Origin: Clostridiales bacterium
Lineage (GTDB): Bacteria > Bacillota > Clostridia > Lachnospirales > Lachnospiraceae
Direction: 5' to 3'
Assembly (NCBI GenBank): GCA_012735495.1
Contig: JAAYHD010000021.1
Span: 1 to 64,000 of the forward strand
DNA length: 64,000 nt
The notes beneath the pieces were generated by a model. That model was given only the letters and a program-made list of their open reading frames with translations. It ran no database searches and was not told the DNA's origin. The first letter of the stretch is position 1. Every line of letters starts with the position of its first letter. Positions 1-64,000 of this stretch are shown here, in pieces. Both the position numbers and the translations under genes were made by a program.

Positions 1-2
1 AT

Positions 3-581
3 GTATCGGATTTCGTAAACAGGGTTTTTGGCAATAATAAGTTTAATTTTCAAAGTGTTATTCAGAGGATTGTTGTATTTACGCTGCCCGGCAGAAAAAA
101 CCGGATAGCAAAGCAAATACGTGAAAGAAGATTTTACGAATTGATCAAGGATTTTTACGAGTCCGACGTTGTTTTGCAGATGGATAATTACATGCAGCAT
201 GGCACGACAACCACGCTGGAGCACTGCGAAAATGTAGCCTGGATCAGCTACCTTATTAATGAAAAGCTGCGGCTGAATGCCGATGAAAAATCCCTGGTTG
301 AAGCGGCTATGCTTCATGACCTTTACCTGTATGACTGGCATGAGGCGGACCCTGAGCGGAAGCTTCATGGTTTAAGCCATCCGGAGGTTGCCTGTGATAA
401 TGCGGTAAAGCATTTCGGAATATCCGAAAAGGAGCAGGAAGCCATTCGAAGCCACATGTGGCCGCTTACCATAACGAAGATACCTAAGAGCAAGGAAGCG
501 TTTATAATATGCATTGCCGACAAGTACTGCGCGCTTATCGAGATGATAAGGCTCAATAAGTATTTCGGGCTGAGGCATTGA
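3..581 (+). CDS. HD-domain phosphohydrolase-like protein, 5' end outside window
   Basis: The ORF track starts this gene at a TTG at 141, but the same frame is open without a stop to the left edge (from nt 3), so the protein is cut by the window and at least 192 residues are visible. The metal-binding HD signature is seen in AAMLHDLYLYDWHE, with an earlier histidine in LEHCENVAW and later ones in SHPEVA and RSHMWPL, as expected for an HD fold phosphohydrolase. The substrate cannot be read from the sequence. An intrinsic terminator follows 20 nt after the stop, so it is not cotranscribed with the sigma factor operon. Sure of the HD family, unsure of function. Confidence 0.8.
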   Translation, partial: VSDFVNRVFGNNKFNFQSVIQRIVVFTLPGRKNRIAKQIRERRFYELIKDFYESDVVLQMDNYMQHGTTTTLEHCENVAWISYLINEKLRLNADEKSLVEAAMLHDLYLYDWHEADPERKLHGLSHPEVACDNAVKHFGISEKEQEAIRSHMWPLTITKIPKSKEAFIICIADKYCALIEMIRLNKYFGLRH

Positions 582-600
582 AAAATCAAAAGTGTGAGGA

Positions 601-639
601 AGGCAGCTTAAAAAGCTGCCTAAAATTATTATTTTTTTT
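601..639 (+). terminator. Intrinsic terminator after HD-domain gene
   Basis: Perfect 9-bp stem AGGCAGCTT/AAGCTGCCT with an AAA loop. Ten A/T-rich bases separate it from a run of eight T. It separates the HD gene from the sigma factor operon. Confidence 0.85.
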
Positions 640-664
640 GAACCTGATTATAATTATTAGCGAC
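639..664 (+). promoter_or_regulatory. Putative ECF-sigma autoregulatory promoter
   Basis: TGAACC followed by a 16-nt spacer and CGAC. This closely resembles ECF promoters such as the Bacillus SigW type (TGAAAC-N16-CGTA). It lies directly upstream of an ECF sigma gene, so positive autoregulation is inferred. Transcription would begin about 672, which makes the ATG at 672 almost leaderless and favours the TTG start at 699. Confidence 0.55.
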
Positions 665-698
665 TAATATAATGAAAGCAGATAAGCGAGGTGGTGGT

Positions 699-1241
699 TT
701 GGGTTTATTAAGTGACAGTCATGATGAAAGCATATTAATATCAAAAGCGGCAAAGGGCGACAATAATGCTTTTGAATTGCTGATGGGCACACACCTCAAG
801 GTTATATATAACTATATCTGTTTACATGTATCAGGTGAAGAGGATGTTAAGGATATCGTCCAGGAAACAATGCTTGCGGTATGGTCTGGCATGAAATCAT
901 TTAGCGGCAAATCGGCCTTCAGAACATGGATTCTGGGAATAACCCGACGAAAAATAAGCGATTTTTACAGAAGAAAATACCAGTTCTCCACGGTGTCCAT
1001 ATACGAAGAGGAAGCTTCCCTGACGGCTGATGACCGGTTCGATGATTCCGTCAATGCCATTGATGTAAAGAGCGCTATAGCAAGCCTAAGCAGCGAAGAG
1101 CAGGAGCTCGTGTTTCTTGCCTTCAATGCGGAGCTTACATACCAGGAGATATCGGATATAATCCAAGTGCCTGTCGGCACTGTGAAAAGCCGGATGCATA
1201 ACATTAAATCCAAGCTTAGGAAACACCTCGAAAAGGAGTGA
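699..1241 (+). CDS. ECF-type RNA polymerase sigma factor
   Basis: Sigma-70 family protein of about 180 residues with regions 2 and 4 only, the ECF layout. Region 2 is seen in EEDVKDIVQETMLAVW and FRTWILGITRRKISDFYRR. Region 4 is LSSEEQELVFLAF followed by the helix-turn-helix YQEISDIIQVPVGTVKSRMH. The ORF track starts at ATG 672, but that codon has no ribosome site. TTG 699 has GAGGTGG four bases upstream and lies a normal leader length below the ECF-like promoter, so 699 is chosen. The next gene encodes a zinc anti-sigma factor. The regulon cannot be told from this window; the two small downstream genes are likely members. Confidence 0.88.
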   Translation: MGLLSDSHDESILISKAAKGDNNAFELLMGTHLKVIYNYICLHVSGEEDVKDIVQETMLAVWSGMKSFSGKSAFRTWILGITRRKISDFYRRKYQFSTVSIYEEEASLTADDRFDDSVNAIDVKSAIASLSSEEQELVFLAFNAELTYQEISDIIQVPVGTVKSRMHNIKSKLRKHLEKE

Positions 1242-1250
1242 TGCGGTATT

Positions 1251-1586
1251 ATTGAGTGCACGGAAATCCAGGAAATGTTAATTGATTATTTGAATGACAG
1301 GCTTGATGAAGCAAAAAGGCGCAGGGTCGTGGCTCATCTTGCGTCCTGCGGTGAATGCAGAAAAGAGGCGGCTTTGCTTATCAGGCTTAAGAATAATCAG
1401 GAAATGGCTTTAAAGGAAGTGCCGCAGGACATAAAACTATCTGCTTTCGATCTGGTTCCCAAGGCACAGCCGCAGGAAAAATCCCTGCTTGCCATGCTTA
1501 ACCTTGAACCGGTGTATGATTCCTTGAAGCTTGTAGGCGTAACAATGCAGTTTATGAAAAAAATGATTTTAATAGGAGGTAATTAA
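1251..1586 (+). CDS. Zinc-finger (zf-HC2/ZAS) anti-sigma factor, irregular start
   Basis: Soluble anti-sigma protein of the ZAS type: the zinc motif HLASCGEC (HxxxCxxC) follows YLNDRLDEAKRRR. No membrane helix is seen, so it would act in the cytoplasm. The ATG at 1275 used by the ORF track drops the conserved N-terminal Cys of the motif, which is encoded just upstream in the same open frame (IECTEIQEM). The only in-frame starts that keep it are ATT codons at 1248/1251, with GGAG at 1235-1238. Alternatively ATG 1241 (overlapping the sigma stop as TGATG) is meant, with a +1 shift or a one-base error at TATTATTGAG. The family is clear; the exact start is not. Confidence 0.72.
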   Translation: MECTEIQEMLIDYLNDRLDEAKRRRVVAHLASCGECRKEAALLIRLKNNQEMALKEVPQDIKLSAFDLVPKAQPQEKSLLAMLNLEPVYDSLKLVGVTMQFMKKMILIGGN

Positions 1587-1587
1587 T

Positions 1588-1842
1588 ATGTCAGAAGAAA
1601 TTCCTGTAAAAGAGATTGCCGAGCTTTTGGACAATGTTACTGAGAAACTCCCCAAGCTGCTGAACGGGGTATTTGATACTCTTTACTCTGCGGATTCGGG
1701 AAAGAAGATGGGGCAGGCTGTCGGCGGATTTTATAAGGAGCTGATTGAGTCAGGAATTCCGGCGGAGGATGCTCTAAAGATGACAAAGGATTATATGCTG
1801 TCAATAAAGGATCTGGCCAACTCCTTCAGTGAAAAGCGTTAG
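1588..1842 (+). CDS. Small acidic protein of ECF operon (SGIP motif)
   Basis: 84-residue protein with a strong ribosome site (AGGAGG) overlapping the end of the anti-sigma gene, so it is translated from the same transcript. It is mainly helical by appearance, with no signal peptide or membrane segment. Its C-terminal half, ESGIPAEDALKMTKDYM, resembles the tail of the next gene product (KSGIPKEHARQMAKEM), suggesting the two share a small module. I do not recognise the family. Position implies a role as regulator, sensor or effector of the sigma/anti-sigma pair; that is inference only. Confidence 0.7.
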   Translation: MSEEIPVKEIAELLDNVTEKLPKLLNGVFDTLYSADSGKKMGQAVGGFYKELIESGIPAEDALKMTKDYMLSIKDLANSFSEKR

Positions 1843-1859
1843 AGGATATTCTGGCAGCC

Positions 1860-2069
1860 ATGACCGCAATAAGATTGATTAAGTCAATAGCTTTAATATT
1901 ACTGTATATTGCTCTGCTGCCCGTCTGGATCCTTTTGATTCTGCTTAAAATGGCAATATATAAGACAGTACTGACGAAGAACATGGTAAAGTCGGGAATT
2001 CCTAAAGAACATGCCAGGCAAATGGCGAAGGAAATGAGTTTGACGAACCTGGTTACCAGGAACAACTGA
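1860..2069 (+). CDS. Small single-pass membrane protein of ECF operon (SGIP motif)
   Basis: 69-residue protein. Residues about 7-33 form one long hydrophobic segment (ALILLYIALLPVWILLILL), followed by a basic tail containing SGIPKEHARQMAKEM, the motif shared with the preceding gene. The ribosome site is weak (GAGGA about 12 nt upstream); the gene starts 18 nt after the previous stop and probably relies on coupling. It is the last gene before a strong terminator. Family not recognised. A membrane-anchored partner of the soluble SGIP protein is a reasonable guess. Confidence 0.6.
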   Translation: MTAIRLIKSIALILLYIALLPVWILLILLKMAIYKTVLTKNMVKSGIPKEHARQMAKEMSLTNLVTRNN

Positions 2070-2088
2070 TATCAAGCGGTTTTATGGA

Positions 2089-2159
2089 AGTGTCATATCT
2101 ATGAACCCTCATTTTTGGCATATGCAGGTATGAGGTCATAGATACGGCACTTTTATTTT
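2089..2159 (+). terminator. Terminator of ECF sigma operon
   Basis: Long imperfect hairpin: AGTGTCATATCTATGA and ACCCTCA pair with TGAGGT and CATAGATACGGCACT, followed by TTTTATTTT. It sits between convergent transcription units and serves the plus strand; the minus side has no clear T-run. Confidence 0.75.
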
Positions 2160-2179
2160 GTGAAGGCACGATATGTATA

Positions 2180-3352
2180 CTAATAGTGAATTTCTCCGGC
2201 CTTCTCCAATGAAAGCTTCGTTATGGTCGGGCCTGTCAGCTCATATATAAAGGTGGCGCACAAAACAACCGTCCGGATGGCTTGTCCAAGCTCGGGAAGA
2301 GTGTTTGCCGCAATCAGCGAAAGGCCGATGGCAACGCCGGCTTGCGGGACAAGGGAATAACCAAGGTATTTTTTTACCGGTGCCGGCGCTTTCATTATGG
2401 CGGCTCCTATGTACGCTCCGGCCACCTTTCCGATGACACGGCATATTACATATATGATACCTATTACACCGATTTTGGGTATGGATGTAATGTCAAGCTC
2501 CATACCGGAGACAACGAAGAACATAAGGAATATGGGTGGCGTAACATTGTCCACAAGACCCATGATTTCATTTCCCGATTTGTTTATGTTAATCAGCATG
2601 GCTCCCATGCACATGCAAAGAAGCAGCGGTGACAAGCCCAGCATCGTCGCCAATGCTGAACCCAGGAATACAAAACCGGTGGTTATAATGGTACGGTTCG
2701 ATGCCTTTTTGAAATACCGAAGCGGTATGGTAAACAGTAAGCCCAATAAAAAACCAAGCACAACCGAACCGATAATCTCAATAAACGGTGTTATAATTGC
2801 CATCATAAGTGAGGCTTTGTTGGGATTTTGCAGGCTGTTTACAATAGCCATTGAAAAACCGAAGGCTATAAGCGCGACCGCGTCATCCAGCGCGACGACG
2901 CTTAAAAGGGTCTCGGTAACGGGGCCTTTTGCGTTAAACTGCTTTACAACCATTATAGTTGCGGCAGGGGCCGTTGCCGAGGCAATGGCTCCAAGAAGCA
3001 GGGCAACCTTAATGTCAAATCCGGACAAAACCAGCGCCAGGGTAACCAGAAAGGTTGCGGCCAGTCCTTCCAATATCGCAATGACAATGGGCGTAAGCCC
3101 AACTTTTTTCAGATATGATAACTTAAATTCGGAGCCTATGGAGAATGCGATAAAGGCCAGCGCCATTTCCGATATCAGCTCAAGGCTTCCTATCAGGTTT
3201 GTTGGAACCAGCTTGAGGATATGCGGCCCAAGAAGCAGTCCGGCAATCAGATAGCCCGTAACATTTGGCAGCTTTATATGCTTTACGGCACGTCCGCAGA
3301 TGAGCCCTGAGAATAGAATTATTGCAAGGTAAAACAGGGTATTTGGCTGCAT
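2180..3352 (-). CDS. CPA2-family cation:proton antiporter
   Basis: 390-residue membrane protein with about a dozen hydrophobic segments. The ion-binding pair appears as VALDDAVALI (Asp156-Asp157), and SATAPAATIMV matches the broken-helix TxP region of CPA2 exchangers (NapA/KefB-like core). There is no TrkA-N/RCK nucleotide domain at the C-terminus. It would exchange Na+ or K+ for H+ across the cytoplasmic membrane; which ion cannot be told. The gene starts 2 nt after the stop of the upstream PII-like gene, so they form a tight operon and the small protein may gate the transporter. Confidence 0.88.
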   Translation of the reverse strand: MQPNTLFYLAIILFSGLICGRAVKHIKLPNVTGYLIAGLLLGPHILKLVPTNLIGSLELISEMALAFIAFSIGSEFKLSYLKKVGLTPIVIAILEGLAATFLVTLALVLSGFDIKVALLLGAIASATAPAATIMVVKQFNAKGPVTETLLSVVALDDAVALIAFGFSMAIVNSLQNPNKASLMMAIITPFIEIIGSVVLGFLLGLLFTIPLRYFKKASNRTIITTGFVFLGSALATMLGLSPLLLCMCMGAMLININKSGNEIMGLVDNVTPPIFLMFFVVSGMELDITSIPKIGVIGIIYVICRVIGKVAGAYIGAAIMKAPAPVKKYLGYSLVPQAGVAIGLSLIAANTLPELGQAIRTVVLCATFIYELTGPTITKLSLEKAGEIHY

Positions 3353-3354
3353 AA

Positions 3355-3693
3355 TCAGAACTCAACCCCTTCTGCCGAAAGAATTGGCAAGGTAAACATG
3401 ACGGCCGTATCCGGTTTTGATATGTCACCTACAACCTCACGGACTATCCTTTTGGTTTTTTCAATCTGCTCATCCTTCTGTACAATGAATATGGTCTTGC
3501 TTTCCTTTCTTTCCGGATCGACAAACAGACGAATGGTTCCGAAGATCGGATAGTTTTCGCATGTTTTTGCAAGCTCCTTAATCATACCAGTGCTGTTTAT
3601 AATGGTTGCGCCGCATATACCGTTATCCATGAATCTTTGCAGCAGGGTTTCAAGCAATTCGACCTTGTTCAGGACAATCATAAGGCATTGCAT
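3355..3693 (-). CDS. PII-like small regulatory protein partnered with antiporter
   Basis: 112 residues with a PII/ferredoxin-like pattern: a beta strand and helix at the N-terminus (CLMIVLNKVELLETLLQRF), then NGICGATIINSTGM, and a second beta-alpha-beta unit near SKTIFIVQKDEQIEKTKRIV. This is typical of PII-like sensors encoded beside transporters. The ribosome site GGGAG precedes the ATG by 9 nt. The gene is immediately upstream of the CPA2 antiporter. No obvious PII T-loop uridylylation site is visible and the ligand is unknown. The fold assignment is inferred from pattern only. Confidence 0.6.
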   Translation of the reverse strand: MQCLMIVLNKVELLETLLQRFMDNGICGATIINSTGMIKELAKTCENYPIFGTIRLFVDPERKESKTIFIVQKDEQIEKTKRIVREVVGDISKPDTAVMFTLPILSAEGVEF

Positions 3694-3788
3694 AAAATAT
3701 CACTCCCAAAAACTACATATTTTTTTACAGCACATTATATTGTATCAGTATGATTTTCGATATTCAAATCTAATAGTGATGGTTTTTT

Positions 3789-3810
3789 CGGCATTTTTGC
3801 CGTTTTATTT
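3789..3810 (+). terminator. Orphan short hairpin with T-tail
   Basis: CGGCA-TTTT-TGCCG followed by TTTTATTT. It has the form of a plus-strand intrinsic terminator, but no plus-strand gene lies upstream. It may end a short RNA or merely be chance in AT-rich DNA. Confidence 0.35.
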
Positions 3811-3913
3811 GTTGGTTTTTACGATAATATTTCGAAACAGCTGAAGGAAAAAGCGTATGACAGTATTTGATATGATATAGATTTTTATATAAAAAACCGC
3901 ATATATATAGATG

Positions 3914-3943
3914 TTGAATTATGGCACTATCATGAAGTATAAT
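3914..3943 (+). promoter_or_regulatory. Candidate promoter of FNR-like regulator gene
   Basis: TTGAAT, an 18-nt spacer and TATAAT. It is the best sigma-A type match in the intergenic region and would give a leader of about 130 nt before the ATG at 4079. Confidence 0.5.
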
Positions 3944-4078
3944 TAAACTCAATATAAAAACCATATGTTCACCGCTTGATTTGTTTGACAGTTGCAGGTC
4001 CGTTATAGCTTTGGAGTAATAACACAGTGCAGTATAAGTATTCCAGTTTGTTTGAAATATAGATTTGGGAGGTTCAGT

Positions 4079-4807
4079 ATGATTGTTCATTACAATTGCG
4101 AAAAATGCAAGGAGCATCTTTGCATACATAAGGTTCCGATTTTTTCGTCCCTGGATTCCGAGGACTTAAGAAAGATTATGAAGCTGATTACCCATGATGA
4201 GTATAAAAAAGGCGAAACAATTGTCTTTGAACAGGAAGTCATGGACAGCGTTATAATTATAAATGAGGGCAGCGCCAAGGCATACAAGACCACGGCGGAC
4301 GGGCGCGAGCAGATTCTATATGTTTTCTCCGAGGGCGATTTCTTTGGGGAGCAGAACCTCTTTACGGGCCAGCCATCAACCTATACGGTGGAAGCGCTTC
4401 AGCCGGTAAAGATATGCAAGCTGTCCAGAAACCAGTTCCAGGAGCTTTTATATCGTTATCCCGATATAGCGGTCAAGCTGATTGTCGAGCTTGGCGGGAG
4501 ACTTTCAAGGCTTGAGAACGCCATTCAGAGCATAGGCGTCAGGAATGTGGACAACCGTATCGGTTTTTTGCTGCTGGAATTTGCTGAAAAATACGGAACA
4601 AAAAATAAAAACGGAACCGTCATACATCTTCCGATAAGTAGGGAAGGCATGGCGAATTATCTTGGCGTGGCAAGGGAAACTGTAAGCAGAAAGCTTAGCC
4701 AGCTTGAGAACGAGGGCATCATCCGGTCCATAAGCAATAAGGAAATACTGATTCCCGAAATGAGCAGGATTGAGGAGCTGGCGGGAATTTCGTCTCATTT
4801 GCATTAA
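4079..4807 (+). CDS. CRP/FNR-family regulator with FNR-like Fe-S cysteines
   Basis: 242 residues from ATG 4079, which has GGGAGG upstream; the ORF-track start at 3992 has none. The N-terminal cluster Cys7-xx-Cys10-x4-Cys15 plus Cys113 (PVKICKLS) match the positions of the four [4Fe-4S] ligands of E. coli FNR (Cys20, 23, 29 and 122). A cyclic-nucleotide-binding-like beta roll spans about 22-120 (GDFFGEQNLF), then the dimer helix (about 128-160) and the helix-turn-helix with RETVSR (199-204). RETV-R readers such as CRP bind TGTGA half-sites, and a matching dyad lies upstream of the DUF1858 gene at 5690. An oxygen- or NO-responsive regulator is inferred; the cluster is not proven. Confidence 0.82.
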   Translation: MIVHYNCEKCKEHLCIHKVPIFSSLDSEDLRKIMKLITHDEYKKGETIVFEQEVMDSVIIINEGSAKAYKTTADGREQILYVFSEGDFFGEQNLFTGQPSTYTVEALQPVKICKLSRNQFQELLYRYPDIAVKLIVELGGRLSRLENAIQSIGVRNVDNRIGFLLLEFAEKYGTKNKNGTVIHLPISREGMANYLGVARETVSRKLSQLENEGIIRSISNKEILIPEMSRIEELAGISSHLH

Positions 4808-4885
4808 AAAATGATGTTCAAGTCTATTTAAGACTATTTATAATGAATAGATAATAAATGTATCAATTTATGTATTGAATTATGG

Positions 4886-4919
4886 CATGCCAAGTAAACA
4901 ACGGCATGTCTTTATTTTG
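4886..4919 (+). terminator. Weak terminator after FNR-like gene
   Basis: CATGCC/GGCATG stem of 6 bp with an 11-nt loop, followed by TCTTTATTTT. A modest match. A separate small hairpin with a TTCG loop (ATTCC-TTCG-GGAAT, 4932-4945) follows before rubrerythrin. Confidence 0.45.
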
Positions 4920-5002
4920 TGAATATGATTAATTCCTTCGGGAATACTTGTATTATGCATATTGGCAAATAATGTACGATTATTATCAAGGAGGTATTTA
5001 CC

Positions 5003-5617
5003 GTGGGAGTTGATTTCAAAAACAGTCGGACAAAGGACAATCTTATGAGGGCCTTTGCCGGGGAGAGCCAGGCAAGAAACAGGTATACATTTGCCGCGTC
5101 CCAAGCAAGGAAGGAGCATCATCATGTGATTGAAGCGATATTCAGGTTCACTGCCGACCAGGAGAAGGAGCACGCGGAGATCTTTTACGGGCACCTTAAA
5201 GAGCTTGCCGGTGAGAATATACATGTGGACGGGTCATATCCGGTTGATATATCAAAGGATATAACGGACCTTCTTCGCAGTGCGCAGCACAACGAATATG
5301 AGGAATATGATCCTATATACAAGAGCTTTGGAGACATAGCGAAAGAAGAGGGTTTTGACAGGGTTGCGGCATCATTCCACATGATTTCAAAAATTGAAAA
5401 AATCCATGGAGACCGTTTCGGAAAGTTCGCAAAGCTCATGGAGGAGGATAAGCTCTACGAGTCGGAAGTTGAAACCGGCTGGATGTGCTTAAACTGCGGG
5501 CACGTCCATTGGGGAACGGAAGCACCGAAGGAATGCCCCGTCTGTCACCATGACAGGGGGTATTTCATAAGGCTTGAGCTTGCGCCATTTCATACAATGA
5601 ATTTATCCGACGAGTAA
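5003..5617 (+). CDS. rbr: Rubrerythrin
   Basis: 204 residues with a GTG start behind a perfect AAGGAGG. The N-terminal ferritin-like four-helix domain has diiron ligand motifs around Glu21 (AFAGESQARNRY), EKEH (54-57) and the IEKIH motif (132-135). The C-terminal rubredoxin domain has Cys162-xx-Cys165 and Cys178-xx-Cys181. Rubrerythrin reduces hydrogen peroxide with electrons from NAD(P)H through rubredoxin-type carriers and protects anaerobes from oxygen. Neighbours are an FNR-like regulator and NADPH-producing enzymes. A strong terminator closes the gene, so it is probably monocistronic. Confidence 0.95.
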   Translation: MGVDFKNSRTKDNLMRAFAGESQARNRYTFAASQARKEHHHVIEAIFRFTADQEKEHAEIFYGHLKELAGENIHVDGSYPVDISKDITDLLRSAQHNEYEEYDPIYKSFGDIAKEEGFDRVAASFHMISKIEKIHGDRFGKFAKLMEEDKLYESEVETGWMCLNCGHVHWGTEAPKECPVCHHDRGYFIRLELAPFHTMNLSDE

Positions 5618-5626
5618 AAGGCCATC

Positions 5627-5659
5627 AACACCGGTGTTTCCTGCCGGTGTTTTTTCTTT
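5627..5659 (+). terminator. Terminator of rubrerythrin gene
   Basis: Perfect 8-bp stem AACACCGG/CCGGTGTT with a 9-nt loop, running into TTTTTCTTTC. Confidence 0.9.
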
Positions 5660-5689
5660 CGCAGCTTTTTGAGCCTGCCATACTTTATT

Positions 5690-5705
5690 TGTGATTTATG
5701 TCACG
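5690..5705 (+). promoter_or_regulatory. CRP/FNR-type operator upstream of DUF1858 gene
   Basis: TGTGA-TTTATG-TCACG, a TGTGA-N6-TCAC dyad of the CRP/Bacillus-FNR type, about 100 nt before the DUF1858 start. The FNR-like protein encoded at 4079 carries RETVSR in its recognition helix, so it is the obvious candidate to bind here. The right half continues as GTCACGGTAATAA, which recurs with three changes at 12206. Confidence 0.5.
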
Positions 5706-5808
5706 GTAATAATAATTTTAATAAATTATATTTTACATAAGGAATCGGCAGGAAATCGTAATTGCATGTTGCGCGGTTTCATAATATCATGAATTTGGAG
5801 GATATATT

Positions 5809-6039
5809 TTGGCAGGAAAAGCTATTGATTTAAATAAAAGCGTATATGATTTATGCAATGAGCATAAGGAGCTTCCGCAGCTTCTGCACGATCTTGGATT
5901 TGTGGACATAATCAAGCCGGGTATGCTGCATACGGCGGGAAGGTTTATGACTTTAAAGAAGGGCGCGGCTTTTAAGAAGGTCAGCCTGGACTTAATAAAG
6001 GAAACCCTCGCGGTGAACGGATACGAAATTATAGACTAG
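5809..6039 (+). CDS. DUF1858-domain protein
   Basis: 76 residues with a TTG start behind TTGGAGG. The whole protein is one DUF1858 domain (SVYDLCNEHKELPQLLHDLGF, then KPGMLHTAGRFMTLKKGA), a small domain often linked in anaerobes with hybrid cluster proteins or DUF438 sensors. No cysteine pair of the redox-disulfide subtype is present, only one Cys. A CRP/FNR-like dyad lies upstream, and the DUF438-hemerythrin-PAS gene follows 3.7 kb downstream in the same direction. Biochemical role unknown. Confidence 0.8.
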   Translation: MAGKAIDLNKSVYDLCNEHKELPQLLHDLGFVDIIKPGMLHTAGRFMTLKKGAAFKKVSLDLIKETLAVNGYEIID

Positions 6040-6069
6040 AGCATATTAACATATATGTTTTTAAATAAC

Positions 6070-6096
6070 GAAACCTTGATGCATCATCAAGGTTTC
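6070..6096 (+). other. Perfect 12-bp hairpin before gnd
   Basis: GAAACCTTGATG-CAT-CATCAAGGTTTC, 22 nt before the gnd start and just before its ribosome site. There is no proper T-run after it (TTGTAAAT), so it is more likely an attenuator, RNA-stabilising structure or operator than a full terminator. Confidence 0.6.
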
Positions 6097-6118
6097 TTGT
6101 AAATAAGGAGGTAATCGG

Positions 6119-7534
6119 ATGGCAAAACAAAATGTTGGTCTTATCGGGCTTGCGGTGATGGGAAAGAACCTGGCATTAAACATTGCAGACCACGGGTATT
6201 CGGTATCCGTGTATAACCGTTCAAGGGAAAAAACGGACAGCCTCTTGGACGAAGCAAGGGATAAGAGCATAATTGGGACTTATTCATTGGATGAGTTCGT
6301 TAATTCGTTGGAAAAGCCGAGAAAGATCATTCTTATGGTCAAAGCCGGAAAGGCTGTGGATGAAATGATTGAGCAGCTTCTTCCGCTGCTTGAGCCGGGG
6401 GATTTGCTTATGGACGGTGGCAATTCCAATTACCTTGATACCATTGAAAGAAGCAAACGGCTTGAAGAACACAATATTCTCTATCTTGGCACCGGCATAT
6501 CCGGCGGAGAGGAGGGTGCGCGGTTCGGCCCCGCAATCATGCCCGGCGGAAGCCATGAGGCATATAAAATGATGGAGAACCTTCTTAAGGATGTGTCGGC
6601 CAAGGTTGACGGCGACCCGTGCTGCACATATATCGGTAAAAACGGTGCCGGGCATTTTGTCAAAATGGTCCACAACGGCATAGAATATGCCGACATGCAG
6701 CTTATTGCCGAAGCATATTCAATACTAAAGCAGGTTCTTGGGCTTTCACCTTCGGATTTTCATGAGATATTTGCCGAGTGGAACAGGGGAGAGCTAAACA
6801 GCTATCTGATTGAGATAACCGCGGATATCTTCACCAAGAAGGATATTGAAACAGGCAATTACCTGGTTGACATGATTTTGGATGTGGCGGGACAGAAAGG
6901 CACGGGAAAGTGGACGGGACAGATTTCCCTCGAGCTTGGAGTGCCTGCCCCGACCATTGCCGCAGCCGTTTATGAAAGATACATTTCAACCATGAAGGAG
7001 GATAGGGTGGCTGCAAGCAGGACTCTTGCAGGACACGGCAAGCTCCCCAAGGCTTCATATTCAAAGGAGGAAGCTAATAAATTCATTGAATCCGTAAGAA
7101 GGGCGCTTTATGCCAGCAAGATATGTGCATATGCCCAGGGCTTCGGACTTATGCGCGCTGCCGACATGCAGTACGAATGGGGGCTTAATCTGGGTGATAT
7201 CGCAAGGATCTTCCGGGGCGGGTGTATTATCCGCGCGCAATTCCTCAATAAGATCATGGAAGCATACGCCCGAAAGAAGGATCTGGTCAATCTACTTTTG
7301 GCGGATTACTTCAAGGATGCGGTCAGCGCCTACCAGGAGGACTGGAGAGACGTTGTCGCCACCGCCATTTACCACGGCATTCCTACACCTGCGTTCATGA
7401 GTGCCCTGGCCTACTACGACAGCTACAGAAGCGCAGAGCTTCCGATGAACTTGATTCAGGCCCAGAGGGATTATTTTGGGGCTCATACCTACATGCGCAA
7501 GGATAAGGAAGGAGTGTTCCATACAAATTGGTAA
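6119..7534 (+). CDS. gnd: 6-phosphogluconate dehydrogenase (decarboxylating)
   Basis: 471 residues, the full length of the long (E. coli-type) enzyme. It oxidises 6-phosphogluconate to ribulose 5-phosphate plus CO2 while reducing NADP+. The N-terminal Rossmann motif is [20 protein letters not shown] at residues 34-36 is compatible with NADP. The family signature [14 protein letters not shown] is intact and [17 protein letters not shown] carries the catalytic Lys. The start ATG has AAGGAGG. Directly followed by zwf (56 nt), giving the two NADPH-generating steps of the oxidative pentose phosphate pathway; the lactonase gene is not here. Confidence 0.95.
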
Positions 7535-7590
7535 AATGACGTAATTTAGTCGCCATAAATATATTATGTAAACAGAAAGGGGGTCCGGAT

Positions 7591-9069
7591 ATGATTGATA
7601 TGTCTGCAATACTTGTGATATTCGGAGGAACGGGCGATTTAACCCACAGAAAGCTGATGCCCGCCCTTTATAACATGCTCCTGGACGGTATCGTACCTGA
7701 GCACTTCAGGGTGGTGTCAATAGGAAGAAGGGATAAGACCGTTGACGAGTATAGGAATGAAATACGGGCATCCATTGATAGATACTCAAGAAACAAGGTT
7801 GATGAAAATATATGGTCGAAGCTTTGCGGCATGATATCATACTACAGGTTCGATTTTAGGGATTTTGAAGGATATCCGAAGCTGAAGGCTTACCTGGATA
7901 ATCTGGACAAAGAGGCAGATACCAAGGGGAACAGGATATATTACATGGCTGTTGCTCCCGAGTATTTTGAGACAATCGTTCATGGTCTGCACATTGCGGG
8001 AATGGCAAGGCAGGAGGGCTCATGGAGCAGGCTGGTGATTGAAAAGCCGTTCGGAAAGGACCTTAAGACCGCAAGGCATCTTAACCAGAAACTGCTCGAG
8101 GTATTTGACGAAAAGAGCATATACAGGATTGACCATTATCTTGGAAAAGAAATGATTCAGAACATAATGGTTCTCCGGTTCACCAACTCAATATTTGAAT
8201 CCATATGGAACAACAAGTTCATTGACAACATCCAGATTTCCCTTACGGAGAAGCTCGGTGTCGGGACCAGGGGAAATTATTATGAGAACTCCGGCGCCAT
8301 GCGTGACATGGTACAAAGCCACATCATGCAGATACTATCGCTTGTGGCAATGGAGCCTCCTGTTAACCTAAAGACCGATTCCATCCGTACCGAGAAGCTC
8401 AAGGTGCTTGAGGCAATTGAAGATATTACGCCCGAGTTTCTTAGGGAAAATGTAGTATTCGGCCAATACGGGAGGGGGTTCATAGACGGGGTTCCCGTCG
8501 TGGGATACAGGGAGGAAGCAAATATCCCGAAGGATTCGAATACTGAGACCTTCGTCGCGTTAAAGCTTCATATAAACAACTTCCGTTGGGCGGGAACGCC
8601 ATTCTATATCAGGACGGGAAAAAGGCTCGGTACATACGGTGCCGAGATTGTGATACAGTTCAAGGATTTGCCGAACATCCTTTATTTCAGCGACGGACAC
8701 ATTCAGGAGCCGAATCTTCTGGTAATAAGGATACAGCCAAATGTCGGCGTGTTCTTCCAGTTCAACACCAAGGATTTTACCTCCCACCACGGCATCGTGC
8801 CCACCAAGATGGACACCAGCTATGAGAATCCCAGCCAGGGAAATACCCCTGAAGCATATGAAAGGCTGATTTATGACATATTAAGAGGGGATTCAACCCT
8901 CTTCTCCAGGTGGGATGAGGTGGAAGCGTCATGGACCATAGCGGACAGGATTATTAAATACAGGGAGCAGGGAAACGTGAAGTTCCCGAATTATGACGCG
9001 GGCTCCATGGGGCCTGTCAGATCCTTTGAGCTTCTTGCCAGGGACGGCAGGAAATGGTGGAACATATAA
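7591..9069 (+). CDS. zwf: Glucose-6-phosphate 1-dehydrogenase
   Basis: 492 residues. N-terminal NADP-binding VIFGGTGDLTHRKLMPAL and the active-site signature RIDHYLGKE are both intact, with EKPFGKDL preceding. It converts glucose 6-phosphate to 6-phosphogluconolactone with NADP+ reduction in the cytoplasm. The ATG has AAAGGGGG upstream; a second Met four codons in is possible. Cotranscribed with gnd and probably with the cyclase-family and DUF438 genes downstream, since spacing is short and no terminator is seen until 12065. Many clostridia lack the oxidative branch, so the pair may serve oxidant defence. Confidence 0.95.
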   Translation: MIDMSAILVIFGGTGDLTHRKLMPALYNMLLDGIVPEHFRVVSIGRRDKTVDEYRNEIRASIDRYSRNKVDENIWSKLCGMISYYRFDFRDFEGYPKLKAYLDNLDKEADTKGNRIYYMAVAPEYFETIVHGLHIAGMARQEGSWSRLVIEKPFGKDLKTARHLNQKLLEVFDEKSIYRIDHYLGKEMIQNIMVLRFTNSIFESIWNNKFIDNIQISLTEKLGVGTRGNYYENSGAMRDMVQSHIMQILSLVAMEPPVNLKTDSIRTEKLKVLEAIEDITPEFLRENVVFGQYGRGFIDGVPVVGYREEANIPKDSNTETFVALKLHINNFRWAGTPFYIRTGKRLGTYGAEIVIQFKDLPNILYFSDGHIQEPNLLVIRIQPNVGVFFQFNTKDFTSHHGIVPTKMDTSYENPSQGNTPEAYERLIYDILRGDSTLFSRWDEVEASWTIADRIIKYREQGNVKFPNYDAGSMGPVRSFELLARDGRKWWNI

Positions 9070-9085
9070 AGGGGAGGGTTACAAA

Positions 9086-9730
9086 ATGATAATCAATACG
9101 GATAAAATGCAAATACATGACATTTCAATGCCCATAACAAAGGCAATGCCGGTTTACAAGGGCAAGGACTTTAAAAAGCCGGTCATTACCATAGACAGCG
9201 ATTTTTCCACCGGTACCGCTTATGAAACCAGGCTGGAGATGAACCTTCACACAGGGACCCATCTTGATACACCAAAGCACATGATCCCTTCCGGCTATAC
9301 CATGGAGGAAATGATGCTGTCCAGGGTGGTAACCGCCTGCAAGGTATTTGACCTGACCGGTGTAAAGGAAAAAATAACAGAAAAGGACCTTGTAAACCTG
9401 GATATAGGGGAAGGGGATTTCATCCTTCTAAAGACCAGGAATTCATATGAAAACATACTTGAAAACGACTTCGTGTATGTAAGCATGGATGCGGCGGATT
9501 ATCTCGCGAGACGGAAGGTAAAAGGCGTAGGAATAGACGCCTTGGGGATAGAAAGAAGCCAGCCGGGCCATGAGACCCATAAGATATTATTTGATGCGGA
9601 TATCGTTATTCTTGAAGGGATTGTGCTTAAGGACATTGAAGAAGGGGAGTATTTCCTTCATGCCGCTCCGATCAGCATACCCGGAGCGGAAGCGGCGCCG
9701 GTAAGGGCTTATCTTATTAGACAGCTGTAG
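9086..9730 (+). CDS. Cyclase-family (kynurenine formamidase-like) metal hydrolase
   Basis: 214 residues from ATG 9086, which has GGGGAGGG; the longer ORF-track start at 8993 lies inside zwf. The metal-binding signature HTGTHLDTPKH (His55-His65) defines the cyclase family PF04199, which includes bacterial kynurenine formamidases and other amide or lactone hydrolases. HDISMPI near the N-terminus and GIDALGIE later are also typical. The substrate is not known. Its position 16 nt after zwf invites the idea of lactone hydrolysis, the missing 6-phosphogluconolactonase step, but nothing in the sequence proves it. Confidence 0.85.
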   Translation: MIINTDKMQIHDISMPITKAMPVYKGKDFKKPVITIDSDFSTGTAYETRLEMNLHTGTHLDTPKHMIPSGYTMEEMMLSRVVTACKVFDLTGVKEKITEKDLVNLDIGEGDFILLKTRNSYENILENDFVYVSMDAADYLARRKVKGVGIDALGIERSQPGHETHKILFDADIVILEGIVLKDIEEGEYFLHAAPISIPGAEAAPVRAYLIRQL

Positions 9731-9792
9731 AATACCCCAAATTCCTTATGTATGCACAGAACGTAAATAAATATGATTAAAGGAGGAAAGAC

Positions 9793-11079
9793 ATGAGCGA
9801 ATACATCAATAACAGGGAATACAGGCAAAAAGTGTTAAAGGAGCTTATAATGGAGCTTCATAATGGGAAAACTGTTGATGAGGTCAAGGAGAGGTTTGAA
9901 AAGCTTATTGAAGGTGTTTCGGCCGCCGAGATCTCAATGATGGAAAACCAGCTTATCAGGGAAGGGCTGCCGGTATCGGAGGTTCAAAGGCTGTGCGATG
10001 TCCATGCCGCGGTATTCAAGGGCTCAATTGAGGAGATTCATATGCCCGACAATCCTGCCGAGATACCGGGACATCCTGTCCATACATTCAAGATGGAAAA
10101 CAGGGCACTTGAGCGCCATATGGAAAAGAGCATCAAGCCTGTTTTAAATGAACTTAAGCAAACTGACAGCCCCGGGCTTCGCAAAAAACTCATGGAGGAA
10201 TACACTAAGCTGTACGAAGTGGACAAGCATTATCTTAGAAAAGAAAACCTTCTTTTCCCGTTCCTTGAGAAATATGGAATCACCGCGCCTCCGAAGGTTA
10301 TGTGGGGCGTTGATGACGAAATCAGGGAGGACATTAAGAACGTGCTTGCCATGCTCAGGGATGATGAAAGCAAGGCAGAAGTACTTGTAGAAAAAGCCGA
10401 GGCCGCCATGGGCAGGGTCAGCGAAATGATTTTCAAGGAGGAAAACATTCTGTTCCCTATGGCAATGGATACGCTGAACGAAGATGAATGGATGAAGATT
10501 GCAAGAGAAAGCTCCGAGCTTGGATACTGCCTGTATGAGCCGAAGAAGGAATGGAAACCGGCCAGGGTAAATGTTGAGGAAAAAACAAAAATGGAAAGCA
10601 CGAAAGATTCGGAAACAGAAGCTAAGGAACCTGCCGGTGACGACCGTGCCTGGGGCACACAGGAAAACGGCGGCGGTTACATTGCCTTTGAAACCGGTGT
10701 TCTTTCGCAGAGGGAACTGGAAGCCATGCTTAATACGCTGCCCGTTGATATCACATTTGTAGATAAGGACGGTATTGTAAAGTACTTCTCTCAGGGTACC
10801 GAAAGGATATTCCCAAGAACAAAGGCTGTTATCGGAAGAACCGTAACGAACTGCCATCCTCCGGCCAGCGTTCATATCGTTGAGAAGATCGTGGAAGACC
10901 TGAAATCCGGCAAAAAGGATCACGAGGATTTCTGGATAAAGATGAAAGGCATGTATGTCCTTATTCGATATTTTGCCGTAAGGGATAGGAACGGAGAGTT
11001 TGTGGGAGTCCTTGAGTTCACCCAGAACATTGCGCCGTTAAAGGAAATAGAGGGAGAAAAAAGACTATTGTCCGAGTAA
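9793..11079 (+). CDS. DUF438-hemerythrin-PAS sensor protein
   Basis: 428 residues in three parts. The first (about 15-85) is DUF438. The second (about 95-240) is a hemerythrin-like HHE domain with histidine/glutamate motifs HPVHTFKMENRALERH, HYLRKENLLFPFLEK and FKEENILFP, suited to a diiron site. After an acidic linker comes a PAS domain (about 305-425; ITFVDKDGIVKYFSQG to VGVLEFTQNI). There is no kinase, GGDEF or DNA-binding output, so it probably binds O2 or NO or signals by protein contact. AAAGGAGG precedes the ATG. It fits the redox theme of rubrerythrin, the FNR-like regulator and DUF1858 nearby. Confidence 0.9.
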   Translation: MSEYINNREYRQKVLKELIMELHNGKTVDEVKERFEKLIEGVSAAEISMMENQLIREGLPVSEVQRLCDVHAAVFKGSIEEIHMPDNPAEIPGHPVHTFKMENRALERHMEKSIKPVLNELKQTDSPGLRKKLMEEYTKLYEVDKHYLRKENLLFPFLEKYGITAPPKVMWGVDDEIREDIKNVLAMLRDDESKAEVLVEKAEAAMGRVSEMIFKEENILFPMAMDTLNEDEWMKIARESSELGYCLYEPKKEWKPARVNVEEKTKMESTKDSETEAKEPAGDDRAWGTQENGGGYIAFETGVLSQRELEAMLNTLPVDITFVDKDGIVKYFSQGTERIFPRTKAVIGRTVTNCHPPASVHIVEKIVEDLKSGKKDHEDFWIKMKGMYVLIRYFAVRDRNGEFVGVLEFTQNIAPLKEIEGEKRLLSE

Positions 11080-11193
11080 TTGTTGACTAATCCATGTTTT
11101 AGCACTATTATTATCTTATTATAAGAATTGTCATGATTTTGCCGTGGTATGAAGTTACAAATGATTCTTTAAATAGGATGAGGAGACAATAGG

Positions 11194-12045
11194 ATGAGTA
11201 TAGTTAAAATTGTTGCAGACAGTACTTGTGATTTGTCAAAAGAATTGCTTGAGGCTTATGATGTTACCATAATCCCGCTCATGATTTCCCTGGGGGAGAC
11301 AACAAAAAAGGATTTAGTTGAAATCACTCCTGACGAGATATACGAATGGTCGGACAAGACGGGCCAGACACCGAAAACAGCGGCGCCCACTATAGGGGAT
11401 GCATACGCGATACTTCAGCCTTTTATGGAACAGAACATGGACATAATATTCTTCGGCATATCCGAAGCCATGTCCGCCACCTGTAATGTAATAAGGCTAG
11501 TTGCGCAAAATCACGGGTATGACAGGCTTTTTGTCGTGGATTCCAAAAACCTGTCGACGGGAATAGGCCTTCAGGTGCTTCGTGCCGCGGCTATGGCGAA
11601 AAAAGGCGCCCCAGCGGAGGAAATACTTAAAGATAACGAGAGGATTAACGGCAAGGTTAGGGCAAGCTTCGTGGTGGATACGCTTACTTACCTCCACCGC
11701 GGGGGAAGATGCTCCGGAGTAAAAGCAATACTGGCAAACACCCTCCGTCTCAAGCCCGAGATAGTCGTAAAGGACGGCAGGATGGATGTTGGCAAGAAAT
11801 ACAGGGGAAATATAAAATCGGTTCTTATGAAATATGTTGAGGACCGTAAGGACCAGCTGCTTGATGCCGATCCCGAGCGGGTATTTATCACGCATTCGGG
11901 CTGTGACAGTGATATTATCGAATCAATCAGGCAATTTCTTGCGGGCTTGAATGTATTCAAGGAAATTCTTGTTACCCGGGCAGGCGGTGTCATATCAAGC
12001 CACTGCGGGCCAAACACCCTGGGAGTATTGTATATCAGCAACTAA
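11194..12045 (+). CDS. DegV-family fatty-acid-binding protein
   Basis: 283 residues, the usual DegV/FakB length. The N-terminus KIVADSTCDLSKELL and the central TAAPTIGDAY (Thr-rich loop) are family marks, as is LHRGGRCSG near the middle. DegV proteins bind a fatty acid; in some bacteria they hand it to the FakA kinase for phosphorylation and phospholipid synthesis. GAGGAG precedes the ATG. A strong terminator follows. No fakA partner lies in this window, so lipid delivery is inferred from the family. Confidence 0.9.
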   Translation: MSIVKIVADSTCDLSKELLEAYDVTIIPLMISLGETTKKDLVEITPDEIYEWSDKTGQTPKTAAPTIGDAYAILQPFMEQNMDIIFFGISEAMSATCNVIRLVAQNHGYDRLFVVDSKNLSTGIGLQVLRAAAMAKKGAPAEEILKDNERINGKVRASFVVDTLTYLHRGGRCSGVKAILANTLRLKPEIVVKDGRMDVGKKYRGNIKSVLMKYVEDRKDQLLDADPERVFITHSGCDSDIIESIRQFLAGLNVFKEILVTRAGGVISSHCGPNTLGVLYISN

Positions 12046-12064
12046 TGAAAAATAGCCATAAAGT

Positions 12065-12121
12065 CCGCCTCATAATTCCAGGGCATATTCGAATGCCGTA
12101 TGGATTATGGGGCGGTTTTTC
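12065..12121 (+). terminator. Terminator after degV-family gene
   Basis: Nested hairpin: CCGCC pairs with GGCGG, ATAAT..CCA with TGG..ATTAT, and the inner GGCAT with ATGCC, followed by TTTTTCT. It closes the transcript running from the DUF1858 or gnd region. Confidence 0.85.
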
Positions 12122-12205
12122 TATGGGTTATTATATGGGTATTTAATTTATGTGCATTAAATGGCAAAAATTACCTGACGGATAACGGATAACATTATGG
12201 CACAT

Positions 12206-12222
12206 TTTGTCACGGTTATTAA
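12206..12222 (+). promoter_or_regulatory. Half-site repeat of the 5690 operator
   Basis: TTTTGTCACGGTTATTA matches the right half of the 5690 site (TTATGTCACGGTAATAA) at 14 of 17 positions, in the same orientation about 60-75 nt before the small ORF at 12281. The left half is poor here (GGCAC). Shared control with the DUF1858 promoter is possible. The 383-nt gap 12046-12428 otherwise holds the terminator and the small ORF. Confidence 0.35.
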
Positions 12223-12280
12223 AACTTTATCAAATTAAAATTTTGATAATAGATAAATCATATAAGGAGAAAATAATATT

Positions 12281-12393
12281 ATGACGCAATTTAATAATTG
12301 CCTTGTGTCCGGAACCATAGCGGGCATAATAACAGGAGAATAAATGGCGTAATAACAGGCATCATTAAAGGAATGGGAAAGTGTTTTGACTAA
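12281..12393 (+). pseudogene. Possible frameshifted glycine-zipper small peptide gene
   Basis: ATG 12281, preceded by AAGGAG, encodes a 20-residue peptide ending SGTIAGIITGE before TAA. In the -1 frame the text continues INGVITGIIKGMGKCFD before TAA at 12391. Joined, they make a 37-residue hydrophobic peptide with two similar GxxxGxxxG stretches, as in glycine-zipper membrane peptides. No classic slippery heptamer is present, so a one-base deletion is more likely than programmed frameshifting. It may also be only a 20-residue peptide or noncoding. Confidence 0.3.
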
Positions 12394-12428
12394 TGTATAG
12401 CGATTCGGATGAAAAGGAGGTCTTCTAT

Positions 12429-12632
12429 ATGAAGCAAGATAAAGGCAAAAAGCAAGGCAGGAAAGAAATGGATTATGATAAACTCGGCAAAATACATCCT
12501 ACAAACAGGGAAGGCGCAGCCGCATGGCAGAATTTTGAGGGTTATTACAAGGTGGATCTGTTCGGAGAACCCCCTTCCGATGACGAGGTCGTCCAGGCCA
12601 AGGACTGGGTTGATTTTGGAAGCAGGCTATAG
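12429..12632 (+). CDS. Small DUF3787-like protein
   Basis: 67 residues from ATG 12429, which has AAAAGGAGG seven bases upstream; the ORF-track start at 12393 has no such site. A basic Lys-rich N-terminus is followed by HPTNREGAAAWQNFE and a C-terminal VVQAKDWVDFGSRL. The pattern of His-Thr, an AW pair and a final EAKDWVD-like tail resembles the DUF3787 family of short clostridial proteins of unknown function. No membrane segment. It is flanked by independent transcription signals and is probably monocistronic. Confidence 0.7.
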   Translation: MKQDKGKKQGRKEMDYDKLGKIHPTNREGAAAWQNFEGYYKVDLFGEPPSDDEVVQAKDWVDFGSRL

Positions 12633-12699
12633 TTATTCCTGAACTGGCTCAATATGGTTCCGATTCATTAAATTACATGCTTCTTTCTGTCGCATTTGC

Positions 12700-12708
12700 T
12701 GATATAAT
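12700..12708 (+). promoter_or_regulatory. Extended -10 promoter for DUF6514-like gene
   Basis: TGATATAAT, a TGn-TATAAT extended -10 element, 36 nt before the TTG start at 12745. The -35 region is poor, as is common for extended -10 promoters. Confidence 0.5.
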
Positions 12709-12744
12709 TAGGATGTTAAATAATATACCAAAGGGGTGGCCTCA

Positions 12745-13011
12745 TTGCATATCATGCGTTCTATAAGCACCAAGACTTCTTCGGTAAGGGAAAGGGATAT
12801 CAAGATAACTTATAACCTGATATTCAGAAATGCGCTCTACAGCCTGGAATGCATCAAAGAAAGCGGCAGGGAAGAAAATCCGAACGATTACTGTCTTGCC
12901 GAGAACATTACGGATGACGAAACGGAAGCAGAGATTTTCCTGCATCAGGTGGCAAAGGGAAAGGTATTCCCGGTACATATCAAGGATTTGGTTGAAGATT
13001 ATTTTAACTGA
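12745..13011 (+). CDS. Small DUF6514-like protein
   Basis: 88 residues from TTG 12745, placed 8 nt after AAAGGGG; the ORF-track GTG at 12736 overlaps that ribosome site. Sequence pattern: a beta-rich start (DIKITYNLIFR), an acidic middle (AENITDDETEAEIFLHQV) and the ending VFPVHIKDLVEDYF. The last part, Pro-x-His-x-x-Asp-x-Val-Glu-Asp-Phe, is the mark of the DUF6514 family of small Clostridia proteins of unknown function. A strong terminator follows. Confidence 0.7.
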   Translation: MHIMRSISTKTSSVRERDIKITYNLIFRNALYSLECIKESGREENPNDYCLAENITDDETEAEIFLHQVAKGKVFPVHIKDLVEDYFN

Positions 13012-13124
13012 GAAGAGCTGAAGCTTGGGATGAAAAATCAGGACACATAAGCAAACAAAAACAAAACACATAAGCTATTAAAACACTAAAGACAAGCGAA
13101 ATGATAAATAAAAATATATTCTCA

Positions 13125-13155
13125 GAAAAGAGGGCCCAAATGGGCCTTCTTTTTA
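13125..13155 (+). terminator. Terminator after DUF6514-like gene
   Basis: AGAGGGCCC-AAAT-GGGCCTTCT stem followed by TTTTTATG; a typical intrinsic terminator. The remaining 190 nt up to the ger operon hold only a candidate sporulation promoter. Confidence 0.85.
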
Positions 13156-13220
13156 TGCCGCACGGTCCTGCATATTATCGTAACAGGAAGGAAAATATAG
13201 ATAGTATCAAATATACGGAA

Positions 13221-13250
13221 GTATTTGAAAAGAATACAGTGAACATTAAA
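13221..13250 (+). promoter_or_regulatory. Candidate forespore-type (SigG-like) promoter of ger operon
   Basis: GTATT, an 18-nt spacer and CATTAAA, near the SigG pattern GnATR-N18-CATnnTA with one mismatch in each box. It lies 95 nt before gerA. Known ger operons are SigG-driven, which supports it, but the match alone is weak. Confidence 0.35.
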
Positions 13251-13345
13251 ACACAATAAGAAGCCGGTATGAAGTCTTTTCGCGGATTAAGAGCAATGAA
13301 AAGGAAGTATTGAAGAAAAAGGTTAACAGTACATGGAGTGTTGGT

Positions 13346-14818
13346 ATGGAAAACACTATTAATTCAGCGTGGATAAAAAAGCTATTTGAAAAGAGCAGCG
13401 ATATAACCATAAGGCCAATTAAGATAAACCAGAACAACATAACCGCCCATCTTTTCTGTGTGGACGGGCTTGTGAACCAGGAATTGTTTGACGAGGCGGT
13501 GCTTAAATCAATCAAGTTCGACTCGTACCTGGCAGACTGCAGGACCGAGCGTGAGACAATTGACTATTTGTTGGAGGGCGGGGCTTATGACGCATTTACG
13601 ACGGAGGTTTCGGATTATCAAAAGCTTCTGAAAAACGTCCTGAGCGGCATGGCGGCTTTAATTTTTGATGCCGAGAAAAAGGCGGTCGTATATGACTTAA
13701 GAAAGTTTGAGAAGAGGTCTATCCAGGAACCCACGGAAGAAAACGTAATGAAGGGTTCCAAGGAATCCTTTATAGAGGTTCTTAGAATGAACACCGCCCT
13801 AATCCGAAGGAGACTCCGGTCGGAGTACCTGGTAATTGAGCAGCTTTATGCCGGACGGCTTTCAAAGACGGATATCGCCCTGGTGTATTTAAGCAATATC
13901 GCGAATGCCAATACCGTAAACAAGATTCGCAGTATTATTAAGAGCATTGATATAGACAATGTGTCCACGCCTGCCTTTATCGAGGAATACCTGGTTGAGA
14001 ACAAACTCAGCATATTTCCGCAGATAATGTACACGCAGAGGCCGGACAGGGTGTCGGCAAACCTGTCGGACGGAAGGATTGCGCTGGTGGTGGACGGAAT
14101 ACCGTTCGTCTACATCCTTCCATGCCAGCTTCCGATGCTTATGCAGTCTCCGGATGATTACGCAAATCATTTTTTAGTCGGGTCGTCCCTGAGGGTAATC
14201 AGGTATATTTCAATGATTCTGACTCTTTTCCTACCGGCATTCTATATTGCGGCAACGACATACCAGAACCAGATGCTTCCCGTACAACTGGCGTTGTCGA
14301 CGCAGGCCGCCAAGCAGAATGTTCCATTTTCGTCCGCGGTGGAGGTGCTGGGCCTTCTGATATCATTTGAGATATTGATTGAAGCGGGGCTAAGGCTTCC
14401 CCAAGCGGTGGGCACCGCCATGTCGATTCTCGGCGGTTTGGTTGTAGGCCAGTCGGCGGTTGCGGCCAACCTCATCTCGCCTGCGGTTGTAGTGATTGTG
14501 GCTTTAGCAGGAATATCGGGTTTTATCATGCCCAATCAGGATCTAAGCAGCGGTATAAGGCTTACAAGGTTTGTTATGGCCCTGCTTGCGTCATTTGCCG
14601 GATTCTTCGGGCTGGCTGCGGGACTGATACTTTTGGTTACCCATTTATGCAGCCTTGATAATTATGGTACTGCATACATGTCGCCGTTTGTGGATGTGGA
14701 GGAGAGAAACATAAAGGATACGGTATTCAGGTTCCCGGTGAAGTATTTCATAAAGCGCCCGGAGGATGTGGCCGGACAAAACAGTATCAAGCAGGGGACG
14801 GGGAGGGCTGACAGGTGA
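13346..14818 (+). CDS. gerA: Spore germination receptor subunit A (GerA family)
   Basis: 490 residues from ATG 13346 with GGAG seven bases upstream; the ORF-track start at 13310 lacks one. A soluble N-terminal domain of about 280 residues (includes LRRRLRSEYLVIEQLYAGRLSKTDIAL and YTQRPDRVSANLSDGRIALVVDG) precedes several membrane helices (about 285-460). LPAFYIA and IGGLVVGQ-like motifs are typical of GerAA/GerKA. It forms the nutrient receptor in the spore inner membrane with the B and C subunits encoded next. The gene overlaps gerC by 4 nt (GTGA). Which germinant it senses cannot be read. Confidence 0.93.
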   Translation: MENTINSAWIKKLFEKSSDITIRPIKINQNNITAHLFCVDGLVNQELFDEAVLKSIKFDSYLADCRTERETIDYLLEGGAYDAFTTEVSDYQKLLKNVLSGMAALIFDAEKKAVVYDLRKFEKRSIQEPTEENVMKGSKESFIEVLRMNTALIRRRLRSEYLVIEQLYAGRLSKTDIALVYLSNIANANTVNKIRSIIKSIDIDNVSTPAFIEEYLVENKLSIFPQIMYTQRPDRVSANLSDGRIALVVDGIPFVYILPCQLPMLMQSPDDYANHFLVGSSLRVIRYISMILTLFLPAFYIAATTYQNQMLPVQLALSTQAAKQNVPFSSAVEVLGLLISFEILIEAGLRLPQAVGTAMSILGGLVVGQSAVAANLISPAVVVIVALAGISGFIMPNQDLSSGIRLTRFVMALLASFAGFFGLAAGLILLVTHLCSLDNYGTAYMSPFVDVEERNIKDTVFRFPVKYFIKRPEDVAGQNSIKQGTGRADR

Positions 14819-15924
14819 AAAGGCTTTTTATTGCTACATTATGTCTTCTCCAGCTGTCATTGTGTGCCTGCAGCAACGATATGAACAGGCGGGAACTGGA
14901 TGAAATCAACCTTATTCATATAATGGGTATTGACTATTCGGACGGCATGTATGTACTGACAGCGGTATTCAGCTCCGGACAGGGGGCCGATCCTGAAAAA
15001 AACCCGTCAGGCAGCGAAGATGTTTCAGAGGGGAAGGGAGCAACGCCATTTGAGGCCTTTCAGGACCTTAAGCTTAAGAATAAAAAAACGGTTTCCATAG
15101 CCAATACGGGGTATTTCCTGATCGGTGAAACAGCCGCCGTGGAAGGTATTGAAACGTGCCTGGATTTCCTGTCCAGGGATGAAACCGTCAAGATGGAATC
15201 CCTTGTTTTTATTACACAGGGAGTAAATGCGTCATATTTTATATCGGAGGGTATGAAGAACGGAAAGATGATTCATGAGGATCTTGAAGCCGTGGAGCAG
15301 AAGCTCCATGAGCTTGTTACAAGGATTGATAATACCCTGGTAAACATACTAAATGAAATGGAGGATGATTTGTCCGGTTTATTAATCCCGTACTTAAAGA
15401 CAGGGGAGGATTCGTTCAATATTGGAGGATATGCGGTTTTCGACGGACTGTCTTTGGCCGATTATCTGGATATTGATACTTCGGCAGGGATAAATATTAT
15501 AAAAAACATTATGCGGACATATCCCATTTATCTAAAAAAGGGCGTTTCATTGTCAGTATCGTCATTAAAAAGCAGAATGAAGACTGAGCTTGAGGAAGGC
15601 CTGGTCTGGGTGGATATTCATGTGGATTTTGAATCGATGGTAAGGGAAGTCAACACGGATGAAGACATATTCCGAGTTGAAGAGCAAAACACCCTTACCC
15701 GATTGCAGAATGCATACATTGAGGATATTTTGAAAAAGGCTGTTGATTATTCCAAGGACACGGGAAGGGATATTCTCAATATCGGCAGGATTATCAGGAA
15801 CAGGTATGCGAAGGAATGGAGCGGAATTAGGGATGAATGGAAGGATATGGTTCCGGACATACAATATGAATTACATGTCAGGTCCAGGATAGCAAAATCC
15901 TTTATTCTGGGAAACAGGAGGTAA
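14815..15924 (+). CDS. gerC: Spore germination receptor lipoprotein, Ger(x)C family
   Basis: 369 residues with a GTG start overlapping the gerA stop. The N-terminal signal peptide ends in the lipobox region LSLCAC, so the protein is lipid-anchored to the spore inner membrane. The mature part begins NDMNRRELDEINLIHIMGID, the conserved Ger(x)C opening. The C-terminal domain (about 230-365) matches the family length. It works with GerA and GerB in germinant sensing. Translation is clearly coupled to gerA. Confidence 0.92.
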   Translation: MKRLFIATLCLLQLSLCACSNDMNRRELDEINLIHIMGIDYSDGMYVLTAVFSSGQGADPEKNPSGSEDVSEGKGATPFEAFQDLKLKNKKTVSIANTGYFLIGETAAVEGIETCLDFLSRDETVKMESLVFITQGVNASYFISEGMKNGKMIHEDLEAVEQKLHELVTRIDNTLVNILNEMEDDLSGLLIPYLKTGEDSFNIGGYAVFDGLSLADYLDIDTSAGINIIKNIMRTYPIYLKKGVSLSVSSLKSRMKTELEEGLVWVDIHVDFESMVREVNTDEDIFRVEEQNTLTRLQNAYIEDILKKAVDYSKDTGRDILNIGRIIRNRYAKEWSGIRDEWKDMVPDIQYELHVRSRIAKSFILGNRR

Positions 15925-15929
15925 ACTGA

Positions 15930-16118
15930 ATGATGATTGTTTTTGCGGTATTGTTAATTGCGTCATTTATCAGGAATAAGGAAACGTTATTCAGCAAGAA
16001 AAGGAATATGGCCGTTTTTGTAATGCTTTCCGCCATAGGCATAGCGCTTGGCATTGTCGACATGATAAGGCCTTATATCCCAAGCATCGCTTATGCCATT
16101 GAGAAATATTTCAAATAA
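15930..16118 (+). CDS. Small two-helix membrane protein in ger operon
   Basis: 62 residues with two hydrophobic segments (about 2-12 and 27-44) separated by a basic stretch (RNKETLFSKKRN). It starts 5 nt after gerC behind AGGAGG and ends 12 nt before gerB, so it is a true member of the operon. Some germination operons carry a small D-type membrane subunit with two helices, and this could be such a protein, but sequence similarity was not tested. The hydrophobic start could also be a signal anchor. Confidence 0.7.
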   Translation: MMIVFAVLLIASFIRNKETLFSKKRNMAVFVMLSAIGIALGIVDMIRPYIPSIAYAIEKYFK

Positions 16119-16130
16119 ACCGGAGGTTTT

Positions 16131-17231
16131 ATGAACAATCAGCTTACAGTCAGACAGGTTGTTTACACATATCTGTTCATATCCATATCACCGGTGCTCA
16201 GGCAGATTCCCTCGGCATTGGCCATGGATGCGGGAAAAAGCGGGTATTTAAGCCCCGTATGGTCCGTTTTATTGCTGATTCCGCTTGTATATGCCATTTT
16301 ATTGCTGATAAGGTCATTTCCGGGGCTCAACCTGTATGAGGTTATGGTCCAGCTTGGGGGAAGGGTGCTTGCCAAGCTTGTCATATTCCTTTATATGCTA
16401 TGGACATTATTACTGCTTTCGGCAAAACTGAACATATATGCCCTGACCCTGCAGTTTACGCTTATGCCAAAGACTGGGAACGGGCTTTTCATGCAGGTGA
16501 TGCTGATATTGGTATTCTATGCCCTTTACAAGGGAGGGAAGGCCGTCTTTCGGTTCTCCGAGTTATCGCTTGGCCCGGTTTTTTTAGTTATAGCCATATT
16601 TTGTGTTTGTGCCCTTGCAAAGGTAAGAACCGATTACCTGCTTCCTGTAACGGTATTAAACCTGGCAGATACAATCACGGCATCAAGGCATGTCCTGGCA
16701 GCAGGAGGGAATATAATAACGGCATTGTTTTTTGCCGACAGGCTGGAGATTTACCTGTCCGGAAGGCAGGTGAAAAAACTATGGACGGGTGCCGCTTCTT
16801 TTATTATTTTAAGCCTTATTGTAACGATTCTCACATTCGGAATTACCGGCGCGAGTCTTGCGGCAAAGCTTCCGTTCCCGTTTTATATAACGGTGAAAAG
16901 CATATCATTTTTCAACATATTTGAAAGGTTTGAGGTGATAGTAACACTGATATGCATGCTGTCGGACTATGCGGCCATATGCGTTATGTTTCTGGTCCTG
17001 TCAAGGCTGATTCGGTGGCTGTTTGCGTTAAGCCAGGAGAGGTTTTTATTCGTACCGCTGGCTGTGGTTGTTTACTATTTATCGTTTTTTACAAGCTCAA
17101 CACAGTTTGAGCACGATTTTCTGTACAGAAATGTTATTGTTAATTTAAACATGGTGTTTCAATACTTCCTGCCCATGTTTTTTGGCTTCATATGCCTGTT
17201 TAAACGCAAGAATATCAGAAAACCGTACTGA
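16131..17231 (+). CDS. gerB: Spore germination receptor permease subunit B (GerB family)
   Basis: 366 residues with about ten membrane helices, the amino-acid-permease-like fold of GerAB/GerKB. The N-terminus LTVRQVVYTYLFISISPVLRQIP and the helix-1 region are family-like. In known receptors this subunit binds the germinant. CGGAGG precedes the ATG. It is the last gene of the A-C-small-B operon and ends only 2 nt before the convergent M23 peptidase gene, with no terminator visible between them. Confidence 0.92.
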   Translation: MNNQLTVRQVVYTYLFISISPVLRQIPSALAMDAGKSGYLSPVWSVLLLIPLVYAILLLIRSFPGLNLYEVMVQLGGRVLAKLVIFLYMLWTLLLLSAKLNIYALTLQFTLMPKTGNGLFMQVMLILVFYALYKGGKAVFRFSELSLGPVFLVIAIFCVCALAKVRTDYLLPVTVLNLADTITASRHVLAAGGNIITALFFADRLEIYLSGRQVKKLWTGAASFIILSLIVTILTFGITGASLAAKLPFPFYITVKSISFFNIFERFEVIVTLICMLSDYAAICVMFLVLSRLIRWLFALSQERFLFVPLAVVVYYLSFFTSSTQFEHDFLYRNVIVNLNMVFQYFLPMFFGFICLFKRKNIRKPY

Positions 17232-17233
17232 GC

Positions 17234-18346
17234 TTATTCGTATATATGTATCCCAATATTCTCATCGTCATAATCATAAATCTGGTGATTTATATACTCC
17301 TGGGCCACAGGATCGATCATCTGGTATGCCCTGTGATGTTCCTTGGTTTCAGGATCCCTGACCGTTTCGCATCGGTTCCTGTATAGAAACTTTATCAACT
17401 CGTAGCAGTCAATCCATATCTCATTCATGCTTTCTTTTTGTGATTCATCGAAAATCAGCTGCATGCCGAAATGAAGATGGGGCGTGCGGATGTTGTTGAC
17501 ATTTTCTTTACTGCTGTAGCCTGTTCTTCCAAGATAGCCGATTACGTCACCGGCTTGAACGACACTGCCCACTTCCAGGGATTTGTTGAACGGAAAATTC
17601 TGCCTTAAATGCGCGTAGTAGTAATATCTTTTCTTGTCAAAGCTTCGGATTCCAATTCTCCAGCCGCCGTACTGGTTCCAGCCAAGAGCCTCCACATAGC
17701 CGGATTCTACGGCTATGATCGGCGTCCCTACCTGGCCCATCATGTCGTGCCCGAGGTGTTTCCTTTTAAAGCCGTAGCTTCTTGACACACCGAAGTCGTC
17801 GGAATGACTGAAGGGATATTTTTTTGCTATTGGAAGGAATGCCTTCAGCCCGTATTTTTCCTCCCATCGCTTGCCGCCAGGTGCGGTATCGTCCTTTACC
17901 TCGATCTGATATTCGCCGACCATCCCGCCCAAAACGGCGGTATAGGCTTCAAGATAGTATTCGTAGTATTTCATATTCCTTGTGAGTTCTTCCATGGTTG
18001 CCTTGCCGCCTGTCAGCTTGTCGGCAAGCTCGGTCATATGCTTTTGCCTGTATTTTGAAAAATCACCCCCGTACTTGGCCCCAAGATAGGCAAGAAGCTC
18101 TATCCAGTTAAGGTGCACCTCGCTGTCCTTGGTTTCCACGTCATACCTGTATGCCCGGTCAAGAGCTTCGCAGCTGACATCAAAGTCCACCCATTTAATT
18201 ATCTTTTTATCCGGATCCTGCAACTGCGTGTACATGGCCGATTCCCGGGCCATGCCCCTGCTGATCAGAACCGTTGACAATATAAGCAATATGATAAACT
18301 CGCATATAACGACATGGACATGCTTTGCCTTAAGCTTCGACAGCAT
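17234..18346 (-). CDS. M23-family (LytM) metallopeptidase, membrane-anchored
   Basis: 370 residues. A hydrophobic N-terminal segment (about 12-30, VVICEFIILLILSTVLI) serves as signal or anchor, then a helical domain of about 140 residues and the LytM domain. Zinc ligands are visible in HLGHDMMG and HLHFGMQL, with the helper His in YYYYAHLRQNFP. Such enzymes cut peptide cross-links in peptidoglycan. The domain-plus-helical layout and the ger neighbours hint at a sporulation or spore wall role, which is inference. Confidence 0.9.
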   Translation of the reverse strand: MLSKLKAKHVHVVICEFIILLILSTVLISRGMARESAMYTQLQDPDKKIIKWVDFDVSCEALDRAYRYDVETKDSEVHLNWIELLAYLGAKYGGDFSKYRQKHMTELADKLTGGKATMEELTRNMKYYEYYLEAYTAVLGGMVGEYQIEVKDDTAPGGKRWEEKYGLKAFLPIAKKYPFSHSDDFGVSRSYGFKRKHLGHDMMGQVGTPIIAVESGYVEALGWNQYGGWRIGIRSFDKKRYYYYAHLRQNFPFNKSLEVGSVVQAGDVIGYLGRTGYSSKENVNNIRTPHLHFGMQLIFDESQKESMNEIWIDCYELIKFLYRNRCETVRDPETKEHHRAYQMIDPVAQEYINHQIYDYDDENIGIHIYE

Positions 18347-18409
18347 AAACGGAATACCCCAATTTACAACTCGTAATATTGTATGAGTTTATCATGCCGT
18401 TCATTCCCT

Positions 18410-19120
18410 TTATTCGAAAATGTCAACTTTGTATTTTTTATGATACTTAAAATATACGTTAATATCGTCCTTGGCCGGGTCATATGTGGCCAGAATAACT
18501 TCACGGATGTCCGAGGCTTTCTTTTGTTTAAGCTTATTTTTGAGCCATTCTTCATCCTTTCCGAAGAATTTAAGATTGCCTTTCATTATTTTGCCGTCGA
18601 TTATTATGTTTGCTAAGGGAGTTGCCTGAATGGGTGAAATGTTGATGTCTTCCGGCGTAACCGGCCTTGTGGCTGACATGGGAAGCACGCTTATTTTGCC
18701 GTTGCTTTCCAGGATGATGGTGTGGATGTCTTCAAGGTTGTAGTAACCTTTTACCCGGCATTCCGCCAGCAGCTCACCTATGTCAAGCTTTGCATAAAGG
18801 AGGTTCTTTTCGAATATCTGTCCCTGTTGATAAAGAAGGAGCGGCTGGCCCTGGAAAAAACGTCTCAGGATGATTGATTTGCAGGTCAGGTAATTTATAC
18901 TCATGGTTAATAAAGAAAGGATGGTCATTGACAGCAGGGGCTCAATAAGGTTATCCGTGGACATTGCCGCCATTTCCCCGGCGATGGAGCCTATTGCGAT
19001 ACTGCTGATATAATCGAACATGCTAAGCTGCGCCATTTCCCTGTTGCCCATCAGCTTTGTCAGTATAAAGAGCGCACTAAGGGATACCAAAGATGAAACA
19101 AAAACCTTGCCAAGTTCCAT
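18410..19120 (-). CDS. DUF421 membrane protein (YetF-like)
   Basis: 236 residues starting at the ATG at 19120, which has GAGG nine bases upstream; the ORF-track ATG five codons earlier lacks one. Two or three N-terminal helices (about 1-80) contain LTKLMGNREMAQLSMFDYISSIAIGS, the core DUF421 signature. A cytoplasmic domain follows (LLYQQGQIFEKNLLYAKLDIGELLAECR). Family members such as Bacillus YetF/YkjA occur in spores and membranes; some relate to germination, but the biochemical role is unknown. Divergent from the ferredoxin gene. Confidence 0.9.
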   Translation of the reverse strand: MELGKVFVSSLVSLSALFILTKLMGNREMAQLSMFDYISSIAIGSIAGEMAAMSTDNLIEPLLSMTILSLLTMSINYLTCKSIILRRFFQGQPLLLYQQGQIFEKNLLYAKLDIGELLAECRVKGYYNLEDIHTIILESNGKISVLPMSATRPVTPEDINISPIQATPLANIIIDGKIMKGNLKFFGKDEEWLKNKLKQKKASDIREVILATYDPAKDDINVYFKYHKKYKVDIFE

Positions 19121-19280
19121 ACCTGTCAACCTCATTCAAATCAGATTTTACCGTATTAATATGGTTGACAGTTTTATGAAAAATATTAATGCCGTGCAAT
19201 TTGTATAACCGGAGAATAATTTGCCTGAAATAAACCATAATAATTTTGATAAATATTCCGGATCCCGAAAGGAGATGCGT

Positions 19281-19472
19281 ATGAAAGCGTATGTTGACCA
19301 GGAAGGCTGCATAAGCTGCGGCCTTTGCGTGGATGTTTGCCCCGAAGTGTTCAGCTTTAATGAGGAGGGCTTATCCCAGCCGATAGAAGGAGATATTCCA
19401 AAGGATTGCATGGAAAGAGCCCGTGAGGCAAGAGACGGCTGTCCCACGGATGTTATTTCCCTTGAGGAATAG
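19281..19472 (+). CDS. Single-cluster [4Fe-4S] ferredoxin, six-cysteine Thermotoga type
   Basis: 63 residues from ATG 19281, which has AAAGGAG; the upstream ORF-track start is unsupported. Cysteines lie at 10, 13, 16, 20, 43 and 54. Positions 10, 13, 16 and the late Cys in DGCPTDVI are the cluster ligands, while Cys20 and Cys43 match the disulfide pair of Thermotoga maritima ferredoxin. It carries single electrons at low potential in the cytoplasm. It stands alone between minus-strand genes. Partner enzymes are unknown. Confidence 0.93.
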   Translation: MKAYVDQEGCISCGLCVDVCPEVFSFNEEGLSQPIEGDIPKDCMERAREARDGCPTDVISLEE

Positions 19473-19479
19473 AAGGGAT

Positions 19480-20418
19480 TTATCGGTTTGCCTGTTCAAA
19501 TGGCCGGGTTCGGTCATGAAGCCAACCGGCTGCTATATAATCCTCTATCCGTACCGGGCCTTCAAGAACCTCCCTGCCAACAAAAAGGGTCCTGTCAGGC
19601 CTTGTCATTACCGCCCATTTGATTAATGCCAGGCTTCCGTTTACAATTTCGATGCCGGTTATACACCTGGGATGGACGCAGCTGCCGTCATTGAAATACA
19701 GGTTTTCACCCGGCTGGGGAAACAGAGGCCTGTGGGTATGGCCTGTAATGATCATCTTGTTGTTTTTCACCGACCAATCGGCCAGCCTTCTTTCAACCTT
19801 GCTCTTCCTATCATTATTTTTAGCCGCGCTGGTCGGGTCCCGGATGCCGATCAGTTCAAGAGGCCTCCACAGGTAGCGCACCAGGAATCTTGACAGGCGC
19901 CAGAAGGTATCGTTAAGTATGTCGGCCTGGTGGCCGTGGGTAAGGAATATCTGGTACGGTATGGGGGTATAGTCCAGGATCAGGCCCTCGTGTATGACTA
20001 TGCCTGGAAACAGCGGAAGATAAGAGTTGATGCTGTCACAGAAGAAAGAGTGGCAATTTGTCCTGGAATACTTCGGGTCCTTTTTGACAATATCATGGTT
20101 GCCGTACAGCATGTAGAACCTGCCTTCCTTGTAAAACTGCGACATGAGCCAAAATGCGTCGCTGTGGCTGCTTATTATGGAATTGATGTCCCTGTTTTCC
20201 CACAGCTCGTCACCGTCACCCAACTCGATATAGGTAAAGCCCCTTTCAAAATAATACAGCAGGGCGGCAAAAAAGATATTCTGGTTATTTGAAAAATTAT
20301 CGGAATAACTTGCATCACCCCTGTGGCAGTCGCTCATAATAATGAATCTTGAGTAATCGTCGAAGGGAATCCTTATGGACGAGGAAAACACCTGGGATAA
20401 ACGGGAGTTTATGCTCAT
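19480..20418 (-). CDS. Calcineurin-like metallophosphoesterase
   Basis: 312 residues with all metallophosphoesterase motifs: SDCHRGD, GDGDE, YGNHD, LTHGHQ and TGHTHRP. The active site thus has the dimetal ligands of the calcineurin superfamily. The size and the long loop after GNHD resemble LpxH-like or general phosphodiesterases, but the substrate is not evident and lipid A is not expected here. GGGGG(A) precedes the ATG by 8 nt. It lies 4 nt downstream of the DUF4474 gene, so the two are surely cotranscribed. Confidence 0.9.
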   Translation of the reverse strand: MSINSRLSQVFSSSIRIPFDDYSRFIIMSDCHRGDASYSDNFSNNQNIFFAALLYYFERGFTYIELGDGDELWENRDINSIISSHSDAFWLMSQFYKEGRFYMLYGNHDIVKKDPKYSRTNCHSFFCDSINSYLPLFPGIVIHEGLILDYTPIPYQIFLTHGHQADILNDTFWRLSRFLVRYLWRPLELIGIRDPTSAAKNNDRKSKVERRLADWSVKNNKMIITGHTHRPLFPQPGENLYFNDGSCVHPRCITGIEIVNGSLALIKWAVMTRPDRTLFVGREVLEGPVRIEDYIAAGWLHDRTRPFEQANR

Positions 20419-20422
20419 GATA

Positions 20423-21481
20423 TCATTCCCCCGTATCCGTTTTGCTCAAATTAAGAAAACCCTTTATTTCGTGGAATATTTCAAAAACAGAGTAAGGTTT
20501 GCCCATGTTCAATATCCTATTGTACAGGCTCGGGTATTCCGCCTTAATCATTGCGAGCTTTTCGGCCGTATTGCCGTATGCCTGTGTAAGGGAATTATAA
20601 GCGTCGCACCAGGTCTGATTGTTGCGCTGCATCATATAAATTGATACGGGATTGCGTGTAATGGGCTGCTTCGTATGCGGCTTGTCGAAATGGACGTAAA
20701 CCCGTCTTCCCCGTACGGCATATTCGCTTTCCGTGTAACCCGCCTCCCGCAGGCCGTTTACAAAAGCATCGACCATCTGCTTGTCATTAAGATCCAGGAC
20801 GATATCCATCTCAAGCTCGGAAGGATATGAAAACTCACCCAGCCTAAAGCCTGTAATCCACCAATGGTAATCGCTTCTTGTAAACAGGATTTTGCCGTTC
20901 TTTTTAAAGATAAAGGACATGTTTATACGGTCCTCGTCTTTTACACAGAAGTAGAAGGTGCCGTTGAACAAGCCGGGGATGTTCAGGTCGGGCCCCGATG
21001 TATAGTAAATACCGACTTCTCCGCCGGTTGTCATTCCGTACTGTCCCTTCCAGAATTCGATCATCCACCTTTTGCCGTTGTAATTGAAATATATCGGTTC
21101 ACAGTCGATTATCATGCTGAAAGCGGCGCAAGCCTCGTCATAAAGCCTGAAATACCCGAAGCTTCTCTGCCAGCAGTCCATAAGTGAATAGAAGATATCC
21201 TGAATGTGGTCGTATGCAAAGCCAAAGGGTTTAAGATCCCTGTTCAATGCATCTATAAGCTCCTGCTTGTTTCCGAGAATGTCGGAAACCGGTGGGATGG
21301 GTTTTTTAAGCTTTTCTTTTTTTCTTTTCTTTTTAATCCGAACTCTTATACATATGGCGGTTAACAAAAACAAAAGAAGCAGACCTGTTATTACAAGAGC
21401 CTTGTGATCTATATATAAGCTCCACAGAAATGAAGCGTTTATAATATAAACATTAATAACTGCAGATAATATAACATGCAT
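20423..21481 (-). CDS. Membrane-anchored DUF4474-like protein
   Basis: 352 residues. One N-terminal membrane segment (about 28-50, ALVITGLLLLFLLTAICI) is followed by a very basic stretch (RVRIKKKRKKEKLKK) and a cytoplasmic domain of about 280 residues. RWMIEFWKGQYGMTTGGEVGIYY is the pattern I associate with DUF4474. AAAGGAG precedes the ATG. No catalytic motif is recognised. Cotranscription with the metallophosphoesterase suggests a joint task at the membrane. Confidence 0.65.
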   Translation of the reverse strand: MHVILSAVINVYIINASFLWSLYIDHKALVITGLLLLFLLTAICIRVRIKKKRKKEKLKKPIPPVSDILGNKQELIDALNRDLKPFGFAYDHIQDIFYSLMDCWQRSFGYFRLYDEACAAFSMIIDCEPIYFNYNGKRWMIEFWKGQYGMTTGGEVGIYYTSGPDLNIPGLFNGTFYFCVKDEDRINMSFIFKKNGKILFTRSDYHWWITGFRLGEFSYPSELEMDIVLDLNDKQMVDAFVNGLREAGYTESEYAVRGRRVYVHFDKPHTKQPITRNPVSIYMMQRNNQTWCDAYNSLTQAYGNTAEKLAMIKAEYPSLYNRILNMGKPYSVFEIFHEIKGFLNLSKTDTGE

Positions 21482-21635
21482 GCCCTGGCTCCTTTCATAT
21501 TGCTATATACCATCATATTCGCGACAGGAGCGGGATGTTAACGTTTTTGGTGATATTATGTAAAAATTTGATGAATTCGGAAGATACGCGTTATTCGAAT
21601 ATGGATATAAATGATACTGTTAAGTGTGGTGTTAC

Positions 21636-21664
21636 TTGACATATGAAGATTGACATATTATGAT
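21636..21664 (+). promoter_or_regulatory. Promoter of Rnf-like operon
   Basis: TTGACA, 17-nt spacer, TATGAT; five of six at -10 and perfect at -35. The -35 is part of a direct repeat TTGACATAT-gaaga-TTGACATAT (14-bp period). The leader to the TTG start is about 40 nt. Confidence 0.8.
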
Positions 21665-21709
21665 TATTTAGGTATATGTAATTGTAAACTTATAGCAGGA
21701 GGGCCAGTT

Positions 21710-23044
21710 TTGAGACATTATTTTCATGGTGGTATACATCCGTCCGACGGTACCGATAAAAGGCTGAGCAATCAAAAGCCTATTCGGGTATATACCCCAC
21801 AGGTTGTTGAGGTTTCCATGAAACAGTCCCCCGGCGGCTTTTGTGATGCCGTTGTAAATGTGGGAGACAAGGTTGCAAAAGGCGATCTGATCGGGAAACC
21901 CGTATCCTTCAGCGGAGCAAACATTCATGCAGGTATCAGCGGAACGGTTACCGAAATCAGAATAGATCAGGATGCTTACGGCAGGGAAGTAAAAACGGTG
22001 GTTATACAGGCTGACGGCACAGGCAATGAAAAAAAAGACTCCGTATGCGAATACGAGGAAAAGATTATCGACCTGTCCGGTTATGCCAGGGAAGATATTA
22101 TAGCCAATATGAAGGAAGGCGGCATAATCGGTCTTGGCGGCGCGGGATTTCCTGCGCATATCAAGTATGAGACAAAGGAAAAAATCAAATATATTCTTGT
22201 TAATGCTGCAGAATGCGAGCCATATCTGACCTGTGACCATATGCTTGTTATGGAGCATGGGTATGCCGTTATTAACGGGGTACTGCTGTTGGTCAAAGCA
22301 TCAGGTGCCGATAAGGCTATTATTTGTTTTGAGGATAACAAGAAAGACGCGGCCGGACATTTGCAAGATATTATTTCCAATACGGAGCTGCCGGTGGAAA
22401 TAAAAATTCTTCCTACAAAGTATCCACTGGGCGGAGAACGGCAGCTGGTTGAAGCGGTGCTTCATATGGAGGTTCCGGCCGGGAAGCTGCCGGCAAGCAT
22501 AGGTGTCATTATTAATAATGTTGGTACGGCAAAAGCCGTTGCCGATATGGTTATCGGGGGCAATCCCCTGACATCCAGGGTTGTTACCGTTACAGGCAAG
22601 GTAAGGGAACCCGGCAACTACCTGGTGCCCATAGGCACGAGGTTTACCGAGTTAATCAATCTTTCAGGCGGATTTACTGCAGAAAACTGCAGGGTAATTG
22701 AAGGAGGCCCGATGACAGGCCATTGCCTGCAGATAGGCGGTACGCATGAAGAACTAATGGGAAGCGTGGCAAAAACCACCTCGGCGATAGTGGTTCTCGA
22801 GGATACATCGAAGGTGGAGACGCCTTGTATCCGATGCGGTGAATGCGAAAGAGTATGCCCAGCGGGGCTGGCTCCGTTTAAAATTGATTTTGCCGCGATT
22901 GAAGACGATATTGACTTGTGCAGAAGGCTTTACGCAACGGAATGTATCAGCTGCGGCTGCTGTTCATATGTATGCCCGGCAAAAAGGGAGCTGGCATACA
23001 GGATAACGGAAGCCAAGACGGAGATACTCAGGCATAAGGCTTAA
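21710..23044 (+). CDS. rnfC: Rnf complex subunit C (NADH-oxidoreducing peripheral subunit)
   Basis: 444 residues from TTG 21710 behind AGGAGGG; the earlier ORF-track start has no site. Order: N-terminal RnfC barrel domain (HPSDGTDKRLSNQKPI), the flavin/NADH-binding GLGGAGFPAHIKYE, a SLBB segment, and two [4Fe-4S] motifs CIRCGECERVCP and CISCGCCSYVCP near the C-terminus. In Rnf it passes electrons between NAD(H) and the membrane subunits. All expected motifs are intact. First gene of a C-D-G-E-like operon. Confidence 0.93.
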   Translation: MRHYFHGGIHPSDGTDKRLSNQKPIRVYTPQVVEVSMKQSPGGFCDAVVNVGDKVAKGDLIGKPVSFSGANIHAGISGTVTEIRIDQDAYGREVKTVVIQADGTGNEKKDSVCEYEEKIIDLSGYAREDIIANMKEGGIIGLGGAGFPAHIKYETKEKIKYILVNAAECEPYLTCDHMLVMEHGYAVINGVLLLVKASGADKAIICFEDNKKDAAGHLQDIISNTELPVEIKILPTKYPLGGERQLVEAVLHMEVPAGKLPASIGVIINNVGTAKAVADMVIGGNPLTSRVVTVTGKVREPGNYLVPIGTRFTELINLSGGFTAENCRVIEGGPMTGHCLQIGGTHEELMGSVAKTTSAIVVLEDTSKVETPCIRCGECERVCPAGLAPFKIDFAAIEDDIDLCRRLYATECISCGCCSYVCPAKRELAYRITEAKTEILRHKA

Positions 23045-23063
23045 GTACGATTGGAGGAAGCGG

Positions 23064-24038
23064 ATGAAGCTTAAAACTGGTAAGGAATTACATGAGGTCA
23101 GTCCGCATATAGTGGATGACAGATCTACAAAGGTTATTATGCAGGATGTTGTCATCGCGATGATACCTGCTTTGCTTGGCGCGATATATTTCTTTGGTAT
23201 CAACGCCCTGATACTTACTGCAAGCAGTGTGGCAACCTGTGTTTTATCGGAGTACATCTGGCAGAGGCTTAGAAAAGAGCCGTTGACGGTGGGAGACTGG
23301 AGTGCCGTTGTAACCGGCATGCTTATTGCGTTTAATGTACCGGCCACCACTCCCATATGGGCTGTCATGATTGCATCGGTGTTTGCGATTATTGTGGTAA
23401 AGCAGTTCTTCGGCGGAATAGGAAGCAACTTTGCAAATCCCGCGCTGATGGGAAGAGCGCTTTTAATGTTCCTGTGGCCTGCTTCGGTATCAAGCTATGT
23501 TACGACATATCATTCCGGTGTTGATGCTGTAAGCTCTGCAACAGTTCTGGGACTGTATAAGTCCGGCTCGGATTTAAGCAGATTTTCAAAGTGGGATATG
23601 TTTATCGGCAACATACCGGGCTGCCTGGGTGAGACGAGCGCGCTGCTTTTACTGATTGGGTTTGCTTACCTGTGCTACAGAAAGGTTGTCAACCTGGCTG
23701 CAACCGGAGCATACATTATAACGGTACTTGCAATGACATTCGTTTTTGCCCGGGATGGGCTGTTTAAAGGCGACATACTTACAAACCTGCTTTCTGGAGG
23801 ACTGATACTGGGCGCATGCTTTATGATGACCGACTATGCATCGGTGGCTCCCAGGGTCAAGGTTGTACTGTCAATCATAGCCGGCCTGGTAACGGCGGGC
23901 ATAAGGCTGTGGGGAATGCTGCCCGAAGGCGTGAGCTATGGAATTCTGACGGCAAATTGCCTGTCGGGACTTGTTGAAACGGTAATCAGACCTCACATAT
24001 ACGGTGTAGGGCTGAAAAAGCAAAAAAGCAAGATTTAG
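23064..24038 (+). CDS. rnfD: Rnf complex subunit D (FMN-binding membrane subunit)
   Basis: 324 residues with about nine or ten membrane helices. The covalent FMN site is seen as DAVSSATVLG, with Thr160 as the attachment residue by family analogy. GGIGSNFANPALMGRA is the conserved RnfD/NqrB motif. Ion translocation has been assigned to this subunit in related complexes. TGGAGG precedes the ATG, 19 nt after rnfC. Confidence 0.93.
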   Translation: MKLKTGKELHEVSPHIVDDRSTKVIMQDVVIAMIPALLGAIYFFGINALILTASSVATCVLSEYIWQRLRKEPLTVGDWSAVVTGMLIAFNVPATTPIWAVMIASVFAIIVVKQFFGGIGSNFANPALMGRALLMFLWPASVSSYVTTYHSGVDAVSSATVLGLYKSGSDLSRFSKWDMFIGNIPGCLGETSALLLLIGFAYLCYRKVVNLAATGAYIITVLAMTFVFARDGLFKGDILTNLLSGGLILGACFMMTDYASVAPRVKVVLSIIAGLVTAGIRLWGMLPEGVSYGILTANCLSGLVETVIRPHIYGVGLKKQKSKI

Positions 24039-24075
24039 ATTTAATTTTAATAAATAAAGAAAAGAGGAATTGGTC

Positions 24076-24597
24076 ATGAAGGATAGCAGATTAAGAGGAA
24101 TAATTGCATTAGCGGTTGTAACAATTGTTGCGTTTGGTGTAATTTACGGAAGCAGAATACTGGTAAAGGATGAAAATGGCGGCGCCGATAACGGAGGCAA
24201 GGTTGAGGAAGAGCTTCCGGGAGCGATAGATGTACAGGGAGCAGAAGGAATAATATCAGCCAGAGAGATAACCGATGACAGCGGCAATGTCACCGCATAC
24301 TCTGTTGTTGCCAAGGCAAAGGGCTTTGCGCCTCCTACCAATCCTGTCACATGGGAGATTATATTTGAACCTGACGCAAAGACCATCCGGGAAGTTAAGA
24401 TTGTCAGCCATGGTGAGACTGAAGGATATGGAGCAAAAATGGAGGAAGAAAGCTATCTTGCGCAGTTTAAGGGAATGTCAGCGGAAAACGGCAGCGAGAT
24501 CGATGCCATTTCAGGCGCTACCATGACTACGGAAGCAATCAGAAAGCTTGTCAGCAACGCATATAATTTCATCAGCAATTATGCAGCGAATAAATAG
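24076..24597 (+). CDS. rnfG: Rnf complex subunit G (FMN-binding)
   Basis: 173 residues from ATG 24076 (AAAGAGGA upstream). One N-terminal membrane anchor (about 8-26), an acidic linker, and the FMN_bind domain with the flavinylation site ISGATMTT (146-151). The extracytoplasmic domain would carry covalent FMN, attached by an ApbE transferase; no apbE lies in the window. Somewhat short for RnfG. Confidence 0.92.
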   Translation: MKDSRLRGIIALAVVTIVAFGVIYGSRILVKDENGGADNGGKVEEELPGAIDVQGAEGIISAREITDDSGNVTAYSVVAKAKGFAPPTNPVTWEIIFEPDAKTIREVKIVSHGETEGYGAKMEEESYLAQFKGMSAENGSEIDAISGATMTTEAIRKLVSNAYNFISNYAANK

Positions 24598-24618
24598 CAT
24601 TCGGAAAGGAAAGGGTCT

Positions 24619-25395
24619 ATGAAGGCTAAATACCCTATAGAAGCATTTGCACTGGCAATGGTGGTATTTTCACAGAATATGAGAAATGCCCTGGTAACAG
24701 GTATTCTTATATTGCTGATTGCCACTTTGGGACTTGTGCTGGACCATATATTCGGGGATATGATTCCAAGGTGGAGCAGGGTTTCCTGCAGTATAATCCT
24801 GATGACGGCCGTCACATATTCATTATTCCAGGTCGTACTGCTGGCGGTGCTGGGATTTGAGATACAGCAATCGGACGCCATTTTCCATATATTCTTAGGC
24901 ATCCTGATAGCCAAACATATTATTGACATGGATGGTGAACAGGATTACAACAGGCTTTTGCTTGAGGACGCCGGAGCGTACGCCGTACTGCTTGTCATAT
25001 CGATTATAAGGGAATTCATGGCCGGCGGTGCCGTATTCGGATATAAAATTGCGGAATTCAGCCTTAGGTCCGGCAGCTTTTCAAATGTAATTATGGGGTT
25101 TATACTGGCGGGTATTGGGCTTGCCGTGCTTAACGGAATATTCAGGAGCGGCACAAACACGGGTGCGGTGGATGGCTTCCTTGTAGTCTTTCCTGTTGTG
25201 CTGGAGATTCAGCCTTTCATCATAGACAGCATCGGTGAAGCCGCCAGTGTGGCAATAACGGCGGCAATAGCCTTGGTATTGTTCTATTCCGTTAAGAGAT
25301 ACCTGATTTTTTCGAAATTGGGCAAGGGAATAAAAAATCTGCCGGTGGATTTGGTTTCAATGGGGTTTATTTATATGATCCTTTCAATGTTTTAG
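24619..25395 (+). CDS. Divergent Rnf-Nqr membrane subunit (RnfE/A-like) lacking cluster cysteines
   Basis: 258 residues with about seven membrane helices, in the place of rnfE. The stretch VISIIREFMAGGAVFG corresponds to the conserved IREILGxGTLFG of RnfE, and the helix pattern before it also fits. The two cysteines that RnfA and RnfE use to hold the membrane [2Fe-2S] cluster (LGxCP and NCxILG regions) are missing; the protein has only one Cys, near residue 58, elsewhere. The C-terminus is about 50 residues longer than usual. There is no second copy and no RnfB in the operon. Confidence 0.75.
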   Translation: MKAKYPIEAFALAMVVFSQNMRNALVTGILILLIATLGLVLDHIFGDMIPRWSRVSCSIILMTAVTYSLFQVVLLAVLGFEIQQSDAIFHIFLGILIAKHIIDMDGEQDYNRLLLEDAGAYAVLLVISIIREFMAGGAVFGYKIAEFSLRSGSFSNVIMGFILAGIGLAVLNGIFRSGTNTGAVDGFLVVFPVVLEIQPFIIDSIGEAASVAITAAIALVLFYSVKRYLIFSKLGKGIKNLPVDLVSMGFIYMILSMF

Positions 25396-25442
25396 CCGGA
25401 TTATCGGCAGAAGCATATGAATCACTATCAAGATCATAATTC

Positions 25443-25490
25443 GGAGCAGGTGTGCAAATCATTAATCCGGACACTGCTCCTTATTATTAT
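25443..25490 (+). terminator. Terminator/attenuator after Rnf-like operon
   Basis: GGAGCAGGTGT pairs with ACACTGCTCC (one bulge), 17-nt loop, followed by TTATTATTATAA. It may partly uncouple the NusG/Gx pair from the Rnf genes. Confidence 0.6.
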
Positions 25491-25502
25491 AAGGTATGAA
25501 GT

Positions 25503-25868
25503 ATGAAGAAGAATGATATTTTCTTAATATGCGGCATTATATTCATAATTGCGTGCAGCTTTCTTTTGGTTTTTGCGTTCCGGTCGGAAGGAAGCCGCGT
25601 GCTTGTTGTGGTGGATAAAGAGGTGTACAAGGAATTCGACCTGAATGAAAACACTACATATGAAATTCGGCAGGAAAACGGGGAACGCAATGTAATAGAA
25701 ATTAAAGACGGATATGTAAGGATGACCGAGGCGAGTTGTCCTGACAAGCTGTGTGTAAAGCAGGGGTGGATCCGCTATAATTACGAGTCCATTACATGCC
25801 TGCCAAACAAGGTGTATGTCCGTATATCCGGCGGCGAGGAAGGCGAATTGGATGCCGTGGCGGAATAA
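25503..25868 (+). CDS. NusG-domain-II protein, exported (EetA-like)
   Basis: 121 residues. N-terminal membrane anchor (about 7-26), then a single NusG domain II fold with the conserved ASCPDKLCVKQGWI and ITCLPNKVYVRI blocks, both with cysteines. Despite the name it is not a transcription factor; such proteins sit outside the membrane next to Rnf or flavin-based extracellular electron-transfer genes. ATAAGG precedes the ATG weakly. Paired with the Gx-transporter gene. Confidence 0.85.
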   Translation: MKKNDIFLICGIIFIIACSFLLVFAFRSEGSRVLVVVDKEVYKEFDLNENTTYEIRQENGERNVIEIKDGYVRMTEASCPDKLCVKQGWIRYNYESITCLPNKVYVRISGGEEGELDAVAE

Positions 25869-25894
25869 CAAGTTATAAAACTTAAGGAGTAAAA

Positions 25895-26398
25895 ATGAAA
25901 CCTAAAAGAATTGCCTTATACGGTTTGTTTATAGCGCTTGCGTTTATATTCAGTTATATAGAAAGCCTGATTCCAATTCCTTTTCCCGTTCCGGGAGTAA
26001 AGCTTGGACTGGCAAACCTTGTGGTCGTAGTCGCCATGTATGGTATGGGCGTAAAGGAAGCGTTCGTATTGTCCATTGTCCGTATCCTGCTGGTGGGATT
26101 TACGTTCCGCGACCCGTCAACGATGATATTCAGCCTGGCGGGAGGATTATTAAGCTGGCTTATGATGGCAGTCTTTAAGAAGCTTAAGCTTTTCAGCATG
26201 GTGGGAGTCAGCATAATCGGAGGAATATCCCATAACATCGGACAGATTATTGTGGCTATCCTGTATGTCAATAATACAAGCATCATATATTACCTGCCGT
26301 TTTTGATGGTTTCAGGACTGGTGAGCGGAACACTAATCGGCTTGCTTGCGGGGCTTGTATTGAAAAGACTGCAGAAATTCTTTTTATATGAGAAGTAG
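25895..26398 (+). CDS. Gx transporter family / heptaprenyl diphosphate synthase component I-like membrane protein
   Basis: 167 residues with about five membrane helices. PFPVPGVKLGLANLVVVVAMYGMG is the hallmark of the Hpre_diP_synt_I / Gx-transporter family, and FRDPSTMIFSLAGGLLSW and GGISHNIGQI also fit (ECF-transporter S-component-like fold). The usual annotation as a prenyl synthase is doubtful because it is a membrane protein. AAGGAG precedes the ATG. The pair with the NusG-II protein is recurrent beside Rnf and resembles the EetA/EetB pair of flavin-based extracellular electron transfer, as I recall it. Confidence 0.85.
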   Translation: MKPKRIALYGLFIALAFIFSYIESLIPIPFPVPGVKLGLANLVVVVAMYGMGVKEAFVLSIVRILLVGFTFRDPSTMIFSLAGGLLSWLMMAVFKKLKLFSMVGVSIIGGISHNIGQIIVAILYVNNTSIIYYLPFLMVSGLVSGTLIGLLAGLVLKRLQKFFLYEK

Positions 26399-26435
26399 CA
26401 TGGATTGATTTACACTGAAAAAAGGGAGGATACTT

Positions 26436-27632
26436 GTGAACTATTACGAGGAGAGTTTAAAGCTTCATGAGAAGTACAGGGGCAAGATTGAAGTAAAATC
26501 AAAGGTAAGCGTAAACACCAGGGAAGACCTGAGCATAGCCTATACTCCTGGTGTTGCCGAGCCGTGCAGGATGATTGCCAAAAATGAGGATGATGTATAC
26601 AGATATACTTCCAAAGGCAATTTGATTGCTGTGGTGACAGACGGTTCCGCAGTGCTTGGCTTGGGCAATATCGGTCCCAAGGCGGCGCTTCCGGTTATGG
26701 AAGGCAAGGCAATACTGTTCAAGGAATTCGCGGATGTGGATGCGATTCCGGTCTGTATCGACTCACAGGACGTCGATACCATAGTAAATACCGTTAAGCT
26801 AATTTCACCTGCCCTAGGAGGAATAAACCTTGAGGATATTTCTGCTCCAAGGTGCTTTGAAATCGAGGAAAAGCTAAAAAGCCAACTGGATATTCCGGTG
26901 TTTCACGACGACCAGCATGGTACTGCGGTTGTGGTCCTGGCCGGTATAATTAATGCCCTCAAGCTGACAGGCAAAAAGCTTGAGGATGTTACGGCCGTTA
27001 TTAACGGTCCGGGAGCTGCGGGTATAGCCATAGCCAAACTGCTTCTTAAAGCCGGAATCAAAGATATAATTCTGTGCAACAGGAGAGGAATTCTTGATAA
27101 GGAAGACAATCAGTTGGATCCGGTAAGGAAGGAAATGGCCATTACAACGAATAAAACCAATAAAAAGGGACTGCTTAAAGATGCCATGGCCGGCGCCGAC
27201 ATATTCATCGGTGTTTCCTCTCCGGACGTTGTAACCACCGAAATGGTGGAAAGCATGAACGAAAACGCCATTGTATTTGCCATGGCAAATCCCGTACCAG
27301 AGATCATGCCTGAGGCTGCGAAAGCCGGCGGCGCCAGGGTGATTGGAACCGGAAGATCGGATTTTCCGAACCAGATTAATAATGTTCTTGCATTTCCCGG
27401 CATATTCAGGGGAGCACTGGATGTAAGGGCCAGGGAAATCAACGAGGAAATGAAGCTGGCTGCCGCGTATGCAATAGCCGGATTGATAAAGGACGGGGAA
27501 TTAAGAGAAGATTATATAATTCCAAGCGCCTTGGACAAGAAGGTGGCTGCCGAGGTGGCACGGGCGGTCGCGGATGCCGCCATCAGGACAGGAGCAGCCG
27601 CAGTCCGGTCTCCTTCGCAGCTTGACTTATAA
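26436..27632 (+). CDS. Malic enzyme (oxaloacetate-decarboxylating malate dehydrogenase)
   Basis: 398 residues, the short bacterial malic enzyme without a phosphotransacetylase domain. SIAYTPGVAEPC, the catalytic region TDGSAVLGLGNIGP and FHDDQHGTAVVVLAG are intact, and NGPGAAGIAIAKLL is the dinucleotide fold. It converts malate to pyruvate and CO2 with NAD(P)+ reduction; cofactor choice cannot be settled by eye. The start GTG has GGGAGG. A new promoter overlaps its last codons. Confidence 0.93.
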   Translation: MNYYEESLKLHEKYRGKIEVKSKVSVNTREDLSIAYTPGVAEPCRMIAKNEDDVYRYTSKGNLIAVVTDGSAVLGLGNIGPKAALPVMEGKAILFKEFADVDAIPVCIDSQDVDTIVNTVKLISPALGGINLEDISAPRCFEIEEKLKSQLDIPVFHDDQHGTAVVVLAGIINALKLTGKKLEDVTAVINGPGAAGIAIAKLLLKAGIKDIILCNRRGILDKEDNQLDPVRKEMAITTNKTNKKGLLKDAMAGADIFIGVSSPDVVTTEMVESMNENAIVFAMANPVPEIMPEAAKAGGARVIGTGRSDFPNQINNVLAFPGIFRGALDVRAREINEEMKLAAAYAIAGLIKDGELREDYIIPSALDKKVAAEVARAVADAAIRTGAAAVRSPSQLDL

Positions 27633-27650
27633 TATATATTAGCTTATAAT
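27622..27650 (+). promoter_or_regulatory. Promoter of yicC-remA-rpoZ operon
   Basis: TTGACT-N17-TATAAT; the -35 lies in the last codons of the malic enzyme gene. A second weaker candidate, TTGAAA-N18-TAGAAT, follows at 27654-27683. Confidence 0.65.
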
Positions 27651-27701
27651 TAATTGAAAATTTTTTTTAGATAGTATTAGAATAATGAAAGCGTGTGAAT
27701 A

Positions 27702-28580
27702 ATGATTAAGAGCATGACAGGCTTCGGAAGAAGCGAGATAAGCAATGAAGAACGTAAAATTACGGTTGAAATGAAGTCTGTTAATCACAGGTATTGTGAT
27801 ATTTCAATCAAGCTTCCGAAAAAGCTTAGCCTTTATGAGGTAAGCATCAGGAATTTGCTGAAGAATTATATTAGCAGGGGCAAGGTTGATGTTTTCATAA
27901 CTTATGAGGACTATACGGAAAATACCGTATGTGTGAAGTACAACCGCAGCCTCGCGGGAGAATACTATGAATACTTAAAAAGCATGAGCGAGGAATTCGG
28001 CATAGAGAATGACATAAGGACAACGACCCTTGCAAGATTTCCGGAGGTATTTACCCTGGAGGAGCAGACAATTGACGAGGAAAAGCTTTGGGAGCTTGTC
28101 GAGAAGGCCGTTAAAGCCGCTGCGGAAGCCTTTGTGGAAACCAGGATTATTGAAGGCGAACGCCTGAAGAAGGACATTAAGGAAAAGCTTGCAAAAATGT
28201 CATCAGTGGTTGATTTTATAGAAGAAAGGTCGCCGCAGATTGTTACCGAGTACAGAAACAAGCTGTTGGCCAAGGTAAACGAGCTTCTTCAGGATACCAA
28301 TGTTGATGAGAGCATTCTTGTTACCGAAGTTATTGTATATGCGGATAAAATATGTGTGGATGAAGAAACCGTCCGCCTAAAAAGCCATATAGAAAATATG
28401 ATAAGTACTTTGGACGAAAGTGAAAATGTTGGCCGAAAGCTTGATTTTATCGCGCAGGAAATGAACAGGGAGGCCAATACCATTTTGTCCAAGGTAAGCG
28501 ATATTGAAATTACAAACAAGGCCATCGACCTAAAGACCGAGATTGAAAAGGTCAGGGAACAGATTCAGAATATTGAATAA
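27702..28580 (+). CDS. yicC: YicC-family endoribonuclease-like protein
   Basis: 292 residues, standard length. It opens with IKSMTGFGRSE, the YicC signature, and ends in the DUF1732 domain with EMNREANTILSKVSD and IKLxxEKxREQxQNIE-like tail. E. coli YicC has been described as an endoribonuclease that acts on small RNAs; that role is assumed by family here. The ATG at 27702 has only a weak upstream site (GTGTGAATA). It heads the yicC-remA-rpoZ group common in Firmicutes. Confidence 0.93.
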   Translation: MIKSMTGFGRSEISNEERKITVEMKSVNHRYCDISIKLPKKLSLYEVSIRNLLKNYISRGKVDVFITYEDYTENTVCVKYNRSLAGEYYEYLKSMSEEFGIENDIRTTTLARFPEVFTLEEQTIDEEKLWELVEKAVKAAAEAFVETRIIEGERLKKDIKEKLAKMSSVVDFIEERSPQIVTEYRNKLLAKVNELLQDTNVDESILVTEVIVYADKICVDEETVRLKSHIENMISTLDESENVGRKLDFIAQEMNREANTILSKVSDIEITNKAIDLKTEIEKVREQIQNIE

Positions 28581-28604
28581 GCGTATACGAAAAGGGGAAC
28601 GACT

Positions 28605-28895
28605 TTGAACAGATTGATTAATATCGGTTTTGGCAATGTTGTTAACTCCAGCAAAATAATAGGTATTGTCAGTCCGGATGCCGCTCCGGTCAAGCGTATG
28701 GTGCAGACGGCCAAGGATAACGGGATGGCTATTGATGCGACCTGCGGCCGAAAGACCAAATCCGTAATAGTAACCGACAGCGGGCATCTGATATTGTCGT
28801 CCCTGCTTCCGGATACGATTACAAGCAGGGTTAACCAGTACTATGACGATAATAACGGAATGAATACGGGCAATAATAACAGGCACGCGCAGTAG
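28605..28895 (+). CDS. remA: RemA-like DUF370 regulator
   Basis: 96 residues with TTG start behind AAAGGGG. MNRLINIGFGNVV and the following IGIVSPDAAPVKR, ATCGRKTKSVIV and SGHLILSSLLPDTI are the conserved DUF370 blocks. In Bacillus subtilis RemA is a DNA-binding ring-forming activator of matrix and osmoprotection genes. The last about 20 residues are Asn-rich. Usually followed by gmk; here rpoZ comes next, 51 nt away. Confidence 0.93.
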   Translation: MNRLINIGFGNVVNSSKIIGIVSPDAAPVKRMVQTAKDNGMAIDATCGRKTKSVIVTDSGHLILSSLLPDTITSRVNQYYDDNNGMNTGNNNRHAQ

Positions 28896-28946
28896 CTTTT
28901 ACTGCAGTGTATACTATAAATCATATTGGAAAGAAGGAGATATGAA

Positions 28947-29201
28947 ATGCTGCATCCGTCATATTCAGACTTAATGAAGAATGTAAACAATGAAAAGGAG
29001 TTGGATGAGCATCCTGAAATAACCAGCAGATATTCGTTGGTTATAGCGACAGCAAAACGCGCAAGACAGCTCATTAACGGAGCCGAGCCGTTGGTAGACT
29101 CAAAGAGCCAGCATAAACCCCTATCAGTAGCAATCCAGGAATTCTATGAAGGCAAGGTTAAAATACTCACCGACGAAGAAATACAGAAGGAAGGGGCATA
29201 A
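28947..29201 (+). CDS. rpoZ: RNA polymerase omega subunit
   Basis: 84 residues from ATG 28947 (AAGAAGGAG upstream); the ORF-track start seven codons earlier overlaps the ribosome site. LHPSYSDLM, SRYSLVIATAKRARQL and KPLSVAIQEFYEGKVKI are typical of firmicute omega. It aids assembly of RNA polymerase. It closes the yicC operon in front of a terminator. Confidence 0.93.
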   Translation: MLHPSYSDLMKNVNNEKELDEHPEITSRYSLVIATAKRARQLINGAEPLVDSKSQHKPLSVAIQEFYEGKVKILTDEEIQKEGA

Positions 29202-29226
29202 TCCTTTAATAATCCTATAACTTCAT

Positions 29227-29267
29227 AAGCACTTTCATATTAATAATCAATATGAAGGTGCTTTATC
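29227..29267 (+). terminator. Terminator after rpoZ
   Basis: AAGCACTTTCATATT pairs with AATATGAAGGTGCTT (one T:G step), 7-nt loop, then TTTATCGTT. The T-run is weak but the stem is long. Confidence 0.65.
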
Positions 29268-29312
29268 GTTGCATGATGATGGCGGCTATTCTTGAACGAA
29301 AGGATTTTACCG

Positions 29313-29993
29313 ATGATGTATAAAAAAGAGGACACTTATGCTGCTATGGCCGATTCCGACCTTGAACTAAACAACATATCATCAAATGACAATTATGATG
29401 TTAATGTCATAGATGAAACTCCCGAAACCAAGGATCAGGCTGTAATAAAGCCAGGACATAAATCCAGGCTGAAAAGCTTTCTTTATGATTTGCTTTTCTA
29501 TGCGTTTCTGATTTTTGTGAGCCTGTACATCATTCCAAATTACGTTCTGCAGCGTACCATTGTGGACGGTGAATCGATGGAAAACACCTTGTACGACGGA
29601 GACCATCTGTATGTGGAGAAGGTTTCATACAGGCTGGGGCTGCTTAAACGGTTCGACATCATCGTGTTTTATCCTTATGGCCGCGAAAATGACGAGTATT
29701 ATGTGAAACGAATCATCGGACTGCCGGGGGAGACGGTACAGATAATAGACGGCCGGATTTACATAAACGGCGAAGTCCTTGAAGAGGATTACGGCAAGGA
29801 ACCCATACTTGATCCCGGAAGGGCGGCTTCCCCGATAAAGCTGGGGAAGGATGAATATTTCGTCCTCGGGGACAACCGTAATATCAGCAAGGACAGCAGG
29901 TATGCCGTTGTCGGGAATGTGAAAAGAAAAAACATAGGCGGAAAGGCTTTTTTCAGGATAAGCCCGCTTAAGAGATTCGGCCCTATAGATTAA
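29313..29993 (+). CDS. lepB: Signal peptidase I
   Basis: 226 residues from ATG 29313 with AAAGGA eight bases upstream. After an acidic cytoplasmic N-terminus of about 55 residues comes one membrane helix (LLFYAFLIFVSLYII), then the serine motif VDGESMENTL and the lysine motif YYVKRIIGLPGE; GDNRNISKDSR closes the catalytic core. It removes signal peptides from secreted proteins at the outer membrane face. The acidic leader is longer than usual. Neighbours give no regulatory clue. Confidence 0.93.
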   Translation: MMYKKEDTYAAMADSDLELNNISSNDNYDVNVIDETPETKDQAVIKPGHKSRLKSFLYDLLFYAFLIFVSLYIIPNYVLQRTIVDGESMENTLYDGDHLYVEKVSYRLGLLKRFDIIVFYPYGRENDEYYVKRIIGLPGETVQIIDGRIYINGEVLEEDYGKEPILDPGRAASPIKLGKDEYFVLGDNRNISKDSRYAVVGNVKRKNIGGKAFFRISPLKRFGPID

Positions 29994-30076
29994 TCTGGAA
30001 ACTGAGCTTTTATGCTTGCATTTTGCATGTATATTAGGTAGAATAGGAATGTTCCGAAAGGAGTCCCGGTATATCC

Positions 30077-31051
30077 ATGAAAACGATAAGAGAGCATATA
30101 AAATCAGGGAGATTCAAGCAGTTCTACCTGCTGTACGGCAGTGAATCATATCTGATCAGGCTCTACAGGGACAAGCTTAAGGAAGCAATTCTCGGCGGCC
30201 ATGACCAAATGAACTTCAACCGTTTTGAAGGCAAGGATATCGATTTGAAAGAAGTGAATGATATTGCCCAGACCCTGCCGTTCATGGCGAATAAAAGGCT
30301 TATCCTGATTGAGCAAAGCGGATTGTTCAAGGAACAGAGCATTTTGCCGGACATCCTTTCCGAAGCGCCGGAAAGCACGGTTTTCATTTTTACCGAGCAG
30401 GAGGCAGACAAGCGCAACAAGGCATACAAGCTTGTGAATGACCGCGGAATCGTATCGGAAATGAAAACACTGGACGAGGAAAATCTCAGGATGTTTGTCG
30501 CATCGCTGTTAAAACAGGCAGGCAAGAGCATTACCCGGAACGTATGCGACTATCTTCTTGAGAAAACCGGAACTGATATGGACAATATAAGCAATGAGGT
30601 TGAGAAGCTTATATGTTATACAGAGGGTAAGGATATAATTGCAAAAGAAGATGTGGACGCGGTTGTCACCATACAGGTTACGGGCAAGATATTCCAAATG
30701 ATGGACGCCATAGGATCGAAACAGCAGGACAGGGCATTATCCATGTATTATGATTTGCTGTCCGTCCGTGAAAAGCCTTCACATATTCTGTACCTTTTAA
30801 TGAGACATTTTAATATTCTGCTGCAGGTCAAGGAAATGGCGTTGAAGGGTTATTCGCCCGACCGGATGGCCGAGTATGTGGAAGCGCCTGCGTTTACCAT
30901 ATCAAAATACGCGGCCCAGGCAAGAAACTTTACGGTTAATCAGCTTGAAGAAGCATTAAGGATTGCCGCCGATACCGAAGAGGACATCAAGACAGGCAAT
31001 ATAAATGATAAAATCGGCGTTGAGCTGATGATAATCGGCTTCAGCCGATGA
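30077..31051 (+). CDS. holA: DNA polymerase III delta subunit
   Basis: 324 residues, normal for HolA. It opens with a typical delta domain I (FKQFYLLYGSESYLIRLYRDKL), has LIEQSGLF and VFIFTEQEADKR in the AAA+ like core, and ends with a helical collar domain (EEDIKTGNINDKIGVELMIIGF). Delta opens the sliding clamp in the clamp loader. AAAGGAG precedes the ATG by about 12 nt. A tRNA-Ser gene follows 10 nt after the stop. Confidence 0.92.
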   Translation: MKTIREHIKSGRFKQFYLLYGSESYLIRLYRDKLKEAILGGHDQMNFNRFEGKDIDLKEVNDIAQTLPFMANKRLILIEQSGLFKEQSILPDILSEAPESTVFIFTEQEADKRNKAYKLVNDRGIVSEMKTLDEENLRMFVASLLKQAGKSITRNVCDYLLEKTGTDMDNISNEVEKLICYTEGKDIIAKEDVDAVVTIQVTGKIFQMMDAIGSKQQDRALSMYYDLLSVREKPSHILYLLMRHFNILLQVKEMALKGYSPDRMAEYVEAPAFTISKYAAQARNFTVNQLEEALRIAADTEEDIKTGNINDKIGVELMIIGFSR

Positions 31052-31061
31052 TATGGAATAT

Positions 31062-31147
31062 GGAAGCGTATCGAAGTGGTCATAACGAGCCGCACTCGAA
31101 ATGCGGTTGTCCGCAAGGGCACGTGGGTTCGAATCCCACCGCTTCCG
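31062..31147 (+). tRNA. tRNA-Ser (anticodon CGA)
   Basis: Class II tRNA. The acceptor stem GGAAGCG pairs with CGCTTCC, plus discriminator G; anticodon stem CCGCA/TGCGG around loop CTCGAAA gives anticodon CGA; a long variable arm (TGTCCGCAAGGGCAC) is serine-like; the T arm is GTGGG-TTCGAAT-CCCAC. CCA is not encoded. It reads UCG codons. Confidence 0.95.
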
Positions 31148-31158
31148 TTTTGTCAGAA

Positions 31159-31213
31159 AAAACAGGTAATAACGGGATAATCATATCCTGATTTTGCCTG
31201 TTTTATTATTTTG
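31159..31213 (+). terminator. Terminator after tRNA-Ser
   Basis: AAAACAGG pairs with CCTGTTTT around an inner GGATA/TATCC hairpin, followed by ATTATTTT. Confidence 0.8.
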
Positions 31214-31265
31214 CGTAACAAGACATGTTAAATACTATTATTTATTCAAAGAATTGTTATTTTTG

Positions 31266-31294
31266 TTTACAAATTCATAATTCTTATATATACT
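31266..31294 (+). promoter_or_regulatory. Promoter of zinc-ribbon membrane protein gene
   Basis: TTTACA-N17-TATACT; good sigma-A match about 60 nt before the start codon. Confidence 0.65.
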
Positions 31295-31357
31295 AAAATT
31301 AATAATTTATGTGTCTATAAAGCTTTACATAAATATTATTAATGGGAGGATTCTATT

Positions 31358-32068
31358 ATGGCATTTTGCTCAAATTGTGGTAAACAGATGGATGACAACG
31401 TAAAATTCTGTCCTGCATGCGGAACACAGAACCTTGCGTATCAAGCTCCACAATCCGCTCCCCAGGAGAGTCAGCCTCAACAGGCTGCACCTCAACAGGC
31501 GGCACCTCAGCAGGAACAGACCCAAGGTACACAACAGGCCGGACCCCAATACAGCCAGCCCCAAGGTCCTGCATATCAGCAGCAGAACCAGTATCAGTAT
31601 TACCAGGGTGGTCCTCAGCAGCAGTATCAGGGTCCGCAGGGACAGGGCGCAAAGCCTAATTTCTTCCAGAAGCTTATGAACACACCCGATACCACATCGC
31701 AGTACGACCCGAGAGATATCGCGGATAACAAGATTATGGCAGTGCTTGCGTATCTGGGTATCCTGGTACTGATACCGATGTTTGCTGCTCCCAAGAATTC
31801 CAGATACGCCCGTTTCCATGTAAGGCAAGGCTTTAACCTGTTTTTGTGCGATATAGCCGTATCCGTAATAAGCATTCTGTTAAGCTTTATCAAGGTAACC
31901 CGTTATATATGGGGAATTCCTTACAGGACCACGCCGGGTATTGTTGTTTTTATCAGTTGGCTGATAAGCATACCGGTACTTATTCTTACCATTATCGGCA
32001 TAATTAATGCCGTTCAGGGAAAAGCAAAAGAACTGCCTGTAATAGGTAAATACCAAATTATCAAGTAA
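31358..32068 (+). CDS. Zinc-ribbon, Gln/Pro-rich membrane protein
   Basis: 236 residues in three parts. The N-terminal zinc ribbon has CSNCGKQM and CPACGTQN. A low-complexity linker (about 30-105) is rich in Gln, Pro, Tyr and Gly. The C-terminal part has an amphipathic stretch and about three membrane helices (ILVLIPMFAA, FLCDIAVSVISILLSF, VVFISWLISIPVLILTIIGII). Zinc ribbon plus DUF4870-like helices is common in clostridia; function unknown. GGGAGG precedes the ATG. Monocistronic between its own promoter and terminator. Confidence 0.85.
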   Translation: MAFCSNCGKQMDDNVKFCPACGTQNLAYQAPQSAPQESQPQQAAPQQAAPQQEQTQGTQQAGPQYSQPQGPAYQQQNQYQYYQGGPQQQYQGPQGQGAKPNFFQKLMNTPDTTSQYDPRDIADNKIMAVLAYLGILVLIPMFAAPKNSRYARFHVRQGFNLFLCDIAVSVISILLSFIKVTRYIWGIPYRTTPGIVVFISWLISIPVLILTIIGIINAVQGKAKELPVIGKYQIIK

Positions 32069-32103
32069 GCTTATACAGTACTGCCATATACATAATATGA
32101 TTT

Positions 32104-32140
32104 AAAGCTCTGCTGAAAATAATTTCGGCAGAGCTTTTTT
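32104..32140 (+). terminator. Terminator after zinc-ribbon gene
   Basis: AAAGCTCTGC pairs with GCAGAGCTTT, with inner AAA/TTT, and ends in TTTTTT. Confidence 0.9.
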
Positions 32141-32252
32141 ATGGTTTTTTTCCATATTATGTGTTATTATTAGTACGGATGATAAAAATAAATAAAAAAT
32201 ATATTATATGCTAATAATATGCAACTGTGGTACATTTTGCATCGTCTAATAT

Positions 32253-32281
32253 TTGACTGGAAAAGCGTGTTTCTATTTTAT
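32253..32281 (+). promoter_or_regulatory. Candidate promoter of SLH-protein gene
   Basis: TTGACT-N17-TTTTAT, 20 nt before the ATG; the -10 is weak and the leader would be very short. Confidence 0.35.
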
Positions 32282-32300
32282 ATGAGAGGAGAGAAGCATT

Positions 32301-34595
32301 ATGTTAAAGAAATTTACTTCATTAATGGTTTGCCTGGCATTGCTTTCAGGCTCCATATGTTCTTATGCGTCAGCCGAAGCAATATATGAAAAACCGGAAG
32401 CAACAGCAATAGATATGGATTATGCCGTACCTTCAACATCCTACGTAAAAGGCACCGACCCGACGGAGGAAGCATTAAAGAATGCGATTATTTCCGTGAA
32501 GGAAAAAATTGAAATACCCGATGATTATTCGGAATTCAATTATTATTATTACGGCTCAAATTCATATTCTGGCGCTTACTGGAGCCTGACATGGAGAAGA
32601 CCGAGCGATTACAGTTATATTGACGTAAGCCTGGATGCGGATAATAATATCATCAGTTATTACACATATGACTATTCCGAATACTATAGGGGAATCCCGT
32701 CATATCTTAAGGACGAGCTTAGGGACGAGGCGGAAGATTTTATTAAGCAGATAGCTCCGGACATAGCGGGAAAGCTTGAGTTGGTCAGTGCGGAATACAG
32801 CGGAGTATTCAGCAATACCTATATTTATAATTTCCAAAGGATTGAAAACGGTGTTATCTTCCCTGACAATACCGTATCAGTAAGCGTAGATTCTGCCACG
32901 GGAAAGATCAGAAACGCATCAATCAACTGGCTCAGAGGAGTTAAGGTTCCATCTGCCGACGTGAAGCTTGCCAAGGATGAGGCTGCAAAGATAATCGGCG
33001 AAAACCTTAAAATGAAGCTTTCCTATAAGACCAATTACTTCAGAATATTTGACGGTTCTCAAACCAAATATGAAAAGAAAGCTTTTTTGGTATATGAGCC
33101 CGACCTGCCATATATATCAGTGGATGCAAAAACCGGGGAGGTTTACCTGACTAAAAACGAATGGATAGTGATGGATTCTGTAAAATACGATGCAGAAGGC
33201 ACTAACGAAGAGGCATTGATGCAAGGCGGAGGGTCCGTGAGTCTGACCGAAGAAGAGATGGCAAGAATCCGCGAGTTGGAGAATCTAATATCCAAGGATA
33301 AGGCAATTGAAATCGTTACATCGAATAAATACCTTTATATTGACGAAAGCCTTATAACCTATACCGCAGTTTTAACCCAGACATACAACACCAGTGAAAA
33401 AGACCGCACGTATGTATGGAATATAACATTAAAGGACAGCAGGCCGGTGGATTACAGCAAGGATGAAGATACTTACCGCGCATATGCCTATGCGAGCGTT
33501 GACGCCAAAACAGGCAAGATTTTAAGCTTCTATGCAAGCCTGAGGAATTATTATGATTATGCCAGCGGAAAATGGATTCCTGTTGACATAAAGTATACAA
33601 GGGAGCAGGGACGGGAAATCCTTGAGAAATTCTTAATGAGCCAGGTAAAGAGCCGTTTTGAAAAGACACAGCTTGTTAAGGAGAATGACGATTATGTTGT
33701 ATATTACAAGGATGACAAAACTCCGGTATACGGCGGATACTCCTACAACTATAACCGTTTCAACGAGGGAGTAGAGTTCCCTTACAACGGAATCTGCGGC
33801 TCGGTAGACGGAATAACCGGAAAGATATATTATTTCGGTGTTAACTGGGATGACGATATTATCTTTGAATCGCCAAAGAATGCCATGTCTCCCGAGGAAG
33901 CCTTCAGGCATTATATCAGCAAAGACGGTTACGGTCTGAAATATGAAATTAATGTTCTGAACCAGTATGACCCTAACTATGGATCAAAAGAGCGTTATTA
34001 TGATTATTCGGAAGCATACAAAGTGGATTATGAGATCCGTTTGGTGTACCGCCCGGACATTAATCCGGCTTATATATCACCGTTTACGGGAGAACAGCTT
34101 GATTACCGGGGAGAGGTATACACGACCGATGAACCGTATCACTACAGCGATATTGCAGATACCGAAGAAAACAGGGATATATTCCTTCTTGCAGATATGG
34201 ATATCGGGTTCGAAGGGGGTAAATTCCTGCCAAACATGCTTGTAACCGAAGGCGAGGTAAATCAGCTTCTTGAGAAGCTGGGCTATTGGAGCTCCGACAA
34301 CGAGGCCGCCAGCGCGTCCGACAAATTGATAACCAGGGAAGAGCTGGCATACACATTTATTAAGAAGCTCGGCATTGAGAGCATAGCCAGGATACCGGGT
34401 ATATATACAACGGGATACGCGGACGAATCCCTTATCAATAAGGATTATGTAGGCGCGGTTGCTCTGGCAAAAGGATTGAAGCTTATGCCCGACGACGGAA
34501 GCAGCCTGTTCAATCCGAAGAACAATATAACCAGAAGAGAGCTGGTCACCTTGCTGCTGCATTTTGCAAGAGCGGAAGCGGACAGATACTATTAG
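32301..34595 (+). CDS. Secreted YcdB/YcdC-domain protein with S-layer homology region
   Basis: 764 residues. Signal peptide MLKKFTSLMVCLALLSGSICSYASA with a cleavage site after ASA. The body repeats two YcdB/YcdC-like (PepSY-related) units, visible as VSVDSATGKIRNASINW, SVDAKTGEVYL, ASVDAKTGKILSFYAS and GSVDGITGKIYYFGVNW. The C-terminal 160 residues contain SLH-type pieces (ITREELAYTFIKKLG, FNPKNNITRRELVTLLLHFARAE), which bind secondary wall polymers. It would sit on the cell surface. Tyr-rich composition is notable. GAGAGGAG precedes the ATG. Function unknown. Confidence 0.85.
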   Translation: MLKKFTSLMVCLALLSGSICSYASAEAIYEKPEATAIDMDYAVPSTSYVKGTDPTEEALKNAIISVKEKIEIPDDYSEFNYYYYGSNSYSGAYWSLTWRRPSDYSYIDVSLDADNNIISYYTYDYSEYYRGIPSYLKDELRDEAEDFIKQIAPDIAGKLELVSAEYSGVFSNTYIYNFQRIENGVIFPDNTVSVSVDSATGKIRNASINWLRGVKVPSADVKLAKDEAAKIIGENLKMKLSYKTNYFRIFDGSQTKYEKKAFLVYEPDLPYISVDAKTGEVYLTKNEWIVMDSVKYDAEGTNEEALMQGGGSVSLTEEEMARIRELENLISKDKAIEIVTSNKYLYIDESLITYTAVLTQTYNTSEKDRTYVWNITLKDSRPVDYSKDEDTYRAYAYASVDAKTGKILSFYASLRNYYDYASGKWIPVDIKYTREQGREILEKFLMSQVKSRFEKTQLVKENDDYVVYYKDDKTPVYGGYSYNYNRFNEGVEFPYNGICGSVDGITGKIYYFGVNWDDDIIFESPKNAMSPEEAFRHYISKDGYGLKYEINVLNQYDPNYGSKERYYDYSEAYKVDYEIRLVYRPDINPAYISPFTGEQLDYRGEVYTTDEPYHYSDIADTEENRDIFLLADMDIGFEGGKFLPNMLVTEGEVNQLLEKLGYWSSDNEAASASDKLITREELAYTFIKKLGIESIARIPGIYTTGYADESLINKDYVGAVALAKGLKLMPDDGSSLFNPKNNITRRELVTLLLHFARAEADRYY

Positions 34596-34682
34596 TACTA
34601 ATCATAAATAGAAAACAGGCATTAAAGCGCATTCCGTTTATAAAGGCCGCAAGTGCATAAAAAAAAATAAAAGCAAAATAAT

Positions 34683-34707
34683 AAGGGTTGCTGTAAAGCA
34701 GCCCTTA
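34683..34707. terminator. Bidirectional terminator between SLH gene and rpsT
   Basis: AAGGGTTGCT-GTAA-AGCAGCCCTT. The minus-strand side runs into ATTATTTTGCTTTTATTTTTTTTT, so it ends rpsT; the plus side has a shorter AGCTTTTATTAT. Confidence 0.8.
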
Positions 34708-34728
34708 GCTTTTATTATCATTAAAAAT

Positions 34729-34992
34729 TTATGACAGGCTGTTAACTTTTTTGGTCAAACGGGATATTTTTCTTGCAGCCGAGTTCTTGTGAATAACACC
34801 CTTTGAACGAGCCTTGTCGATTTCCGAAACTGCAACGGTAAGAGCCTGTTTTGCAAGTTCCTTATCCTGTGCGGCAACAGCAGCCTCGACCTTCTTAATC
34901 ATAGTCTTGACCTTAGACCTGATTGCCTTGTTTCTTGCGGCTCTTTTTGCATTGACTAAGATTCGCTTCTTCGCTGATTTAATGTTAGCCAA
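34729..34992 (-). CDS. rpsT: 30S ribosomal protein S20
   Basis: 87 residues beginning [21 protein letters not shown] after a TTG start that has GGAGGTG nearby; the ORF-track extension to 35115 is leader. The sequence is highly basic and ends KKVNSLS, normal for S20, which binds 16S rRNA early in assembly. It is transcribed alone from a strong promoter with a leader of about 155 nt, room for autoregulation. The rpsT/gpr head-to-head arrangement is frequent in clostridia. Confidence 0.96.
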
Positions 34993-35107
34993 TATTACAC
35001 CTCCAATATCATAAAATATCACAACCAATTGTTCCAAGAACAACATTGAGAGTGAAAATGCGTAACTTGGATTGGTGCTGTTTATTTTCAAATAAAGTTT
35101 CATTAAT

Positions 35108-35129
35108 ACGGACACGGAACGGACACGGA
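35108..35129. repeat. 11-bp tandem repeat in rpsT leader
   Basis: ACGGACACGGA occurs twice back to back. It lies in the transcribed 5' leader of rpsT (minus strand), 26 nt downstream of its -10. Confidence 0.8.
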
Positions 35130-35154
35130 CGTTCTAATGAAAACATACTACTAT

Positions 35155-35183
35155 ATAATAGTATACCGTTTAGATAATGTCAA
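35155..35183 (-). promoter_or_regulatory. Promoter of rpsT
   Basis: On the minus strand: TTGACA, exactly 17 nt, TATTAT. A near-consensus housekeeping promoter, as expected for a ribosomal protein. The rest of 34993-35281 holds the leader and the tandem repeat. Confidence 0.85.
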
Positions 35184-35281
35184 TACAAATTTTACGCTGC
35201 GCGGCGCCATGCATATTTTATTCCTGTCTGCAAAAAATACTAATACATTGAAATCAATTTGGCAATAGGAATGGAGAAGGT

Positions 35282-36208
35282 ATGGACGATAAGGATTACA
35301 GGATAAGAACGGACCTGGCCCTTGAGGCCAGGGAAAGCTTTCCCGATGATGACGTGGAGATTAAGGGAGTAACGCTGGACGAGGATTTTGATGAAGAAAA
35401 CAATATACGGATCACCACGGTTGTTATAAAGGATGAAGCGGGAGCAAAGGCCATGCAGAAGCCCATGGGTACGTATATTACCATAGAGGCTCCCGATATG
35501 AAGGATTCGTCCGAGGACTATAACAAGCCCGTATCGGAGCATGTGGAAAAGGTACTGAAAAAGCTGGCCGGGAATTTGCTTGGCGGGGAAGTGCTGGTGG
35601 TCGGGCTCGGAAACCGGGAGGTCACGCCGGACGCCCTGGGACCCTATGTTGTTGACAATTTGTTTGTCACAAGGCATTTGATCCGGGAATTCGGCAGTGA
35701 ATTCAAGGAAAAGAACAAGCTGGGCAATGTCAGCGCCATATCTCCCGGAGTAATGGCACAGACCGGCATGGAAACCCTGGAAATCATTAAGGGGATAATA
35801 AAGGAAACCGATCCGAAGCTTATCATAGTCATAGACGCCCTGGCATCAAGGAGCGTAAGAAGGCTGAATACCACCATTCAGCTTACCGATGCGGGAATAA
35901 GTCCCGGGTCGGGTGTGGGAAACAACCGGAAGGCTTTGAATGAAGAAACCCTGGGGGTCAAGGTGATTGCCATAGGTGTTCCTACCGTGGTTGACGCGGG
36001 GACTATTGTTGCCGATACCTTGACAAAATACATGGAGGAAAACGGATTCGGGGAAGAGGATATCTTTAAATTCATATCGGAGGTTAACGGCACACAGGTA
36101 TACAACATGTTTGTAACGCCCAAGAATATTGATGAGTTAGTCAAGCAGATAAGCTACACCATATCCGAGGCTCTCAATTCATGTTTTTCAGGCTCCGTCT
36201 TTGCCTAG
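35282..36208 (+). CDS. gpr: Spore germination protease GPR
   Basis: 308 residues opening DKDYRIRTDLALEARE, the conserved GPR start with the autoprocessing region. LVVGLGNREVTPDALGP, VSAISPGVMAQTGMET and VIDALASRS are the family core with the catalytic Asp residues. GPR degrades small acid-soluble proteins during spore germination; it is made in the forespore as a zymogen. GAAGG precedes the ATG. Followed by spoIIP, a common pairing. Confidence 0.95.
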   Translation: MDDKDYRIRTDLALEARESFPDDDVEIKGVTLDEDFDEENNIRITTVVIKDEAGAKAMQKPMGTYITIEAPDMKDSSEDYNKPVSEHVEKVLKKLAGNLLGGEVLVVGLGNREVTPDALGPYVVDNLFVTRHLIREFGSEFKEKNKLGNVSAISPGVMAQTGMETLEIIKGIIKETDPKLIIVIDALASRSVRRLNTTIQLTDAGISPGSGVGNNRKALNEETLGVKVIAIGVPTVVDAGTIVADTLTKYMEENGFGEEDIFKFISEVNGTQVYNMFVTPKNIDELVKQISYTISEALNSCFSGSVFA

Positions 36209-36280
36209 GTACTAAACGCAGGCTGTCTGAATATAATTAAATAGGTTTTTGACATAAGCGACATGGTTTTGGGAGAGGAC

Positions 36281-37684
36281 ATGAAGAGATTTATATCGTG
36301 CAACAGGCGTGGTCGAAGAAAAATAAGATATGCAGCCGCAGTTTTAATATCCGTATCGGTCATGATATGGATATTTTCCATGTTTTCCGGCAATATGAAG
36401 AGTGCAGACGGTGGCGCTGACGGCTTATCACCCGTATCGGCGATTGCATCAGGGTTAATGACGAATGTCATCAGAAACGCATCACATATTGTCGGCTATC
36501 AGCTTGATAAGGACAACAGCGCGTATGATAATCCTTCGGTTATGGTGTCAAGGATATCTTATATTCACAGGAATTTAAGCACTGATGGAGATATCCCGGA
36601 GAATGATTATCTGGCCGTATGGAACGATTCGGTACTGAGCGAACAAAAGCAATTGAGGGAAAACAAGGAGAAGGCAGGGAAAACAAAAGGAGGATTGGGA
36701 TTCATGGATTATACCGATTTCATTCCCATGGAGTACATATTAACAAACGGGGCAATGCTTAAAACAGGCAGTGTAAAGGAATACATGGAAGCAAAGCAGA
36801 ACGGCAGCGACAGGCTGCAGGAGCTTCCGGTAAGCATTCTGGACGGAGATATATATTATAACAGCTTTGAAAATGATTACGGCGGTGATGAGGCAACGGA
36901 GGTAATGAGGTCTTATGACGGAACTCCATTTACGCTTAATCAGCTGAATGACGTAGGATTTCTTATTAAGCATTTCTATATTGTTGATCCTGCCACAAGA
37001 ATTACGGAGGACCTTTTTAATGCCAAAGCCCTGCTGTCAAGGGATATGACATTAAAAGCAACGAATGACAAGCCGCAGATACTTATTTACCACACCCATT
37101 CCCAGGAGGCTTACCTGGATAGCAGGAAAAATGAGCCTGAGGACAGCGTGGTGGGAGTCGGAAGCTATCTTGCCGGTATTTTAAGAGATAAGTACGGCTA
37201 CAATGTGATCCATGACACGAGCGTATACGACCTGGTGGACGGCAAGCTTGACAGGAACAAGGCCTATACCTATGCAAGGGAGAATATAGAGAAGATTCTT
37301 GAGGAAAACCCCAGTATAGAGGTCATAATAGACCTTCACAGGGACGGGGCTGAGAAGCGTTCAACGGTAATAAACGGAGAGGAAACCGCGCAGATTATGC
37401 TGCTAAACGGCCTCAGCAGAAACCAGAGCGGCCCGATTACAAGGCTTTATAATCCGAACCTGCAGGATAACCTGGCATTTTCCCTGCAGCTTCATTTAAA
37501 GTCACTGGAGATGTATCCCGGATTGTTTTATAAAAACTATCTACAGGACTACCGGTACAACCTCGATTTAAGGCCGAAAAGCCTCCTGATCGAGCTGGGA
37601 ACCCACAAGAACACCTTAAGGTCTGCCAAAAAAGCCATGGAGCCGTTTGCGGAAATACTTGACGCGGTTTTAAAAGGACAGTAA
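36281..37684 (+). CDS. spoIIP: Stage II sporulation protein P
   Basis: 467 residues from ATG 36281, which has GGGAGAGG; the ORF-track ATG at 36263 has none. A basic N-terminus and one membrane anchor (about 15-35) precede the SpoIIP amidase/endopeptidase domain: [20 protein letters not shown] and [14 protein letters not shown] hold the zinc ligands and the catalytic Glu region. With SpoIID and SpoIIM it drives membrane migration during engulfment. Confidence 0.94.
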
Positions 37685-37718
37685 GATAGAAGTGATTAAT
37701 TTACACAGGAGGATTAGC

Positions 37719-39530
37719 ATGGGTGTTGACCAGAGCAAAATAAGAAACTTCTGCATTATTGCCCATATTGATCATGGCAAATCGACCCTGGCTGACAGAA
37801 TAATCGAAATGACCGGCCTGCTGACAAGCAGGGAGATGCAGGACCAGGTCCTTGATAATATGGATATCGAAAGGGAAAGAGGCATTACCATAAAGGCACA
37901 GACCGTTAGGACCGTATACCGTTCAAGATCCGGGGAGGAATATATTTTCAACTTGATAGACACTCCGGGACATGTGGACTTTAACTACGAGGTGTCAAGA
38001 AGCCTTGCCGCATGTGAGGGCGCCCTTCTGATTGTGGACGCCACCCAGGGCATAGAGGCGCAGACTTTAGCTAATGTATACATGGCTATTGACCATAATC
38101 TTGAGATTATACCTGTTATTAATAAAATAGACCTTCCCAGCGCTGACCCGCAGCGCGTAATAGCCGAAATTGAGGATGTCATTGGTATTGAAGCCCATGA
38201 TGCTCCCCAAATATCGGCCAAGCTGGGTATTAATATTGAAGAGGTGCTGGAACAGATTATTGCCAAGATTCCGCATCCGAAGGGGGATCCCGATGCTCCG
38301 CTGCAGGCCTTGATATTTGACTCCCTGTATGATTCATACAAGGGGGTTATAACCTTCTGCAGGATTATGGAAGGCACCGTAAGAAAAGGTACCCAGATAA
38401 AACTGATGTCCACGGGTGTCGTCTCCGAGGTGGTGGAAATCGGAACCTTCGGTCCCGGAAGGTTCATCCCGTGCGATGAACTGTCCGCGGGTATGGTCGG
38501 ATATATTATCGCGGGTCTTAAGAATGTAAAGGATACAAGAGTTGGCGATACCATTACCGACGCAAAAAGGCCCTGTGCGCATCCGCTTCCCGGATACAAG
38601 AAGGTATTGCCGATGGTATACTGCGGCATGTATCCGGCAGACGGGGCAAAGTACCCGGATTTAAGAGATGCCCTGGAAAAGCTTCAGCTTAATGATGCTG
38701 CCCTGCAATTTGAGCCCGAAACCTCGGCAGCCTTGGGATTTGGCTTCAGGTGCGGTTTCCTCGGGCTGCTTCATCTGGAGGTTGTCCAGGAAAGGCTGGA
38801 AAGGGAATTCAACCTGGACCTGGTGACGACAGCGCCAAGCGTTATATACAGGATTCATAAGACAGACGGACAAGTTATTGAGCTGACCAATCCCACCAAT
38901 ATGCCCGATCCGTCCGAGATAGAGTATATGGAGGAGCCGTTTGTATCGGCGGAAATCATGGTTACGACCGAATATGTCGGGCCTATTATGACCCTATGCC
39001 AGGAAAGGCGCGGAGTATATCTCGGAATGGAGTACATGGAGGAAAGAAGGGCAATATTAAGGTATGAGCTGCCTCTCAATGAAATTATTTACGACTTCTT
39101 TGACGCCCTAAAATCCAGGTCAAGAGGATATGCTTCCCTTGATTACGAGTTTAAGGGTTATGTAATGTCCAATCTTGTCAAGCTGGATATCCTGATTAAC
39201 CGTGAAGAGGTGGACGCCCTGTCGTTTATCGTCCATGCCGACGGAGCTTATGAAAGAGGCAGGAAGATGTGTGAAAAGCTAAAGGAGGAAATCCCGCGGC
39301 ATCTCTTTGAAATACCGATTCAGGCCGCGATAGGAAGCAAGATTATAGCCAGGGAGACGGTTAAGGCCTTGCGCAAGGACGTGCTTGCAAAATGCTACGG
39401 CGGAGATATTACGAGAAAGAAAAAGCTGCTGGAGAAGCAGAAGGAAGGAAAGAAGAGGATGCGCCAGATCGGCAATGTAGAGATTCCTCAGAAGGCCTTT
39501 ATGAGCGTTCTTAAGCTGGATGACCAGTAA
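37719..39530 (+). CDS. lepA: Elongation factor 4 (LepA)
   Basis: 603 residues from ATG 37719 behind AGGAGG; the ORF-track start is nine codons earlier. GTPase motifs [30 protein letters not shown] and [10 protein letters not shown] are intact, and the LepA-specific C-terminal domain ([22 protein letters not shown]) is present. LepA acts on stalled or mistranslocated ribosomes. Often next to hemW and hrcA, as here. Confidence 0.96.
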
Positions 39531-39544
39531 GGCGATGTTTGGAT

Positions 39545-40834
39545 ATGAAGAATAAAGGAATGAATAATGCCAATAATAATCAAAGAACATGGAAAAAGGA
39601 CCTGAGACTTTATGTCCATGTTCCTTTTTGTGTGAAAAAATGCGACTACTGCGATTTCCTGTCCGGGCCTTCCGATGAAGAGGGGATAGAATCGTATTTT
39701 GAAGCGCTGTATAAGGAAGTCGGAAGCTATGAGGGCAGGACGGGGGATTATAAGGTCTCCACGGTATTTATCGGAGGCGGGACGCCTTCTTGCGTCCGTT
39801 CCGAGTATATTGCAAGGCTTCTTGAAGAGCTGAAAAGAGTGTTTGAGTTTTCTTCAGGCGACGGGTCTTTGGAGCCTGAGATAACAATAGAAGCCAATCC
39901 CGGTACGGTAGACAAGGATAAGCTTGCCGATTACAGGAAGGCGGGAATCAATCGGCTGAGCTTCGGGCTTCAATCAACCCATGATAGGGAACTCAGGCTG
40001 CTTGGCAGAATCCATACTTACCGTGAATTTGTTGAAAACTACAGATTGGCCAGGGAGCTTGGATTTGGCAATATTAATATCGATCTTATGTCGGCATTGC
40101 CCGGACAGGAGCTTTCGTCCTGGGAGGAGACCCTTGGACGGGTGACAGAGCTCGGACCGGAGCACATATCTGCTTACAGCCTGATTATAGAGGAGGGGAC
40201 GCCTTTTTATGAAAGGTACGGTCCGGAAGGAAAGCAAAAAGATGAGCTTATATCCGAGGACCTGGACAGGCTCATATATAAAAGAACCCGCGAGATACTT
40301 GAAAAATATGGTTACATTCGTTACGAGATTTCCAATTATGCCAGGCCGGGCTATGAATGCAGGCATAATATGGCCTACTGGGAAGGGGCTCTCTACCTGG
40401 GGTTTGGTCTTGGGGCGGCTTCATTTATAGAGAACACGAGATTCAGAAATACGGATTCTCTGGAAGAGTATATTAAGGCAATAAATTATAATGACAGGAG
40501 CCATAAAAATATTATGTCTACTAATAAACCTGAACATAAGAATGAAGGGCTGCTGCATGACGCATATGGCATCCGTCGTGACATAATCCAATTATCAAAA
40601 AAAGATTTAATTGAAGAGTTCATGTTTCTCGGTCTCAGGATGACCAGGGGAGTTGACAGGCTTGAGTTCAAGAAACGGTTCGGCGTTTCAATGGATGAGA
40701 TTTATGGCAATATTTTAAACCGCCTTGAAAAAGAGAATCTTGTTATAACCTGCGGCGGCAAAGTTAGACTGACCGATTACGGCATTGACGTAAGCAACAG
40801 GATATTGTCGGAATTTCTTTTGGATAAATGCTAA
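39545..40834 (+). CDS. hemW: Radical SAM heme chaperone HemW
   Basis: 429 residues. The start is uncertain: TTG 39539, ATG 39545 and ATG 39560 all lack a strong ribosome site; 39545 is chosen. The core opens LRLYVHVPFCVKKCDYCDF, where CxxxCxxC binds the [4Fe-4S] cluster and the following C-x-F is HemW-like. FIGGGTPS, EANPGT and INRLSFGLQS are the radical SAM/HemN core. HemW delivers heme and is not the oxidase itself. No other heme genes are in the window. Confidence 0.92.
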   Translation: MKNKGMNNANNNQRTWKKDLRLYVHVPFCVKKCDYCDFLSGPSDEEGIESYFEALYKEVGSYEGRTGDYKVSTVFIGGGTPSCVRSEYIARLLEELKRVFEFSSGDGSLEPEITIEANPGTVDKDKLADYRKAGINRLSFGLQSTHDRELRLLGRIHTYREFVENYRLARELGFGNINIDLMSALPGQELSSWEETLGRVTELGPEHISAYSLIIEEGTPFYERYGPEGKQKDELISEDLDRLIYKRTREILEKYGYIRYEISNYARPGYECRHNMAYWEGALYLGFGLGAASFIENTRFRNTDSLEEYIKAINYNDRSHKNIMSTNKPEHKNEGLLHDAYGIRRDIIQLSKKDLIEEFMFLGLRMTRGVDRLEFKKRFGVSMDEIYGNILNRLEKENLVITCGGKVRLTDYGIDVSNRILSEFLLDKC

Positions 40835-40842
40835 ATTTATTC

Positions 40843-40871
40843 TTGACAAAATTATCTATAAGTGATATTTT
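40843..40871 (+). promoter_or_regulatory. Heat-shock operon promoter
   Basis: TTGACA-N17-TATTTT directly upstream of the CIRCE element. Vegetative sigma-A form. Confidence 0.8.
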
Positions 40872-40881
40872 TAATATGATG

Positions 40882-40908
40882 TTAGCACTCAAATCGAGTG
40901 AGTGCTAA
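40882..40908 (+). promoter_or_regulatory. CIRCE operator (HrcA binding site)
   Basis: TTAGCACTC-N9-GAGTGCTAA, a perfect CIRCE inverted repeat. It overlaps the transcription start region of the hrcA operon, so HrcA represses its own operon. Confidence 0.98.
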
Positions 40909-41015
40909 TTATATTTAAAGATATTTAGAAAAGATATTTTCTGAAAAAATATTTAAAAAAATATTATGAAAGGCATGTAAACAAAGCACGCAGGGATGAT
41001 AAGGAAGGTGAAGAA

Positions 41016-42047
41016 GTGCACGAGCTTGATGATAGGAAATTAACCATATTGAAGGCTATCATTAAGAATTACCTTGAAACAGGTGAACCGGTTGGATCCA
41101 GGACCATATCCAAGCTTACGGATCTTAACTTAAGCTCGGCGACAATCAGAAACGAAATGTCCGATCTTGAGGATATGGGTTATATCTTTCAGCCTCATAC
41201 ATCGGCGGGACGTATTCCAACGGATAAGGGATACCGTCTTTATGTGGATATTTTGCTGTGTGATAAGAGCAGGGAACTGGACAATATGAAGGACATTCTT
41301 ATCGAAAAGGCCGACCGTTTGGAAAGCCTGCTGCAGCAAATAGCCAAGATCCTTGCTGCGAATACAAACTATACAACCATGGTAACGACTCCCCAGTACA
41401 AAAAAACGGTGAAATTCATTCAGCTTACGGATATTGACCTGGATCAGCTTCTTGTTGTCATCGTATTCGAAAAGAACCTGGTGAAGAATAAAATAATAAA
41501 TCTTCCGACGCCTTTGAGCAAGGAAATTGTGCTCAAGCTGAATATTATACTGAATACGTTTCTTCAAGGCCTGGATCTGTCCTCGATAAACCTGCCCATT
41601 ATCTCCAAGATGAAGGAGCAGGCTGGAGAATACAGGGAAGTTGTAAACAACATATTGGATGCCATAGTCCAGGCGGTAAATGAGGAAGAGGACTTTAAGA
41701 TATTCACTTCCGGTGCGACCAATATCTTAAAGTATCCTGAGCTCAGTGACGCTGAAAAAGCTTCCGAGCTTTTATATACACTCGAGGAAAAGAAGCTTTT
41801 GTCCAGCCTGATTCTAGACAAGATGGATGCCGAGGAAAGCAGGGGCATTCAGGTTTATATCGGCAATGAGACACCGATAGAAGCCATGAAAGACTGCTCC
41901 GTGGTAACAGCCACATACGAAATCGAAGAGGGCGTATACGGCAAGGTAGGCATCATCGGGCCAAAGAGAATGGACTATGAAAAGGTGGTAGGCACCCTGA
42001 AGAACCTGATGGCCCAGCTGGATGAAATCTTCAAAAAGAAAACATAA
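41016..42047 (+). CDS. hrcA: Heat-inducible transcription repressor HrcA
   Basis: 343 residues with GTG start behind GGAAGGTG. N-terminal winged helix (KLTILKAIIKNYLETGEPVGSRT, SSATIRNEMSDLEDMGYI) and the HrcA C-terminal domain (YGKVGIIGPKRMDYEKVVGTL). It represses through CIRCE located 108 nt upstream. First gene of hrcA-grpE-dnaK-dnaJ. Confidence 0.96.
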   Translation: MHELDDRKLTILKAIIKNYLETGEPVGSRTISKLTDLNLSSATIRNEMSDLEDMGYIFQPHTSAGRIPTDKGYRLYVDILLCDKSRELDNMKDILIEKADRLESLLQQIAKILAANTNYTTMVTTPQYKKTVKFIQLTDIDLDQLLVVIVFEKNLVKNKIINLPTPLSKEIVLKLNIILNTFLQGLDLSSINLPIISKMKEQAGEYREVVNNILDAIVQAVNEEEDFKIFTSGATNILKYPELSDAEKASELLYTLEEKKLLSSLILDKMDAEESRGIQVYIGNETPIEAMKDCSVVTATYEIEEGVYGKVGIIGPKRMDYEKVVGTLKNLMAQLDEIFKKKT

Positions 42048-42803
42048 ATGAAAGGTGGTTTAGCTGGATTGAAAGACATGGATAAGACGGTCGAGGTTGT
42101 AAAAGCAGCCATGGAGAAGGAGGAAAAAGAAAAGCAGGAAGCATCCAGGGCTGAGAAAATAGACGGGCATGAAGCCTGTGACGGAAGTAAGGAATGCAAA
42201 ACGGAATGCAGGGATGAAAAAGCTGCAGGCCAAGACGCCGGACCAACGGAAACTGAAGGAAAAAAAGATACCGACACCGGAAGCTGTGACGGTCCGGCCG
42301 GAGAAGAACAGGCTGCCGCAAAAACAGGCAAATTCACATTAAAAAGCAGCAAGAGCAAGGAGCTTGCAGCAAAGGAAAAGGAAATCATGGAGCTTAAGGA
42401 TAAACTGCTGAGAAGCATGGCGGAATTTGATAATTACAGAAAACGTACCGAAAAGGAGAAAGCCCAGATGTTTGATTTGGGCGTAAAGAGTACGATCGAA
42501 AAAATCCTGCCAATTATAGATAATTTTGAAAGAGGACTGGATTCCATTAAGGAGGAAGAAAAAGACAGTCCCCTGGCCCAAGGTTACAATATGATTTATA
42601 AACAGCTGATGACGGTTTTGGAGGAAATCGGTGTAACACCCATAGATGCCGTCGGCAAGGAGTTCAACCCGGATTTTCATAACGCCGTTGCCCATGGCGA
42701 GGATGAAAATCTTGGTGAGAACATCGTTGCGGAGGAGTATCAAAAAGGCTACATGTACCATGACATGGTGATAAGACACAGCATGGTCAAGGTTGTTAAT
42801 TAA
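42048..42803 (+). CDS. grpE: Nucleotide exchange factor GrpE
   Basis: 251 residues if it starts at ATG 42048, which directly abuts the hrcA stop (TAAATG); a TTG at 42069, preceded by AAAGGTGG, is an alternative. An acidic, low-complexity N-terminus of about 90 residues precedes the GrpE long helix (AEFDNYRKRTEKEKAQ) and the beta domain (AVGKEFNPDFHNAVAHGED). GrpE releases ADP from DnaK. Confidence 0.95.
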   Translation: MKGGLAGLKDMDKTVEVVKAAMEKEEKEKQEASRAEKIDGHEACDGSKECKTECRDEKAAGQDAGPTETEGKKDTDTGSCDGPAGEEQAAAKTGKFTLKSSKSKELAAKEKEIMELKDKLLRSMAEFDNYRKRTEKEKAQMFDLGVKSTIEKILPIIDNFERGLDSIKEEEKDSPLAQGYNMIYKQLMTVLEEIGVTPIDAVGKEFNPDFHNAVAHGEDENLGENIVAEEYQKGYMYHDMVIRHSMVKVVN

Positions 42804-42860
42804 GCTGTTAATAATCATAAATCAAAATAGATTTATATCTTATTATTAGGAGGAATTTCA

Positions 42861-44729
42861 ATGGGAAAGATAATTGGCATTGACTTAGGCACTACCAACT
42901 CATGTGTTGCTGTTATGGAAGGCGGAAAGCCTACAATCATACCAAACTCGGAAGGCGCAAGAACCACACCGTCGGTCGTTGCGTTTACAAAGTCCGGTGA
43001 GCGTCTTGTTGGCGCTCCTGCAAAACGTCAGGCGGTTACAAATGCAGATAGAACCATATCATCAATTAAAAGGCATATGGGCTCGGACTATCGCGTACAG
43101 ATTGATGACAAGAAATATTCTCCGCAGGAAATCTCAGCCATGATTCTTCAGAAGCTGAAGGCCGATGCCGAGGCTTATCTTGGTGAGAAGGTAACGGAGG
43201 CGGTTATTACCGTTCCCGCGTACTTTAACGACTCCCAGAGACAGGCGACAAAGGACGCCGGTAAAATCGCCGGTCTTGACGTAAAGAGAATTATTAACGA
43301 GCCTACGGCCGCCGCGCTTGCATACGGCCTTGACAATGAGCATGAGCAGAAGATCATGGTATACGATCTGGGCGGCGGTACATTCGACGTATCAATCATT
43401 GAAATCGGTGACGGAGTTATTGAAGTGCTTGCAACCTCCGGTGACAACAAGCTGGGAGGAGACGACTTCGACGAAAGGGTTATCAAGTACATGGTGGAGG
43501 AATTCAAGAAAAATGAAGGCATCGACCTTTCCACCGACAAGATGGCCATGCAGAGGCTGAAGGAAGCCGCGGAGAAGGCGAAGATCGAGCTGTCATCCGC
43601 TACAACTACAAATATCAACCTGCCTTTCATCACAGCCACGGCCGATGGGCCCAAGCACTTTGACATGAACCTTACCCGTGCTAAATTCGAAGAGCTGATA
43701 AGCGATCTTATAGAAAGAACGGTTATACCCGTACAAAACGCATTAAAGGATGCGGGCATTACACCTGCAGACCTTTCCAAGGTTCTTTTGGTCGGCGGTT
43801 CAACCCGTGTTCCCGCAGTACAGGAAAAGGTAAGGCAGCTTACGGGCATGGAGCCTTCCAAGAGCCTGAATCCTGACGAATGCGTTGCACTTGGAGCTTC
43901 AATCCAGGCCGCCAAGCTTGCCGGTGACGCCGGTGCCGGAGACATTCTCCTTCTGGATGTTACACCGCTTTCACTGTCAATTGAGACCCTTGGCGGTATC
44001 GCAACAAAGCTGATTGAGAGGAATACGACCATTCCTACAAGGAAGAGCCAGATTTTTACCACCGCTGCGGATAACCAGACGGCTGTCGACATCCACGTTG
44101 TTCAGGGTGAAAGACAGTTTGCGAAGGACAATAAGACCCTTGGCAGGTTCCGTCTGGACGGTATACCTCCGGCTCCAAGAGGAGTTCCGCAGATTGAGGT
44201 TACTTTCGATATAGATGCCAACGGTATCGTGAACGTATCGGCAAAAGACCTTGGTACCGGCAAGGAGCAGCATATTACGATTACCGCAAGCTCCAACCTG
44301 TCTGATGAAGAGATTCAGCGTGCTGTTAAGGAAGCCGCTGAGTACGAGGCACAGGACAAGAGGCGCCGGGAAGCCGTTGACCTTAGAAATGACGCCGATT
44401 CCTTCGTATTCCAGACCGAAAAGGCTCTGAAAGAGGTTGGCGATAAGATTGCCCAATCTGAAAAAGAAACGGTTGAGGCGGATATCGCACGCTTGAAGGA
44501 GATCCTAAACAAGACCACTCCTGAATCAATGAGCGATCAGGACATCGCGGATCTTAAGGCTGCAAAGGAAAAGCTGATGAACGACGCGCAGAGCCTGTTT
44601 ACAAAACTTTACGAAAAGACCGCGGCACAGGGCGCCGGTCCTTCAGGTCCGGAAGCATCCGCATCAGGCGGTGATTCCTCACAGAAATATGAAGGCGATG
44701 TAGTTGACGGTGATTATAAGGAAGTCTAG
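42861..44729 (+). CDS. dnaK: Chaperone DnaK (Hsp70)
   Basis: 622 residues. The ATPase domain shows [31 protein letters not shown] and [14 protein letters not shown]; the substrate-binding domain starts after [16 protein letters not shown]. The C-terminal tail is Gly/Ser-rich and ends [12 protein letters not shown], short of the EEVD of eukaryotes as expected. AGGAGG precedes the ATG. Works with GrpE and DnaJ of the same operon. Confidence 0.97.
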
Positions 44730-44741
44730 TTATAGCAATAT

Positions 44742-44771
44742 AAGCTGAACCGGATGCAACCGGTTCAGCTT
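44742..44771 (+). other. Hairpin between dnaK and dnaJ
   Basis: Perfect 11-bp stem AAGCTGAACCG/CGGTTCAGCTT with 8-nt loop, not followed by a T-run. Probably an RNA processing or stability element that lowers dnaJ relative to dnaK, rather than a full terminator. Confidence 0.7.
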
Positions 44772-44819
44772 ACCTTAATATATATCAGGCTATCGTTTTG
44801 CTCGAAAGGTGAAGGATAA

Positions 44820-45962
44820 ATGGCAGAAAAAAGAGATTATTATGAGGTTTTGGGCGTAAGCAGGGATGCTACGGAGGAGGATTTAAAAAGGGCATACAGA
44901 AAACTGGCCAAGCAATACCATCCGGATGCTAATCCCGGTGACAAGGAAGCGGAAGCCAAGTTCAAGGAAGCATCCGAAGCTTATGCCGTTTTAAGCGACC
45001 CTGAAAAGCGCAGGCAATATGACCAGTTCGGCCATGCCGCGTTCGACCAGACCGGCGGGGCCAATTTCTCGGATTTTGATTTCAGGGATATATTCAGCGA
45101 GTTTTTTGGCGGGGATTTCTTCGGCGATTTATTCGGAACCCGTTCCAGAAGGACTAATACCGGGCCGAGACAAGGCGCCAGCATCAGGACGGGAGTAAGA
45201 ATCTCGTTTCTTGAGGCCGTGTTCGGTACTGAAAAGGAACTGGAGCTGAATCTCAAGGATGAATGCCCTTCCTGTCACGGAACCGGTGCAAAGCAGGGAT
45301 CAAGCCCCGTGACCTGTCAGAAATGCGGCGGAAGGGGCCAGGTTATATATACACAGCAGACATTGTTCGGCATTTCGCAGAATATACAGACATGTCCGGA
45401 CTGCCGGGGAACAGGAAAGATTATAAAAGAAAAATGTTCCCAGTGCTATGGCAGCGGATATGTTACGTCAAAGAAAAGGATACAGGTTGTTATTCCGGCG
45501 GGTATTGACAACGGCCAAAGCGTAAGGATACGCGGCAAGGGAGAGCCGGGCATAAACGGTGGACCCAGGGGAGATCTGCTGGTGGATATTGAGGTTGAAA
45601 GGCATCCTGTTTTCCAGAGAAGGGATTTCGATATATATTCAACCGTTCCGATTTCATTTGCCACGGCGGCCCTGGGCGGAGACATTAAAATCAACACGGT
45701 AGACGGCGATGTGATTTACACGGTAAAACCCGGGACACAGACCGATACAAAGGTACGGCTGAGGGAAAAGGGCGTTCCGACACTGCGAAACAAGAATATC
45801 CGCGGGGACCATTATGTTACATTGGTGGTGCAGGTGCCTACAAGCCTTACCGCGGAGCAGAAAGAGCTTCTTAGGAAATTTGACGAGGCAATGAGGGGCG
45901 GAAGCGCCAACTCTAATGAGTACCATGAGAAAGGAAACAGTAAAAGAAAATTTTGGAAATAA
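44820..45962 (+). CDS. dnaJ: Chaperone DnaJ
   Basis: 380 residues. J domain with YHPDANPG (HPD at 34-36), a Gly/Phe region, and four zinc repeats [24 protein letters not shown] and CSQCYGSG; the C-terminal beta domains follow ([13 protein letters not shown]). It stimulates DnaK and presents substrates. AAAGGTG precedes the ATG. Confidence 0.97.
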
Positions 45963-45989
45963 ATATTGATGCGGAAAAGGAAAATAAAA

Positions 45990-46985
45990 ATGAAATGGAT
46001 TAAGGTAACCATCGATACCACAACGGAAGCGGAGGATGCTATTGGCTACATTCTTTCCGAGCTTGGTATCGAAGGAATTGAGATTGAAGATAATATTCCT
46101 CTTACCGAAGAAGAAAAAAATCAGATATTTGTTGACATCCTTCCCGAAACCGTGCCGAATGACAATTCGGCAAGGGTCAGCTTTTATATAGAGCCTTCGG
46201 ATAATCTTGATGATTTGATGAGAAGGCTGCGGGAGGGATTAGATGAAATATCTGATTTTCTTAATGTCGGGAGCAAAAAAATCACGGTTTCAGAAACGGA
46301 TGATGCGGACTGGCTGAATAAGTGGAAAGAATATTTCAAGCCGTTCCGTATCGATGATACCATTGTCATTAAGCCTGTCTGGGAAGAGTTTGCCGATAGT
46401 AAACCCGGTGACCTGGTCGTCAATATTGATCCCGGCATTTCATTCGGAACCGGTTCCCATGAAACAACAAAGCTCTGCATATTGGGAATAAAGAAATACA
46501 TCAGGCCCGGAGATATTGTCCTTGATGCGGGAAGCGGAAGCGGTATATTGTCCGTAATCGCAAGGAAGCTTGGAGCCGGCTGTGTACTTGGTGTCGATAT
46601 AGACCCTCTGGCTACAAAGACCGCAATATACAACGCAGGCCTGAATAAAATCGATGCCGGTGAATGGAATCCCGAAAATGGCGATTTTGCTTTCGGAGAT
46701 ATAGTGGCATTTGCCACAGGAAACATCCTGGATGACCGTAAGATCCGTGCCCGAATCGGCAGACACGCCTACGACCTGGTTGCGGCCAATATATTAGCCG
46801 ATATTATAATACCCTTGTCGGGTGTTATCGGTGAAAACATGAAGAAGGGCGGAATTTTCATTACATCCGGAATTATAAACACAAAGGAAGCGGATGTAAA
46901 AGCAGCCCTTGAAGGCAACGGATTTGATATCCTTGAGACAAACCGGATGGGAGACTGGGTATCGTTTGCCGCAAGGCTGAAATGA
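45990..46985 (+). CDS. prmA: Ribosomal protein L11 methyltransferase
   Basis: 331 residues from ATG 45990 (AAAGGA upstream); the ORF-track start is eight codons earlier. N-terminal PrmA domain (MKWIKVTIDTTTEAEDA), then NIDPGISFGTGSHETTKLC and the SAM-binding VLDAGSGSGILSVIARKLGA, and DLVAANILADIII. It trimethylates L11. It regularly follows dnaJ in Firmicutes. Confidence 0.95.
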   Translation: MKWIKVTIDTTTEAEDAIGYILSELGIEGIEIEDNIPLTEEEKNQIFVDILPETVPNDNSARVSFYIEPSDNLDDLMRRLREGLDEISDFLNVGSKKITVSETDDADWLNKWKEYFKPFRIDDTIVIKPVWEEFADSKPGDLVVNIDPGISFGTGSHETTKLCILGIKKYIRPGDIVLDAGSGSGILSVIARKLGAGCVLGVDIDPLATKTAIYNAGLNKIDAGEWNPENGDFAFGDIVAFATGNILDDRKIRARIGRHAYDLVAANILADIIIPLSGVIGENMKKGGIFITSGIINTKEADVKAALEGNGFDILETNRMGDWVSFAARLK

Positions 46986-47101
46986 AGAAGCGTTTATTAT
47001 AATTTGTGCTGAATGATTGGCATATGAAGCATCAGGCTTTATAGGCTGATTATGCGGCATGGGTTTTTGTGGTTGTAAATGCAGAATAACAGGAGAGGGA
47101 T

Positions 47102-47842
47102 ATGCACCGTTTTTATGTCAGCAGGGAACAGATTAAGGGAAATACGATAATAATCAACGGACGGGATGTGAATCATATCAGGAACGTCTTGAGGATGAAG
47201 CCGGGGGATGGCCTGGTAATTAGTGATGGACAGGGAAAAGATTATTATTGTATAATAAAATGTGGGTGTGAAAATGAGATAACCGCGGAAATTTGCTATA
47301 CCAGGGATGCTGATTATGAGCTTACTGTCAGGATTACGCTGTTTCAGGGGCTTCCCAAAAGCGACAAGATGGAGATGGTCATTCAAAAGGCGGTGGAGCT
47401 TGGCGCATACGAGATTGTACCCGTGATGACTGCCAGATCAGTTGTGAGGCTAAGCGACGAGAAGAAGGAAGAAAAGAAGCTTTTAAGGTGGCAGGCAATA
47501 TCCGAAAGCGCCGCAAAACAGTCCGGAAGAGGTATTATTCCGGGAATACATCCGGTAATGAGCTTTAAGGAAGCGGTTGATTATGCAAAGAAACTGGACT
47601 GGGCCGTCATACCGTATGAAAATGCCGAGGGCATGAAGGGCACGAAAGAACTACTGGAGAAGATTAGGGAATGCAAGACGGCGGGAATCATCATCGGTCC
47701 GGAAGGCGGATTTGAAGACTACGAGGTTGAGCTTGCGAGGGAGAACGGAATACCTCCTATTTCACTCGGACGCAGGATATTGCGGACGGAAACAGCAGGG
47801 CTTGCACTGTTGTCCATGTTGCTGCTGTATCTGGAAGAATAG
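47102..47842 (+). CDS. rsmE: 16S rRNA m3U1498 methyltransferase RsmE
   Basis: 246 residues with a SPOUT knot: QKAVELGAYEIVPVMTARSVV, then IIIGPEGGFEDYEVELA and ISLGRRILRTETAGLALLSMLL, the RsmE signature in full. GAGAGGG precedes the ATG. It methylates uridine 1498 of 16S rRNA. It normally follows prmA, as here. Confidence 0.95.
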   Translation: MHRFYVSREQIKGNTIIINGRDVNHIRNVLRMKPGDGLVISDGQGKDYYCIIKCGCENEITAEICYTRDADYELTVRITLFQGLPKSDKMEMVIQKAVELGAYEIVPVMTARSVVRLSDEKKEEKKLLRWQAISESAAKQSGRGIIPGIHPVMSFKEAVDYAKKLDWAVIPYENAEGMKGTKELLEKIRECKTAGIIIGPEGGFEDYEVELARENGIPPISLGRRILRTETAGLALLSMLLLYLEE

Positions 47843-47955
47843 ATGCAGCACATGATATAAAGCCTGCATAAAGGATTTGTTTGCAGAATAGATATAAACG
47901 GTATTGGGACATAAATTCGGGACTATATTATGGTGTATTGGGAGGTAATGTATTT

Positions 47956-48759
47956 ATGGAAATAAGATTGTGGAGGGAAATCCTTGCTCCATATGAACTG
48001 GCGGTTGACGAGCTGGTGGTTAAGTTCAATCATATCATAGAAGAATTCCGGAACGTAGGAGAATATTCACCCATCGAGCTGGTTACGGGAAGGGTGAAAA
48101 CCATTTCAAGCATTCTGGAAAAGGCGCAGAAGAAAAACATTTCCTTGGATGACATCGAGAAGGAAATTGACGATATAGCTGGTATCCGTATAATATGCCA
48201 GTTTGTTGAAGACATATACAAAGTCGCGGACATAATAAGAAAACGTTCGGACATGGAAGTCAAGGCGGAACAGGACTATATCAAGAACAGGAAAAACAGC
48301 GGATACCGCTCATACCATATGAATGTGTATTATGACGTTGAAACCCTTAAGGGAACAAAGAGAATCCAGGTAGAAATTCAAATAAGGACTCTTGCGATGA
48401 ATTTTTGGGCGACTATCGAGCATTCCCTGCAGTACAAGTACAAACAGAATATTCCGGAGCATATCAGGGAACGGCTGACTTCGGCTGCGGAGGCCGTCCT
48501 TATTCTTGACAGGGAAATGAGCGAGGTAAGGGATGAGATCATGGATGCCCAGCAATCATTTACAATGAAAGCCAATATTGTGGCTGACATACTTACCAAT
48601 ATCCAGAATCTCTACAAGGTTGCCAACAAGCAGGATGTAATCAGGATTCAGGATGAATTCTTTAAAATTTACCAGGAAGGTGATAACGAGAAGCTTGAGA
48701 AATTCAGCAAGGACCTGGATTTGATTTCACAGCGCTACAGGGCTCAAAGCCTGAGATAA
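47956..48759 (+). CDS. Small alarmone synthetase-like GTP pyrophosphokinase
   Basis: 267 residues from ATG 47956, which has GGGAGG; the ORF-track start 25 codons earlier has no site. A single RelA/SpoT synthetase domain: RVKTISSILEKAQ, DIAGIRIICQFVEDIY, DYIKNRKNSGYRSYH and VEIQIRTLAMNFWATIEH. No HD hydrolase, TGS or ACT domain, so it resembles RelQ/YjbM-type enzymes that make (p)ppGpp. The C-terminal helical tail is longer than in RelQ (about 50 residues more). Confidence 0.9.
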   Translation: MEIRLWREILAPYELAVDELVVKFNHIIEEFRNVGEYSPIELVTGRVKTISSILEKAQKKNISLDDIEKEIDDIAGIRIICQFVEDIYKVADIIRKRSDMEVKAEQDYIKNRKNSGYRSYHMNVYYDVETLKGTKRIQVEIQIRTLAMNFWATIEHSLQYKYKQNIPEHIRERLTSAAEAVLILDREMSEVRDEIMDAQQSFTMKANIVADILTNIQNLYKVANKQDVIRIQDEFFKIYQEGDNEKLEKFSKDLDLISQRYRAQSLR

Positions 48760-48773
48760 TGGACGGTGTATAT

Positions 48774-50228
48774 ATGGATTTGCCGAAGAAATTCAAGGAC
48801 AGGATGGAAAGTCTTTTGGGGGAAGAATATCGGGATTTTGCGGACAGCTACCGGAAGCCTCATTTCGGTGGACTGCGCGTAAATACCCTGAAGCTGTCTC
48901 CCGGGGAATTTGAACATCTGTGTCCTTTTTCTATTAGAAAAATACCCTGGATTTACAATGGGTACTACTATGACATAAACGAACAGCCCGCAAGGCATCC
49001 TTATTACCATGCGGGATTATATTATATCCAGGAACCAAGCGCGATGACACCGGCAAGCCTTCTGCCTGTCAATCCGCAAGATATGGTACTGGACCTTTGC
49101 GCGGCTCCCGGCGGGAAAAGCACGGAGCTTGGCGCAAGGCTCAGGGGCGAGGGAATGCTTGTAACCAATGACATAAGCAGCTCCCGGGCAAAGGCCCTGC
49201 TGAAAAACATAGAGTTATTCGGAATAACGAATGCCCTGGTGCTGTCGGAGTCTCCCAACAGGCTTGCGGACCATTTCCCCGAAGCGTTTGATAAAATCCT
49301 TGTGGATGCGCCCTGCTCGGGGGAAGGCATGTTCCGGAAAAGCCCTGCCATAATGAAAAACTGGGAACAGTACGGGGTGGAATATTACAGCAGGCTGCAG
49401 AAGGAGATAATAGTCTTTGCCGCAAAAATGCTCAAGCCGGGCGGCATGATGCTGTATTCTACCTGTACCTTTTCACCGGAAGAAAATGAAGGAACTATAG
49501 CCTACCTGTTAAGCCGGTGCCCGGATATGCATGTAATTGACGCGATACCCGGCCCCGATGAGCAAAGGGCTTCCGGATTATCATTTATCGGTTTTGATAA
49601 CGGAAAACCGGAATGGGTGGACGGCCCCGGGGAATTAAGGCGCTGCATAAGGCTGTGGCCGCATAAAATCGATGGAGAGGGACATTTTATCGCATTACTT
49701 AAAAAGGATTCAAAAGGCGGTACGGTTGACCCCGATATAAAAGACGGCGCGGGATTAAGAGATACTGGTTCCGCGGCCGCAGGCAAAAGCAAGGCATTAT
49801 TGTCAGACGAAGCAGTAGGTTTCCTTTCAGCCCTTGTACCGTTTAGAGATATTGACAGCCTGGTTAAAAGAGGCAGGATACTGATTCAGAATGAACGGGT
49901 ATATCTTGTTCCCGAAGGCTACAGGGAAATTAAAGGCTTGCGGACCTTAAGGCAGGGACTGCTGCTTGGGGAGATGAAGAAAAACAGGTTTGAGCCGTCC
50001 CAGGCACTGGCCATGGCCTTAAAGGCTTCGGATTATCCATATGTAATAGATCTTTCGGCCGAAAGGACTGAATCAATAAGCTATTTAAAATGCGAAACCT
50101 TGTCCGTTGATTCGGATAATCCAAACGGATGGCAGCTTGTTACGACGGACGGCTTTCCGCTTGGATGGGGGAAGCTGAATAATAAAACCCTAAAAAACAT
50201 GTATCTTCCCGGATGGAGATGGATGTAG
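48774..50228 (+). CDS. NOL1/NOP2/Sun-family rRNA m5C methyltransferase (RsmF-like)
   Basis: 484 residues from ATG 48774; ATG 48759, which overlaps the preceding stop, is the alternative, and neither has a perfect ribosome site (GGACGG for 48774). QEPSAMTPASLLP, VLDLCAAPGGKSTELG, VDAPCSGEGMFRK and STCTFSPEENEG give the SAM site and both catalytic Cys. The C-terminal 150 residues correspond to the RsmF accessory domain. It methylates a cytosine of 16S rRNA. Confidence 0.92.
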   Translation: MDLPKKFKDRMESLLGEEYRDFADSYRKPHFGGLRVNTLKLSPGEFEHLCPFSIRKIPWIYNGYYYDINEQPARHPYYHAGLYYIQEPSAMTPASLLPVNPQDMVLDLCAAPGGKSTELGARLRGEGMLVTNDISSSRAKALLKNIELFGITNALVLSESPNRLADHFPEAFDKILVDAPCSGEGMFRKSPAIMKNWEQYGVEYYSRLQKEIIVFAAKMLKPGGMMLYSTCTFSPEENEGTIAYLLSRCPDMHVIDAIPGPDEQRASGLSFIGFDNGKPEWVDGPGELRRCIRLWPHKIDGEGHFIALLKKDSKGGTVDPDIKDGAGLRDTGSAAAGKSKALLSDEAVGFLSALVPFRDIDSLVKRGRILIQNERVYLVPEGYREIKGLRTLRQGLLLGEMKKNRFEPSQALAMALKASDYPYVIDLSAERTESISYLKCETLSVDSDNPNGWQLVTTDGFPLGWGKLNNKTLKNMYLPGWRWM

Positions 50229-50303
50229 CGGTTATCGGAAAAGAACCGTCAAACATGACGGTGCCGTATAAATAAACAGGCAGTAAGCTATGGAGATTAT
50301 GCT

Positions 50304-51029
50304 ATGAATGAAAGGTTAAGGCTCGATAAATACCTGTCCGATATGAATATTGGGACCCGAAGTGAGACTAAGGCATGGATACGGCAAGGTAAGGTTACGG
50401 TTAATTCAGAACCCTGCTTAAAGCCGGAAACAAAGGTTGGTCCGGATGACGAAATTACGGTAAACGGACAGAAGATCTCATATGAGAAATATGTATATTA
50501 CATGCTGAATAAACCGGCCGGGGTTGTCTCCGCAACGGAGGATAAACGCTTCAGGACGGTTCTGGACCTTCTGGGAACCGACAGGCGGAAGGACATGTTT
50601 CCCGTGGGAAGGCTGGACAGGGATACGGAGGGGCTGCTTATCCTTACTAATGACGGGGATCTGGCCCACAGGCTGCTGTCACCGAAAAATGAGGTAGAAA
50701 AGGTCTATTATGCCAGGGTAAAAGGGAAAGTAACCAGGGAAGACGCTGATGCGTTCCGGGCGGGGATATCCATAGGCGAGGATAAGCCTTGCCTTCCCGC
50801 ACGGCTCGATATTATAATATCAGATGATGTATCGGAGATAAATCTTACCATTTATGAAGGAAAATACCATCAGGTAAAAAGGATGTTCGGCGCTGTCGGC
50901 AAAGAGGTAATCTACCTTAAACGCATAGCTATGGGCGGTCTTGCGCTTGATCCATTGCTTAAACCCGGGGAGTACCGGAGGCTTACGAAGGAAGAGATTA
51001 ATATACTTAACACAAGAAGGGGCAGTTAA
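50304..51029 (+). CDS. RsuA/RluB-type pseudouridine synthase
   Basis: 241 residues: N-terminal S4 RNA-binding domain (RLDKYLSDMNIGTRSETKAWI) and the synthase domain with the catalytic GRLDRDTEGLLILTNDGDLAHRL. YEGKYHQVKRMFGAVGKEVIYLKR is RsuA/RluB-like. Whether 16S (RsuA) or 23S (RluB) rRNA is modified is not decided, though its length fits either. The next gene begins 2 nt after the stop. Confidence 0.92.
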   Translation: MNERLRLDKYLSDMNIGTRSETKAWIRQGKVTVNSEPCLKPETKVGPDDEITVNGQKISYEKYVYYMLNKPAGVVSATEDKRFRTVLDLLGTDRRKDMFPVGRLDRDTEGLLILTNDGDLAHRLLSPKNEVEKVYYARVKGKVTREDADAFRAGISIGEDKPCLPARLDIIISDDVSEINLTIYEGKYHQVKRMFGAVGKEVIYLKRIAMGGLALDPLLKPGEYRRLTKEEINILNTRRGS

Positions 51030-51031
51030 TT

Positions 51032-51679
51032 ATGCTTAAGGACATTGACGCGGTCATATTTGATCTGGACGGGACTCTTGTTGATTCCATGTGGATGTGG
51101 AAGGCAATCGATATCGAGTATCTTGCCAGGTTCGGGATAGAGTTTCCGCCGGACCTGCAGAAAAACATTGAGGGAATGAGCTTTTCCGAAACGGCAAGAT
51201 ACTTTAAGGATACATTCAAAATACCGGACAGCCTTGAGAAGATAAAGAGCGACTGGAACCGGATGGCATGGGATAAGTATGAAAATGAAGTGCCGCTTAA
51301 GGAAGGGGTAAGTGAATTGCTGGCTTACCTTCGGGAGAATAATATACCTGCGGGCATTGCGACCAGCAATTCCCGCGAGTTGGTGGATCTGATCATAGGC
51401 AGGCACAACATAGGCGATTATTTTGCTTCCATAAGGACCTCGTGCGAGGTTGAAAAGGGGAAGCCTGCCCCGGATATTTACCTGCTGGTTGCCAGGGATT
51501 TGAAGGTTGAGCCGGCCAGGTGCCTCGTATTTGAAGATATAATACAGGGAATAATGGCTGCAAAAAACGCGCGTATGAAGGTGTGCGCGGTTTATGACAA
51601 ATTTTCGGAAAACGAAGAGGAGGAAAAAATCAGGCTGGCAGATTACTATATCCGTTCGTTTTTCGAGATATTAAGATAA
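51032..51679 (+). CDS. HAD-superfamily hydrolase (phosphatase/phosphoglucomutase-like)
   Basis: 215 residues. Motif I DAVIFDLDGTLVDSMW with both Asp; motif II ATSNSRELV; motif III Lys in KGKPAPDIY; motif IV FEDIIQGIMAAKNARMK. The cap helices between motif I and II place it near beta-phosphoglucomutase or general phosphatases. Substrate unknown. AGGGGCAG lies just before the ATG; cotranscribed with the flanking synthases. Confidence 0.9.
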   Translation: MLKDIDAVIFDLDGTLVDSMWMWKAIDIEYLARFGIEFPPDLQKNIEGMSFSETARYFKDTFKIPDSLEKIKSDWNRMAWDKYENEVPLKEGVSELLAYLRENNIPAGIATSNSRELVDLIIGRHNIGDYFASIRTSCEVEKGKPAPDIYLLVARDLKVEPARCLVFEDIIQGIMAAKNARMKVCAVYDKFSENEEEEKIRLADYYIRSFFEILR

Positions 51680-51695
51680 GAATAAAGGTGTTGAC

Positions 51696-52664
51696 ATGAA
51701 ACAGATAATCGTTGATGAAAACCAGGCCGGGCAGCGGCTGGACAAGCTGCTGATGAAAATATTGAATAAAGCGCCTAAAAGTTTCATTTACAAGATGCTG
51801 CGGAAAAAGAACATCGTTTTAAACGGCAGGAAAGCCCAAGGAAACGAGATTGTCCGGCCCGAGGATGAGATCAGGATGTATATTTCCGATGAAACGATGG
51901 GCAAGTTTTCGGCTTGGAACGATATAATCCTTGATAAATACGAGCTTGATATTGTATACGAGGACAGCAATATTCTTATAATCAATAAACCGGCGGGAAT
52001 GCTTTCGCAAAAATCGACGGCTAACGATATTTCCGTTGTTGAGCACATAATCGCGTACCTGATATCGCAGGATAAAATAACAAGGGAACAGCTTAAAACC
52101 TTTAAGCCCAGTGTATGCAACCGCCTGGACAGAAATACAAGCGGGCTGATAATTTCGGGGAAAACCCTTGCGGGTCTGCAGGAGATGGCGAAGCTATTAA
52201 GGGAAAGAAAGCTGGACAAGTACTACCTATGCATCGTAAAGGGAAGGATAACTGAGAAGAAGGAAATCACGGGATACCTGTTTAAGGATAAAGAAACAAA
52301 TAAAGCGGCCATATCACAAGATCAGGATGAGGATTCCGACTATATTGCGACACGGTATGAGCCCCTGGCATATACTGACGAATACACATTGCTTCAGGTA
52401 AAGCTTATTACGGGCAAGTCCCACCAGATAAGGGCCCACCTGGCAAGTATCGGGCACCCTATAGTCGGGGATCACAAGTACGGAGACAAAGAGGTTAACA
52501 GCATATTTGCAAGGAAATACAGGCTTAAGCACCAGCTTCTTCATTGCTTCCGTTACGTATTCCCGCATTTGGAGGGACCTTTGTCCGATTTATCGGGAAA
52601 GGAAATAACTGCACCGGAGCCGGAGATATTCCGCAGAATCAGGAAGGATTTATTCCCGGAATAA
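51696..52664 (+). CDS. RluA/RluC-family pseudouridine synthase
   Basis: 322 residues. N-terminal S4 domain (QRLDKLLMKILNKAPKSFIYKMLRKKNIVLNG) and the RluA core with the catalytic VCNRLDRNTSGLIISGK and ITGKSHQIRAHLASIGHPIVGD. RluC-like length suggests 23S rRNA as substrate. A second synthase in the same cluster, with the HAD gene between them. Confidence 0.93.
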   Translation: MKQIIVDENQAGQRLDKLLMKILNKAPKSFIYKMLRKKNIVLNGRKAQGNEIVRPEDEIRMYISDETMGKFSAWNDIILDKYELDIVYEDSNILIINKPAGMLSQKSTANDISVVEHIIAYLISQDKITREQLKTFKPSVCNRLDRNTSGLIISGKTLAGLQEMAKLLRERKLDKYYLCIVKGRITEKKEITGYLFKDKETNKAAISQDQDEDSDYIATRYEPLAYTDEYTLLQVKLITGKSHQIRAHLASIGHPIVGDHKYGDKEVNSIFARKYRLKHQLLHCFRYVFPHLEGPLSDLSGKEITAPEPEIFRRIRKDLFPE

Positions 52665-52736
52665 ACGCAAGACTGCATGAGACAGTATGCGGCATAATTG
52701 GATGAGTTAAAAGCACTTTTTGAGGGAGGTAAACCC

Positions 52737-53273
52737 ATGGCGTCATGGAAATCCAGAGGACTTCGCGGGTCAATGCTGGAGGAAATGATAAACATCACCA
52801 ACACCAAATACCGGGAAAAGAAACTGGCGTTGATCCAGAAGGTCCCGACACCGATAACTCCTATAAATTTTGATAAGGAAAACAGGCATATAAACCTGGC
52901 CTATTTTGAGCAGAAGAGTACGGTCGATTACATCGGTGTCGTACAGGGTGTGCCGGTATGCTTCGACGCCAAGGAATGTGCCGGGGACATTTTCAGCTTG
53001 AACAATGTCCATGAACACCAGATTAATTTCATGAAAGAGTTCGAAGAACAGGACGGTGTGGCGTTTTTGCTGATATATTTCAAAAAGCATGATATATATT
53101 ATTATTTGACTTACAAAGAGCTTGCGGCCTTCTGGAATAGGGCGGCCGAGGGTGGCAGAAGGAGCATAAGGTTTGACGAGCTGGACCTGTCATGGAGGAT
53201 AAATATATTAAACGGCGTATGTATCCACTATCTTGAGCAGCTTCAGAGGGATTTGGCCGGCAGGGAAAAATAA
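52737..53273 (+). CDS. recU: Holliday junction resolvase RecU-like
   Basis: 178 residues from ATG 52737, seven bases after GGGAGGT; the ORF-track start is 13 codons earlier. The nuclease core reads QKSTVDYIGVVQGVPVCFDAKECAG with the Asp and Glu-Lys metal residues, then HQINFMKEFEEQDGVAFLLIYF, all RecU-like. RecU cuts four-way junctions in recombination repair. The usual neighbour, a penicillin-binding protein gene, is absent. Confidence 0.88.
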   Translation: MASWKSRGLRGSMLEEMINITNTKYREKKLALIQKVPTPITPINFDKENRHINLAYFEQKSTVDYIGVVQGVPVCFDAKECAGDIFSLNNVHEHQINFMKEFEEQDGVAFLLIYFKKHDIYYYLTYKELAAFWNRAAEGGRRSIRFDELDLSWRINILNGVCIHYLEQLQRDLAGREK

Positions 53274-53286
53274 TATATGTTTTATA

Positions 53287-53315
53287 TTGACAGAACAGGG
53301 CATATAAATTATAAT
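53287..53315 (+). promoter_or_regulatory. Consensus promoter of his operon
   Basis: TTGACA-N17-TATAAT, both boxes perfect. It is 118 nt before hisZ, so transcription would start near 53322. No T-box elements were seen in the leader. Confidence 0.88.
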
Positions 53316-53356
53316 GTTTAGAACATTAGCATGGCAGCGAATTATCACGTTACCAT

Positions 53357-53443
53357 ATGAAAGCACTCAAAGGCATAACATCTGCATTACGCGCCATAAA
53401 TGCTCTAAGTATTAATGAAAGCGGTGGGTATCATGAAGGATAA
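53357..53443 (+). CDS. Possible leader ORF overlapping hisZ start
   Basis: 28-codon ORF in the his leader starting at ATG 53357 and ending 11 nt inside hisZ, in another frame. It has one His codon near its end and no strong ribosome site. A shorter 9-codon ORF (ATG 53332) just before it also holds one His codon. Either could couple to hisZ translation, but coding is unproven. Confidence 0.2.
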   Translation: MKALKGITSALRAINALSINESGGYHEG

Positions 53444-54701
53444 GCTACTCCATACGCCGGAGGGTGTAAGGGATATATACAATAACGAATGTGCCGTAAA
53501 GCTGCTTCTGCAGGACAATCTGCATGAGGTTCTCAAGCTTCACGGTTTTCGCGATATACAGACGCCAAGCTTTGAGTTTTTTGATATTTTCAACCATGAA
53601 AGAGGTACGGTTTCATCAAGGGACATGTACAAGCTCTTTGACAAGGAAGGAAACACCATGGTCCTGCGCCCGGACATTACCCCTTCCATTGCAAGATGTG
53701 TCGCCAAGTATTACAGGGACATCGACCTTCCGATACGCCTTTGCTATATAGGAAATACATACATCAACAGCACCACATGGCAGGGCAAGCTTAATGAGGT
53801 CACCCAGCTTGGTGCGGAGCTTTACAATGACGACAGCATTGATGCGGACGCCGAGATGCTTGCCATTACCGTGGAATGCCTGTTAAAATCGGGGCTTACG
53901 AATTTTCAGCTTGAGCTCGGCAATGCGGATTTCTTCAAATCCCTGGTAAAGGAAGCGGGATTTGCGGATCAGGAGGAGATATCTAAGCTCAAAGACCTTA
54001 TAGCAAGTAAGAATATGTTCGGCATGGAGGATATAATAGCCGGCAGGAAAATGAGCGACGGGCTAAAGGAGATTTTCCTGAAGCTTCCCGAGCTGTTCGG
54101 AGGCATGGAAATCCTTGAGTATGCAAAAGGCGTCGTAAAGAATCCCCGCGGGGCCAATGCGATTGAACGGCTTGAGAAGCTGTACGACATAATGACCGAA
54201 TATGGTTTTGAGAAATATATTTCCTTTGACCTTGGAATGCTCAGCAAATTTGACTACTATACGGGACTAATATTCAAGGCATATACATATAAAACCGGTG
54301 AACCAGTGGTTACAGGCGGAAGATATGATAATCTGGTGGGCCAGTTCGGTAAGGAATGCCCCGCCATAGGCCTTGCAATAGAAATCGACAACCTGATGCT
54401 TGCCCTGGGAAGACAGGACCTGCTGCCCAAGATTGAGTCTTCAGATACATTGATTGTTTATGCGCCGGAATGCAGGAAAACGGCTATAAAGCTTGCGGGT
54501 TACTTCAGAAAAGAAGGAATCAATGTTATTCTACAGCTGTCGAAAAACGGGTTCGGCACCGATGATTACATGGCTTACATGAAGAAAATGAATATCGGCG
54601 GAATGCTGTTCATTGGCAATGAGGAGGAATTTATCCTTGTGGATGCCGAAACCGGAAGCAAAAGGACGGTAAGCTTAAGCGAGCTTATCCATAATGAATA
54701 A
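53433..54701 (+). CDS. hisZ: ATP phosphoribosyltransferase regulatory subunit HisZ
   Basis: 422 residues from ATG 53433 (GGTGGG upstream); the ORF-track start six codons earlier lacks a site. Class II tRNA-synthetase-like paralogue of His[49 protein letters not shown] and [20 protein letters not shown]. It lacks the HisRS anticodon activity by family and activates the short HisG encoded next. Confidence 0.95.
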
Positions 54702-54714
54702 GGGGACGAACGGT

Positions 54715-55389
54715 ATGAGATATATTACGGTGGCTTTGGCTAAGGGAAGGCTTGCGGAAAATACCCTTGGCCTGTTTGAACAAATCGGGATAGCCTGTGA
54801 TGAGCTTAAGGATAAGAAATCACGGAAACTTATATTTGTCAACGAAGAGCACAGGCTGATATTTTTCCTTGCCAAGGCAAACGATGTTCCGACATATGTG
54901 GAATATGGAGCGGCGGACATCGGAGTTGTCGGAAAGGACACATTGCTTGAGGAAGGAAGGAAAATGTACGAGGTGCTTGATCTGGGCTTCGGAAAATGCC
55001 GCATGTGTGTTGCGGGACCTCCTTCTGCCCATGACCTGCTAAAGCACGGTGAGCTTATAAGGGTTGCCACAAAATATCCGAATGTCGCAAAGGATTATTT
55101 TTATAATAAAAAACACCAGACGGTCGAGATAATTAAGTTAAACGGCTCCGTCGAGCTTGCACCGATAGTTGGCCTGTCCGAGGTGATAGTGGACCTGGTC
55201 GAGACGGGAACCACCCTAAAGGAAAACGGGCTGGTCATACTGGAGGAAATCTGCAATATCTCGGCAAGAATGGTCGTAAACGAAGTCAGCATGAAGATGG
55301 AGCACGAACGTATATCAAAAATCATTAAGGATATTAAGGGCTATTTGGCAAAACAGGACCAACAGCTTGTAAATGGAGGGAAATCATGA
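54715..55389 (+). CDS. hisG: ATP phosphoribosyltransferase catalytic subunit HisG (short form)
   Basis: 224 residues from ATG 54715, which has AAGGGG; an upstream ATG at 54694 overlaps hisZ. The short form without the C-terminal regulatory domain needs HisZ, encoded just before. [39 protein letters not shown] and [15 protein letters not shown] are the family blocks. First step of histidine synthesis. Confidence 0.96.
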
Positions 55390-56675
55390 GAATAATTGAG
55401 CTTAATGAGACGACCAGGAAGAATATTATGGTGGATTTATTGAAAAGGAGCCCCGGGCAATACGAAGAATATGCCGATAAAGTCAACAGGATCATCAATG
55501 ATGTGCGGATGAACGGGGACAAGGCGTTGTTTGCCTATACAAAGGAATTCGACAAGGTTGATATAGACAAATCAAATGTCAGGGTTACAGAAGAAGAGAT
55601 TAAAAGGGCATATGAAAAGACAGACCCGAAGATTATTGATATTATTAGAAAAGCCAGGAAAAACATAGAAGATTATCACGCGAAACAGAAGCAGAACAGT
55701 TGGTTTGACGCGTCAAAAGAAGGCATAATACTCGGACAGAAGGTTACTCCGATTGAAAAGGTTGGTGTGTATGTTCCCGGCGGCAAGGCGGCATATCCTT
55801 CCACCGTGCTGATGGATGTGATACCTGCCAAGGTTGCGGGAGTTGAAAGGATAATTGTTTTGACACCTCCCGATAAAGATGGTTCCGTTTATGCCGGAAC
55901 TTTGGTTGCGGCAAAGGAAGCGGGAGCAGACGAAATCTACAAGGCGGGTGGCGCGCAGGCGATTGCCGCCATGGCATTCGGCACGGAGAGCATACCGAAG
56001 GTCGATAAAATTGTCGGACCGGGCAATATATATGTAGCCCTGGCAAAGAAGGCCGTATACGGACATGTAAGCATAGACTCCATAGCGGGACCCAGCGAAA
56101 TACTGGTCCTTGCTGATGAAACGGCAAATCCCAGGTACGTGGCCGCTGATCTGCTGTCACAGGCGGAGCATGACGAGCTTGCCTCATCAATCCTTGTGAC
56201 CACCAGCAGGGAATTGGCCGAGAAAGTATCCGAAGAGGCTGACAAGTTCTTAAAGACCCTGTCACGAAGCGGGATAATTAAGAAATCCCTGGACAACTAC
56301 GGATACATATTGCTGGCGGGAAATATGGAAGAGGCAATAGAAACGGCAAATGAAATAGCATCTGAACACCTGGAGATAATGACAAAAGATCCGTTTGCGG
56401 TTATGACAAAGATTAAGAATGCCGGCGCCATTTTCATAGGGGAATACTCCAGCGAACCCCTTGGTGATTACATGGCGGGCCCCAACCATACCCTGCCTAC
56501 CAACGGAACGGCAAAATTCTTCTCACCGCTTGGTGTTGACGATTTTGTAAAGAAATCAAGCATTATTTCATACAGCAGGGAAGCCCTTGAGTGCATCCAT
56601 GAGGATATAGAGGCATTTGCGATGTCCGAAGGGCTTGACGCGCATGCCAATTCGATAAAGGTGAGATTTTCATAA
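55386..56675 (+). CDS. hisD: Histidinol dehydrogenase
   Basis: 429 residues overlapping hisG by 4 nt (ATGA). [69 protein letters not shown] and [20 protein letters not shown] are complete, with the zinc and catalytic His residues. It does the last two steps, histidinol to histidine, with NAD+. Confidence 0.97.
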
Positions 56676-56721
56676 TAAGCCGGTTTTATGATGCTTAATT
56701 AAAATGAAAGGATGAGGTATT

Positions 56722-57312
56722 ATGCAAAACAGGATTGCTTCGGTTAATCGAAAGACTAAGGAAACGGACATCAGTCTGGAGTTCAGCCTGGATGGAAGCG
56801 GGAGCTACCAGATTGAAACCGGCATTGGGTTTTTCAACCATATGCTGGAGAGCTTTGCAAGGCACGGCTTTTTTGACATGAAGCTTACGGTAAAGGGCGA
56901 TCTTCATGTAGATGCCCATCATTCCGTTGAGGATACGGGTATTGCCCTCGGCCAGGCAATCAAAAACGCCCTGGGGGACAAGGTTGGCATCCGCCGCTAC
57001 GGGTCAAGCATCGTACCCATGGATGAATGCCTGGTATGCTGTGCAGTCGATTTATCGGGCCGTCCTTATCTTGCATATGACCTTAAATTCGAAAACGATA
57101 AGGTGGGAGACATAGATACCGAGCTTATTAAGGAATTCTTCTACGCATTATCATATAATGCAGGAATGAACCTGCACATTAAAATGTTAAGCAGCGGCAA
57201 CAACCATCATATGGCTGAGGCCGCATTTAAGGCATTCGCCAGGGCTTTGGACGAGGCCAGCGGGTATGACGGCAGGGTGAAAGACGTCCTGTCCACCAAA
57301 GGCACCATATGA
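56722..57312 (+). CDS. hisB: Imidazoleglycerol-phosphate dehydratase
   Basis: 196 residues, the monofunctional form (no histidinol phosphatase domain). GIGFFNHMLESFARHGFFD, DAHHSVEDTGIALGQAI and NNHHMAEAAFKAFARAL bear the manganese-binding histidines. AAAGGATGAGG precedes the ATG. It makes imidazoleacetol phosphate. Confidence 0.97.
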   Translation: MQNRIASVNRKTKETDISLEFSLDGSGSYQIETGIGFFNHMLESFARHGFFDMKLTVKGDLHVDAHHSVEDTGIALGQAIKNALGDKVGIRRYGSSIVPMDECLVCCAVDLSGRPYLAYDLKFENDKVGDIDTELIKEFFYALSYNAGMNLHIKMLSSGNNHHMAEAAFKAFARALDEASGYDGRVKDVLSTKGTI

Positions 57313-57362
57313 TTTTTGAACCGATAAATGACCGGATTTTTTACTGAAAAGAGGTAGGCAAT

Positions 57363-58082
57363 ATGAAACTGTTTCCTGCAATAGACATTAAGAACGGCCA
57401 ATGTGTAAGACTTAGGCAAGGCAACTTCCGGGATATGTTGGTTTACTCGGACCTGCCTTACAAGATTGCCAGGCAATGGGAATCGATGGGCGCTTCATAC
57501 ATACATGTGGTCGACCTGGATGGGGCACTGGCAGGCCGCTCGGTAAATGAAGAAGCAATCAGGGAGATTGTAAGAAACGTAAGCATACCGATTCAGCTTG
57601 GCGGAGGAATCCGCTCGATAAAGGACATAGAAAACATGCTTAATCTTGGTGTAAGCAGGGTTATAATAGGTACCAAGGCCGTATCCGATCCCGGGTTCAT
57701 GAAGGAGGTAATATCGCTGTTTGGGCCGGAGCATGTCATAGCAGGCATTGATGCCAAGGACGGCATAGTTGCCGTTGAAGGCTGGGAAAGGCTCAGCAGG
57801 TACAATGCGGTGAACCTGGCGCTTGAGATGAAGAAAATGGGTGTTGAAACCATTGTATATACGGATATATCAAAGGACGGAATGCTGCAGGGGCCGAATA
57901 TCCAGTATACCGCGGAAATGGTTGAAGCAACCGGGCTGAATGTGATTGCGTCGGGAGGGATATCATCCTTAAAGGACCTGGAGATGCTCCGTGACTGCGG
58001 AGTATATGGGGCAATAATCGGAAAAGCTCTTTATGAGAACAGGATCGACCTGAAACAGGCCATAGAATTGTTTGAAAAGTAA
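57363..58082 (+). CDS. hisA: ProFAR isomerase (HisA)
   Basis: 239 residues, TIM barrel. [17 protein letters not shown] with the catalytic Asp8, [27 protein letters not shown] and the second Asp region [13 protein letters not shown] are intact, and [14 protein letters not shown] closes the phosphate site. Fourth step of the pathway. AAAGAGG precedes the ATG. It ends 19 nt before the HisIE start. Confidence 0.97.
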
Positions 58083-58101
58083 TGTCGGGAGGTCATATCA
58101 A

Positions 58102-59373
58102 ATGGCATACAAGAAGATAATACCCTTGATTAATACCGAGGGTGAAGTCGCCGAGAATATAGTACGGCTTGCAAGGGATTATTCGGACAGGGGCGCAGAC
58201 GGGCTGCTTGTATACAACTTCTCCAAGGATGAGGATTCCAGGGAGGAGTTCTTAAAGCTGGCAAAGCGGATTGCCAGGATTATCGATATTCCTTTTATAA
58301 TCGGTTATCATATCGGCAATTATGAGGATGCCAAGAAAGCCTATTATACCGGCGCTTCAGGGCTTCTTTTGCCATATGGGCTTCTTGAAAAAGAAGGCCT
58401 TGTAAAGGATATATCCAACAGGTTCGGAGTGGGGAAGCTGTACCTGGAGATAGACCAGCCGACATTCATGGAAAATGATGGCATTTATGAAGCATGCAAA
58501 AACCTGGGTATCGGAAACCTGCTGATCGATTATAATGACGAATCGGAATCATTTGAAAAGAAAGTATCGATTAGTCCGATGCCTGTTGTTATCCGCGACA
58601 ACCTTTTCAGCAAGGATATAAGGGACATACTCCTGATTCCCAGTGTAACAGGGGTTACGACGGATTTTTATTTAAACAGGGACATAATGAAGGCAAAGCA
58701 GGCATTGATGCAGGAAAATATCATGGTAAATGTTCCGGAAAGCAAGATTCCTTTTTCGGAATTCAAGCTGAACAATGACGGCCTTATTCCTGTTATAACG
58801 CAGGATTTTAAGACCGGAGAGGTATTAATGCTTGCGTATATGAATGAAGAGGCTTATAATAGGACTATTACAGATGGAAAAATGACTTATTATTCCCGAA
58901 GCAGAAATGCCCTGTGGGTCAAGGGTGAAACCTCGGGCAATTACCTGTATTTGAAGGAAATGTATCTTGACTGCGACAAGGATACGCTTCTTGCCAAGGT
59001 TATCCCTGCCGGGCCTGCCTGCCATACGGGAAACAAGAGCTGCTTCTATACCGGACTAATCGAAAAGGAATTCAGGAAGAGCAATCCATACAACATACTT
59101 AACGATGTCTATAATATAATCATGGACCGCAAAAAGAACCCCAAGGAAGGCTCGTACACCAACTACCTGTTTGACAAGGGGCTTGATAAAATCTTAAAGA
59201 AATGCGGCGAGGAAGCGGCGGAGATTATCATAGCCGCTAAGAACCCTGAATCCGGAGAGCTTCGGTATGAAATAGCCGATTTCCTGTATCACCTAATGGT
59301 TCTTATGGCATACAGCGGGCTTGACTGGGAGGATATAACGACTGAACTGGCCGACAGGGATGGACGAAAATAA
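58102..59373 (+). CDS. hisIE: HisIE with N-terminal degenerate HisF-like barrel
   Basis: 423 residues from ATG 58102 (GGGAGG upstream). Residues about 1-205 align by eye with HisF but the first catalytic Asp is Asn11 (IIPLINTEG), GGGIRT is GYHIGN, and the second phosphate loop is lost, so this barrel is probably inactive. Residues about 221-320 are HisI (phosphoribosyl-AMP cyclohydrolase; [11 protein letters not shown] with the zinc Cys). About 331-420 are HisE (phosphoribosyl-ATP pyrophosphatase; [14 protein letters not shown]). Steps two and three of histidine synthesis. Full HisF and HisH are not in this window. Confidence 0.9.
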
Positions 59374-59414
59374 GCGGGAAAATATACTCAAAAGCAAAAC
59401 GGGAGGCATGAAAA

Positions 59415-62063
59415 GTGCAGACTTACTACGGTGTCAATGAACTGAGAAAAATGTTTCTGGATTTCTTTAAAAGCAAGGATCATTTGGTTTTGAAGAGCTT
59501 TTCACTTGTGCCGCAGAACGACAACAGCCTGCTATTGATAAATGCGGGCATGGCGCCTTTAAAGCCTTATTTTACCGGACAGGAGATACCGCCTAAAACC
59601 AGGGTGGCAACCTGTCAGAAGTGCATCCGCACGGGGGATATCGAAAATGTCGGAAAGACATCCCGCCATGCGACTTTTTTTGAAATGCTCGGAAATTTCT
59701 CATTTGGTGACTATTTCAAGAGAGAATCCCTTGCCTGGTCATGGGAATTTTTAACAGAAGTCATAGGGCTTGACAAGAACAGGCTTTATCCGTCCGTTTA
59801 TGAAGATGATGATGAAGCCTTTGATATATGGCATAAGGAAATAGGCATTCCAAAAGAGCGCATTTACCGTATGGGCAAAGAGGACAACTTCTGGGAAATC
59901 GGATCCGGTCCCTGCGGACCGTGCTCTGAGATTTACTATGACCGCGGAGAGAAATACGGATGCGGAAAGCCCGACTGTGAAGTGGGCTGCGACTGCGACC
60001 GCTTTATCGAAATTTGGAACAATGTATTCACCCAGTTTGACAGTGACGGCAACGGTCATTATACCGAGCTTGCCAAGAAGAACATCGATACGGGCATGGG
60101 GCTTGAAAGGCTGGCAGTAGCCGTCCAGGATGTAGAATCCATATTTGATATTGACACTATGAAAGCCATCAGGGACAAGGTTTGTGAGATAGCCGGGGTT
60201 AAATATCTTGCCGACCCGAAAAAGGACGTATCAATCCGACTGATTACGGACCACATCCGTTCCGTGACATTCATGGCTTCCGACGGTATCATCCCTTCCA
60301 ATGAAGGCAGGGGATACGTTTTCAGAAGGCTGCTCAGGCGTGCGGCAAGGCATGGGCGCCTGCTTGGCATCAACGACCTGTTCCTTGCGAAGCTGGCTGA
60401 AACGGTTATTGAAGTATCCAAGGCCGGTTATCCGGAGTTGGAAGAGAGAAAGGATTATATATTAAAAATACTTTCAATTGAAGAAGAGAAGTTCAACAAG
60501 ACAATAGACCAGGGCCTTTCCATTCTGCAAGAAATGCAGAAGAACATGGAGCTTGACAATAAGAAAGTATTGTCAGGTGAGGAAGTGTTCAGACTGTATG
60601 ACACATACGGATTTCCTCTTGACCTTACAAAGGAAATTCTGGCCGAAAAGGGTTACCAGGTGGACGAAAAGGGCTTTATGGAAGCCATGGAGGTTCAGAG
60701 GGAGACCGCAAGAAGCGCCAGGGGAACCACCAATTACATGGGGGCCGAGGAAACGGTTTATCATAAGCTTGACCACAGCATCACCTCAAAATTCGTGGGC
60801 TACGAAACCCTTGACTGCTCATCGGTTATAACCGCTGTTACCACGGAAACCGAGGTTACAGACAAGCTTGCGCAAGGGCAGAAGGGAACGGTAATAGTTG
60901 AAGAGACGCCGTTTTACGCTACAAGCGGCGGTCAAACCGCCGATACCGGCGTGATATTATCAGATAATGCAGAATTTGCCGTAGAGGATGTAATCCATCT
61001 TCAAGGCGGAAAGATTGGGCATGTTGGTACTGTAACCAAGGGTGAGTTTAAGGTCGGCGACAAGGTTGAGCTCAAGGTGGATACCGAGCGCAGGGCCGAT
61101 ACGGCAAAGAACCATTCGGCAACACACCTGCTTCACAAGGCATTGAGAATGGTGCTTGGAAGCCATGTTGAACAGGCCGGTTCCTTCGTATCAAACGACA
61201 GGCTTAGATTCGACTTTACCCACTTCTCCGCAATGACCGACGAAGAAATCGGCAGGGTTGAGGATATAGTCAACCGGGAAATCCGCGCAGGACTGCCTGT
61301 TAATACAAGAATAATGAATATTGAAGCCGCGAAAAAAGAAGGGGCAATGGCACTGTTCGGCGAGAAATATTCGGAGAACGTGCGTGTTGTTTCCATGGGT
61401 GACTTCAGCAAGGAACTTTGCGGAGGAACCCACGTATCAAATACCGGAGAGATAATCCTTTTCAAGATTCTTTCCGAAACCGGAATTGCGGCCGGAGTAA
61501 GACGAATAGAGGCGCTGACGGGACGAAATGTGGTTGCTTATTACAAAGACCTTGAGAACAGGCTGTACGAAGCCGCCAGGGCAGCCAAGGCAGAGCCTGC
61601 CCAGCTTGTAAACAGGATTGAAGGCCTATACGAGGAAATAAAAGCACTCAAATCCGAAAATGAAAAGCTGAAATCCAAGCTTGCCAATGAGGCGTTGGGA
61701 GATATAATGAACCAGGTCTGCGAGGTATCCGGTGTGAAGCTTCTTGCTGCCGGCGTACCCGATATGGAAATGAACGATCTCAGAAACCTGGGTGACAAGC
61801 TTAAGGATAAGCTTGGTGAAGGCGTCATTGTCCTTGCATCGTCAACCGCTCCCGACAAGGTAAGCCTTGTTGCCATGGTTAGCGACAGCATAGCAGGCAG
61901 GGGAGCCCATGCCGGCAACTTGGTCAAGGAGCTTGCGGTACTTGTCGGAGGAGGCGGCGGCGGAAGGCCGAACATGGCACAGGCCGGAGGCAAGAACGCT
62001 GCCGGTATTCCGGAAGCAATTGCAAAAGCTAAAGATGTTTTGCAAAAACAGTTGAATAAGTAA
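59415..62063 (+). CDS. alaS: Alanyl-tRNA synthetase
   Basis: 882 residues with GTG start behind GGGAGG. Catalytic core TCQKCIRTGDIENVGKTSRHATFFEMLGNFSFGDYF and EIGSGPCGPCSEIYYDRGE; the editing domain has NHSATHLLHKALR and the late zinc motif CGGTHVSNTGEI; the C-terminal DHHA1 domain ends in GGGGGGRPNMAQAGG. It attaches alanine to tRNA-Ala. It follows hisIE by 41 nt without a terminator or T-box, so it appears to be read from the his promoter. Confidence 0.97.
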   Translation: MQTYYGVNELRKMFLDFFKSKDHLVLKSFSLVPQNDNSLLLINAGMAPLKPYFTGQEIPPKTRVATCQKCIRTGDIENVGKTSRHATFFEMLGNFSFGDYFKRESLAWSWEFLTEVIGLDKNRLYPSVYEDDDEAFDIWHKEIGIPKERIYRMGKEDNFWEIGSGPCGPCSEIYYDRGEKYGCGKPDCEVGCDCDRFIEIWNNVFTQFDSDGNGHYTELAKKNIDTGMGLERLAVAVQDVESIFDIDTMKAIRDKVCEIAGVKYLADPKKDVSIRLITDHIRSVTFMASDGIIPSNEGRGYVFRRLLRRAARHGRLLGINDLFLAKLAETVIEVSKAGYPELEERKDYILKILSIEEEKFNKTIDQGLSILQEMQKNMELDNKKVLSGEEVFRLYDTYGFPLDLTKEILAEKGYQVDEKGFMEAMEVQRETARSARGTTNYMGAEETVYHKLDHSITSKFVGYETLDCSSVITAVTTETEVTDKLAQGQKGTVIVEETPFYATSGGQTADTGVILSDNAEFAVEDVIHLQGGKIGHVGTVTKGEFKVGDKVELKVDTERRADTAKNHSATHLLHKALRMVLGSHVEQAGSFVSNDRLRFDFTHFSAMTDEEIGRVEDIVNREIRAGLPVNTRIMNIEAAKKEGAMALFGEKYSENVRVVSMGDFSKELCGGTHVSNTGEIILFKILSETGIAAGVRRIEALTGRNVVAYYKDLENRLYEAARAAKAEPAQLVNRIEGLYEEIKALKSENEKLKSKLANEALGDIMNQVCEVSGVKLLAAGVPDMEMNDLRNLGDKLKDKLGEGVIVLASSTAPDKVSLVAMVSDSIAGRGAHAGNLVKELAVLVGGGGGGRPNMAQAGGKNAAGIPEAIAKAKDVLQKQLNK

Positions 62064-62065
62064 AG

Positions 62066-62208
62066 AATAAAAATATCAAAAGCCATTTAAGTTTTTGAGA
62101 GCAATCTTACATCAACAAGCGGAATATATGCTTCGATTCCGATGCATACATTCCGCTTGTTAATGCAGATTGCTCATTAAGATTAATGAGGCTTTTGATA
62201 TTTTTATT
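62066..62208. repeat. 143-nt near-perfect inverted repeat between convergent genes
   Basis: The 19-nt ends AATAAAAATATCAAAAGCC and GGCTTTTGATATTTTTATT are exact complements. Inside, GCAATCT/AGATTGC, AACAAGCGGAAT/ATTCCGCTTGTT and TATGC/GCATA also pair, with two short mismatched blocks and an 11-12-nt loop. It starts 2 nt after the alaS stop and reaches into the last codon of the minus-strand gene. It can terminate both; it may also be a MITE-like element. Confidence 0.85.
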
Positions 62209-63748
62209 CCTTATATAAACCGAATAATTTAAGCAACTTTTGCCAGAAGGTCAGCTTTACGGGCTCGGCAGCGTAATTGCTTTCGGGTGCTGGAAGCTTT
62301 ATAGGCTGTGTCTTAAGGATGAACTGGACGGAGGAGATGCCGGTGTTCTTTTCGGATACGAAGGACTTAAGCGGATCGTCACCTCCCGTTATCTCACTCA
62401 GCAGTTCATCTATCTGTTCGTCTATACCGGTTCCGATGCCGGAGGTTTCCTCCCTGAAACGGCCTGTTCCTTCCTTGTAGGAGGCCATGCCGGTTCTAAG
62501 CTCCTTTACGGCGGAATTGATTTTTACGGCGGCTTCATAGATTGAATTTGCGGAAGAAGATATTTCGCCGGCAGAATTCTTAAAATCGAATGCTCCCTTA
62601 GCAAGCTCGCCGGCACCGGCGCTTAACTGTGATACTCCGTCCGTGTAGCTCTTGAGCCCCTGAACAAACTGCACAATTCCGTCAAGCTGAAGCTTCAGAA
62701 CCATTAAGTCCTGGATGCCGGATCCGGAAAGAATGCTCTCATAGTTTTCGGGAGTGAGCTCCGGCAGGCCAAGGCCCATTCCCTGAAGCTGCGTGTTGAT
62801 TGCGTCGAAAGCCATATCCTGCAGCGCCTTTGCGCCACTGTTTATGCCGTTGTTCTGTTTCGCCAGCTCCAAAAGTCCGGTATTTAGTGAAGCTATGCCC
62901 GTATTGAGGTCATCAATCCCGGCGGTCATCTGACCCATACCGTTTTTAAATACTTCCAGGCCTTCGACATATTCGGAGAGGCCTAAAGCCAGTTCGTCAA
63001 TGCCTGACAGCAAATCACCGGCGCCCTCGTCAAGCCGGCTTATTCCCTCGATAAGACCGTCAAACTGCCCCAAAAGGGCATCATTATCAATGTCTATATT
63101 GAAATTCATACGGATTGCGTTAACCGATATCGAATCCATCTCAAAGTCCTTTACATCCGCCGTAACGGTTCCGATGAAGGGATTGCCGGGAAGCACGGTA
63201 AAACTGATTTGCTTGCTGCCTGCGGCTTCCGCAATAGTTGCATTTTCGGCGGATATGTTGCTGCTCAGCCTGCTGTACAGTGATACCGATACCTGAAGGC
63301 CGAAATTATCATAGAAGTATGGATCCGCATCGGGATTTTTGTCTATGGATATTTCTATTTTAAGACTACCGCTCTTGCCTGCAAGATCCTCTGCGGAAAG
63401 CTCAACACCGTCAAGATAGTATTTGATATTAATATCCCATGGCAGTTTTTTTGATGCCATATTTCCCTGGTAATAGAACTTGTCGGCATTTGTTGAGACG
63501 GTAATCATATCGCCGTCCGTCTTAATTGCTTCACTTGTTGTAAGATTGATTATTTTATCATAAATGCCGTAATCAGTGATATCACCGCCCTGGAATATGT
63601 TAACAACATACAGGTTTTTGACGCTGCCGTCATTATTTAACAGCCCGTAAACCACTTCTTCCTTGGGTGAGGACGAAGCATGGGCATATGGAGCGGCAGA
63701 CGCAAGCAGCATGGCTGTGCAAAGAATGAGAGACAAAGCCTTTTTCAT
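62204..63748 (-). CDS. Secreted coiled-coil protein (YhgE/Pip-like extracytoplasmic type)
   Basis: 514 residues from an internal ATG at 63748 that has a perfect AAAAGGAGG. Signal peptide MKKALSLILCTAMLLASAAPYAHA. A beta-rich domain (about 25-220) is followed by a long helical region with Gly-spaced heptads (SGIDELALGLSEYVEGLE, TGIASLNTGLLELAK), as in the extracytoplasmic part of YhgE/Pip and MMPL-linked proteins. A final membrane-near tail is LTFWQKLLKLFGLY. The upstream MMPL frame runs into it without a stop. Function unknown; likely works with the MMPL transporter. Confidence 0.75.
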   Translation of the reverse strand: MKKALSLILCTAMLLASAAPYAHASSSPKEEVVYGLLNNDGSVKNLYVVNIFQGGDITDYGIYDKIINLTTSEAIKTDGDMITVSTNADKFYYQGNMASKKLPWDINIKYYLDGVELSAEDLAGKSGSLKIEISIDKNPDADPYFYDNFGLQVSVSLYSRLSSNISAENATIAEAAGSKQISFTVLPGNPFIGTVTADVKDFEMDSISVNAIRMNFNIDIDNDALLGQFDGLIEGISRLDEGAGDLLSGIDELALGLSEYVEGLEVFKNGMGQMTAGIDDLNTGIASLNTGLLELAKQNNGINSGAKALQDMAFDAINTQLQGMGLGLPELTPENYESILSGSGIQDLMVLKLQLDGIVQFVQGLKSYTDGVSQLSAGAGELAKGAFDFKNSAGEISSSANSIYEAAVKINSAVKELRTGMASYKEGTGRFREETSGIGTGIDEQIDELLSEITGGDDPLKSFVSEKNTGISSVQFILKTQPIKLPAPESNYAAEPVKLTFWQKLLKLFGLYKE

Positions 63749-64000
63749 TCCTTTACCTCCTTTTCCGTTTTGATTTAAGGTGGTTTTTTGAATTATCTTG
63801 TCAAACATTACAAGCAGCGACGGCAGTACAAGGACTACCATTACAAGGGACAGGAGAGTGCCTCTGCCCAGCAGAATGCCAAGCTCCGAGACAATCGGAT
63901 TGGTTGATGTAATGCTTAAGGCAAAACCGGCTGACGCGAGTATTATGGCTGATGTAAGGACTGCCAGCAGGTTGTCGTCTATGGTTTTTTTCATGGCTTC
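63749..64000 (-). CDS. MMPL/RND-family transporter, C-terminal part only; no stop before next gene
   Basis: The last about 80 residues of an MMPL-type exporter are visible: DDNLLAVLTSAIILASAGFAL and the typical ending LLSLVMVVLVLPSLLVMFDKIIQKTT. The remainder is beyond the right edge. The ATG the ORF track gives at 63994 is internal. The frame does not stop where such proteins end but continues through the Shine-Dalgarno of the downstream gene into its signal peptide. Such exporters move lipids or other hydrophobic compounds. Confidence 0.8.

Follow-up and report, generated by a model that had tools for sequence, protein, structure and literature searches.

The window analysed here, a stretch of 64,000 nucleotides of a Lachnospiraceae genome (contig JAAYHD010000021.1 of assembly GCA_012735495.1), contains a row of six genes, all on the + strand, of which the fourth, referred to below as X (24619..25395), is the main subject of this study. 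The row begins with second copies of two rnf genes, rnfC2 (21710..23044), whose product matches TIGR01945 rnfC above the cut-off (E=4.5e-123) and contains the RnfC_N, 51K FMN and SLBB domains, and rnfD2 (23064..24038), which matches TIGR01946 rnfD, likewise above the cut-off (E=2.1e-78). These are followed by rnfG2 (24076..24597), encoding an RnfG-like protein with one FMN_bind domain (PF04205, E=1.1e-14) and one N-terminal hydrophobic stretch, by X itself (258 aa), by the gene of a small NusG_II-domain protein (25503..25868; PF07009, E=5e-32), also with an N-terminal hydrophobic stretch, and by an eetB-like gene for an ECF S-component (25895..26398; PF07456, E=1.3e-42, with a weak ECF_trnsprt match), after which a malic enzyme gene is found. 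No RnfB gene follows X in this row, the next gene being that of the NusG_II-domain protein, which we take to be EetA-like and whose homologues adjoin X or rnfC2 in several relatives.

The open reading frame list places the start of rnfC2 at TTG 21650, which is probably too early, since the sequence AGGAGGG at 21698-21704 precedes TTG 21710; for rnfG2 the listed start is TTG 24070, and an ATG is present at 24076. X starts with ATG and has the purine-rich site AAAGGAAAGGG just upstream. Consensus matching alone gave a promoter-like site at 21636-21664, upstream of the likely rnfC2 start, and no + strand terminator-like site inside the row.

The three proteins encoded ahead of X retain their cofactor motifs: in RnfC2, compared with RnfC1, the FMN-type GLGGAGFP stretch and two four-cysteine [4Fe-4S] motifs, in RnfD2 (324 aa, with PF03116 as its sole domain) the flavinylation-type motif VDAVSSATVL, and in RnfG2 the motif DAISGATMT. 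PF07456 is the family defining EetB, which in Listeria is an FAD-binding export subunit (PMC9973259), so that the presence of an eetB-like gene fits flavin supply and its product is likely to export FAD for flavinylation. Such a neighbour is not peculiar to X, given that eetB lies beside Rnf in 572 Clostridia genomes (PMC9973259).

Searched alone against Pfam, the X protein of the window gives no match, so that ordinary annotation would overlook it. A first-pass annotation based on the letters of the window had nevertheless recognised the core of RnfE in it (X carries IREFMAGGAVFG at residues 130-141), and the comparisons made here bear this out. A profile built from 27 members of the X family matches the solved structures of RnfE (7zc6_E, E=1.6e-7), NqrD (7xk3_D, 3.6e-6) and RnfA (9eri_A, 1.6e-4), and in a profile-profile comparison residues 17-184 match Clostridia RnfE with a probability of 96.5 and E=8e-10. 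An AlphaFold2 model of X as a single chain (pLDDT 85, pTM 0.87) was searched with Foldseek, and the top 11 PDB matches were all NqrD or RnfE chains with probabilities of 0.98-1.0, TM-scores to the target of 0.42-0.61 and modest E-values (0.012 to 0.31); the next, unrelated matches had probabilities of 0.18 or less. The likeness of X to RnfE is thus beyond chance, and membership in an unrelated family, an outcome that would have overturned the first reading, is rejected on the strength of these profile and Foldseek matches. Invariant across the family are G28, R131, E132, G165, P192 and P242, with no Cys or His among them.

In Acetobacterium woodii the membrane [2Fe-2S] cluster, which lies between RnfA and RnfE and occurs only in Rnf and Nqr, is held by RnfA C25/C113 and RnfE C25/C108, and mutating these ligands stops ferredoxin-dependent NAD+ reduction (PMC11889175); the matching residues of the normal pair encoded in the window genome are RnfE C29 and C112 and RnfA C30 and C118, in the numbering of the listed frames. 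X contains a single cysteine, C57, one residue from where the first reading had placed it, and both the LGxCP and the NCxxL motifs are absent. The alignment of the 27 members contains no conserved cysteine column, the commonest being column 57 with Cys in 13 of 27. The first RnfE cysteine aligns to L12 or V15, depending on gap placement, and the second near I95, and aliphatic residues occupy these columns (12/15 and 95) in the 27 members. The region bearing the first RnfA cysteine is missing from X, and the second corresponds roughly to Q198 when placed by eye, or meets a gap when the profiles are aligned, so X also falls short of a complete RnfA. Judged from these alignments, a cluster of the RnfA/RnfE type is unable to form in X, because every ligand position is either substituted or missing.

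That X is not a plain RnfE emerged when the family alignment was cut in two and each part compared with both RnfE and RnfA. Residues 1-182 match RnfE with a probability of 96.8 (E 2e-10) versus 0.7 (E 0.08) for RnfA, and residues 183-258 match RnfA with a probability of 93.7 (E 2e-7) versus 0.2 (E 0.27) for RnfE. The same profile behaves alike against solved structures, its first part matching RnfE/NqrD and its second RnfA/NqrE, and the invariant P192 and P242 align with the prolines of the RnfA LP and GxP motifs. By its sequence, then, X is a chimera, RnfE/NqrD-like over residues 1-182 and like the C-terminal third of RnfA/NqrE over residues 183-258, and the reading of it as a plain RnfE is rejected. 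In the normal operon of the window genome rnfA directly follows rnfE, and X occupies the place that the two would have. X probably originated when rnfE and the adjoining rnfA became fused within a duplicate of the rnfCDGEAB operon; since rnfE directly precedes rnfA, a deletion running from the end of the former into the latter would be the simplest origin. Such a duplication fits the arrangement in some genomes (L008/L098, L092 and L097), where a normal rnf operon immediately precedes the X locus or is found close by. The literature searched for partial, second or truncated Rnf contained no cluster-free RnfE-RnfA chimera, a weak sign of novelty given that subscription papers lay largely outside the search.

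By profile search X was found in 25 of 397 Lachnospiraceae genomes, representing 18 genera, and, the window genome apart, full-length X was absent from the samples of 391 genomes of the class and 399 of the phylum. The partial matches from outside Lachnospiraceae that were read proved to be ordinary RnfE or RnfA, save for one divergent pair: L038 and L040 (genomes G686 and G636) carry a different RnfE and RnfA, and the aligned pair of L040 retains just one of the four cluster cysteines, that of the RnfA NC motif, and has lost the other three. The RnfD encoded beside this pair is itself very divergent and has the motif FSTTPAS.

Across the 18 genera X is full length in nearly all members, and purifying selection acts on it, with pN at 0.20-0.23 and pS at 0.74-0.78; the synonymous sites are close to saturation. 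Most X loci share the order rnfC2-rnfD2-rnfG2-X, with X directly after the rnfC-rnfD-rnfG homologues; they almost always lack an rnfB, rnfA or rnfE of their own, and an rnfB gene occurs in the vicinity of X only if the locus has a complete, normal rnf operon alongside. In one locus (L094:10680-13337, genome G281) RnfC2 and RnfD2 are fused in a single frame of 886 aa. In an RnfD tree the X-linked proteins group in a single clade (27 leaves, support 1.0), which includes RnfD2 of the window and has no member from loci without X. At least two RnfD matches were obtained in 23 of the 25 genomes with X, versus 15 of the 372 others; when the RnfD copies of these 15 were added to the tree none joined the X-linked clade, and as potential counter-examples they were rejected, each being either canonical or a fragment of a disrupted gene. 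In place of the ATPL that is usual in canonical RnfD, the X-linked RnfD proteins have the motif [AP]T[VI]L or TTVL, and they retain the Thr to which flavin is attached in Rnf.

A normal RnfE/RnfA pair is encoded in 23 of the 25 X genomes. Among them is the window genome, which carries a complete canonical rnfCDGEAB on contig C12; X is therefore not its only RnfE, and is dispensable for normal Rnf. One of the X genomes, G223 (97% complete), contains no credible RnfA/E and, elsewhere, only an rnfC and a divergent rnfD; its weak Rnf-Nqr match was set aside as false, as the 486-aa frame around it resembles an FtsW/RodA protein. The X locus of another genome (G316, 87% complete) is likewise without a credible RnfA/E pair. 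A canonical rnf operon of another kind of setting was observed in G368 (L151, contig C110, about 3700-12260), where, judging by eye, it is flanked on one side by genes for ResB/CcsA-like cytochrome c maturation and on the other by the gene of an NrfA-like multihaem cytochrome, and where the RnfD frame of 516 aa is possibly an RnfD-RnfG fusion.

We consider it probable, at roughly two chances in three, that RnfC2, RnfD2, RnfG2 and X form a distinct second Rnf-type complex which works in one direction, has lost the ferredoxin arm and contains X as a redox-inactive scaffold. What would be lost is the arm leading from ferredoxin through RnfB and the [2Fe-2S] cluster of RnfA/RnfE. As there is no RnfB to exchange electrons with ferredoxin, the simplest path would run from NADH to RnfC2 (FMN and two [4Fe-4S] clusters), to RnfD2 (flavins), to RnfG2 (covalent FMN on the outside) and from there to an extracytosolic acceptor. 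X would fill the place of the RnfA/RnfE dimer and position RnfG2 and RnfD2 in the membrane, a role suggested by its lack of ligands, and EetB, possibly together with the NusG_II-domain protein, would help to supply flavin for flavinylation by ApbE. The first-pass annotation had supposed that electrons could not cross the membrane by the usual route. This appears correct for the ferredoxin arm, with no cluster and no RnfB in the locus, and does not extend to the RnfC-RnfD-RnfG arm, where outward flow would still be possible because all three proteins are retained with their cofactor motifs.

The direction of flow is deduced from neighbouring genes and from fusions in other genomes. In L093 the RnfG slot encodes two full FMN_bind domains and in L092 three; in several other X loci its product is 300-476 aa long and gives between two and four FMN_bind matches, among which there may be pieces of one split domain. 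In G037 (L112) and G368 (L113) the slot encodes an FMN_bind domain followed by a FAD_binding_2 domain, as in fumarate/urocanate reductases. Together with the missing ferredoxin arm, these fusions of RnfG2 to a reductase suggest one-way flow to the outside flavin domain. In the window genome no reductase partner was found, its five FAD_binding_2 matches being short or weak; ApbE is present in two copies. On its contig C22 an ApbE gene lies about 3.2 kb from that of a small FMN_bind protein (L149:5010-5960 and 9185-9664), which has an N-terminal hydrophobic stretch and may be an additional flavin carrier on the outside. In G368 (94% complete) X comes directly after the RnfG-FAD_binding_2 fusion (L113:5811-8424), with no rnfC or rnfD beside it and no second RnfC/D, which may reflect assembly loss or real variation. 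As X here follows an RnfG fusion without adjoining rnfC or rnfD, it may not always need RnfD2, and RnfG, not RnfD, may be the partner to which it is tied.

Among the alternatives to a passive scaffold, X may still drive ion transport, its fold carrying Na+ or H+ through alternating access as RnfD2 and RnfG2 conduct the electrons, the whole forming an outward redox pump. In A. woodii RnfA/E is a proposed passage for Na+ (PMC12174285), and X retains the fold, several glycines, the RE pair and the prolines; however, in that proposal the switch is powered when the AE1 cluster is reduced (PMC12174285), a cluster that X is unable to form, and X lacks at least half of the RnfA subunit, so that we regard this as unlikely. 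The broader suggestion that the complex couples one-way flow from NADH to an extracytosolic acceptor to the export of Na+ or H+, with no need for a membrane [2Fe-2S] cluster, is speculative and in our view rather doubtful. It is less probable still that the four proteins are not self-standing and depend on RnfB, RnfA and RnfE supplied by the normal operon, or that X regulates the normal complex, as might be supposed from the presence of two normal-type Rnf-Nqr genes in 23 of the 25 X genomes and from the adjacency of X and normal loci in some of them. An RnfE-like X would compete for the RnfE site, RnfD2 belongs to a separate clade, and the X loci of G223 and G316 occur without a credible RnfA/E pair, which in the case of G223 argues that the X complex borrows neither subunit.

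The transfer of electrons through X by another cofactor, whether haem, quinone or flavin and possibly in a homodimer, as the first-pass annotation had offered, is very improbable: there might be room for a cofactor, an organic one included, in a membrane protein with such a fold, but the family has no invariant Cys or His that could serve a metal, and RnfD2 retains a flavin motif and is able to serve RnfG2. The homodimer is further disfavoured by the RnfA-derived C-terminal third that X already contains, which makes it look more like a condensed RnfE and RnfA pair than like half of a dimer. Nor is X easily seen as a decaying, functionless remnant of RnfE. It is among the faster-evolving genes of the operon, with 62-67% identity where RnfD2 has 84%, yet its near-universal full length over 18 genera, purifying selection and fixed place after RnfG2 contradict decay and leave that explanation largely refuted.

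A family in which the fold is kept and all ligands are gone represents a natural separation-of-function variant, which could show what roles RnfA/E have beyond carrying electrons and whether RnfD alone moves electrons and ions. If the preferred reading of a one-way RnfCDG-X complex is true, it would constitute a route from NADH to an extracellular acceptor in gut Lachnospiraceae, including Blautia. Compared with Rnf itself (RnfABCDGE of A. woodii and Clostridium tetanomorphum), the X locus has homologues of RnfC, RnfD and RnfG in the usual order, and X is homologous to RnfE and to the last third of RnfA. It differs in having no RnfB, no separate RnfA or RnfE and none of the four AE1 cluster cysteines, for which reason the complex would have no ferredoxin:NAD+ activity by the known route, and in the RnfD motif, which is SATVL where Rnf has SATPL.

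Unidirectional NQR/RNF-like systems have been proposed in which a fusion of RnfD/NqrB to NqrF (PF00175) works with an RnfG-like protein (PMC8238504, PMC10979944). These systems (Meheust et al. 2021, PMC8238504; mSystems 2024, PMC11334425) share with the reading of the X complex favoured here the idea of a single Rnf/Nqr arm, through which NAD(P)H would supply electrons to an FMN domain outside the cytosol. They consist of two apparent subunits, whereas the X complex keeps RnfC and adds the chimeric E-A subunit, and RnfD2 has no PF00175 fusion. RnfCDG-X therefore lies outside both survey definitions, the RnfD-NqrF fusion and the RnfB-based RNF, and surveys keyed to either are unable to count a route of this type. 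With the Listeria EET locus it has in common an EetB-family gene, a NusG_II gene and an outside FMN_bind protein, and with them the logic of flavin export and flavinylation (PMC9973259); Ndh2 is not seen in the gene row of X, and electrons would instead enter via RnfC/RnfD. In Na+-NQR (NqrA-F), NqrD and NqrE are homologous to the two parts of X, although the X complex is without NqrF, has lost the cluster cysteines and has its E and A subunits fused and shortened. It has been proposed that NQR arose when an rnf operon was duplicated and its rnfB was then lost (PMC4014512), and the X complex, if our reading is true, would be a second and independent outcome of such an event.
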